Shown here piece after piece: positions 1 through 32,573 of a DNA stretch of 32,573 bases. The DNA lies in IMG/VR virus record IMGVR_UViG_3300021371_000064, positions 1 through 32,573 of that record; one strand, written 5' to 3'. The position numbers were made by a program, and so were the translations under genes. The number at the start of each line of letters is the position of its first letter. The stretch's first letter is position 1. Source of the DNA: a virus. The notes under the pieces were generated by a model. The model was given only the letters and a program-made list of their open reading frames with translations, searched no databases and had not been told where the DNA came from.

Positions 1-2
1 TA

Positions 3-203
3 CCAAGATTTATGATGCTTGCTAGTACAATAATGTCCTGGAGATGTGCCGAATGGTTTATGGATTTAGATGCACCAACTGCTAGTCAGTCTGCATTTGT
101 ATCTGTGGTTATGGGTGTAATGACTGGTGTATTCGGTATATGGATGGGTCACGAACATAAGGGAGACAACAATGTTAACAGCGTTAATAGGTCCAGTAAG
201 TAA
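3..203 (+). CDS. Small membrane protein, 5'-truncated by window edge
   Basis: The frame is open to the left edge, so the true start lies outside; the first in-frame ATG is at 12. The visible 67 residues hold a hydrophobic stretch (residues around SAFVSVVMGVMTGVFGIWMG) that can span a membrane once, followed by a short polar tail. It overlaps the holin start by 32 bases in another frame and lies just before lysis genes, so a lysis-related membrane role (second holin or holin partner) is possible. I recall similar small proteins beside holins in marine phages but cannot name a family. Real gene likely; function unknown. Confidence 0.6.
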   Translation, partial: PRFMMLASTIMSWRCAEWFMDLDAPTASQSAFVSVVMGVMTGVFGIWMGHEHKGDNNVNSVNRSSK

Positions 204-567
204 CTTACTCGGTAAGTTTATAGAGGACAAAGACATGAAGAACAAGTTGGCACATGAGGTGGCAACTATGGCAGAGAATCATGCACAAGAGTTAGCTAAA
301 GGTCAGCTAGAAATAAACAAGGCAGAAGCTACACATAAATCTATATTTGTTGCTGGTTGGAGACCTTTTATTGGCTGGACATGTGGTATTGCATTGTGTT
401 GGCACTTTGTATTAGCACCTGTTACTATGTTTGTGTGTGCCTATTTAGATGTTATTATACCTGATTTACCTACCTTTGATATGGGTTCTTTGATGACTGT
501 ATTAATGGGTATGCTCGGATTGGGCGGACTTAGAACATATGAAAAACAAAAAGGATTAACAAAATGA
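172..567 (+). CDS. Holin, 3-TM family (GTA_holin_3TM-like)
   Basis: 131 aa. The N-terminal 60 residues are helical and polar (KLAHEVATMAENHAQELAKG), then AGWRPFIGW, a hallmark of the three-TM holin family found in phages and gene transfer agents, begins a long hydrophobic stretch (about residues 63-98). A second hydrophobic segment (about 107-123, LMTVLMGMLGLGG) is followed by a basic tail. Holins make holes in the inner membrane that release the endolysin. I chose ATG 172 because GGGAGA at 161-166 sits just upstream; an upstream GTG at 127 lacks such a site. Its TGA overlaps the next ATG (ATGA at 564-567), which suggests coupled translation. The endolysin lies 340 bases downstream. Confidence 0.8.
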   Translation: MLTALIGPVSNLLGKFIEDKDMKNKLAHEVATMAENHAQELAKGQLEINKAEATHKSIFVAGWRPFIGWTCGIALCWHFVLAPVTMFVCAYLDVIIPDLPTFDMGSLMTVLMGMLGLGGLRTYEKQKGLTK

Positions 568-662
568 GTAAGTTTTACATGCACTTATACGAATTCTTTA
601 AAGCTATATCTGATTATTTTTGGTTTAAATCTGTCAAGCACAATAAAAGGATAAGAAAATGA
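564..662 (+). CDS. 32-aa aromatic/basic peptide
   Basis: This ORF starts at the ATGA shared with the holin stop and ends at another ATGA shared with the next start. The peptide begins MSKFYMHLYEFFKAISDYFW and ends in a basic tail (KHNKRIRK). It looks amphipathic and could lie on a membrane. The next ORF begins with a similar peptide (FFNKIGNYFY then a basic tail), so the two look like tandem paralogues. The position between holin and endolysin suggests a lysis accessory peptide, but no family is recognised. Coupling by two 4-base overlaps is the main evidence that it is translated. Confidence 0.5.
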   Translation: MSKFYMHLYEFFKAISDYFWFKSVKHNKRIRK

Positions 663-907
663 TGTGGTTTTGGTTGAGTTTAGCTAAATTTTTTAATAAG
701 ATTGGTAATTATTTCTACCATCTTCATGTGAAGACACTTAGAAAGAAACAGGAGAAAGATATGAAAAAAGGTTTATACGCTAACATTCACGCTAAAAGAA
801 AAAGAATCAAAGCTGGAAGCAATGAGAAAATGAGAAAGCCTGGAAGTAAAGGTGCACCTACAGCTAAGAACTTTAAGCGTGCAGCAAAGACAGCAAAGAA
901 AAAGTAA
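659..907 (+). CDS. Lys-rich small protein, with possible nested start at 761
   Basis: 82 aa from the ATG that overlaps the previous stop. Residues 1-34 resemble the preceding 32-aa peptide; residues 35-82 are a very basic segment (MKKGLYANIHAKRKRIKAGS, later KGAPTAKNFKRAAKTAKKK). A strong ribosome site (GGAGAAAG, 751-758) precedes ATG 761, so a 48-aa basic protein could be made on its own from 761-907. I recall stand-alone versions of the basic part in marine phages, so either two products or a fusion is plausible. Its stop overlaps the endolysin start (TAATG at 905-909). Function unknown; a nucleic-acid-binding role is a guess from charge. Confidence 0.6.
   Translation: MMWFWLSLAKFFNKIGNYFYHLHVKTLRKKQEKDMKKGLYANIHAKRKRIKAGSNEKMRKPGSKGAPTAKNFKRAAKTAKKK
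751..758 (+). promoter_or_regulatory. Internal ribosome binding site inside the 82-aa ORF
   Basis: GGAGAAAG ends two bases before ATG 761, within the coding sequence of the 659-907 ORF and in frame with it. It decides whether the 48-aa basic protein is made alone. The spacing is short if counted from the last base but normal (about 6-7) from the GGAG core. Confidence 0.6.
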
Positions 908-1353
908 TGGAACTATCTAAAAACTTTACAATATCTGAGTTAACAAAGAGTCAGACAGCAGAACGTAGAGGTATAACAAACATACCTGATGCAACTGCTG
1001 TGTATAATCTAAAGCTATTAGCTGAAAATATATTACAACCAATCCGTAATGAGTATGGCTCCTTTATGGTTTCGTCAGGTTACAGATGTCCTGAGTTGTC
1101 AATATCTATCGGAAGTTCTAAAGATAGTCAGCATTGTAAAGGGCAAGCCGCAGACTTTGAGGTAGCTAATGTGGATAACTATGATCTTGCTGTGTGGATA
1201 AGAGAAAACTTAGAGTTCGATCAGCTTATATTAGAGTGTTACACAGGTGGAAACAGTGGCTGGGTACATTGTAGTTATGCAGAGAATGGTAGAAAAGAAG
1301 TGCTTACATACGACAGACTTAACGGCTATAGACATGGGTTAATAAATGGCTAG
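907..1353 (+). CDS. Endolysin, peptidase M15 (D-Ala-D-Ala carboxypeptidase-like)
   Basis: 148 aa, a normal length for single-domain M15A phage endolysins. The zinc signature S-x-H-x-x-G-x-A-x-D is present as SQHCKGQAAD (H76, D83), and WVH (H121) supplies the third ligand; E110 is a candidate general base. SSGYRCPELS (56-65) matches the usual SGYR region of the family. The enzyme cuts peptide bonds in peptidoglycan to open the cell at the end of infection. No signal peptide is seen, so release depends on the holin upstream. The start overlaps the previous stop, and the next gene starts inside its last eight bases. Confidence 0.88.
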   Translation: MELSKNFTISELTKSQTAERRGITNIPDATAVYNLKLLAENILQPIRNEYGSFMVSSGYRCPELSISIGSSKDSQHCKGQAADFEVANVDNYDLAVWIRENLEFDQLILECYTGGNSGWVHCSYAENGRKEVLTYDRLNGYRHGLING

Positions 1354-1597
1354 GAAGAAAAATGTAAATCTCTCTGTTGGTCGTGGAGAAAAGCGATCAG
1401 TCAAACAGGGTGGTGGACTAACTGCAAAAGGCAGAGCTAAGTATAATCGTGCGACAGGCAGTAAGTTAAAAGCACCTGTAACAGGTAAGGTTAAGGCTGG
1501 AAGTAAAGCAGCAAAAAGAAGAAAGAGTTTTTGTGCAAGGTCTAAGAGTTGGACAGGTCCTAGAGGTAAAGCTGCTAGGCGTAGGTGGAAGTGTTAA
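1346..1597 (+). CDS. Basic conserved phage protein with RRW-K-C tail (possibly DUF6321)
   Basis: 83 aa, strongly basic throughout, with GGGLTAKGRAKYNRATGSKL (24-43), RRKSFCARS (58-66) and a C terminus ARRRWKC. These are the landmarks I remember from a small phage family listed as DUF6321; the name is from memory. Two cysteines (C63, C83) could bind metal or form a disulfide. The start overlaps the endolysin by eight bases. Function unknown. The charge suggests binding to nucleic acid or another polyanion, which is inference only. Confidence 0.75.
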   Translation: MARKKNVNLSVGRGEKRSVKQGGGLTAKGRAKYNRATGSKLKAPVTGKVKAGSKAAKRRKSFCARSKSWTGPRGKAARRRWKC

Positions 1598-1616
1598 CTA
1601 ACAAAGGAGAAAGCTA

Positions 1617-1742
1617 ATGCCAATGGGTAAAGGAACTTATGGTAGTAAAAAGGGTAGACCAGCTAAGAAGAAAGGTCTAACTGCAAAGCAAAAGACATTG
1701 CCTAGTGCTTTGCAAAAAAAGATTATGAAGAAAAAGAAATAA
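1617..1742 (+). CDS. 41-aa Lys-rich protein at the end of the late operon
   Basis: A short ORF with a good ribosome site (AAGGAGA, 1604-1610) six bases before its ATG. The product starts MPMGKGTYGSKKGRPAKKKG and ends in KKKK. It shares GLTAK with the previous gene. Similar tiny proteins beginning MGKGTYG are common next to lysis genes in marine phages (recalled, not searched). It is the third Lys-rich product in this cluster. Its stop codon abuts the stop of the opposing leftward operon. Function unknown. Confidence 0.7.
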   Translation: MPMGKGTYGSKKGRPAKKKGLTAKQKTLPSALQKKIMKKKK

Positions 1743-1757
1743 TTATTTTTTCTTCTT
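1728..1757. terminator. Candidate bidirectional A/T hairpin between converging operons
   Basis: A dyad centred between 1742 and 1743 pairs 1728-1742 with 1743-1757, with one mismatch (1733/1752) and one G-T pair. The descending arm on each strand is pyrimidine-rich and mostly T, so it could act as a terminator both ways even without GC pairs. The same bases encode the C-terminal lysines of both converging genes and both stop codons, so the symmetry could partly be a by-product of two KKKK tails. Confidence 0.4.
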
Positions 1758-2096
1758 GAAAGTAAATCTAGTGCCATCTCTAGCAGAACCATACTTGTGT
1801 CTGTATGGACCTGAGTCAAGCATGATAGATGATAAGTCTGATACTCCGTAATTCATAACTGTTGGTTGCCTAGAAACTCTGCCGTATTGTGTTTCATTTA
1901 TGGCTCTTGGATCGTCTTGGGTACTCCAATCTTCATCATCTGTATCTTTTGTGTTTTTGCTAGTGTTCAATCCTAAACCTAGAAAGACACATTCACGACA
2001 ACGTATAACTTTGTTTCTTGGGTGCCCTACCTCCTTTAGCTTGACACCACAGTAACCACAACAATCAAAACTTTTACCAGCCTTATCGTAATTCAT
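1743..2096 (-). CDS. Zinc-ribbon protein, last gene of leftward operon
   Basis: 117 aa. C13-x2-C16 and C33-x2-C36 form a four-cysteine zinc-binding knuckle in the first 40 residues, followed by an acidic polar linker and a C-terminal part (SGPYRHKYGSARDGT) ending in four lysines. The ribosome site GGGAGAGG lies just upstream of ATG 2096, inside the end of the preceding gene, with which it overlaps by 14 bases. It closes an operon with recombination genes, so nucleic-acid binding is plausible. No specific family recognised. Confidence 0.65.
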   Translation of the reverse strand: MNYDKAGKSFDCCGYCGVKLKEVGHPRNKVIRCRECVFLGLGLNTSKNTKDTDDEDWSTQDDPRAINETQYGRVSRQPTVMNYGVSDLSSIMLDSGPYRHKYGSARDGTRFTFKKKK

Positions 2097-2283
2097 TATC
2101 CTCTCCCTTTATTTCGCTAGAATATACAAACCATCTCTTACCAAACTTTTTACCTTTGACCTCTCCGTTCTGTAACAAACGGAGAAGTCTTTTTCTATTA
2201 CTTGGAGTATCTCCAAACATCAGTTCGGTAGCTTCCTGTGTGGAATAGTATGATTTAGAATGGTATTTCATCATCAAGCTCAT
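2083..2283 (-). CDS. Small helix-turn-helix (excisionase/MerR-like) protein
   Basis: Up to 66 aa. The pattern YYSTQEATELMFGDTPSN then RLLRLLQNGEVKGKKFGKRW matches the short winged helix-turn-helix domain of excisionase-type proteins: a helix choosing the site, then 'G-x-(I/V)-x-x-x-K-x-G-x-x-W'. Start could be 2283, 2274 or 2271, all overlapping the end of the SSB-like gene. No integrase is in view, so it may be a regulator or a replication accessory and not an excisionase. Confidence is moderate because the domain is short. Confidence 0.6.
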   Translation of the reverse strand: MSLMMKYHSKSYYSTQEATELMFGDTPSNRKRLLRLLQNGEVKGKKFGKRWFVYSSEIKGEDNELR

Positions 2284-2593
2284 CTTTTAAAGCAGAAATA
2301 GGACTAGGTTTTGGTGGGTCTATTGTCTGTGCAAGTGATCTCATTCCAGGTTGTGATACTCCGTCTGATATACTGTCTGTGTAGTTACCTACAACAACCT
2401 CTGATATTGACAGACCAAATGTACCATCATCATTACCAAATAGTTTTACAGAATACTTAGCATCTTTTCTAAGATGTATATCTGCTGGTGATCCATCTTT
2501 AAATGGTTTCCAATTAGAGTTACCATGTGTAGCCTTGCCCTCTGAATTAGGATACAAGGTTATGTTTGCAGTTTTAATATATTTATTAGCCAT
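2255..2593 (-). CDS. Single-stranded-DNA-binding-like protein with acidic C-terminal tip
   Basis: 112 aa from ATG 2593, preceded by AAAGGAAAG; the TTG at 2608 is less likely. The body is beta-rich (YIKTANITLYPNSEG, YSVKLFGNDDGTFGLSISEV), then a proline-rich linker and the ending DELDDEIPF. A DDDIPF-type tip is how bacterial SSB recruits partner proteins, so this gene probably binds ssDNA or mimics SSB. A standard OB-fold SSB sequence is not obvious. It directly follows the probable annealing protein, overlapping it by eight bases, as expected for a recombination module. Confidence 0.6.
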   Translation of the reverse strand: MANKYIKTANITLYPNSEGKATHGNSNWKPFKDGSPADIHLRKDAKYSVKLFGNDDGTFGLSISEVVVGNYTDSISDGVSQPGMRSLAQTIDPPKPSPISALKDELDDEIPF

Positions 2594-3299
2594 TTTCTTT
2601 CCTTTCAAATTTATCTAAATATTTAACAAAAACCTGTATTGCTTTCTTGTACAAGTCAGGATTATGTTCTTTGATTTCGTTTAACGTAGACTGTGAGTCA
2701 TTGTAATAAGCATCTAATTGATCCTTAGTTCTTTTCTGCTGACACCAATGCTCAAAGTCAGGTATCTTTTCTTCGTGTCTTTCTCTCCTTTCTTCAGGTG
2801 TTATTTGTTTTTGTGGTATATTTTTAAACTGAATCTTAGGTTTTTCTACAGATTTAGTCTCCTCTTTTACATCAGATCCGTTGTCAATAGTCCCACCTTT
2901 TATTTCTACAGGTCTTTCTTCTTTAAAAGCATCTGCTTCATCTTCTGCATAAACATCTCCATGCAATCCAACTAACTTAAGTATAACACGATCCTTTGCT
3001 CTTTTCTCAGCCATAGCATAAGGATAACTATTCTTGTTGTTAGATGGTGAGGCTTCTCCTATTGACCATTCTGATTTATCTCCCATAGTTCCTGTAACAA
3101 GCAAGCTAACTATCTTCTTTTCAGAATTTGTTTCTAATATTGTTGGCTCGTTAAAGACAATTCTTTTATGTACTGCAACTTTCTCTAGTGCTTTGTGCAA
3201 CAGTACATATGTGCCATGACAATTCCACCCAGCTTGCTGATGTGTCATGCCTATTTCTTTTAAGGTTTCTATAACCTTATCAGGTATATCACTTTTCAT
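2586..3299 (-). CDS. Probable single-strand annealing recombinase (Rad52/ERF-like)
   Basis: 237 aa from ATG 3299, which has AGAGGTG just upstream; a GTG at 3305 is the alternative. The N-terminal 130 residues follow the helix-strands-helix order of Rad52-type annealing proteins: a helix, then strands (IVSLLVTGTMGDKSEWSIGE), then SYPYAMAEKRAKDRVILKL, a helix typical of these proteins in marine phages. The rest is charged and low in complexity with a helical end. It would anneal ssDNA made by the exonuclease encoded 740 bases upstream. The family is inferred from pattern and context; the proof would be a profile search. Confidence 0.55.
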   Translation of the reverse strand: MKSDIPDKVIETLKEIGMTHQQAGWNCHGTYVLLHKALEKVAVHKRIVFNEPTILETNSEKKIVSLLVTGTMGDKSEWSIGEASPSNNKNSYPYAMAEKRAKDRVILKLVGLHGDVYAEDEADAFKEERPVEIKGGTIDNGSDVKEETKSVEKPKIQFKNIPQKQITPEERRERHEEKIPDFEHWCQQKRTKDQLDAYYNDSQSTLNEIKEHNPDLYKKAIQVFVKYLDKFERKENG

Positions 3300-3477
3300 T
3301 TTCACCTCTCATTGTTTTACTTAGTAAATTCATAAGCACCTCGTTCTGTTGTGTAACAACTTTGTGCTTATCCTCTAGTTTTGCTATACGTTTCTCTAAT
3401 AGATCTATAGCTTGTGCATGATACTGCTCAGTATCAGTCATTTCTTTTGTCCATTTATTGACTAATTCGTTAATCAT
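3289..3477 (-). CDS. 62-aa coiled-coil protein
   Basis: The protein is almost all helix, with heptad-like hydrophobic spacing from about residue 16 to 53 (AIDLLEKRIAKLEDKHKVV and onward). It starts in an ATGA overlap with the previous gene. A dimerising accessory protein is likely; nothing identifies a partner, though the recombinase gene follows immediately and overlaps. Confidence 0.55.
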   Translation of the reverse strand: MINELVNKWTKEMTDTEQYHAQAIDLLEKRIAKLEDKHKVVTQQNEVLMNLLSKTMRGENEK

Positions 3478-3833
3478 ATCCCAGTTCTTTCTTCTGCCAT
3501 GTGTTGAATTATATCCTCGTCAGTTACAGGCTGATGGAAGTAATGTCTTGCACTCCACATTATCATCTGTTTTCTGCCGCTCTCGCCTTTAATTGCTCTG
3601 TCATCTACAATCACTAGTCCTTTTTCTTTTAGTGCCTTGTAGCGTGCTGTAATCGTGCTGTATCGGTATTGTGGTAGGGCATACTGCACCTGATCTGATA
3701 TACAACCTGTTTCGCCAAAAGAATCTATAACTCCAAGGACTATTTTCTCCATCTGTGATGCTTGTATTTTGTAAGCACTATCATGGCTAGTTCTAGGATC
3801 TAGATTACGTCTTAATGTTTTTGGATCTGTCAT
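3474..3833 (-). CDS. Winged-helix DNA-binding protein
   Basis: 119 aa. After a short N-terminal tail (RRNLDPRTSHDSAYKIQ), residues 25-95 read as helix, helix, recognition helix (YRYSTITARYKALKEKGLV) and a wing (VIVDDRAIKGESGRKQMIMW), the usual MarR-like or replication-type winged helix order. It starts by a TAATG overlap with the gene before. It may regulate the operon or help load replication proteins. Specific family not recognised. Confidence 0.6.
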   Translation of the reverse strand: MTDPKTLRRNLDPRTSHDSAYKIQASQMEKIVLGVIDSFGETGCISDQVQYALPQYRYSTITARYKALKEKGLVIVDDRAIKGESGRKQMIMWSARHYFHQPVTDEDIIQHMAEERTGI

Positions 3834-4039
3834 TATAAATTCTCCAATTCTTGTTTCATTTCTTCTTCTGTCATTTTAGACATACGCTCTTCTAACTCTG
3901 CATTAGTTTCTATGCCATAAAGTTTAGCTAGTTTGTCTAATGTAAACTGTCCACTACTAGACATTCTATCAAATTCCCAATAAAGATCAGATATTAAACT
4001 CAATGTTATGTTTAGTTTTTCATTAATTAATTTAGTCAT
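3833..4039 (-). CDS. 68-aa acidic helical protein, unknown
   Basis: Predicted as mostly helical with a very acidic end (ELEERMSKMTEEEMKQELEN). It starts one base after the exonuclease stop and overlaps the next start, so it belongs to the same transcript. GGGAGA lies about seven bases before its ATG. No motif recognised; the tight packing is the best support that it is real. Confidence 0.55.
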   Translation of the reverse strand: MTKLINEKLNITLSLISDLYWEFDRMSSSGQFTLDKLAKLYGIETNAELEERMSKMTEEEMKQELENL

Positions 4040-4040
4040 G

Positions 4041-4931
4041 TTAAATCTCCCAAAGTTGTTTTGCTAGTTGTGTTATTTTAGGTCCATGTCTTGCTGATAG
4101 TTGCACCATGTCAGGTTGCACTAACCCAGCTAATGTTTTCCATGAACCTCGACTTGCTTTGAGTAAGTTCTGTGTAACTAACCAAGAACGTACTACATCA
4201 TCATAAGCTTTTTGCAGATTATCTTCTGTCATAAGCTCACAATTCGTTTCGTCTACTATGTTATAGCCTGATGCCGTAACAAATAACAAAGCTGGTTTCT
4301 CTCCTGTAGCTTTCCAATAGACTGCTTGTTGCATAACTTGTTGCACAGATGGTTCTGTCTTAGGTTTAGGTATACGCCAAGACCTAGTACCATCTTTCTT
4401 TGGTGGGTTCCTCATAGGTAGAGAGCATTTTAAATCTATCTGTCTGCCGCCACCTGAGTAATCCTGATATAAAACTATTGGTACATCTATCTTAGGTTCA
4501 ATGAATTGTTTCATTGATTCTCCCTCGATACGATTGACACCCTCGAAATACTTATGCAATCCATCAACTGCATGTTTAATCATCTCAGGTAGATGCTCAC
4601 GAAACTCCTCGTATTCTTCTGCATCTTTACCATTATCCCATGTTCTAGGTGTGTAACCCTGGTATTCTGTAAGTGCATATCTTACAGACTCATTGATTTC
4701 CATAGGGTCTTGTTGTCCTCTGATTGGACTAAAGTTATGTAATCCCATAGCACAGTCTGTGCCTGTCTGTACTTTGATGCCTGATATTGGTCGTGATGCC
4801 ATAGGAAAAGACATCTTATGTTCTTTTCTCAGGTAATGTTTCAGCACCATTTCATCTTTAGGTATGGTTGCATTACTAGAACTCTCGTGCTTCATGCCAA
4901 AGTTAATTCTGTAATCAGGTATCTCAGCCAT
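4041..4931 (-). CDS. PD-(D/E)XK exonuclease (RecB/Cas4-like recombination nuclease)
   Basis: 296 aa. The nuclease core is visible in the second half: E145 (FIEP), D157 (YQDYSGG), D166-L-K168 (RQIDLK) and then the RecB-type Q-x-x-x-Y motif QQAVY (201-205). This arrangement is that of RecB/Cas4 and phage exonucleases that resect DNA ends 5' to 3'. With the annealing protein and SSB-like protein downstream it forms a two-component recombination set. The N-terminal 100 residues are not recognised. It shares TAATG with the upstream stop. Confidence 0.7.
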   Translation of the reverse strand: MAEIPDYRINFGMKHESSSNATIPKDEMVLKHYLRKEHKMSFPMASRPISGIKVQTGTDCAMGLHNFSPIRGQQDPMEINESVRYALTEYQGYTPRTWDNGKDAEEYEEFREHLPEMIKHAVDGLHKYFEGVNRIEGESMKQFIEPKIDVPIVLYQDYSGGGRQIDLKCSLPMRNPPKKDGTRSWRIPKPKTEPSVQQVMQQAVYWKATGEKPALLFVTASGYNIVDETNCELMTEDNLQKAYDDVVRSWLVTQNLLKASRGSWKTLAGLVQPDMVQLSARHGPKITQLAKQLWEI

Positions 4932-5161
4932 TATTCATGCTCCCCATCATTATCATAATCCTCAGGAAATAATTTATCCATACGTTCTGTGTAGTCAGGG
5001 TGTATGTATGTTTCTTCCTCTACTTCACTCCAATGTTCTTCCTTAATAACTTCTGTGTCAGGGTTTATTATTGATTCAGCTTCTTCTTTACTGCTTGCCT
5101 CAACTATAAACTCTGCATATTTATAAGTTGTTTTAACAACTCTTACGTTCCATTCTGCCAT
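4931..5161 (-). CDS. 76-aa acidic protein, unknown
   Basis: Starts two bases after the stop of the zinc-ribbon gene and overlaps the exonuclease start. The first half is a strand-strand-helix unit (WNVRVVKTTYKYAEFIVEAS then KEEAESII), the second half is strongly acidic (EEHWSEVEEETY ... YDNDGEHE). Acidic phage early proteins often act as inhibitors or DNA mimics, but nothing here proves it. Confidence 0.6.
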   Translation of the reverse strand: MAEWNVRVVKTTYKYAEFIVEASSKEEAESIINPDTEVIKEEHWSEVEEETYIHPDYTERMDKLFPEDYDNDGEHE

Positions 5162-5163
5162 GT

Positions 5164-5292
5164 CTATTCTCCATATCCGTCAGGACAACAGTCCTCACAA
5201 AAAGTTTTATCTTTATAAAAGTATGCAACCTCTGCACAAGTCTGTTGTCCACAGTCATTACATTCTCTGTCGTAAACATATTCTTGATCCAT
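5164..5292 (-). CDS. 42-aa zinc-ribbon protein, first gene of leftward operon
   Basis: A short ORF with a strong ribosome site (GGAGG, 5299-5303) before ATG 5292. The product has C11-x2-C14 and C32-x2-C35 plus C19 and C36, a compact zinc knuckle, and ends PDGYGE. Being first in the operon it is made early and in quantity. Small zinc-finger proteins of this kind in phages are usually of unknown function. Confidence 0.6.
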   Translation of the reverse strand: MDQEYVYDRECNDCGQQTCAEVAYFYKDKTFCEDCCPDGYGE

Positions 5293-5324
5293 AATAAACC
5301 TCCGTTCCTTTGCTATTGATTACT

Positions 5325-5353
5325 AGGTTATGCTTTATAATCTTTACTGTCAA
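5325..5353 (-). promoter_or_regulatory. Leftward promoter of the recombination operon
   Basis: On the minus strand a perfect -35 TTGACA (5353-5348) is followed after 17 bases by TAACCT (5330-5325). The -10 keeps only the most conserved T, A and final T positions. The leader then carries TAGCAAAGG and the GGAGG site of the 42-aa gene. The -35 overlaps an operator half-site. Confidence 0.6.
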
Positions 5354-5391
5354 CATATTATTTAATTATAATTGACAGATTGTCAACATAT
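5348..5391. promoter_or_regulatory. Operator cluster of the divergent switch
   Basis: TTGACA-GAT-TGTCAA at 5372-5386 is a perfect 6-3-6 palindrome. The 11-base word TGTCAACATAT occurs at 5348-5358 and 5381-5391, exactly 33 bases (about three helix turns) apart. The half-sites overlap the -35 boxes of both divergent promoters, so one bound repressor could close or tune both. The adjacent HTH gene at 5407 is the obvious binder. Confidence 0.6.
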
Positions 5392-5400
5392 AAATATTAT
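5372..5400 (+). promoter_or_regulatory. Rightward promoter of the repressor operon
   Basis: TTGACA (5372-5377), a 17-base spacer and TATTAT (5395-5400) make a near-consensus sigma70 promoter. The expected start of transcription, six or seven bases on, falls at or next to ATG 5407, so the mRNA probably has no leader. Confidence 0.7.
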
Positions 5401-5406
5401 AGCAGT

Positions 5407-5622
5407 ATGAAATTAATTGATTACATAAAGCAGAATAGACTTACACAAAATAAGTTTGCCATCAAATCAGGTTTAACTCGTTCAGCTATTTGTAGGATAT
5501 TAAAGTCTGAAAGATTTCCTACGCCTGATACAATGAACAAGATCGAGCTTGCAACAACAGGTCAAGTAAAAGCAAATGACTTTCTCAAACAAATGCAAGA
5601 GAGAATGATTGATGGCAGATAG
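5407..5622 (+). CDS. Cro/CI-type HTH repressor
   Basis: 71 aa from the first ATG in the frame; a TTG at 5380 lies inside the promoter and is unlikely. KLIDYIKQNRLTQNKFAIKS then GLTRSAICRILKSERFPTP is a classic XRE-type five-helix DNA-binding domain with the turn at about residues 15-36; little else follows, so the size is Cro-like. It has no visible ribosome site, in keeping with a leaderless mRNA such as lambda cI from PRM. It likely binds the TTGACA/TGTCAA sites upstream and controls both directions. The next gene starts within its last bases. Confidence 0.8.
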   Translation: MKLIDYIKQNRLTQNKFAIKSGLTRSAICRILKSERFPTPDTMNKIELATTGQVKANDFLKQMQERMIDGR

Positions 5623-6001
5623 TCGTAACAAGGGTGCATCTTTTGAAAGAAAGATATGCTCTATGATAAAAGATAATCTAAATATAGATGCCAAGAGAAA
5701 CCTTGATCAGTATCAAGCTAAAGGACAAGCTGATATAATTATTCCTGGGTGGTCTATTGAGTGTAAAGCTTACCAAAAAGGAACAACTTATAAGAAAGCG
5801 TGGTTAGAGCAGACAAGAGAAGCTGCAAAGCGTTTGAACTTAACACCTGTGTTGATATACAAGTTTAACAACTGTCCAATAAAGTGTGTTATTCCTATTG
5901 ATGTATTGTCTAGGAACTTTAGTGCTGGACATGATTTAGTTTGTGAGGTTGATATAGAAACATGGTTTTACATAGTGAGGGAGAGAGATGTTATTAGCTG
6001 A
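5612..6001 (+). CDS. PD-(D/E)XK nuclease, Holliday-junction-resolvase-like
   Basis: 129 aa. E12 (SFER), D41 (GQADI) and E50-x-K52 (SIECK) give the E...D...ExK active site of Hjc-type resolvases, with RNLDQYQAKGQADI and PGWSIECK as the usual surroundings. These enzymes cut four-way junctions in replicating or recombining DNA. Start ATG 5612 overlaps the repressor by 11 bases; a TTG at 5609 is also possible. It complements the recombination genes of the leftward operon. A VRR-NUC or restriction-type nuclease is an alternative. Confidence 0.7.
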   Translation: MADSRNKGASFERKICSMIKDNLNIDAKRNLDQYQAKGQADIIIPGWSIECKAYQKGTTYKKAWLEQTREAAKRLNLTPVLIYKFNNCPIKCVIPIDVLSRNFSAGHDLVCEVDIETWFYIVRERDVIS

Positions 6002-6242
6002 TGGGTTTGAAAAAGCATTTATAGGTATAACAATACCTTGTCCAAATGCAGATGAAGTTGCGGTCTATGATAGTACAATATGTTTAGATGTGCTTATGAA
6101 AAGAGATGGCATGACTGAAGAAGAAGCGTTAGAGTATTTTCATTTCAATGTAGTTGGTGCTTATGTTGGTAAATTTACACCTGTCTTTATTACTAGAGCT
6201 ACGATAGAAGAAGCTAAGGAAAGTTGTGATTACTATGGATAA
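5988..6242 (+). CDS. Conserved phage protein of unknown function, 84 aa
   Basis: Starts inside the end of the resolvase-like gene. It contains GMTEEEALEYFHFNVVGAYV, a stretch I recognise from many phage early regions, where it has no assigned function. The N-terminal half (IGITIPCPNADEVAVYDS) reads as strands. It is one of five overlapped genes driven from the promoter at 5372. Confidence 0.65.
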   Translation: MLLADGFEKAFIGITIPCPNADEVAVYDSTICLDVLMKRDGMTEEEALEYFHFNVVGAYVGKFTPVFITRATIEEAKESCDYYG

Positions 6243-6501
6243 GTTTGAATTGTTACAAAAGACGGCTGATGTTGTGAAAGATAGAGGAGATAGTTACGGC
6301 TCCATCTTAGATAATCATACTCGCATTGCTCGTTTATGGTCTGTCCTGTTAAAGATCGAGGTTACACCTGAGCAAGTAGCTCTTTGTATGATAGCAGTCA
6401 AGCAAGCTAGGTTAATGGAAACACCTGACCATGAAGATTCCATACAAGATATTTTAGGCTATGCCCTTACCTACCATGAGTGTATCAATGCCAAAAAATG
6501 A
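6235..6501 (+). CDS. DUF6378 protein
   Basis: 88 aa from ATG 6235; a GTG at 6226 is in frame. The family pattern R-G-x-x-Y-G (RGDSYGS), NHTRIARLWSVLL, then VTPEQVALCMIAVKQARL and DSIQDILGYALTYHE is complete, so I assign DUF6378. All-helical; the fold and charge pattern recall MazG-like nucleotide pyrophosphohydrolases, but that link is inference. Overlaps its upstream neighbour by eight bases. Confidence 0.75.
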   Translation: MDKFELLQKTADVVKDRGDSYGSILDNHTRIARLWSVLLKIEVTPEQVALCMIAVKQARLMETPDHEDSIQDILGYALTYHECINAKK

Positions 6502-6736
6502 TTTCCAAGTATTTAAAAAGCAAGCTCGTCTTTGCAAAACAAAAGAAAGATATATAGAAGTTCTTCTTTCTTTTAAAGTGTTGCCCAATGTGAATGAACC
6601 TATGGCAAGAATGACGTTAGAGGCTTATTGGGTGTACTATACAGAGCTATCTGATAGTGAAAGAAGAATGAGAGATGTTACTCGTTTTGTGCATGGCTAT
6701 GTCAGTAAAAATATCCAAGATAAATTATTTTCTTGA
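6461..6736 (+). CDS. Unknown protein, last gene of rightward early operon
   Basis: Up to 91 aa. Starts are possible at 6461, 6476 and 6488, all inside the previous gene. Mostly helical with many basic residues (KKQARLCKTKERYIEVLLSF, later SERRMRDVTRFVHGYVS). No family recognised. The terminator of this operon is about 190 bases downstream. Confidence 0.5.
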   Translation: MPLPTMSVSMPKNDFQVFKKQARLCKTKERYIEVLLSFKVLPNVNEPMARMTLEAYWVYYTELSDSERRMRDVTRFVHGYVSKNIQDKLFS

Positions 6737-6804
6737 CAAGATTTTTCTCTTTTGTAAAATCAGCTTTGCTGTCCTAAGCAAATCCGTATGGCAATAAGCA
6801 AAAC

Positions 6805-6842
6805 ATAGTTTATGTATCTAAGCTTTGATTAATGTAAACTAT
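6805..6842. repeat. Inverted repeat ATAGTTTA/TAAACTAT
   Basis: Perfect 8-base arms (6805-6812 and 6835-6842) separated by 22 bases in the non-coding stretch after the rightward operon. No gene is seen from 6737 to 6951. It may be a protein-binding dyad; chance in AT-rich DNA cannot be excluded. Confidence 0.3.
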
Positions 6843-6871
6843 AAAATTAAATAAAAATATTAGAGTTTGTA

Positions 6872-6916
6872 ATATATCAATGCACTGATATAGCAGTGCA
6901 TTGATATATCAGTGCA
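6872..6916. repeat. Overlapping alternative hairpins built on TGCACTG/CAGTGCA
   Basis: A perfect 16-base inverted repeat pairs 6872-6887 with 6894-6909 around a six-base loop. A second 12-base inverted repeat pairs 6881-6892 with 6905-6916. They share bases and so exclude each other. The unit GATATA(G/T)CAGTGCAT is also directly repeated at 6887-6901 and 6903-6917, 16 bases apart. This lies just before a terminator. Confidence 0.75.
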
Positions 6917-6922
6917 TATAAT

Positions 6923-6944
6923 AGAGAGAGGCTCTCTTTTTTTT
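6923..6944 (+). terminator. Rho-independent terminator of the rightward early operon
   Basis: AGAGAG (6923-6928) pairs with CTCTCT (6932-6937) around a three-base loop, followed by eight Ts (6937-6944) on the + strand. It ends transcription from the 5372 promoter before it meets the leftward small genes. Confidence 0.7.
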
Positions 6945-6951
6945 AATTTAA

Positions 6952-7098
6952 TTATTCATATACTTTTTCTATGCTTACGATAACTCCATCAATCATATCT
7001 ATGATTTGTTGAGTATCATAAGCAAACATATAAATATAAAAAGTTCCAAAATCTTCTTTACCTCTTGGGTGTTCCATTTCTATGTAATATCTATTCAT
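6952..7098 (-). CDS. 48-aa protein, unknown
   Basis: Start at ATG 7098 is chosen because AGGAGAGAG lies just upstream and because any longer frame would run over the HTH gene at 7109-7288. The product starts MNRYYIEMEHPRGKEDFGTF and is half beta, half helix (QQIIDMIDGVIVSIEKV). It is the last gene of its unit and runs toward the terminator region. Function unknown. Confidence 0.5.
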   Translation of the reverse strand: MNRYYIEMEHPRGKEDFGTFYIYMFAYDTQQIIDMIDGVIVSIEKVYE

Positions 7099-7108
7099 TG
7101 TCTCTCTC

Positions 7109-7288
7109 CTATTTCTCATCTTGATAAATTCTATGCAGTAAAATAGAAACTGTTTTACTAATTGGTCTCTGTCCAGACTCATAATAGTTTATAGCTCTTA
7201 TTGTTACTCCAAGTAATTTTGCTAACTCGTTTTGAGTATATTGTAGTTCTGTTCTGACTTTTTTAAATTGCTCTTTTGTTAGTTGCAT
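7109..7288 (-). CDS. XRE-family HTH regulator, 59 aa
   Basis: A complete ORF with AAGGAGA about eight bases before ATG 7288. The sequence LQYTQNELAKLLGVTIRAI then YYESGQRPISKTVSILLHRI (residues 15-54) is a textbook Cro/C1-type helix-turn-helix, and little else is present. It is a second repressor besides the one at 5407, facing the other way, and ends ten bases before the next gene. It may control the small leftward genes or the late genes. Its leader carries a strong hairpin and the shared AACYTAGCAA word. Confidence 0.75.
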   Translation of the reverse strand: MQLTKEQFKKVRTELQYTQNELAKLLGVTIRAINYYESGQRPISKTVSILLHRIYQDEK

Positions 7289-7319
7289 GGTAATTTCTCC
7301 TTTACCTTTGCTAGGTTAG

Positions 7320-7347
7320 GGCGTTGCATTGTCATGTATGCAACGCC
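7320..7347. other. Hairpin in the leader of the 59-aa HTH gene
   Basis: GGCGTTGCAT (7320-7329) and ATGCAACGCC (7338-7347) are perfect 10-base arms with an eight-base loop. On the + strand a T-rich run follows (7348-7357), as in a terminator, but no + gene lies upstream. On the minus strand it stands between the stop at 7356 and the leader word CTAACCTAGCAAAGG (7319-7305), so a processing or leader structure for the leftward mRNA fits better. Confidence 0.6.
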
Positions 7348-7355
7348 TTTTTATT

Positions 7356-7586
7356 TTAGTTAAATATTTTTTTCCAAGTTTCTTCAATGTCATCATCAAT
7401 GTTGCCATCTTCAATAAACTCTAATTGATCTTTGACGTACTGAATACGGCATTGTTGAACTGTCCAAAAGTCTGTTGTTAATTCTTCAAAGAATAAAACA
7501 GGTTTAAGCTCCTCTTTACTCATAGATAATGCTTGATAGTACAAAACATTGGCTAACGCTTTTTTATATTGTGTTTCTTTTGTCAT
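7356..7586 (-). CDS. 76-aa acidic protein, unknown
   Basis: Starts one base after the stop of the gene before it, with GGGAGG within that gene's end as ribosome site. Helical with a hydrophobic patch (KKALANVLYYQALSMSKEEL) and acidic end (FIEDGNIDDDIEETWKKIF). Starts MTKE like its upstream neighbour. No family recognised. Confidence 0.55.
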   Translation of the reverse strand: MTKETQYKKALANVLYYQALSMSKEELKPVLFFEELTTDFWTVQQCRIQYVKDQLEFIEDGNIDDDIEETWKKIFN

Positions 7587-7587
7587 G

Positions 7588-7740
7588 TTACTTAACCTCC
7601 CATTTCTCTATTTGTTCTAGTAAACTTTGTGAGCATTCAAGCCAACCTTTATCTATATCGTCTAACTCGTATTCGTCAGGCTCTTTTACATCTTCAAGCC
7701 AATCTTTTATTTTCTTTATTGTTTGTTGTTCTTTTGTCAT
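7588..7740 (-). CDS. 50-aa acidic protein, unknown
   Basis: A short ORF starting MTKEQQTIKKIKDWLEDVKE and ending LEQIEKWEVK; mostly helix and acidic (PDEYELDDID). It overlaps nothing but is followed after one base by the 76-aa gene. A purine-rich leader (AGAGAAAGAG) precedes ATG 7740. Support comes from packing, leader and composition; function unknown. Confidence 0.5.
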   Translation of the reverse strand: MTKEQQTIKKIKDWLEDVKEPDEYELDDIDKGWLECSQSLLEQIEKWEVK

Positions 7741-7847
7741 GTCTTACTCTTTCTCTTTTGCTAGTTATGCCATTAGTGGCGTTTTAAGCCTGTTACAGGC
7801 TTGTTAATGTAAAGACTAGTAATAAACTAGCCTTTACAATTCTTTTG
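7741..7847 (-). promoter_or_regulatory. Structured leader with three hairpins
   Basis: In the leftward mRNA sense it holds a 12-base stem (7837-7826 with 7820-7809, one G-U pair, five-base loop), a seven-base stem AAGCCTG/CAGGCTT (7786-7802), a four-base stem GCCA/TGGC (7769-7780), then the shared word ATAACTAGCAAAAG (7768-7755) and the ribosome site. No gene is seen in it on either strand. Confidence 0.55.
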
Positions 7848-7949
7848 TTAGCTAAATACTATTAATAAAAATATTGCGAAGCCAAACAACATAACTAAAA
7901 AAGACATTTCTATTATGCTAGTGGCTATTAGTTTAAATATGTTTTTCAT
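7848..7949 (-). CDS. 33-aa single-pass membrane peptide
   Basis: MKNIFKLIATSIIEMSFLVM continues into LFGFAIFLLIVFS: a basic start and one long hydrophobic helix ending at the C terminus. It begins inside the end of the 56-aa gene (17-base overlap), with GAGG about 10 bases upstream. Tiny membrane peptides of phages can act as holin or antiholin, or in superinfection exclusion; none can be singled out here. Confidence 0.45.
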   Translation of the reverse strand: MKNIFKLIATSIIEMSFLVMLFGFAIFLLIVFS

Positions 7950-8103
7950 TTTTAAGAACCTCTAATATTTCTTTTGCTCTGTTTGGTGTTAGCTCCATTT
8001 GATTTGTTGCATTGCCGTTGCCGTCAAATATCTTAATGCTAAAACCATATTTAGTTTTTTGTAGTTTCTTAAATTGACTTATTAAATACTCTTTACTTGT
8101 CAT
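7933..8103 (-). CDS. 56-aa protein, unknown
   Basis: A short ORF starting MTSKEYLISQFKKLQKTKYG, followed by a strand pair (FSIKIFDGNGNATNQMEL) and a helix (PNRAKEILEVLKN). It starts six bases after the stop of the 82-aa gene. The alpha-beta-beta-alpha order with sensible hydrophobic spacing supports a folded protein. No function is assigned. Confidence 0.5.
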   Translation of the reverse strand: MTSKEYLISQFKKLQKTKYGFSIKIFDGNGNATNQMELTPNRAKEILEVLKNEKHI

Positions 8104-8109
8104 GTTTAA

Positions 8110-8358
8110 TTATCCTTGTATAAATATAATCTTTTCATCTAAAAACTTTTTACTTGCTCCAAGTTCTTTTGATGCTTTTGTTGTAATGATTTCTTTAACT
8201 AGTCTTTCATGTATGGTTCTACATTCTTCAATTAGCTTTTCAGCTTGCTCAATGCTAATACCATAATCAGAAGAAAACCTTTCATATGTAAGATAGTTAT
8301 TAAACCAATCTAAAAAGATTGATTGCTTTTCTTTGTCTGTTTTATCGTTGTAGTTCAT
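8110..8358 (-). CDS. 82-aa helical protein, unknown
   Basis: First gene of a three-gene unit behind a large hairpin leader. Nearly all helix: KQSIFLDWFNNYLTYERFSS, then DYGISIEQAEKLIEECRTIH, which has the look of a helix-turn-helix but no clear family match. AAAGG lies upstream of ATG 8358. Function unknown. Confidence 0.5.
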   Translation of the reverse strand: MNYNDKTDKEKQSIFLDWFNNYLTYERFSSDYGISIEQAEKLIEECRTIHERLVKEIITTKASKELGASKKFLDEKIIFIQG

Positions 8359-8397
8359 GTTATAGCCTTTCTTTGTTGCTAGGTTGTGAGCTTGTAG

Positions 8398-8434
8398 CTC
8401 TTGAAAGACTGGAACAAATCCAGTCTAACAAGAG
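8398..8434. other. Long hairpin with symmetric internal loop between leftward genes
   Basis: CTCTTG (8398-8403) pairs with CAAGAG (8429-8434) and AGACTGGA (8406-8413) pairs with TCCAGTCT (8419-8426), separated by a 2x2 AA/AA internal loop and closed by a five-base loop. No T run follows on either strand, so it is not a standard terminator. A smaller hairpin GAGCT/AGCTC (8388-8400) overlaps its base. The layout resembles RNase III processing sites between T7 early genes. Confidence 0.6.
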
Positions 8435-8443
8435 TAACAAGGC

Positions 8444-8833
8444 TTATATATTATTTGCAGTGTTGTAACCTATTACAAAGCCAAACATCTCTTGGCTAGA
8501 GTTAAAGCGTTTTAAGTCTGTGCCATATTGACAGTATCCAACATTTATTGAATACTTGTTAAAACAAATACTTTCTTTTTGTATGCTTTTAATATCAATA
8601 TGACCAAAGCCATGTTTCATAACGTACTTAGTAAATTTATGACATTGATTGGCGTAATAATATTTATTAGCACATGATAACCTTATATTTATATTTTGTT
8701 TGTTTAGTTTAAAGTTTAAGTCATTTCTTTCTTGTATCATTTTGGAACTATCAAATTTGCTCCAATCTCTGTTGTTGTCTAAATAATTATCAATATAGTT
8801 TATTCTTTCTTTTATTTTTGTCATGTTGTTCAT
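8444..8833 (-). CDS. 129-aa protein, unknown, first leftward gene of the small-gene block
   Basis: Starts possible at 8833 (AAAGG seven bases upstream) and 8824. The N-terminal half is helical and polar, the C-terminal half has a strand-rich part ending SSQEMFGFVIGYNTANN, a phrase I have seen at the ends of unknown phage early proteins. AT-rich codons (Asn, Lys, Ile) dominate. It has its own promoter at 8898-8870. Confidence 0.55.
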   Translation of the reverse strand: MNNMTKIKERINYIDNYLDNNRDWSKFDSSKMIQERNDLNFKLNKQNINIRLSCANKYYYANQCHKFTKYVMKHGFGHIDIKSIQKESICFNKYSINVGYCQYGTDLKRFNSSQEMFGFVIGYNTANNI

Positions 8834-8869
8834 AGCTTTACCTTTCTTGCTAAGTTAAAATATAATACT

Positions 8870-8898
8870 AAGTTAATGAACTGTGTTCTATATGTCAA
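8870..8898 (-). promoter_or_regulatory. Leftward promoter of the small-gene block
   Basis: TTGACA (8898-8893), 17 bases, then TAACTT (8875-8870) on the minus strand: the same -35, spacing and near-identical -10 as the leftward promoter at 5353. A small dyad GAAC-TGT-GTTC (8878-8888) lies in the spacer. The leader goes on to TTAACTTAGCAAGAAAGG (8858-8841). Confidence 0.55.
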
Positions 8899-9285
8899 TA
8901 CCTACAAGCAAATATTTTTTATAAGCGTATAACTCAAGGCATGGCAAGCGTTACAAGGTATGATAAGAACGGCAATATTATTGTAGTGTAAAAAATATTA
9001 TTGATGCGATGAAAGAAATAGTTTATTTGATAGCATATAAAGGGGAACAGATTTACATTTGGATATACACTCAGCTGAGACAATCTTATACGGCAAATAA
9101 ATAAACCATAAAACAAATAGTAATAAAAAGAATAACAAGAAAAGATAAAGCAATAATAAAAAGGAATAACACACACACGCACACACGCAATAATTAAGGA
9201 ATGCAGGGGGGGCGTTTTCGCAGGCAATGCACCCCACACGCACGTGCACCCATTTATATATGTTAATAGGTAGTTCTACACACAC
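8899..9285. other. Gene-poor region before the small terminase; candidate packaging site
   Basis: No convincing gene. A 31-codon ORF at 9009-9104 (+) has no good ribosome site. The left part is A-rich (9100-9170). Then come ACACACGCA at 9173-9181 and 9181-9189, a run of seven Gs (9206-9212), a C run, CACACGCAC (9235-9243) and CACGTG. Sites for cos cutting or terminase binding often sit just upstream of the small terminase gene, and such strand-biased repeats would fit. This is inference. Confidence 0.4.
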
Positions 9286-9675
9286 ATGATAAGCAAAGCA
9301 AAACAAGACCACATCATATCATCCATAACAGACGGACACAGCCTTGTAAAAGCATGTGCAGATGCAAAGGTTAGTCGTGCTACGTTATATCGCCATATGA
9401 GCAAGAATACAGAGTTAGATAGCAATGTTAAGACTGCACAGAGACAGGCTGCTGAGAAAGCACTTGAGGAGCTAGAGGATATGTATGGTGATGCGTTGCA
9501 TGGTCGAAAGAACTATGACCCTAATTTATTAAGAGACTATGGGCATCATGTAAGATGGAAGGTGCAGAAAGTATTACCAGACAGGTTTGGAGAGCCTAAG
9601 AACAGAACAGGCGTTGAGATCAGTGATGGTTCATTGAAGATAGTTTGGGAGACTGGTTCAGAGGATGCAAGTTAA
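9286..9675 (+). CDS. terS: Terminase small subunit
   Basis: 129 aa. The N-terminal 45 residues form a helix-turn-helix (SLVKACADAKVSRATLYRHM) used by small terminases to bind the packaging site. A helical middle part (QAAEKALEELEDMYGDAL) would form the oligomer core, and VRWKVQKVLPDRFGEP is a phrase typical of the family. It overlaps the large subunit by 11 bases. No clear ribosome site precedes ATG 9286, so the start is less certain than the gene. Confidence 0.8.
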   Translation: MISKAKQDHIISSITDGHSLVKACADAKVSRATLYRHMSKNTELDSNVKTAQRQAAEKALEELEDMYGDALHGRKNYDPNLLRDYGHHVRWKVQKVLPDRFGEPKNRTGVEISDGSLKIVWETGSEDAS

Positions 9676-10951
9676 GATACCCTATAAGCCTAGAGACTTA
9701 CAGGCTGAAATGCATAAGAACTTGAAAAGATGGAATGTGCTTGTGATGCACAGACGATTTGGTAAGACTGTATTTGCTGTCAATCATATGATTAAACATG
9801 TGTTAACTTGTCCTCTGCCAAGACCAAGAGTTGCGTTAGTGGCTCCTACGTTTACGCAAGCTAAGAGGATTAGTTGGGATTATGTTAAGTATTATGCTGG
9901 GGTTATACCAGGTGTTACGTTTAACGAGACTGAGCTAAGGGCAGACTTTCCTAATAATGGTAGGATAATGTTATTGTCAGGTGAGAACCCTGATGCGTTA
10001 AGAGGTATATACTTGGATTTGTGTGTATTTGATGAATATGGAATGCAGAATCCTAGGGTATGGGGGGAGGTTGTAAGACCAGCACTATCTGACAGAGAGG
10101 GTAGTGCCATCTTTTTAGGTACACCAGCAGGTCATAATCATTTTTTTGATATACTACAACAGGCTAAAGAGCAGGATGAAGAAGGTTCTGACCAATGGTA
10201 CTGGAAGATTGCTAAGGCTAGTGAGACTAAGCTAGTGAAAGATGCAGAGTTAGAAGCTGCACAGGTGCAGATGACACCAGAGCAATATGAGCAGGAGTAT
10301 GAGTGTTCATTTACGGCTGCTATTATCGGTGCGTACTATGGTAAGTTACTGGCGGCTTTAGATGATGAGGGTAAGATTACCAGGGTTCCTTACGATCCTG
10401 CATTGCCAGTACATACGGCTTGGGATTTAGGTATTAATGATAGTACGGCTATTTGGTTTGCACAGGTTTATAGAGGGGGAGCTGTTAATGTTATTGACTA
10501 TTATGAGAATAGTGGCGTTGGCTTGGACCATTATGCTGAAGTCCTTAGACAAAAAGATTATCACTGGGGAGATCATCTTGCTCCACATGATATTGAAGTT
10601 CGAGAACTGGGTAGTGGGAAATCGAGATTAGAGACTGCGTTTAGTTTAGGTATACGTTTTAAGGTAATACCTAAGATGAAGATTGCTGATGGTATTAATG
10701 CTGCTAGGATGCTTATACCTAAATGTTACTTTGATAGAGATAAATGTGCAGAAGGTCTTGAGATGTTAAGACAATACAGACAGGAATGGGATGACCGAAA
10801 GAGGATGTTTAGGGATCAGCCAAGACATGACTTTACAAGTCACAGTGCAGATGCGTTTAGATATTTAGCTATTGGGTTGGAGAATCGTACTAAGATGACA
10901 AAAGCACCACAGACTGTGGCAGTCAATGAGTACAATCCCTTTTCAATGTGA
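9665..10951 (+). CDS. terL: Terminase large subunit
   Basis: 428 aa. ATPase half: a Walker A variant HRRFGKT (29-35), Walker B VFDE (121-124) and a coupling motif in FLGTPAG (150-156). Nuclease half: D254 (AWDLGINDST), acidic residues near 278-281, and D396 in HSADAFRYLA, the RNase H-like metal site that cuts DNA. It pumps DNA into the prohead with the small subunit and portal. In T7 the terminase genes lie at the far end of the map; here they open the late block. Its last codon and stop (ATGTGA) contain the GTG start of the next gene. Confidence 0.93.
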   Translation: MQVKIPYKPRDLQAEMHKNLKRWNVLVMHRRFGKTVFAVNHMIKHVLTCPLPRPRVALVAPTFTQAKRISWDYVKYYAGVIPGVTFNETELRADFPNNGRIMLLSGENPDALRGIYLDLCVFDEYGMQNPRVWGEVVRPALSDREGSAIFLGTPAGHNHFFDILQQAKEQDEEGSDQWYWKIAKASETKLVKDAELEAAQVQMTPEQYEQEYECSFTAAIIGAYYGKLLAALDDEGKITRVPYDPALPVHTAWDLGINDSTAIWFAQVYRGGAVNVIDYYENSGVGLDHYAEVLRQKDYHWGDHLAPHDIEVRELGSGKSRLETAFSLGIRFKVIPKMKIADGINAARMLIPKCYFDRDKCAEGLEMLRQYRQEWDDRKRMFRDQPRHDFTSHSADAFRYLAIGLENRTKMTKAPQTVAVNEYNPFSM

Positions 10952-11355
10952 GGTATTCGCAGGACTATCGTGATGCTATAGATATGGTGCAGTATAGTGA
11001 GCACCATAGAGATTGGGATGACAAGATGCTGCAGAAATATATTGAAAGACCTTTAGGAATTATGCAGTATAAAATTATTAGGAATGACATACATGAGCCA
11101 TTAGTGTTTGCTACATGGGGATTTCCTACAGATAAGCAGGTAGATAGTTACTTTGGTAGTAAGTATTTTCCTGTTGATGGGTATAAGGCAGGTGGTAAGG
11201 ATTTATGGTTGGTAGACTTTATTGCAAAAAAGGGTTATACAAGAATTGGTTTTCTTGTTTTGAAGAAAATGTTTATGCGTAGTGGGCATAGGCGAGCGTT
11301 TTGGTTTAGACCTGAGACTGAAAAGTTAGGGTGGCATATTGTGAAAGGAAAGTAA
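10948..11355 (+). CDS. HlyC-type toxin-activating lysine acyltransferase homologue
   Basis: 135 aa from GTG 10948, overlapping the terminase stop. It lines up well with E. coli HlyC: HRDW (H20) with the catalytic HRNW (H23), QYKIIRN with QYALLTRD, PLVFATW with PVAYCSW, and GGKDLWLVDFIAKKG (D90) with GDRKWFIDWIAPFG (D92). The two catalytic residues are 70 apart here and 69 apart in HlyC. HlyC moves a fatty acyl chain from acyl carrier protein to toxin lysines (GNAT-like fold). No RTX toxin is present, so the target would be a phage or host protein. Alignment is from memory. Confidence 0.75.
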   Translation: MRYSQDYRDAIDMVQYSEHHRDWDDKMLQKYIERPLGIMQYKIIRNDIHEPLVFATWGFPTDKQVDSYFGSKYFPVDGYKAGGKDLWLVDFIAKKGYTRIGFLVLKKMFMRSGHRRAFWFRPETEKLGWHIVKGK

Positions 11356-11356
11356 T

Positions 11357-11968
11357 ATGGGTGGTGGTCCTAGTGGTGGTGGTGACGATACCAATGTAAG
11401 TAATAAAAGTTTATCAAAAGCCAAAGCTGCAACAAAAGCAAGAGATCAAAGACAAGCTATGGCACAGACAGGTGTGCAAGATCCACTTGAGTTTACAAGA
11501 CTGGCAGAAAACTTACAGGCACAAAAGTTAGAAAGATCAGCAGCAGGTGCATCCTTAACTGGTAGTAGGTTAGGCGATTTAGCTATACCAGGTGCAGGTA
11601 CTTTATCATTAGTGCAACAAATTGCACAAACACAACAGGCTAGAGAGTTAAGGCGTGGTGGCGAAATGATTACTGATGAATCAGGTGAATACAAAGGTGT
11701 ATTCAGAGATGGCGTATATTCAGGTGATCCTGCATTTAGTCCTATAGGTGGTGGTCCAAATAATGATGACAATAATTCCATGGATACACAAAGACCTGAC
11801 ATAACACCTGAAAGAACTGCTGAAGTTACACCTGAAGTCATACCTAATGATGAACCTATTACAACAAGATACGCTAGAAAAAGAACAAGACGAGCAGGAC
11901 AAGGTGGCACAATCCTAGAAGGATATGGTGTATTAACAAGACCTGCTTCTAAAAGATCAGTAACGTAG
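11357..11968 (+). CDS. Head-region protein with Gly-rich start and GGTIL motif
   Basis: 203 aa, starting MGGGPSGGG two bases after the previous stop. A helical, Gln-rich middle part (QARELRRGG ends it near 100) is followed by a low-complexity acidic linker and a basic end, RRAGQGGTILEGYGVLTRPA. The C-terminal GGTIL motif recurs in the next small protein. Location between terminase and portal suggests a head- or portal-associated virion protein. No family name recognised. Confidence 0.6.
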   Translation: MGGGPSGGGDDTNVSNKSLSKAKAATKARDQRQAMAQTGVQDPLEFTRLAENLQAQKLERSAAGASLTGSRLGDLAIPGAGTLSLVQQIAQTQQARELRRGGEMITDESGEYKGVFRDGVYSGDPAFSPIGGGPNNDDNNSMDTQRPDITPERTAEVTPEVIPNDEPITTRYARKRTRRAGQGGTILEGYGVLTRPASKRSVT

Positions 11969-11977
11969 GAGATTGAA

Positions 11978-12190
11978 ATGTCATTCTTAAAACCTAAAGT
12001 ATATGTTCCACCACCACCACCAGTGCCAGAAGAACCTGCAAAAGCTGATTATGAAAAAGCTGCTGCTATGGCTGGTGAAGCTGAATCACAAGAAAGAAAA
12101 AAGCGTAGAGGTCGTGGTAGCACTATAGTTGCTGGTGCTCTAGGTGATTCGACAGATACAACAGGTGGCACACCAACTTTGTTAGGATAG
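11978..12190 (+). CDS. Small proline-start protein with GxSTI motif
   Basis: 70 aa: MSFLKPKVYVPPPPPVPEEP, a helical part, then KKRRGRGSTIVAGALGDSTD and the ending PTLLG. Proteins of this plan (poly-proline start, GR-STIL, TLLG end) are common just before the portal in many tailed phages; their role is unknown to me. The RGxGxTI stretch matches the end of the preceding protein. AGGAG lies eight bases before the ATG. Confidence 0.65.
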   Translation: MSFLKPKVYVPPPPPVPEEPAKADYEKAAAMAGEAESQERKKRRGRGSTIVAGALGDSTDTTGGTPTLLG

Positions 12191-12194
12191 GCTT

Positions 12195-13787
12195 ATGATG
12201 AATGTAAAAGATATAGTTGCAAGATTTGAACATGTAGAAGCTCAAAGAGACAACTGGAATAATCATTACCAGGAGTTAGCTGACTATATGCTGCCAAGAA
12301 AAGCAGACATAGTTAAAAAAAGAAGTCGTGGTGAAAAGAGAATGGAGCTTATCTTTGATGGTACAGCTCTGCAATCTGTAGATTTATTATCATCTAGTCT
12401 TCATGGTATGCTTACATCAGGTGCTACACCTTGGTTTCATTTGACTATGAAAAACGAAGAACTAGGCAGAGATGAAGAAGTACAGAGGTGGTTAGAAGAT
12501 TCCTCGCAAAGAATGATGCGTGCTTTTACTATGTCTAACTTTGAAACAGAAGTACATGAGATGTATGTTGACCTAGTTGTGTTTGGTACTGGGTGTATGT
12601 TTGTTGAGATGGATGACAAGACATTACGTTTTAGTACAAGACATATATCTGAATTTTACGTTGCAGAAGATCAGTATGGTATTGTTGATACTGTATTTAG
12701 AAAGTATGAGATACCTGCAAGACAAGCTGTACAAAGGTTTGGCATTGATAATGTTGGTGCGTTTATAGCTAAGACGTTTGAGAAGAAGCCAGACGAGAAT
12801 GTTACAATACTACATGCAGTTATGCCAAGAGTAGAGAGAGATCCAACAAAACAAAATAACTTAAACATGCCATATGCTTCTATGTATATTTGCATGGAAA
12901 CAAAAATGATATTGGCAGAGAGTGGATTCCAAGAACTGCCTTACGTTGTTCCACGCTTCCTCAAGGCAACTGGGGAAGTTATGGGGAGATCTCCAGCTAT
13001 GGTTGCGTTGCCTGATGTGAAGATGATAAATCTAATGTCTAAAACAATCATACAAGCAGCACAGAAGATGATAGATCCTCCACTATTAGTGCCAGATGAT
13101 GGGTTCTTGCTCCCCATTAGGACCCAGCCTGGAGGTCTCAACTTTTACAGATCAGGTTCAAGAGATACAATAACACCATTACAAACTGGTGCTAATATAC
13201 CTATTGGATTAAACATGGAAGAACAGCGAAGATTAGCAATACGTTCTGCTTTCTTTGTTGACCAATTACTAAGTGGTAGCCAACCTAATATGACAGCTAC
13301 AGAAGTAATACAGAGACAAGAAGAACGTATGAGAGTTATAGGTCCTGTTCTTGGTAGATTAATGAATGAGATGCTAAGACCTTTGATTGACAGAGCGTTT
13401 GCTTTGATGCTGCGTGCTGACATGCTTGCAACACCACCAGAGATTCTGCAAGGTATTGATGTAGACATAGAATATGTATCACCACTTGCAAGAGCACAGA
13501 AGTCTAGCTCTGTTAATGGTGTAATGAGAGCGTTAGAAATATTGATGCCGTTGTCACAACAGTTGCCTGTGGGAGATCACATTGATCCTGATGGATTGGT
13601 AAACTATCTAACAGAAGCGTTAGGTGTGCCAAAGAAAGTATTGAAGCCGCAATCAGTTATTGATGATGAAAGAGAACAAAGAGCAATGATGCAACAAGAG
13701 CAGATGGAGAGACAAATGGAGCAAGAAGATGTTGCTACGGCTGGTCAAGCTGCTCAAGCAGTGAGAATGGTGGGTGCAAATGAGTGA
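12195..13787 (+). CDS. Portal (head-tail connecting) protein, T7 gp8-like
   Basis: 530 aa (T7 gp8 is about 535). The N-terminal part (ELADYMLPRKADIVKK, LLSSSLHGMLTSGATPWFHL) and the QQGxx-like core NMTATEVIQRQEERMRVIGP are features of the head-to-tail connecting family (Pfam Head-tail_con). It forms the twelve-fold ring through which DNA enters and leaves. The C terminus is Gln/Met-rich and helical. Starts 12195 or 12198. It overlaps the next gene by eight bases. Confidence 0.9.
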   Translation: MMNVKDIVARFEHVEAQRDNWNNHYQELADYMLPRKADIVKKRSRGEKRMELIFDGTALQSVDLLSSSLHGMLTSGATPWFHLTMKNEELGRDEEVQRWLEDSSQRMMRAFTMSNFETEVHEMYVDLVVFGTGCMFVEMDDKTLRFSTRHISEFYVAEDQYGIVDTVFRKYEIPARQAVQRFGIDNVGAFIAKTFEKKPDENVTILHAVMPRVERDPTKQNNLNMPYASMYICMETKMILAESGFQELPYVVPRFLKATGEVMGRSPAMVALPDVKMINLMSKTIIQAAQKMIDPPLLVPDDGFLLPIRTQPGGLNFYRSGSRDTITPLQTGANIPIGLNMEEQRRLAIRSAFFVDQLLSGSQPNMTATEVIQRQEERMRVIGPVLGRLMNEMLRPLIDRAFALMLRADMLATPPEILQGIDVDIEYVSPLARAQKSSSVNGVMRALEILMPLSQQLPVGDHIDPDGLVNYLTEALGVPKKVLKPQSVIDDEREQRAMMQQEQMERQMEQEDVATAGQAAQAVRMVGANE

Positions 13788-13983
13788 GCAAATAGCACAA
13801 CTAAAGGTAATGTATAAAGATGCTTTTGGGGATAACGCTGGTAAAAAGGTGTTAGAAGATTTGGAGATACGCTGTAACTGGCGTGCTTCAAGTTATGTAG
13901 CTGGAGATGCCAATGCTACAGCCTTTGAAGAAGGTAAAAGGGCAGTCATACTACACATATATAACATGATGAAAGAGGAGTAA
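13780..13983 (+). CDS. Bbp19-like small phage protein
   Basis: 67 aa from ATG 13780, inside the end of the portal gene; a GTG at 13774 is in frame. FGDNAGKKVLEDLEIRC, then YVAGDANATAFEEGKRAVIL fits the Bbp19-like family I know from phage head regions. Function is unknown, but its constant place between portal and scaffold points to head assembly. Confidence 0.7.
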   Translation: MSEQIAQLKVMYKDAFGDNAGKKVLEDLEIRCNWRASSYVAGDANATAFEEGKRAVILHIYNMMKEE

Positions 13984-13985
13984 AT

Positions 13986-14831
13986 ATGTCAGAACAAGTT
14001 GCTGAACAGGTAGCCGAACCAGTACAAACTACAGTTATGGAGACTCCAGCTGAAGTTGCACAAGGTGGGTCTGGTAACAGTTTCATGGAAATGATACCAG
14101 AAGAATTAAGGGAGCATCCTAGTCTATCGCCAATAAAAGACGTTAGTAATTTAGCTAGGAGTTATGTAAATGCACAGAGATTAATAGGTAGCGATAAGGT
14201 TCCGTTGCCAAAGAATCCTACAGAAGAAGATTTAGACAACATTTACAGTAAGTTAGGCAGACCAGAAACACCACAAGGTTACGAGTTGCCTGTTGATGGG
14301 AATGTTATAACTGAAGAAGTTGCTAGTGCATATGCAGATATTGCACATAATCTAAGGCTTACACCACAACAAGCTCAAGGTGTATTGGATTATTACAAAA
14401 GCACAGTACAACAAACAAGCGAAGGTTTGGCACAGCAAGCAGAAAAGCAAGCTGAACAAACAGCAGCGGAACTTCAGAAAGAATGGGGATCAGCTTTTGA
14501 ACAAAAGGTAACAGCTGCAAAAGATATTGTTGAGCAGTTTGGTGGTGCAGATTTATTGCAAATGAAACTAGATGATGGCACTTTAGTTGGTAATCATCCT
14601 GCTTTTATTAAGGCATTTGCTGCTATGGGAGATTTTAAATCTACTGTAACAAGTGAAGATACTGTTAGTGACAATGCTTCTAACAGAGCTTACACACCAC
14701 AAATGGCACAACAAGAAGTTGATACTATAATGAACGACAAAACACACGCCTACTGGAATAGGAAAGATCCTATAGGTAGACAGCGTGCTGTTGAGCGTAT
14801 GCAAGAATTGATGGGTTATATACATGGATAA
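13986..14831 (+). CDS. Capsid scaffolding protein, T7 gp9-like
   Basis: 281 aa (T7 gp9 is about 307). Acidic and Gln-rich, with SDKVPLPKNPTEEDLDNIYS and KLGRPETPQGYELP, a phrase common to scaffold proteins in many marine podoviruses, then long helices (residues 140-190) and a basic helical end that would touch the coat protein. It guides prohead assembly and leaves before DNA fills the head. Position between portal and major capsid supports the call. Confidence 0.8.
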   Translation: MSEQVAEQVAEPVQTTVMETPAEVAQGGSGNSFMEMIPEELREHPSLSPIKDVSNLARSYVNAQRLIGSDKVPLPKNPTEEDLDNIYSKLGRPETPQGYELPVDGNVITEEVASAYADIAHNLRLTPQQAQGVLDYYKSTVQQTSEGLAQQAEKQAEQTAAELQKEWGSAFEQKVTAAKDIVEQFGGADLLQMKLDDGTLVGNHPAFIKAFAAMGDFKSTVTSEDTVSDNASNRAYTPQMAQQEVDTIMNDKTHAYWNRKDPIGRQRAVERMQELMGYIHG

Positions 14832-15042
14832 TGATATAATGCACCAACAAGGGATTCGTTTGGAATGTTTAAGGTTTGCTGTAGAATTTGGAACGCAAAG
14901 AGATTTGTTGCATCCAGAGAAACAAGCTGATATATATTACAAATGGGTTATGCAGGGTAGCTTGGCAACAAGTCCTCAAGACAATCGGATAGACGATAGC
15001 CTAAAGTCGGCTAAAAATTCTAGGAGTGTCCGTAAAGGGTAG
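14824..15042 (+). CDS. 72-aa protein between scaffold and capsid, unknown
   Basis: Starts within the last eight bases of the scaffold gene. Helical N-terminal half (GIRLECLRFAVEFGTQRDLL then PEKQADIYYKWVMQG) and a basic polar tail. The first half resembles short helical proteins that sit at this place in other podoviruses. No known domain; likely made with the scaffold by coupling. Confidence 0.6.
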   Translation: MDNDIMHQQGIRLECLRFAVEFGTQRDLLHPEKQADIYYKWVMQGSLATSPQDNRIDDSLKSAKNSRSVRKG

Positions 15043-15087
15043 CACACTGTAAATAAATCAAATGTAACTTTTACTTAGGAGACTTAA

Positions 15088-15951
15088 ATGTCAACATCAG
15101 TAACTACAGCATTTGTCCAACAGTATTCTGCTAACGTACAGATGCTGTCTCAACAGATGGGAAGCCGTCTAAGAGACACAGTCCGTGTGGAGAATATTAC
15201 AGGGAAAAATGCTTTTTTCGATCAGGTAGGTGTTGCTACAGCTCAGTTGCGTAGCAGTAGACATGCCGACACTCCACAGATAGACACACCTCACGCAAGA
15301 CGTAGAGTGAGTTTAGCTGACTATGAATACGCCGATTTAATTGATGACCAAGATAAAGTCAGAATGTTAATTGATCCAACATCAAGTTATGCACAAGCAG
15401 CTGCTGCTGCAATGGGTAGAGCTATGGATGATGTTATCATTTCTGCTGCACTTGGAACAGCTTTTACAGGCGAAACAGGTTCAACATCTACAGCGTTTGC
15501 AGCTGGTAATCAGATTGCAAATGGTAGTGCAGATATGTCTGTTGCTAAGTTAATTCAAGCTAAAAAGATTTTAGATTTAGCTGACGTTGACCCATCAATA
15601 CCAAGATATATTGCAGTTGGTCCTAATCAGATTGAAGCTCTATTAAATACAACATCAGTAACAAGTTCTGACTTTAATACAGTTAAGGCTCTTGTACAGG
15701 GTGATGTAGATACATTCATGGGTTTCAAGTTTATTGTAACAAACAGACTATCGCTTGCATCAAACATCCGTTCATGTTTCGCATGGGCAGAGGATGGGAT
15801 TGCTCTAGGCATAGGTAAAGACGTATCAGCTAGAATAGACGAGAGAGCAGACAAAGGTTATGCTACGCAGGTTTATTATTGCATGAGCGTTGGAGCCACA
15901 CGCATGGAAGAATCCAAGATTGTGCAAATCGATTGTGATGAATCAGCGTAA
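15088..15951 (+). CDS. Major capsid protein
   Basis: 287 aa, preceded by the strong site TAGGAGAC. A helical start (FVQQYSANVQMLSQQMGSRL) leads to a loop with DTPQIDTPHARRRVSLADYE, followed by the DxID-K-type region and an Ala-rich helix (SYAQAAAAAMGRAMDDVIIS), as in HK97-fold coat proteins of podoviruses with no protease. Position after the scaffold fixes the call. It is shorter than T7 gp10 (about 344). Hundreds of copies would make the shell. Confidence 0.85.
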   Translation: MSTSVTTAFVQQYSANVQMLSQQMGSRLRDTVRVENITGKNAFFDQVGVATAQLRSSRHADTPQIDTPHARRRVSLADYEYADLIDDQDKVRMLIDPTSSYAQAAAAAMGRAMDDVIISAALGTAFTGETGSTSTAFAAGNQIANGSADMSVAKLIQAKKILDLADVDPSIPRYIAVGPNQIEALLNTTSVTSSDFNTVKALVQGDVDTFMGFKFIVTNRLSLASNIRSCFAWAEDGIALGIGKDVSARIDERADKGYATQVYYCMSVGATRMEESKIVQIDCDESA

Positions 15952-15963
15952 GGGAGATAGATT

Positions 15964-16443
15964 ATGACTACTAAAAATTCAGATCTCGTAGCTAACTTTG
16001 AAGCTAGTCCTCCTGTAATTAACCCTGCATCTTTGTACCATGGCGTGAAGCGTGTTGCACAGGGAACATTAGAATTGGTTGCTGGTGACAGTACTGACAA
16101 TGATATTGTCATGCTTGCACAGATTCCAAGTAACGCATCTATTCCTGCAATTAATATTGCAACAGACACTTTTGGTGGAAGTTGTACTTTTAACGTAGGT
16201 CTGTATCAAACAACAGGAACAGTTGTAGACGAAGATTATTTCGCTTCATCAGTTGCTGATGCTGGTGCAATGACAGATGTACGCTTTGAAGCAGCAGACA
16301 TTACAACAAATGGTTTAAAAGTCTACGAAATGGCTGGAGAGACTGTTGACCCAGGTGGGTTCTACTACGTTGCAGTAACATTTAATGCAACAGGTGGTAC
16401 TGCTGGAAGCATGTCTTTCATCATTGACTACGTTGTAAACTAA
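15964..16443 (+). CDS. Probable capsid decoration or head-surface protein
   Basis: 159 aa, beta-rich and acidic, without a signal peptide: GVKRVAQGTLELVAGDS at the start and DPGGFYYVAVTFNATGG near the end. It lies 12 bases behind the capsid gene in the same transcript and before a strong stem-loop, so it is likely made in large amounts like the coat. This supports a shell-decorating role, by context only. Confidence 0.55.
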   Translation: MTTKNSDLVANFEASPPVINPASLYHGVKRVAQGTLELVAGDSTDNDIVMLAQIPSNASIPAINIATDTFGGSCTFNVGLYQTTGTVVDEDYFASSVADAGAMTDVRFEAADITTNGLKVYEMAGETVDPGGFYYVAVTFNATGGTAGSMSFIIDYVVN

Positions 16444-16452
16444 CAAAACATG

Positions 16453-16474
16453 GGGAGCAGTTAACGCTGCTTCC
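16453..16474 (+). terminator. Stem-loop after the capsid genes, possible attenuator
   Basis: GGGAGCAG (16453-16460) pairs with CTGCTTCC (16467-16474) through eight pairs with one G-U and a six-base loop. Only a weak T content follows (TATTTCT), so it would be a partial terminator or an RNA-stability element that sets capsid over tail expression. Confidence 0.45.
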
Positions 16475-16492
16475 TATTTCTAGGAGTTTGGG

Positions 16493-17089
16493 ATGCCGTC
16501 AGTTGTAGATATTTGTAACGAAGCTATGGATTTACTTGGTGCAGCAACAATTACTGCATTAACAGAAAACTCTAAAGAAGCACGACTATGTAACAGAAGA
16601 TTCGAAACAGTTAGAGATGCTGTATTAAGATCGCATACATGGAACGTAGCTATATCAAGAGCATCTTTAGCACAAGATAGTGATGCTCCTGCATTTGGAT
16701 TTACATATCAATTCACATTACCTACTGATCCTTATTGTTTAAGGGTTATTTCTTTTTGGAACTCTAATGTTAACAATGAGATTGCTGCCTATGACAGTAA
16801 TGTTATGTATAAGATAGAGGGTAGAAAGATACTATCTAATGAAGGCACTTGTTCTATTATTTATTTAGGTAGAGTTACAGATACAGAATTGTATGATTCA
16901 TTGTTAAGTAGTACTATTGCACACAGGCTTGCATCAGAAACAGCTTATGCCATTACAGGTAGTAATGCTTTAGCACAATCTATGTATTCATTATATCAAG
17001 CAAGGCTAAGTGAAGCTAGAAGTATGGATGCACTAGAGGGTTATCCAGAGCAATTACAGGCAGATACTTACACTAACGCAAGGTTCTAA
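16493..17089 (+). CDS. Tail tubular protein A / adaptor, T7 gp11-like
   Basis: 198 aa (T7 gp11 is 196). The helical plan matches the family: EAMDLLGAATITALTENSKE, then RRFETVRDAVLRSHTWNVA, a strand part (GFTYQFTLPTDPYCLRVI, typical PxDxLRV) and a closing helix with LASETAYAITGSNALAQSMY. It forms the adaptor ring between portal and nozzle. It ends one base before the next ATG. Confidence 0.85.
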   Translation: MPSVVDICNEAMDLLGAATITALTENSKEARLCNRRFETVRDAVLRSHTWNVAISRASLAQDSDAPAFGFTYQFTLPTDPYCLRVISFWNSNVNNEIAAYDSNVMYKIEGRKILSNEGTCSIIYLGRVTDTELYDSLLSSTIAHRLASETAYAITGSNALAQSMYSLYQARLSEARSMDALEGYPEQLQADTYTNARF

Positions 17090-17090
17090 T

Positions 17091-19499
17091 ATGGCTAGAG
17101 TATCGTCTATAATCACTAACTTTAGGGCAGGTGAAATATCTCCACGCTTAGAGGGTAGAATTGATTTACAGAAATACAATGAAGCCGTAAAAGATTTGAA
17201 CAATATGATTGTCTTTCCTCAAGGTGGAGTGACAAGAAGACCTGGTACATATTACGCAGGAACCACAAAAGATGGTGGTCAGGTAAGATTAATTAACTTT
17301 GAGTTTAGTGATACGCAAGCTTATGTATTGGAGTTTGGTAATCTTTACATTAGAATATATAAAGATGGTGGCTTAGTTACAGCAGCAACCACAGCAATAA
17401 CTGCCATTACTAAAGCTAATCCAGCAGTTGTAACATCTAATTCACATGGTCTAAACAATGGTGATAGAGTATTTATTACTGGTGTTGTTGGTATGACAGA
17501 AGTAAACAACAGAGAGTTTACAGTTGCAGGTAAAACAACAAATACATTTCAATTAAGTGGTATTAACAGTTCTGCGTTCACAACATATGGGAGTGCTGGT
17601 ACTGTTGGTAAAATCATAGAAATTACTACGCCATATACTACATCACAGTTGTCTGCAATAAACTTTGCACAATCAGCAGATGTTTTGTTTCTTGCACATA
17701 ATAGTCATGAACCTGCAAAGCTAACAAGAACAAGCCACACAGCATGGACAATAGGTGATATAGATTTTACTGATGGTCCTTACCTTGATGAAAATATTAC
17801 TGATACTACACTGTACGCATCAGCAGATACTGGTTCTGTAACAATCACAGCAAGTGCTGATTTATTTGCAAGCACAGATGTAGGTAGATTAATAAGGTTT
17901 CGTGAAGTATTAGAAGTTACTTATGATGAATGGGCAGCTAGTACAAGTTACGCTAATAATGCTTTTGTAAGGTATAATGGTCATGTTTATAAGCATACAA
18001 CTGGATCTACGCAAACATCAGGTAACACGCCACCAGTGCATACATCAGGCACAGAAACTTATGGCAGTCTGAATTGGGAATACAGGCATGATGACACAGG
18101 TTATGTTAAAATTACATCATTTACTAATGCAACAACAGTTGTAGCCACAGTGAAAGAAGATGATGGTGGTATATCAGTATTACCACATAATATTGTAGGT
18201 TCTAGTAATGCCACAAAGAAATGGTCATTAGGTAGTTTTAGTACAACTACTGGGTTTCCTAGAGCTATAGGTTTTTATGAAGAACGATTATATTTTGCTG
18301 CAACAACAGATCAGCCGCAAACTATATTCGGAAGTGTATCTGCTGATTTTGAGAATCATACACCAGGCACAGAAGATGATGCAGCTATAAATGTAACAAT
18401 AGCTTCAGATCAAGTAAACGTCATAAAGCATTTATTACCTGCTAGATTCTTGCAGTTATTGACTACAAGTGCTGAGTTTACGTTATCAGGTGGTGCAGGA
18501 TCAGAGCCAGTTACACCTACAAATGTAAATGTATTGCGAGAAACTACGTTTGGTACAGGCACAGTAAAGCCATTAAGAGCTGGTAATAGCACAATATTAA
18601 TACAAAAAGGTGCTGAAAAAGTTAAAGAGATTACCTTTGATTTAGATACAGACGGATTGTTAGGCGTTGATTTAACTGTGTTAGCAGATCATTTAGCTAG
18701 AGGTGGCTTGACTGATATGGTTTGGCAACAGGAGCCTGAGTTGTTGATATGGTTTGTTCATAATGATGGCAGACTAATAGGATTAACTTATGACAGAGCA
18801 AACGCAACAGTAGGTTGGCACGAGCATAATATAGGTGGCAGTGGTATTGTAGAGAGTGTGACAGCTATACCTAGTGGTGCAGAAGATCAAGTTTATATAA
18901 GTGTCAAGAGAACTATTAACAGTCAAACTGTAAGGCATATTGTGTATTTAAAATCTACATATTTTAATGATGATGTAACAGATGCTTTTTTTGTAGATAG
19001 TGGTTTAACATACAGTGGCAGTGCTACAACGTCTATCACAGGCTTAAACCATCTTGAGGGTGTAACAGTAACCATTTTAGCAGATGGATCTGCACACGCT
19101 GATAAAACAGTCAGCAATGGTGCAATTACATTAGATAGAAGCTCAACTAAAGTTCATGTTGGGTATGGTTACACATCATCACTAGAGACACTGCGTATGG
19201 AAGCAGGTGCAGAAGATGGTATTGCACAAGGCAAGATAAAGAGGATACATGGTGTAACAGCTAGATTCTTTCAGACAGTAGGTGCAGAGTTAGGACCAGA
19301 TACAAATAACTTAGACAGATTGCCGTTTAGAGACAGTAGCATGAACATGGATGAAGCTGTACCTTTGTTTAATGGAGATAAAGAAATATCCTTTCCGTCA
19401 GGGTATGATAATGATGCGAAGATTGTTATAAGGCAGACACAACCATTGCCAATGACAATATTAGCTATTATGAGAAGGTCTAATACATTTGATGCTTAG
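17091..19499 (+). CDS. Tail tubular protein B / nozzle, T7 gp12-like, with inserted domains
   Basis: 802 aa (T7 gp12 is 794). The N terminus NFRAGEISPRLEGRIDLQKY and GGVTRRPGTYYAG are conserved in podovirus nozzles; LIGLTYDRANATVGWHEHNI is another family mark. Residues 104-175 (NPAVVTSNSHGLNNGDRVFI) look like a ubiquitin-E1 FCCH-type beta domain, and 278-332 (W281, Y287, VRYNGHVY, then TSGNTPP) like a CBM5/12 chitin-binding fold. Such inserts decorate the nozzle outside and may touch sugars. The rest forms a propeller-like ring. Confidence 0.85.
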   Translation: MARVSSIITNFRAGEISPRLEGRIDLQKYNEAVKDLNNMIVFPQGGVTRRPGTYYAGTTKDGGQVRLINFEFSDTQAYVLEFGNLYIRIYKDGGLVTAATTAITAITKANPAVVTSNSHGLNNGDRVFITGVVGMTEVNNREFTVAGKTTNTFQLSGINSSAFTTYGSAGTVGKIIEITTPYTTSQLSAINFAQSADVLFLAHNSHEPAKLTRTSHTAWTIGDIDFTDGPYLDENITDTTLYASADTGSVTITASADLFASTDVGRLIRFREVLEVTYDEWAASTSYANNAFVRYNGHVYKHTTGSTQTSGNTPPVHTSGTETYGSLNWEYRHDDTGYVKITSFTNATTVVATVKEDDGGISVLPHNIVGSSNATKKWSLGSFSTTTGFPRAIGFYEERLYFAATTDQPQTIFGSVSADFENHTPGTEDDAAINVTIASDQVNVIKHLLPARFLQLLTTSAEFTLSGGAGSEPVTPTNVNVLRETTFGTGTVKPLRAGNSTILIQKGAEKVKEITFDLDTDGLLGVDLTVLADHLARGGLTDMVWQQEPELLIWFVHNDGRLIGLTYDRANATVGWHEHNIGGSGIVESVTAIPSGAEDQVYISVKRTINSQTVRHIVYLKSTYFNDDVTDAFFVDSGLTYSGSATTSITGLNHLEGVTVTILADGSAHADKTVSNGAITLDRSSTKVHVGYGYTSSLETLRMEAGAEDGIAQGKIKRIHGVTARFFQTVGAELGPDTNNLDRLPFRDSSMNMDEAVPLFNGDKEISFPSGYDNDAKIVIRQTQPLPMTILAIMRRSNTFDA

Positions 19500-19914
19500 T
19501 ATTAAAAAGTTTGAAAAAGAAGACTTGGAAATGATAGAGACTAATTTTCATTTTCCAGAAAGCTCAAAAGCAGCTATGATGAAAGAAAGTTGCATTAGTG
19601 CATACACAGCATTGCAGGGAAGTAAGGTATTTATGATTGGTGGTGTATATGGATTGTGGGAAAACGTAGGTGAAGCCTGGTTTGTTATGTCAAGCATGGC
19701 TTACAAGAAACCATTTGCAGCTGCTAAATACTCTAGTTTATTGTTAGACCATGTGCAGGATGATGCAAGTTTGAAGCGTATACAGGCAAGCGTGCATACA
19801 AATGACCAGCAAGCTATAAGATATGTAGAGTGGCTAGGGTTTGAGAATGAAGGTTTAATGAAGAAGTATGGTCCTGATGGTTCGGACTATTATCGTTTTG
19901 CGAGGGTGGCGTAA
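19492..19914 (+). CDS. Internal virion protein A, T7 gp13-like (GNAT fold)
   Basis: 140 aa from ATG 19492 (T7 gp13 is 138); a TTG at 19489 precedes it. The plan is that of an N-acetyltransferase: strand, helix, strands around GGVYGLWENVGEAWFVMSSM, helix, then RIQASVHTNDQQAIRYVEWL with GFENEGLMKKYGPDGSDYYR, the usual GNAT end. The acetyl-CoA loop (Q/RxxGxG/A) is not clear, so catalysis is doubtful, as in gp13. It overlaps the nozzle by eight bases and the next gene by one. Confidence 0.75.
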   Translation: MLSIKKFEKEDLEMIETNFHFPESSKAAMMKESCISAYTALQGSKVFMIGGVYGLWENVGEAWFVMSSMAYKKPFAAAKYSSLLLDHVQDDASLKRIQASVHTNDQQAIRYVEWLGFENEGLMKKYGPDGSDYYRFARVA

Positions 19915-20387
19915 TGGCAATATTAAAGGCAGTTCTCGGATATAAAGGTAATATGGCATCTGCTAAAGCTGCAAGGCAGATGGGCGAATACAATGCTAAA
20001 GTAGCTGAGAATGAACAGGTATTAATACAGCGTGCAACTAGGCAGAAAGAAAAAAACCTTAGAAAACAATCAGATAGATTGGTTGGTATGCAAAGAGTTG
20101 CTGTAGCTAAGTCAGGTGTGCAAATGTCAGGAAGTGCTTTGCAAGCTTTAGCTGATACATTTTTTAACACAGAAATGGATGCAGTAAATATACGCTATGC
20201 TGGATCTATAGAAGAAGCATCTAAAATTAATGAAGCTGCTATGGCAAGAGCAAGTGCAAGTGCAAGATCACAACAATACAAAACTGCTGCGTATACGACA
20301 TTACTTTCTGCTGGGGAAGAAGCTGCGAAAATGTCAGCAACAGGTGGATCTGGTGGAACAGGATTTGGTAAAAGCTATATAACGTAA
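19914..20387 (+). CDS. Internal virion protein B, T7 gp14-like
   Basis: 157 aa (T7 gp14 is 196). Long helices rich in Ala, Lys and Gln (ARQMGEYNAKVAENEQVLIQ then RVAVAKSGVQMSGSALQALA), with the SGV-x-x-SGSA phrase seen in gp14-type ejection proteins, and a Gly-rich end. In T7, gp14 leaves the head first and forms a pore in the outer membrane. Start shares the base of the previous stop (TAATG). Confidence 0.75.
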   Translation: MAILKAVLGYKGNMASAKAARQMGEYNAKVAENEQVLIQRATRQKEKNLRKQSDRLVGMQRVAVAKSGVQMSGSALQALADTFFNTEMDAVNIRYAGSIEEASKINEAAMARASASARSQQYKTAAYTTLLSAGEEAAKMSATGGSGGTGFGKSYIT

Positions 20388-20407
20388 GAATAAATGTAGG
20401 TGATTAA

Positions 20408-22552
20408 ATGAAGATACCATTATATAACAAAGGAGTTGGTGCAACAGGAATTACAGCTGGTGGTTCTTTAGGTCCAAGAGCTACATCAGGTGCTTTCACT
20501 GGCGTTGGTCAACAGCTTGCAGCGTTTGGTAAAGAAGCAGATAGAATAGCTACAGATTTTTTTGATGCAGAAGCACAGTCAGTTGCAGATGATGCAAACG
20601 TAAAAGCTGGGTTAGAATACAAATCAAAGATTGCAGAATTTAATAGAACTAATGGCAGCTTAAGTGTTGCTGAGTATGACAAAAAATTTGAAAAATTTAA
20701 AAATATTGAATTAAATATTGCAAGAAGCAAATATAAATTAAGAAAAGATTTTCAGCAAAAGTTTGACAATAACCTAGAGATAATTGCAGCTAATGGTAAG
20801 CAATTAGGTAGACAGGAAACACATACAAAAGGCACAAAGATAAAAGCACAAAATTCACAAGATTACATGAACTCTAAAATAGATGATCTTGTTGCTACCA
20901 AAGATCCTGTTTTGCGTGAAAGAATATTAGCTGATATAGAAGAAAGAACTAGATTGGATTTAGCTAATGGTTACACTCCATATGTAAAATACAAAACAGC
21001 AGATGCAGCCAAAAAAGAAGCTGATAAGCGTGGATTATTTATTGATATTAATGATGAAGACAAATCATTAGATGATTTGCAAAAAATGAAATCAGAAATA
21101 CTTGATCCTAAAAATGAAAAGTATGCAGGTTATAGTGCAGGTGAGAGAGAAACATTTAACGCAAAAATACAAGAACGTATTAATTATTTGAGGACAGGAG
21201 TAACTGCTAATTTAGAACAGTCATATTTAGACACTAAGTCTTCAATAATAAAAGATCCTGATAATGCAGACACTTACATAGATACTTTAGAAAAAAGTTA
21301 TTTAAAGTTAGGTGTTGAAGGGGAAAGACTGTTTGCTTCTAAAAAGTTTGAGTTAGTTGTGCAAAAAGGCATAACACAAAGAACCAAGCCGTATGAGTTG
21401 GAGTCAAATTCTAGTATGCAAGCAGCGATATTAGAGCAAGAAACTAAGTGGAAAGCGTCTAAACCAGAAGATGCTGCTGAAGAGCTTGCAATATTACAAG
21501 GTATGAAAAAAACATTTGCAGAAAATATTGAAGCTAGAAAAGGTGACGTTGTTAGTTATATTAAAGCTAAACAAGGTGCAGACTTAAGCACTAGTGACGT
21601 GTTAGCTACTCAAAGAAGAATGGGCATACCTGAAAATCAATTAAAAGTTAAAACAGGCGAAGAAATCACAAAAATATTCAATGAATATGATTCAATGGAA
21701 GCATCAGAAGCGTCTGCATTTTTAAAAAGTGTTGTTGAGAATGATCCAAATAAAACAATTTTAGTAAGACAAATGATGCAAAGTGGTCATTTTGGAGCAC
21801 ATGAAAATTTAACAATGATTAATCCTTTGTCTAGCTTAAACAATACTTTTATAGCTGCAAAAAAAGGTGACGAGTTAATTAAATCGAATACAACACAAAC
21901 TGAAAGAACGGCGATAAATCAATTAGTTGCTTCTGAATTTTCTAATTTTAGAAGTAGTCACATAGGTAAAGAAATTACAGGTAGTGTTTTAGCAAGAGGT
22001 GGTAGAAGTGGGTCTGTTGATAAGATACAATTAGCCATAGCAAAAACAGCACATTATTTAAAAGCATCTGATCCAAATCTATCTAATAGTGATGCAGCAG
22101 ATGCAGCAATGGAAATTATAAACCAAAGTTATGATATTAGAACTATTAATGGCGGCACATATAGAATGAAAAATGACATAGTTTCATCAAGCGATCAAGC
22201 AACTGTTCACGCAGCTTTAAACAGAATCATTGATAATAAAAAAACCTTTGAGGGTAAAATTATCATACCAAAAGGTGCAACATTTAAAACTTATATGACA
22301 CAAGCTCGTGGTGGATTGCAATGGGTTACAAATGAAGAAGAAGATGGCGTATACCTAGTTAATGCTAAAGCTGGTGGATCTAGGATTCTCAGAACAGATG
22401 GTAGCAGAGTTGAATATAAATTTTCAGATTTAGTCACAGAAACAGAAAAAACAGAAGCTGAAAAAGATAAAGAAATAGTTACAAGAAGTAGAGGAAGATT
22501 AGAAGGAAGGCTCAAGCAACTTAAACTAAGAGATCAAAAAGGAATTGAATAG
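20408..22552 (+). CDS. Internal virion (ejection) protein C, T7 gp15-like
   Basis: 714 aa (T7 gp15 is 747). It starts with a Gly-rich flexible tail (GATGITAGGSLGPRATSGAF) and is then nearly all helix, rich in Lys, Asp and Glu, with no enzyme motif seen. By place and size it is the gp15 counterpart, which leaves the head with the DNA and builds the periplasmic tunnel. Its end overlaps nothing; the next ATG is three bases after its stop. Confidence 0.7.
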   Translation: MKIPLYNKGVGATGITAGGSLGPRATSGAFTGVGQQLAAFGKEADRIATDFFDAEAQSVADDANVKAGLEYKSKIAEFNRTNGSLSVAEYDKKFEKFKNIELNIARSKYKLRKDFQQKFDNNLEIIAANGKQLGRQETHTKGTKIKAQNSQDYMNSKIDDLVATKDPVLRERILADIEERTRLDLANGYTPYVKYKTADAAKKEADKRGLFIDINDEDKSLDDLQKMKSEILDPKNEKYAGYSAGERETFNAKIQERINYLRTGVTANLEQSYLDTKSSIIKDPDNADTYIDTLEKSYLKLGVEGERLFASKKFELVVQKGITQRTKPYELESNSSMQAAILEQETKWKASKPEDAAEELAILQGMKKTFAENIEARKGDVVSYIKAKQGADLSTSDVLATQRRMGIPENQLKVKTGEEITKIFNEYDSMEASEASAFLKSVVENDPNKTILVRQMMQSGHFGAHENLTMINPLSSLNNTFIAAKKGDELIKSNTTQTERTAINQLVASEFSNFRSSHIGKEITGSVLARGGRSGSVDKIQLAIAKTAHYLKASDPNLSNSDAADAAMEIINQSYDIRTINGGTYRMKNDIVSSSDQATVHAALNRIIDNKKTFEGKIIIPKGATFKTYMTQARGGLQWVTNEEEDGVYLVNAKAGGSRILRTDGSRVEYKFSDLVTETEKTEAEKDKEIVTRSRGRLEGRLKQLKLRDQKGIE

Positions 22553-22555
22553 GTA

Positions 22556-24283
22556 ATGACAGGTATCTATTTACCAGAAGCACAAGATGACAAGTTAGCT
22601 AGGGACCAGTTTTTGAACTACAGTGTTTCAGACAACTTGGATGTTCTAGGTGCTACTTTAGAAGAAACATTTTATTATAATCCTTTTGTTTCTTTAAGTA
22701 GGCAAATGGTGTTAAAGCACCAACAAAAGATAGGAAACAAATTAGGCAAAGATGAATGGTCTGCAAGTGATTATTATAGAGATGGATTATCTTATCCAGA
22801 GCAAGGTTTAACTGAAGGTGCTGCTAAAGCAATAGCAGACAGTTACGATCAGAGACAAGAAAGAAAAGAAATCTTTTCTCGTGCTCAAGGTGGTGTTGGA
22901 ATGGGCATTGCTAAATTTGGAGTTTCTTTAGTTGGTAGTATGTTAGATCCATTGAATATAGCATCCGCTTTTGTGCCTGGTGCTGCTATAAGAACATTTG
23001 TAAATGCAAGGCGTGCAATGAAAGCTGGTGAGTCTATAAAAAGAACTAGGCTTTTACAAGAGAGTTTATTTAAATCAGGTCAAACTGGTAAAAGAGTAGC
23101 TTTTGGTGTAGGTGAAGGTATGGCTGGTGCTGCTTTAGTAGAGCCTATTATACTTAGTACAGCAGAAGCAGAACAAGATAAAGATTATACAATACTAGAC
23201 AGTTTTTTAAATGTTACTATTGGTGGCATATTAGGTGGTGGATTGCATGCTGTTGGTGGTAAAATATCTGACAGGATGCTTAAAGCTAAACAAGAAACAG
23301 TTGAGTTGGCAGCTAGAACAGCAATATCACAAAAAGTTAGAGGTCAGTCTGTTGAGGTGAATCCTATATTAGATGCTGATGGTAATATTATTCTAAGAAA
23401 ATTTGATCCAAATAATGATGAGCCACAGATAGTTAATTTTGCAGATGAGAGATCTGTTGCAAGAACATTAGATGATATAGATAATGAATTTAAATTAGAT
23501 ATAAAAGCTAAAGGCGTTAAGCTTCCTAACATTATTAGTCCAAAAATAAAAGAACCAAAAAGATTTAGCACATGGGTAAAAGAAAGAAAAATAAATTCTA
23601 AAGACAGAATGATTAAAGATTTAGAACAAGAGTTAGACAAATATTCTTTTAATTTCAAAAAAAATGATGCAGACAGTATTGATGTTTTAGCAAGAGATGC
23701 TACAGAAGCTGGGTATTTTGTTGATGAACCTACAGAAAGTGATTTTATTTCAGCTTTGAGGGATGATATATCAGGAAACAAGAGATACAGTGAATATGAT
23801 GCAGATGCAGTACAGACATTCATGCAAGCAAAGGAATTAAGAAGATACGCAGATGAAAATGGAATTAATTACAAAGGTGTTAGTGATGAAGACTTCATGG
23901 CTTCTATCAAGCAAGACGATCAATTTAATGCTTATTATGAAGAAATGAAAGGTAGAACAGATGTTGAAGATGGTTTAAGCACAGAAGATTTTAATTTAGC
24001 AATGCAAGAACAGTATTCAGCTAAAAATGAATATGATGAAGCTATAGATCCAGAAGCATTTGTTTTGTTTGATGGTCCTGAGAAAACATCTCGTGATTTG
24101 GATTTGAAAGAATTAGACGTTGAGGAACAACAATTATTAAATGAAGTAAGTCATTTACAAAAGTCTGATTTAATAACAGAAGCAGATGCAGAAGAAATTA
24201 GAATAGCAAATCAAGATGTCGAGCGTGCAGAAACATCATTTGGTAATGCTGCTGAAGCCGCTGCTAGATGTTTAGTAAGGTAA
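22556..24283 (+). CDS. Ejection protein D, N-terminal half of a gp16-like pair
   Basis: 575 aa. Two hydrophobic glycine-rich segments lie near residues 114-150 (MGIAKFGVSLVGSMLDPLNI) and 185-235 (GMAGAALVEPIILS, TIGGILGGGLHAVGG), which suit membrane passage during ejection; the rest is acidic and helical. T7 gp16 carries a transglycosylase at its N terminus; no E-x-S...GLMQ-like motif is seen here. It ends ARCLVR four bases before a gene that starts MARKCL, so the two may be a split form of one long ejection protein. Confidence 0.65.
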   Translation: MTGIYLPEAQDDKLARDQFLNYSVSDNLDVLGATLEETFYYNPFVSLSRQMVLKHQQKIGNKLGKDEWSASDYYRDGLSYPEQGLTEGAAKAIADSYDQRQERKEIFSRAQGGVGMGIAKFGVSLVGSMLDPLNIASAFVPGAAIRTFVNARRAMKAGESIKRTRLLQESLFKSGQTGKRVAFGVGEGMAGAALVEPIILSTAEAEQDKDYTILDSFLNVTIGGILGGGLHAVGGKISDRMLKAKQETVELAARTAISQKVRGQSVEVNPILDADGNIILRKFDPNNDEPQIVNFADERSVARTLDDIDNEFKLDIKAKGVKLPNIISPKIKEPKRFSTWVKERKINSKDRMIKDLEQELDKYSFNFKKNDADSIDVLARDATEAGYFVDEPTESDFISALRDDISGNKRYSEYDADAVQTFMQAKELRRYADENGINYKGVSDEDFMASIKQDDQFNAYYEEMKGRTDVEDGLSTEDFNLAMQEQYSAKNEYDEAIDPEAFVLFDGPEKTSRDLDLKELDVEEQQLLNEVSHLQKSDLITEADAEEIRIANQDVERAETSFGNAAEAAARCLVR

Positions 24284-24287
24284 TAAA

Positions 24288-26822
24288 ATGGCAAGAAAGT
24301 GTTTAAATGAAGTATTAGAAGCTGCAAAGGCAGAAGGAATAAATGTTACTTCTAAAGAAGCTAATACTATATTAGATAATTTAGAAAGCATTGCTAAAAG
24401 AAAAAACAAAAATATAAAAAGTCAGTCTGATTTAGACATGTTGCTGAAAGAAGCAATAGAAATGACAAAAAATGCAAAAATAATTGCAGCAAGAAGAAGA
24501 AACAATGCTTTAAGAAATGCGACAATACACGCTAAGTTGATTAACAAAATTAGAACTTCTGAAAATCCATATGAAATACTAAGAGGTATGTTAGTTGGTA
24601 GTGCAAAAAGACACGATATGTTGAGTGTAGATGCACAAAGCAGAACTGTTATTGCTGATTTGCAACAACATTTATTGGCTGGTTTAGAAAAAGAAGGGTT
24701 AACTGAGTCTGCAATAAAGGGAGTGCATGATAAAGATGTGCATATAGCTTTGCATCCAAGGGAAGGGCAGGAACCTAATGTAAATCAAGATGCTCTAAAA
24801 ATAGCAAAAGTTATAAGGAGAGTGCAAGATTATTCATTAGGTAGAAAGAATAGAGCAGGTGCTTATATAGGAAGATTAGAGAATTACATCACAAGACAAG
24901 CACATGATGGCAAATTAATGAGTGATGCAGGTTTTGAAAAATGGCAAAATGATATAAGACCTTTGTTAGATGACAGCACCTTTAAAGATGTGCCGTTACG
25001 AACAGATGGTAAAAATGCAGAAGAAGAATTTTTAAGAGATGTTTACGAAAGTTTGGTTTCTGGAATACATAAAAAAAATGATGGCGAATACACCATTGAT
25101 GGCAAAAAAGATCCTATAACAGCTTTTAAAGGTCAAGCCAATTTAGCAAAAAGCCTTAGTCAGTCTAGGGTTTTGCATTTTAAAGATGGTGAAGCAGCTT
25201 TTAAATACTCACAAAATTATAATAGGCGTAATCTTTTTGAGACTATAATTGATGGATTAACGCATGATGGTAGATCTATAGCTTTAATGGAAAACTTAGG
25301 AACCAATCCTAGAATGATGGTTGACAGAATTTTAGAAGATATTTCTTTACAGGCTAAGAAAAACCCTAAACTAGCTCGTAAAATAGATGGTCAAACAAAA
25401 GCAGTAATGAGAGAGTTCTCTCAATTAGACAATAGTTTAAATGCAGTTGGTATTAGTGAAGGTAAGTTTTTTGGTGCAGACTTTGCTAGTGTAGCTTCTG
25501 GGTATAGAATGATACAAGAAATGGCATTATTAGGATCAGCTACTGTTTCGTCTATAACTGATGTTGCATCCAAAGCAGCTTTCTTAGCATCTAATACGGA
25601 AAGAGGTTTTTTCAACAATTTAGGCAGAGGTATGGCAGATGTGTTTGAGGGTTTTAAAGGACCTGAACGCAAAGAATTAGCTATTAGATTATTAGTTGGT
25701 GCAGAGGGTATGACAGGTAATGTTTTATCTAGGCATGGTCCTGAAGATTTTGGTCCAGGTTTTATATCTAAAATGCACGCATTGTTTTTTAAATTAAATG
25801 GTATGAGGTATTGGAATCATGCACAGAAAGTTGGTGTTGCAAGAATATTAGCATTTGATGGAGCCGCTTCTGTAAAAAAATCATGGAATAATGTAGATGG
25901 TCAATTCAAAGCACTTCTAAAAAGATACGATATTGATGAGCAAGAAATAAAACTATTTAAAGATGTTGATATGAAAGCTAAAGATGGCAGAGAATATTTG
26001 TTTCCTGATTTAGCTGATGATATACCAGTAAAAGCATTAGATCCTTATATACGTCAAAAAACAGGCAGCTTGGAAATTACTGATGCAATGAGAGCCAAAG
26101 CTAGAGATGAGCTAAGAACAAAAATAGGTTCAGTTTATACAGATGGTGCAGATACAGCTATTCCTACTCCTGGTGCTAAAGAAAGAGCTATAATGAATTT
26201 AGGATTGCCGAAAGGTACTGTGGCTGGTGAAGCTATAAGAATGGTAATGATGTTAAAAGGGTTTCCTATAACTATGATTACTAAAGGATTAAATAGACAG
26301 TATTATACTAGTGGATTTACAGGCACTATGAAGATGATAGCAGGTATGAGTGCTATGGGTTATGTAGCAATGTCAGCAAAAGATATTTTAAAAGGCAAGG
26401 AACCTAAATCAATATTTACTGATGATTATATGAAATCAGCAAAAGTAATTACAGCATCTATGATACAAGGTGGTGGCATGGGAATATTTGGTGATTTTAT
26501 GTTCGGTGAATTTAACAGGTATGGTCAATCATTTACTAAAACAGTTGCTGGTCCTGCCTTTGGTTCTGCTGATGATGTTGCTACAATTTTTGCAAAATTA
26601 GTAAGAGGTGACGTTCCTACAAAAGATGCAGTAAAGTTTGCAATTAGAAACACACCATATGCTAACTTGTTCTACACAAGAGCAGCAGCAGATTATATGG
26701 TTCTTCATGGTTTAATGGAATCTATGGACCCTGGTTATCTTAGAAGAACAGAAAAAAGATTAAAAAAAGATTACGATCAAGAATATTATTTTCCACCATC
26801 ACAATATGCACAAAGGTTTTAA
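24288..26822 (+). CDS. Ejection protein D, C-terminal half of a gp16-like pair
   Basis: 844 aa. Mostly helical. The C-terminal 200 residues contain hydrophobic stretches (GEAIRMVMMLKGFPITMITK, MIAGMSAMGYVAMSAKDIL, GGGMGIFGDFMFGE) and the ending MDPGYLRRTEKRLKKDYDQE, YYFPPSQ, which I know from the C termini of gp16-type proteins in many podoviruses. With the preceding gene it totals 1419 residues, near T7 gp16 (1318). Likely forms the part of the ejection tunnel that crosses the inner membrane. Confidence 0.7.
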   Translation: MARKCLNEVLEAAKAEGINVTSKEANTILDNLESIAKRKNKNIKSQSDLDMLLKEAIEMTKNAKIIAARRRNNALRNATIHAKLINKIRTSENPYEILRGMLVGSAKRHDMLSVDAQSRTVIADLQQHLLAGLEKEGLTESAIKGVHDKDVHIALHPREGQEPNVNQDALKIAKVIRRVQDYSLGRKNRAGAYIGRLENYITRQAHDGKLMSDAGFEKWQNDIRPLLDDSTFKDVPLRTDGKNAEEEFLRDVYESLVSGIHKKNDGEYTIDGKKDPITAFKGQANLAKSLSQSRVLHFKDGEAAFKYSQNYNRRNLFETIIDGLTHDGRSIALMENLGTNPRMMVDRILEDISLQAKKNPKLARKIDGQTKAVMREFSQLDNSLNAVGISEGKFFGADFASVASGYRMIQEMALLGSATVSSITDVASKAAFLASNTERGFFNNLGRGMADVFEGFKGPERKELAIRLLVGAEGMTGNVLSRHGPEDFGPGFISKMHALFFKLNGMRYWNHAQKVGVARILAFDGAASVKKSWNNVDGQFKALLKRYDIDEQEIKLFKDVDMKAKDGREYLFPDLADDIPVKALDPYIRQKTGSLEITDAMRAKARDELRTKIGSVYTDGADTAIPTPGAKERAIMNLGLPKGTVAGEAIRMVMMLKGFPITMITKGLNRQYYTSGFTGTMKMIAGMSAMGYVAMSAKDILKGKEPKSIFTDDYMKSAKVITASMIQGGGMGIFGDFMFGEFNRYGQSFTKTVAGPAFGSADDVATIFAKLVRGDVPTKDAVKFAIRNTPYANLFYTRAAADYMVLHGLMESMDPGYLRRTEKRLKKDYDQEYYFPPSQYAQRF

Positions 26823-26823
26823 T

Positions 26824-26851
26824 TTGATTAATTTACAAAATAATATATTAT
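26824..26851 (+). promoter_or_regulatory. Promoter in front of the tail fibre gene
   Basis: TTGATT (26824-26829), 16 bases, TATTAT (26846-26851). The -10 is inside a perfect 14-base dyad AATAATATATTATT (26842-26855). It is one of the few gaps in the late block (78 bases), so the fibre genes may be transcribed separately. A promoter-like match in AT-rich DNA can be chance. Confidence 0.45.
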
Positions 26852-26900
26852 TAACGAGAAAGTGGACTTGTATTTCATTTTCTGCTATTGGAGAGTTATT

Positions 26901-28256
26901 ATGACAGTTAGTAGCACAACCACAAAGAATAGTTATAGTGGCAACGGCAGTACCACTACCTTTGCTTATGGCTTTAAAATATTTGCTGATGCTGACTTAA
27001 CTGTAATACTTAGATCTGCTGCTGGTACAGAAACAGTACAAACTATTACAACACATTACACAGTAACAAATGCAGGTAATGCAAATGGTGGTAATGTTGT
27101 GTTTGGTACGGCTCCTGCTAGTGGTGTTACTGTTGTTATTAGACGTAACATGGGTCTTACACAAGCTACAGACTACGTTGCCAATGATCCTTTTCCAGCA
27201 GCTACACATGAAGATGCGTTAGATAGACTGACATTTATTAGTCAGCAAATGCAAGAAGAAATAGATAGAACGATAAAATTATCTCGTACTAATACTATGA
27301 CTTCTACAGAATTTACAACGTCAGCAACAGATAGAGCTAGTAAGATATTAGCTTTTGATAGCAGTGGTGAATTATCTGTTACACAAGAGCTAGGTACATA
27401 CAAAGGTACTGATGCAACAGTAACAACAGAAGCATATGTTGTAAGAGACATAATTAAATCAACAACTACAGCACAACTTAATAATGTGTATATATGTATT
27501 GCAGAAGCTGTTGTTGGGGATAGCCTAACAGATACAGATCATTTTGAGTTATTAGTAGATGCAGTATCAGCTGCAACATCTGCAACGACTGCAACCACCA
27601 AAGCAAGTGAAGCTGCAACGTCAGCAACAAATGCAGCAAACAGCGAAACAGCAGCTGGAACAAGCGAAACAAACGCAGCCACAAGTGCAAGCACAGCATC
27701 TACTAAAGCGAGTGAAGCTAGTACATCTGCATCTAATGCTTCAACGTCAGAAACAAATGCAGCAACATCTGCTACTACAGCAAGTACGCAAGCTACAGCT
27801 GCAAGTACAAGTGCAACAGCAGCTAGTACTTCTGCAACAAATGCAGCAACATCAGCTACTAATGCAGCGACATCTGCTACAAATGCTGGAACCTCAGAGA
27901 CAAATGCTGGAACTTCAGCAACAACTGCTACGACAAAAGCATCTGAAGCTTCTACAAGTGCAACAAATGCCGCTTCTAGTGCAACTGCTGCTGACACTGC
28001 AAAGACAGCTGCACAAGCCGCACAAACAGCTGCTGAAGCTGCTGCAGATAATTTTGATGATACATATTTAGGTGCTAAATCAAGCGATCCAAGTGTTGAC
28101 AATGATGGTGATGCTTTAAGTGCAGGTGATTTGTATTTTAATACGTCATCAAATGTGTTAAAAGTGTATAATGGTTCTGCCTGGCAAGATGCAGCTGTAG
28201 ATGCCACAAGTTTTGCATCAAAAGGATTTGCTACTGCAATGGCAATAGCGTTGTAA
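26901..28256 (+). CDS. Tail fibre with T7 gp17-type N terminus and Ala-Ser-Thr coiled coil
   Basis: 451 aa from ATG 26901, which has TTGGAGAG upstream; an in-frame start at 26862 is less likely. Residues 1-130 resemble the N-terminal domain of T7 gp17 that fixes the fibre to the tail (NSYSGNGSTTTFAYGFKIFA, then VVIRRNMGLTQATDY). A linker follows, then about 150 residues of heptads such as ATSATNAATSATNAGTSETN, the lambda Stf-type trimeric coil. The end (LYFNTSSNVLKVYNGSAWQD) is a small beta motif, so the receptor tip is probably on separate proteins encoded downstream. Confidence 0.85.
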   Translation: MTVSSTTTKNSYSGNGSTTTFAYGFKIFADADLTVILRSAAGTETVQTITTHYTVTNAGNANGGNVVFGTAPASGVTVVIRRNMGLTQATDYVANDPFPAATHEDALDRLTFISQQMQEEIDRTIKLSRTNTMTSTEFTTSATDRASKILAFDSSGELSVTQELGTYKGTDATVTTEAYVVRDIIKSTTTAQLNNVYICIAEAVVGDSLTDTDHFELLVDAVSAATSATTATTKASEAATSATNAANSETAAGTSETNAATSASTASTKASEASTSASNASTSETNAATSATTASTQATAASTSATAASTSATNAATSATNAATSATNAGTSETNAGTSATTATTKASEASTSATNAASSATAADTAKTAAQAAQTAAEAAADNFDDTYLGAKSSDPSVDNDGDALSAGDLYFNTSSNVLKVYNGSAWQDAAVDATSFASKGFATAMAIAL

Positions 28257-28267
28257 AGGAGAAATAA

Positions 28268-28603
28268 ATGGCACAAGATTTTGAAAGAACCATTACCCAA
28301 AATATAGATACATCTCTTGCAGATATAAGAGCTACATCAAATAGTGATGATGCAATAGTTGGTATAAGGATGGCTAACATACATACATCACAGATAACAG
28401 TAGATGTGGCTATAACTAATGATGGTAATACAGTACAGGCATACTTAATAAAAGATGCACCTATACCTGTTGGTGGTGCGTTAGAGTTAATAGATGGTGG
28501 TTCAAAGATAATACTACAATCAGGTGATAAACTAAGAGCAAAGTCAAGTGTAACGAATTCACTTGATGTTGTTGTTTCGGCAGTTGATACTATTAGTGAA
28601 TAG
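28268..28603 (+). CDS. Beta-rich virion protein, probable fibre-associated
   Basis: 111 aa. Strand-rich pattern (QITVDVAITNDGNTVQAYLI, later GALELIDGGSKIILQSGDKL) with the immunoglobulin-like feel of small virion surface proteins often found next to fibre genes in marine phages. AAGGAGA precedes the ATG. Function not known; surface or connector role inferred from position. Confidence 0.55.
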   Translation: MAQDFERTITQNIDTSLADIRATSNSDDAIVGIRMANIHTSQITVDVAITNDGNTVQAYLIKDAPIPVGGALELIDGGSKIILQSGDKLRAKSSVTNSLDVVVSAVDTISE

Positions 28604-28611
28604 GAGATAGA

Positions 28612-29061
28612 ATGGCATACTTAGGAAATGTTGTACCTGCTAACTTCCAAGCACCACCTGCTGTTGTAAGATTTAATGGTGATGGTTCTGATACAACCTT
28701 TGCACTTGGAAGAACAATAGGTTCAGTACAAGAGATACTTGTAAGTGTTGATGGTGTTGTCCAAGATAGTGCAGCTTACACTGTACCTGATGGCTCTACG
28801 TTAACATTTAGTGCAGCACCCTCAAGTGGCACAGGCAATATCTTTGTATACTTTCTTGAGTTATCAGCAGGAACAATTACACCTACAGCAGAGTTCAAGG
28901 GTAACTTTAAGAATGGTGGTATGTTCAGAACTAATGCACAAGCCTTAGATACAAACATAACAATATTAGCCACAGAAAATGCACAGGTAACAGGAACACT
29001 TACTGTAAATAGTGGGATTACATTGACTGTTAATAGTGGTGGAAGGTTGGTGGTATCATGA
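28612..29061 (+). CDS. Fibre protein with T7-fibre-like N-terminal adaptor domain
   Basis: 149 aa. Residues 1-85 (FNGDGSDTTFALGRTIGS, VSVDGVVQDSAAYTVPDGS, LTFSAAPSSGTGNIFVYFL) repeat the strand order of the main fibre N terminus, so it can bind the tail or a fibre branch. The C-terminal 60 residues become a short repetitive beta strand stack (TLTVNSGITLTVNSGGRLVV). It ends in an ATGA shared with the next gene. Confidence 0.65.
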   Translation: MAYLGNVVPANFQAPPAVVRFNGDGSDTTFALGRTIGSVQEILVSVDGVVQDSAAYTVPDGSTLTFSAAPSSGTGNIFVYFLELSAGTITPTAEFKGNFKNGGMFRTNAQALDTNITILATENAQVTGTLTVNSGITLTVNSGGRLVVS

Positions 29062-29522
29062 GTACATTAAAAGTAGATACATATTTAACTCGTGGTGGTG
29101 CATCAGAGATAGCCATAGATAAACTAAAGGGTGTAACTGCTGCAGGTTCAATGCTTGTGGTAGCAGAAGGTGGAACAAATACTACTAGTTTACAGCAAGG
29201 GTTACTAAAACAATGGTCATCTTTTGGTCAAAATTCTGCACCTTTTGGAGCAAATACAGCAGGAGACACTTTTAATACATCTTCTCAAAGTGATGAATCC
29301 ACTGCTGTTGTTGTAGTAAATCTCTCTAGTAACATGGGTAATACAACTTATAGTGGTTTTAATTCACCTCACCATGATAGGGGAAATGGAAATAGAAATT
29401 ATCCTAAAATGGGTGGTCAGTGTGTGCAGACTACAAGTTCTTACAAAGCAGTGGCTGCACATAGCAATGGAGCAATAGATGATTGCACAATGAGTTCTGG
29501 TGTAGCAGGAGACTTAGCATGA
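29058..29522 (+). CDS. GDLA module 1, probable receptor-binding protein
   Basis: 154 aa. Starts MSTLKVDTYLTRGGASEIAI, contains SLQQGLLKQWSSFG, then a 100-residue beta-like region with DTFNTSSQSD and CVQTTSS, and ends VAGDLA. The next two genes share the plan (K-x-W, N-(V/I)-SS-x-x-D-x-G, R...N...D, GDLA). The codons for GDLA (29508-29519) supply the ribosome site of the next gene. A variable receptor-binding tip is the likely role by position; no family name recognised. Confidence 0.6.
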   Translation: MSTLKVDTYLTRGGASEIAIDKLKGVTAAGSMLVVAEGGTNTTSLQQGLLKQWSSFGQNSAPFGANTAGDTFNTSSQSDESTAVVVVNLSSNMGNTTYSGFNSPHHDRGNGNRNYPKMGGQCVQTTSSYKAVAAHSNGAIDDCTMSSGVAGDLA

Positions 29523-29962
29523 GTACAGTAATCCTAGACACAATCACAGGCAAGTCCACTGCAACAACCATAACCATTGGCTCAACACCTGTAGTGAGTG
29601 CAAGTGCAAACTCTATGACTATTAGAGGTGAGGGTAGCAATCAGACAAGTATTCAGCAAGGGTTGGCGAAGGCTTGGGTGGAAGCAAAAACTGTTACTAG
29701 TCATGCTATTCAAGGCAGTTTGAACGTATCTTCATTAACAGATGGTGGCACTGGTGCGTTTGATGCAGTAACATATACTTCAGCGATGGCTAATGATGAC
29801 TATGCAGTTGCAACATCTTGTGGACTTGAATCAAACGATGATGGTTTTCTTAGACGTTATGTACAGACCACATCGGCAACAGGTGGCAGAGTAAGAACAC
29901 ACAATGGAAATCTTAACGATGCTAACCTTAATAGTTTCGTTATACATGGAGACTTAGCATAA
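29519..29962 (+). CDS. GDLA module 2, probable receptor-binding protein
   Basis: 147 aa from ATG 29519, which overlaps the stop of module 1 (ATGA). MSTVILDTITGKSTATTITI opens it, SIQQGLAKAWVEAK matches SLQQGLLKQW of module 1, SLNVSSLTDGGTG matches the third module, and it ends VIHGDLA. The middle region is unlike the others, so the ends are conserved and the core is diverse, as in modular receptor-binding proteins. Confidence 0.6.
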   Translation: MSTVILDTITGKSTATTITIGSTPVVSASANSMTIRGEGSNQTSIQQGLAKAWVEAKTVTSHAIQGSLNVSSLTDGGTGAFDAVTYTSAMANDDYAVATSCGLESNDDGFLRRYVQTTSATGGRVRTHNGNLNDANLNSFVIHGDLA

Positions 29963-30348
29963 TGGCAAACGGAACAATAGCATTTGATACATTATCAACA
30001 AGTGGACAGATAACAGGCACAGCTAAGTCTGTGGATACAGATTATGTTGTGAATGGTAGTGCGAAGAGTTGGAATAATGTAGCTAGTAACCAGTCTACAA
30101 TTAATAATTCTTTTAATATTAGTAGTATTTCGGATGCAGGGGTAGGTCTTTGTACTCATACGTTTACAAATGCTTTTTCTGCAAATCCATTTAGTAACGC
30201 TGGTCAATCTATACAACAATATGACAATACAGGGTTGGATAGATTTGTTTCCGTAGGCACAACTGGAATACGAACAGACGTAAGAAACACAAGCAACTCT
30301 AACAGGGATGATGCTTTTAGCATGACACTACACGGAGACCTCGCATGA
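29962..30348 (+). CDS. GDLA module 3, probable receptor-binding protein
   Basis: 128 aa, starting in the TAATG overlap with module 2. NGSAKSWNNVASNQ replaces the QQGLxKxW phrase, SFNISSISDAGVG matches module 2, RFVSVGTTGIRTDVRNTSNS matches its RRYVQTTSA region, and it ends TLHGDLA. The GGAGACCTCGCATGA junction (30334-30348) again couples to the next gene. Confidence 0.6.
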   Translation: MANGTIAFDTLSTSGQITGTAKSVDTDYVVNGSAKSWNNVASNQSTINNSFNISSISDAGVGLCTHTFTNAFSANPFSNAGQSIQQYDNTGLDRFVSVGTTGIRTDVRNTSNSNRDDAFSMTLHGDLA

Positions 30349-30833
30349 CAATAGAAACACCAGAATTTCAAGGCACACATCTTTGGGATAGACTGTGTTG
30401 GGCAAAAGAAAAGCTAGAGCCACACAGAACAGAATATTGTGTTGTATGGGAAGACCCAGAGACACCTGACGAACCTGCAAAGATTACACATCCTGACCCT
30501 AATTGGATGGCTTGTGCATTAAAGGGTGGCATACTTCCACCTGTAGAAGCCTATTGGGAACTCAAGAAGGATGAAGAAAAGCCTGACTTTGTAAAGCACA
30601 CAAGAGGTTACTTGTTACATAACACTAAACCTATTGATGCCATGACAGAAGAACAGGCAATAGAATATCTTATTATGAAAGACTTACCGAGACATGTATG
30701 GCAAGACTACGACAAAGCCAACAAACCTCGTATGCTCATTTGTACTAAGAAACAGTTACCAAGCACTAGAGTGTGGCGAAATGCTTGGAAGATTAATGAA
30801 GAACTAACCACGCATAATGAAGAAGCTGCTTAA
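30345..30833 (+). CDS. Probable tail-fibre assembly or chaperone protein
   Basis: 162 aa, hydrophilic, Trp-rich, with KDLPRHVWQDYDKANKPRML and LPSTRVWRNAWKINEE at the end. The R-x-WR-x-AW phrase recalls phage tail assembly chaperones. It follows the GDLA modules in an ATGA overlap and precedes another gene with an AWSL phrase, so a helper for folding or fixing those modules is plausible, not proven. Confidence 0.5.
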   Translation: MTIETPEFQGTHLWDRLCWAKEKLEPHRTEYCVVWEDPETPDEPAKITHPDPNWMACALKGGILPPVEAYWELKKDEEKPDFVKHTRGYLLHNTKPIDAMTEEQAIEYLIMKDLPRHVWQDYDKANKPRMLICTKKQLPSTRVWRNAWKINEELTTHNEEAA

Positions 30834-30844
30834 AGGAGAAACCA

Positions 30845-31216
30845 ATGGCAACAACTAACATCGTAGACAAAGATGGTAACAGTATATCTGCTTCAGATGC
30901 TACTGTTCCTTCAGACAGGCACTTCAGAGGTGCATGGTCATTATCAGGTACAACCATAACAGAAGATTTGGCTGTAGCTAAAACTATATTCAAGGATAAG
31001 GTAAGGGAAGCTAGAACACCATTACTTGATGCTGAAGATGTAGTCTATATGAAAGCATTAGAAGCAGGTGACACAGATGCTCAAGCTGCAAGTGTAGCAA
31101 AGAAAAAAGCATTAAGAGATGCTCCTTCTGCAAAAGCAATAACAGATGCAGACACTATAGCTAAACTTAAAGCTGCTTGGGATACAAGCACATTAGGTGA
31201 CAGTCCATACGCATAG
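30845..31216 (+). CDS. Probable tail-fibre assembly protein with FRGAWSL motif
   Basis: 123 aa. PSDRHFRGAWSLSGTTITED, then a helical half (AKTIFKDKVREARTPLLDAE) and LRDAPSAKAI resemble fibre-assembly proteins with the xFRxAW phrase found next to fibre genes in many phages. AAGGAGAAACCA precedes the ATG. Likely a cytoplasmic chaperone and not a virion part. Confidence 0.55.
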   Translation: MATTNIVDKDGNSISASDATVPSDRHFRGAWSLSGTTITEDLAVAKTIFKDKVREARTPLLDAEDVVYMKALEAGDTDAQAASVAKKKALRDAPSAKAITDADTIAKLKAAWDTSTLGDSPYA

Positions 31217-31225
31217 GAGTAGTTA

Positions 31226-31882
31226 ATGGCTTTAACTAAAATTACAGGTGAAGGTGTAGGTGCACTAGATACTATTACTATTGGTGATGGCAGTGCCGCA
31301 GATAAAAAGATACTGTTTGATGGTAATGCACAGGACTACCACATAGGACTAGATGACAGCACAGATTCATTGACAATAGGTTTAGGTTCTGCGTTAGGCA
31401 CAACTTCACATATGGTTATAGATGCAAATGGTCATGTAACCAAGCCACTACAATCTGCTTTTTTAGCAAATGGTCTAGCAAGTGAACTTACAGATTTAGC
31501 AATAAACACAGAACATACTATAGTTTTTAATGGAGAAAGATTTGACCAAAATAGTGATTACAATACGAGCAATGGTGAATTTACAGCACCAGTTACAGGA
31601 AAATATCAGTTTAATTTTATGTTATACACACAAAATGTTGATACAGGAGCTAATTACTATCAAATAAAATTAACAACATCTAATCTTACTTATATTCTAA
31701 TTCTAGAACCTAAATTCAGTTCAGATGTTTTATATTTTACTTGGCATGCTCCACATTTGTTGGTTGATATGGATTCTAGTGATACAGCTAAAGTACAAAT
31801 AGTACAAAATGGGGGTACTGCTCAACTTCATGTAAGTAATAATGCTAATTACACAGTTTTTTCAGGCTACTTAGTAGCATAA
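31226..31882 (+). CDS. Fibre protein with C1q-like C-terminal domain
   Basis: 218 aa. Residues 1-78 are short beta repeats typical of fibre stalks (TITIGDGSAADKKILFDG). Residues about 78-218 fit the C1q/TNF jelly roll: FNGERFDQNSDYNTSNGEFT, APVTGKYQFNFML, a strand-rich centre, and the end YTVFSGYLVA. C1q-type heads form trimers and bind ligands, so this is a candidate receptor-binding tip. Confidence 0.7.
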   Translation: MALTKITGEGVGALDTITIGDGSAADKKILFDGNAQDYHIGLDDSTDSLTIGLGSALGTTSHMVIDANGHVTKPLQSAFLANGLASELTDLAINTEHTIVFNGERFDQNSDYNTSNGEFTAPVTGKYQFNFMLYTQNVDTGANYYQIKLTTSNLTYILILEPKFSSDVLYFTWHAPHLLVDMDSSDTAKVQIVQNGGTAQLHVSNNANYTVFSGYLVA

Positions 31883-31921
31883 GCCAAGAGTGAAACAACT
31901 CAATCATAAAGGAGATATAAA

Positions 31922-32221
31922 ATGGCAAATCACACGAAGACAATAACATTAACAGACTTACAACAGAAGATTCTGTCTAATGATTTATACAATGATACAG
32001 CAGACAATGCAGGTGTAGATGCTTGGATTGATGGTGCAATAACAGGCAAGTTAAACAACTGTTGGAAACGTATGCAACAAGAGTGGACTACAAAGCTAAT
32101 GAACGACAGTAGCTTCACAGATGCAATACCATCTAACCAAGCAGACTTTGTTGCACTTGTAACTGCGAGAAGTGATTATACAACTCGTAAGCAAAGAGAT
32201 GATGCAAACAGCATAGGCTAG
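31922..32221 (+). CDS. Conserved small phage protein, unknown
   Basis: 99 aa, AAAGGAGA before the ATG. MANHTKTITLTDLQQKILSN, then DAWIDGAITGKLNNCWKRM and an end with RSDYTTRKQRDD; the family is common in fibre regions of marine phages (recalled) and has no assigned role. All-helical, soluble. Another helper or a small virion protein. Confidence 0.6.
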   Translation: MANHTKTITLTDLQQKILSNDLYNDTADNAGVDAWIDGAITGKLNNCWKRMQQEWTTKLMNDSSFTDAIPSNQADFVALVTARSDYTTRKQRDDANSIG

Positions 32222-32230
32222 GAGTAACGA

Positions 32231-32573
32231 ATGGCATACATAGGCAAATCTCCTTCACAGGGAGTACGTAACAGATTTCAATACCAAGCCACAGCAGGGC
32301 AGACTAGCTTCAGTGGTTCTGATGCAAACTCATTGACACTTACCTACACAGATAGTTTGTACCTAGACGTATATCAGAATGGTATATTGCTTGTTCCAGG
32401 AGATGACTACACAGCAACTACAGGTACAACTGTGGTGCTTGTACAAGGTGCATCACTTAATGACATCATTGAGATGGTAGCCTATGATGTGTTCTCAGTT
32501 AACGAGACATACACTAAGACTGAATCAGATAACAGATACCCATTCAAAGGTAACAACTCAATCATCAGATTAA
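32231..32573 (+). CDS. Fibre protein, N-terminal part, cut by window edge
   Basis: 114 codons are visible and the frame is open at the edge. MAYIGKSPSQGVRNRFQYQA, then LYLDVYQNGILLVPGDDYTA and VVLVQGASLNDIIEMVAYDV repeat the adaptor fold seen at 28612 and in the main fibre. ETYTKTESDNRYPFKGNNSI begins the stalk. It would be another fibre or spike, with the tip outside the window. Confidence 0.75.
   Translation, partial: MAYIGKSPSQGVRNRFQYQATAGQTSFSGSDANSLTLTYTDSLYLDVYQNGILLVPGDDYTATTGTTVVLVQGASLNDIIEMVAYDVFSVNETYTKTESDNRYPFKGNNSIIRL

Follow-up and report, generated by a model that had tools for sequence, protein, structure and literature searches.

The leftward early genes of an uncultured HTVC010P-like marine podovirus are divided into units by intergenic leaders, in which hairpins are followed by a shared start word (CTAGCAA) and a ribosome site, as a first-pass annotation of this DNA had claimed from its letters. 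The leftward RNA is the folded molecule, the word is linked to the hairpins and strongly biased to the sense strand, the leaders keep fixed slots and a fixed order while genes are exchanged behind them, and no leftward terminator tract accompanies them. With moderate confidence, we propose that each leader acts as an insulated translation-start element and mRNA divider and thereby offers a fixed socket for exchangeable early genes.

Genome setting and leader features

The window, i.e. the whole stretch of DNA analysed, is a viral contig of 32,573 bases (IMGVR_UViG_3300021371_000064). Its terminase large subunit (TerL; 9665-10951, plus strand) is 52% identical to those of the cultured Pelagibacter phages HTVC034P and HTVC010P, and PHROG matches to head-tail adaptor, major head and tail proteins assign the window to the HTVC010P-like podoviruses. 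Megablast of the window against phage records gave no DNA-level match, and no close TerL was found when bacterial species genomes were searched for a host. The leftward early block extends from 8833 to 6952 and is met by a convergent rightward block (5380-6736), in which an HTH gene and a PDDEXK nuclease are encoded.

The evidence throughout is comparative. We compared the window with 80 viral contigs carrying a related TerL, and word counts span 81 sequences. Leader classes A, B and C were called by sequence patterns, and many of the contigs are fragments. In the cultured Pelagibacter phage Lederberg, which has the same synteny, the early genes are tightly packed and no such leaders are present. 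The features of the window, in leftward order, are as follows:

8878-8898, minus: putative early leftward promoter, from sequence (TTGACA at 8898-8893)
8888-8878, minus: putative 11-bp palindromic operator GAACACAGTTC, overlapping this promoter; a palindrome of different sequence is present in relatives
8847-8856, minus: start word AACTTAGCAA of the promoter-proximal leader, without hairpin, 13 nt before the ATG at 8833; same position in relatives
8391-8441, minus: leader A, long hairpin (RNA MFE; covariation in 28 relatives)
8388-8400, minus: leader A, small hairpin GAGCT-ACA-AGCTC (98% of cells paired, nearly invariant)
8385-8376, minus: start word AACCTAGCAA of leader A, with ribosome site AAAGAAAGG (8359-8385), before the ATG at 8358
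8110-8358, minus: first gene behind leader A, 82 aa; unrelated families at the same place in relatives
7808-7838, minus: leader B, hairpin 1, 12 bp (100% of cells paired, two pairs with double-sided change)
7786-7802, minus: leader B, hairpin 2, AAGCCTG-TAA-CAGGCTT (RNA MFE; other stem types there in relatives)
7769-7780, minus: leader B, hairpin 3, GCCA-CTAA-TGGC (pair 76-85 is C-G in 11 relatives and G-C in 7)
7758-7767, minus: start word TAACTAGCAA of leader B, before the ATG at 7740
7588-7740, minus: first gene behind leader B, 50 aa; several families in relatives
7320-7347, minus: leader C, hairpin GGCGTTGCAT-ACATGACA-ATGCAACGCC (covariation in relatives)
7308-7317, minus: start word AACCTAGCAA of leader C, before the ATG at 7288
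7109-7288, minus: HTH_3 (Cro-like) gene locked to leader C (Pfam HTH_3, E 1.6e-10)
5293-5330, minus: leader of the second leftward operon, TAACCTAG and ATAGCAAAGG apart, without hairpin (sequence and relatives)

The start word is linked to the hairpins

The four minus-strand word sites described at first reading are all present, each followed by a purine-rich Shine-Dalgarno sequence and an ATG (8833, 8358, 7740 and 7288). The leader at 5292 likewise carries TAACCTAG and ATAGCAAAGG split apart, as described, and the split is kept in relatives at the second leftward promoter. The genome-wide motif search proposed at the time, for AACYTAGCAA over the 32.6 kb, returns four exact sites, all on the minus strand, three of them within 1.6 kb of the region and one stray at 15542. 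With two mismatches allowed, the window alone yields 99 sites compared with 97.6 expected, which is chance level; the statistical weight therefore rests on the relatives.

Across the 81 sequences, TAGCAA stands ahead of an ATG open reading frame 185 times on the minus (leftward) strand and 10 times on the plus strand, and in an unbiased count of 7-mers upstream of starts CTAGCAA or TAGCAAA ranks top or near the top in most loci. When hairpins were scanned first, the word was found within 60 nt downstream of 90 of the 221 minus-strand hairpins and of 1 of the 223 plus-strand hairpins. A word-free, stem-only covariance model of leader A gave 28 strong matches (39-72 bits, the E-values of this custom model being rough). 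Each of them is followed by the word at a distance of 2-5 nt, once in the form ATAGCAA and once as CTAGCAT; some of these loci had been fetched by a word-containing pattern and about half by TerL alone. From the hairpin-first scan and the word-free matches, we conclude that the link between word and hairpin is independent of selection.

The word also occurs without a hairpin at some internal starts and in the genes right behind the two leftward promoters (8856-8847; 5330-5293). A search for word plus ribosome site across 257 Gb of species genomes gave 32 matches, which are isolated and lie in unrelated taxa; we read them as chance. Four word-bearing viral contigs that encode no related proteins turned out to belong to another phage, which matches the word by chance.

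The leftward RNA is the folded molecule

Hairpins had been noted just upstream of the word in three leaders, and they fold at 8441-8388, 7838-7769 and 7347-7320 with z-scores of -5.1, -5.9 and -4.5 compared with dinucleotide shuffles. The first-pass annotation had made its reading depend on conservation of the stems and the word in related phages; both are conserved, and the stems carry compensatory changes. The relatives share ancestry, hence covariation counts do not represent independent events, and the diversity of the stems together with the slid controls forms the main argument.

The long hairpin of leader A consists of a base of CTTGT:ACAAG pairs (8441-8437/8395-8391), a lower 2x2 internal loop UA/CU (8436-8435/8397-8396) and a 15-position stem (8434-8420/8412-8398) that, in the window phage, encloses a second 2x2 loop (UU/UU). 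The single 2x2 loop reported earlier is thus one of two, and the lower one is kept throughout leader A of the relatives, where it is never closed (UA/CU in 22, AU/CU in 4, GG/CU in 1, one gapped). Over 28 distinct sequences, 94.5% of cells are paired and 11 of the 19 pairs show double-sided changes, with a covariation score of 0.501 compared with 0.175 for shuffled alignments (0/500) and at most 0.098 for slid versions. Two A stems may differ at 10 of 15 positions in one arm; own arms then form 13-14 pairs and swapped arms 7-8. The small hairpin, which in one relative (L011) carries the double change GAGCG/CGCTC, shares bases with the long one, and the two folds are therefore mutually exclusive. 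Further downstream, ACAAC, CTAGCAA, AAAGAAAGG and the ATG follow the hairpins in this order. The leader A fold is limited to lineage I, and other lineages have different hairpins in the slot.

For leader B, the covariation analysis covers hairpins 1 and 3, the stem types of hairpin 2 being misaligned among relatives. Here, 97.9% of cells are paired and three pairs show double-sided changes, but leader B does not exceed its shuffles in the two scores based on numbers of pairs and of pair types. In leader C, double-sided changes occur in 3 of 8 pairs, and the score is 0.327 compared with 0.085 for shuffled alignments.

Wobble pairs identify the strand that folds. G-U cells outnumber A-C cells by 56 to 5 over the stems of A and B1; the ratio is 28 to 3 among distinct A arm pairs and 20 to 0 in hairpin 1 of leader B. 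Given this excess of G-U, it is the leftward RNA that folds; neither a DNA palindrome nor the opposite transcript would yield such a bias. The distance from the upstream stop codon to the hairpin is mostly 1-3 nt for A and 6-13 nt for B and C, so that each leader fills the whole intergenic gap. Rfam covariance models gave no match at E <= 5 between 6900 and 9000.

Two details of the hairpins are recorded here as side observations. The upstream stop codon lies 3 nt from leader A, where a terminating ribosome would cover the base of the long hairpin; the exclusive folds of this leader could form a translation-dependent switch. In the loop of hairpin C (7340-7329), almost every lineage I relative keeps an unpaired CATGA despite changes in the stem; this sequence may mark a binding site.

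The hairpins had been likened to the sites at which RNase III processes T7 early mRNA. By analogy, host RNase III might cut at the hairpins and break the early transcript into several mRNAs whose ends are protected and which begin close to the word, a possibility that we judge rather improbable. Leader A, with a stem of 19-20 bp whose 2x2 loop and length stay constant despite sequence change, comes close to the T7 type; moreover, the folded strand is the sense strand, and the leaders are intergenic in an early operon, i.e. in polycistronic mRNA. However, B1 with a stem of 12-13 bp and C with one of 8-10 bp are small compared with a standard site, and cleavage alone leaves the shared word unexplained. 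The likeness in form holds for leader A (15 bp, 2x2 loop and 4-5 bp) but not for the short stems of B and C, and RNase III cleavage appears plausible at leader A only.

Sister lineages carry other words

Contigs with a TerL 84-92% identical (L061, L065, L073, L075, L077, L079 and more) are without CTAGCAA; they have AACAACA before starts and hairpins at equivalent places. Six other contigs (L174, L179, L180, L186, L191 and L205) have TAGCAAAC followed by AGAAAGGATC before starts. Since all lineages retain a recognisable leader B core (CTTAAA-CG-CCA-TAA), the word appears, by inspection, to differ between lineages at homologous leaders. In lineage I, word I follows 89 of 180 hairpins and word II none; in lineage II, word II follows 4 of 18 hairpins and word I none.

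A trans-acting factor, either a phage or host RNA-binding protein or a small RNA, might read the word beside the hairpin and control the translation of all early units together. Such a factor would fit one word per genome at all starts with another in each sister lineage, the match between the word and the lineage of its hairpin, and the two mutually exclusive folds of leader A. We found no candidate reader, however, and the word might just as well be an unstructured standby site, common to the leaders and spread by recombination; we consider this explanation unlikely.

Leader order is fixed while genes are exchanged

In all 31 genomes with at least two leaders, the order is A (sometimes doubled), B, C, whereas randomisation preserves this order in 9.5 genomes on average and in 19 of 31 at most. 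The genes behind the leaders fall into 19 unrelated families for 40 A leaders and into 12 families for 25 B leaders, while all 26 C leaders precede a single family, the HTH gene. Several gene families are found behind different leaders or behind a hairpin-free word, which shows that for A and B the leader is not coupled to the gene behind it.

The first-pass annotation had also offered a family of mobile leader-gene cassettes. Of this proposal, the exchange of genes behind A and B stands and the mobility does not: the order is fixed (31/31) and the leaders do not travel with the genes, which argues for sockets rather than mobile cassettes. It is very unlikely that the leaders are mainly recombination anchors or cassettes with no RNA function. 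Gene exchange behind A and B and the duplication of leader A in four relatives (L014, L041, L064 and L087) agree with such a role, but the kept order speaks against it, and compensatory changes that keep the loop, as well as the G-U preference, are unexpected from homology alone or from DNA palindrome correction.

Oriented DNA sites bound by a phage repressor to stop transcription, similar to stoperators, would match a word that is asymmetric, intergenic, near starts and in a single orientation, with an HTH gene in the same operon; yet they do not account for the RNA covariation and wobble bias, and CTAGCAA is retained in two relatives (L163 and L166) whose last hairpin precedes another HTH family. 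As the promoter operators diverge widely among relatives while the word is constant, we regard such sites as highly improbable. Transcription terminators or attenuators between the units can be given hardly any weight, since, apart from the stability of the intergenic hairpins and a terminator score of the window's C hairpin on the opposite (rightward) strand, no leftward terminator-like site and no U tract after A, B or C was found at the leaders, and the C hairpins of L064 and L163 have no run of A from which a rightward U tract could arise.

Proposed function of the leaders

We infer from the sequences that the leaders insulate translation and separate mRNAs, as cis-acting RNA elements of the leftward early polycistronic mRNA. 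An internal leader comprises one to three hairpins, an unpaired linker of 3-6 nt, CTAGCAA and a purine-rich ribosome site, and spans the gap from stop to start. The hairpins would set the unit apart from the upstream mRNA and leave word and ribosome site unpaired, and the first gene of each unit would have its own ribosome entry, whatever stands upstream. Promoter-proximal genes would be expected to do without a hairpin because there is no upstream RNA to separate. If a leader works with any gene, the sockets A and B could have stayed in order while unrelated genes were swapped, and the common leader sequence may also provide homology for this exchange.

Between word and ATG, bases are predicted to be unpaired with a probability of 0.64 when the real hairpin is present and of 0.58 when the upstream sequence is shuffled (Wilcoxon P 4e-13); the average is 0.60 for all leaders compared with 0.53 for other starts. 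This gain in accessibility is modest and, like the hairpin-free internal starts and the restriction of the leader A fold to lineage I, counts against insulation. Stems of constant length (15 bp in A, 12 bp in B1) and a single word for every start of a genome exceed what insulation needs, a surplus that hints at a specific reader and leaves room for RNase III cleavage at A. A wider reading, which we offer only tentatively, is a phage-encoded RNA socket system of ordered leaders with conserved structure, whose fixed-length stems and lineage-specific word would be read by a dedicated factor. Any gene placed behind a leader would then join a common post-transcriptional regulon, and sister lineages would have switched to another word at every slot at once.

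No part of a phage genome changes faster than the early region, where most of the small genes for takeover and anti-defence are found. In the phages described here, it is the gene that changes while the expression element is kept, which bears on how a new gene gets expressed at once. The socket idea is directly testable because the covariation evidence is strong, and word plus hairpin would serve as a simple tag for exchangeable early genes in abundant uncultured marine phages.

Comparison with known systems

We file the leaders under repeated start-linked intergenic elements in phage early regions, for which the closest described systems are the SAS/ESAS of cluster K mycobacteriophages and the PeSLs of T4-like phages. 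Start-associated sequences (SAS) and extended SAS (ESAS) were described in cluster K mycobacteriophages (Pope 2011, PMC3203893) and also occur in Microbacterium cluster EF (PMC7302621). An SAS is a short conserved sequence that takes the position of the ribosome site in some of the non-structural genes and has a single orientation, with inverted repeats immediately upstream in about half of the cases and different gene families behind; the ESAS are 17-bp inverted repeats with a consensus, for which the authors considered RNA pairing not supported (PMC3203893). The leaders share the short start-linked word, the single orientation, the upstream repeats and the varied gene families, but they differ in sequence, belong to unrelated phages and form three distinct types in fixed order; unlike ESAS, their stems covary and have no sequence consensus. 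The SAS consensus GGGATAGGAGCCC is not found at the starts, where the word is CTAGCAA with AGAAAGG.

The promoter early stem-loops (PeSLs) of T4-like phages reportedly stand between early gene modules, are tied to module shuffling and combine an early promoter with a terminator. Our leaders also stand between exchangeable gene modules, but contain no promoter above chance (A and C have weak promoter-like matches of 9/12 nearby, B has none) and no leftward Rho-independent terminator. The early RNase III sites of T7 are irregular intergenic hairpins that divide the early operon. The leaders share their intergenic position in early polycistronic mRNA, and leader A is comparable in length and internal loop; only A forms an irregular duplex of about two turns that includes an internal loop, B and C being shorter. 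Unlike the T7 sites, the leaders have a common start word after each hairpin and gene exchange behind fixed sites. The stoperators of mycobacteriophage L5, as mentioned in PMC4351075, are DNA sites consisting of oriented asymmetric repeats near starts. The word shares this arrangement, but here the folded RNA is the conserved feature, and the word does not co-vary with the operator.

Palindromes flanking the early block

The palindrome at the early leftward promoter occupies the same site in nine relatives (L011, L020, L028, L035, L040, L069, L163, L166 and L199) and is longer than 11 bp in some. Close relatives carry very different versions of it (GAACATTGTTC, AACCATTGGTT, AGAAATAATTTCT, GCAAGTATTGC and others) within a promoter that is otherwise kept, as if repressor specificity or immunity diversifies. 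The second leftward promoter region (5340-5400) has two TTGACA boxes with TTGACA..TGTCAA operator-like repeats, which adjoin the divergent HTH gene at 5380-5622 (plus strand); this operator is nearly constant in relatives. A nested palindrome array (TGCACTGATATATCAATGCACTG...) and a strong rightward terminator AGAGAGAGGCTCTCTTTTTTTT lie between the convergent blocks (6865-6937). This array is possibly an origin or a two-way terminator, and L061, L065 and L077 have different palindrome arrays at the matching site.
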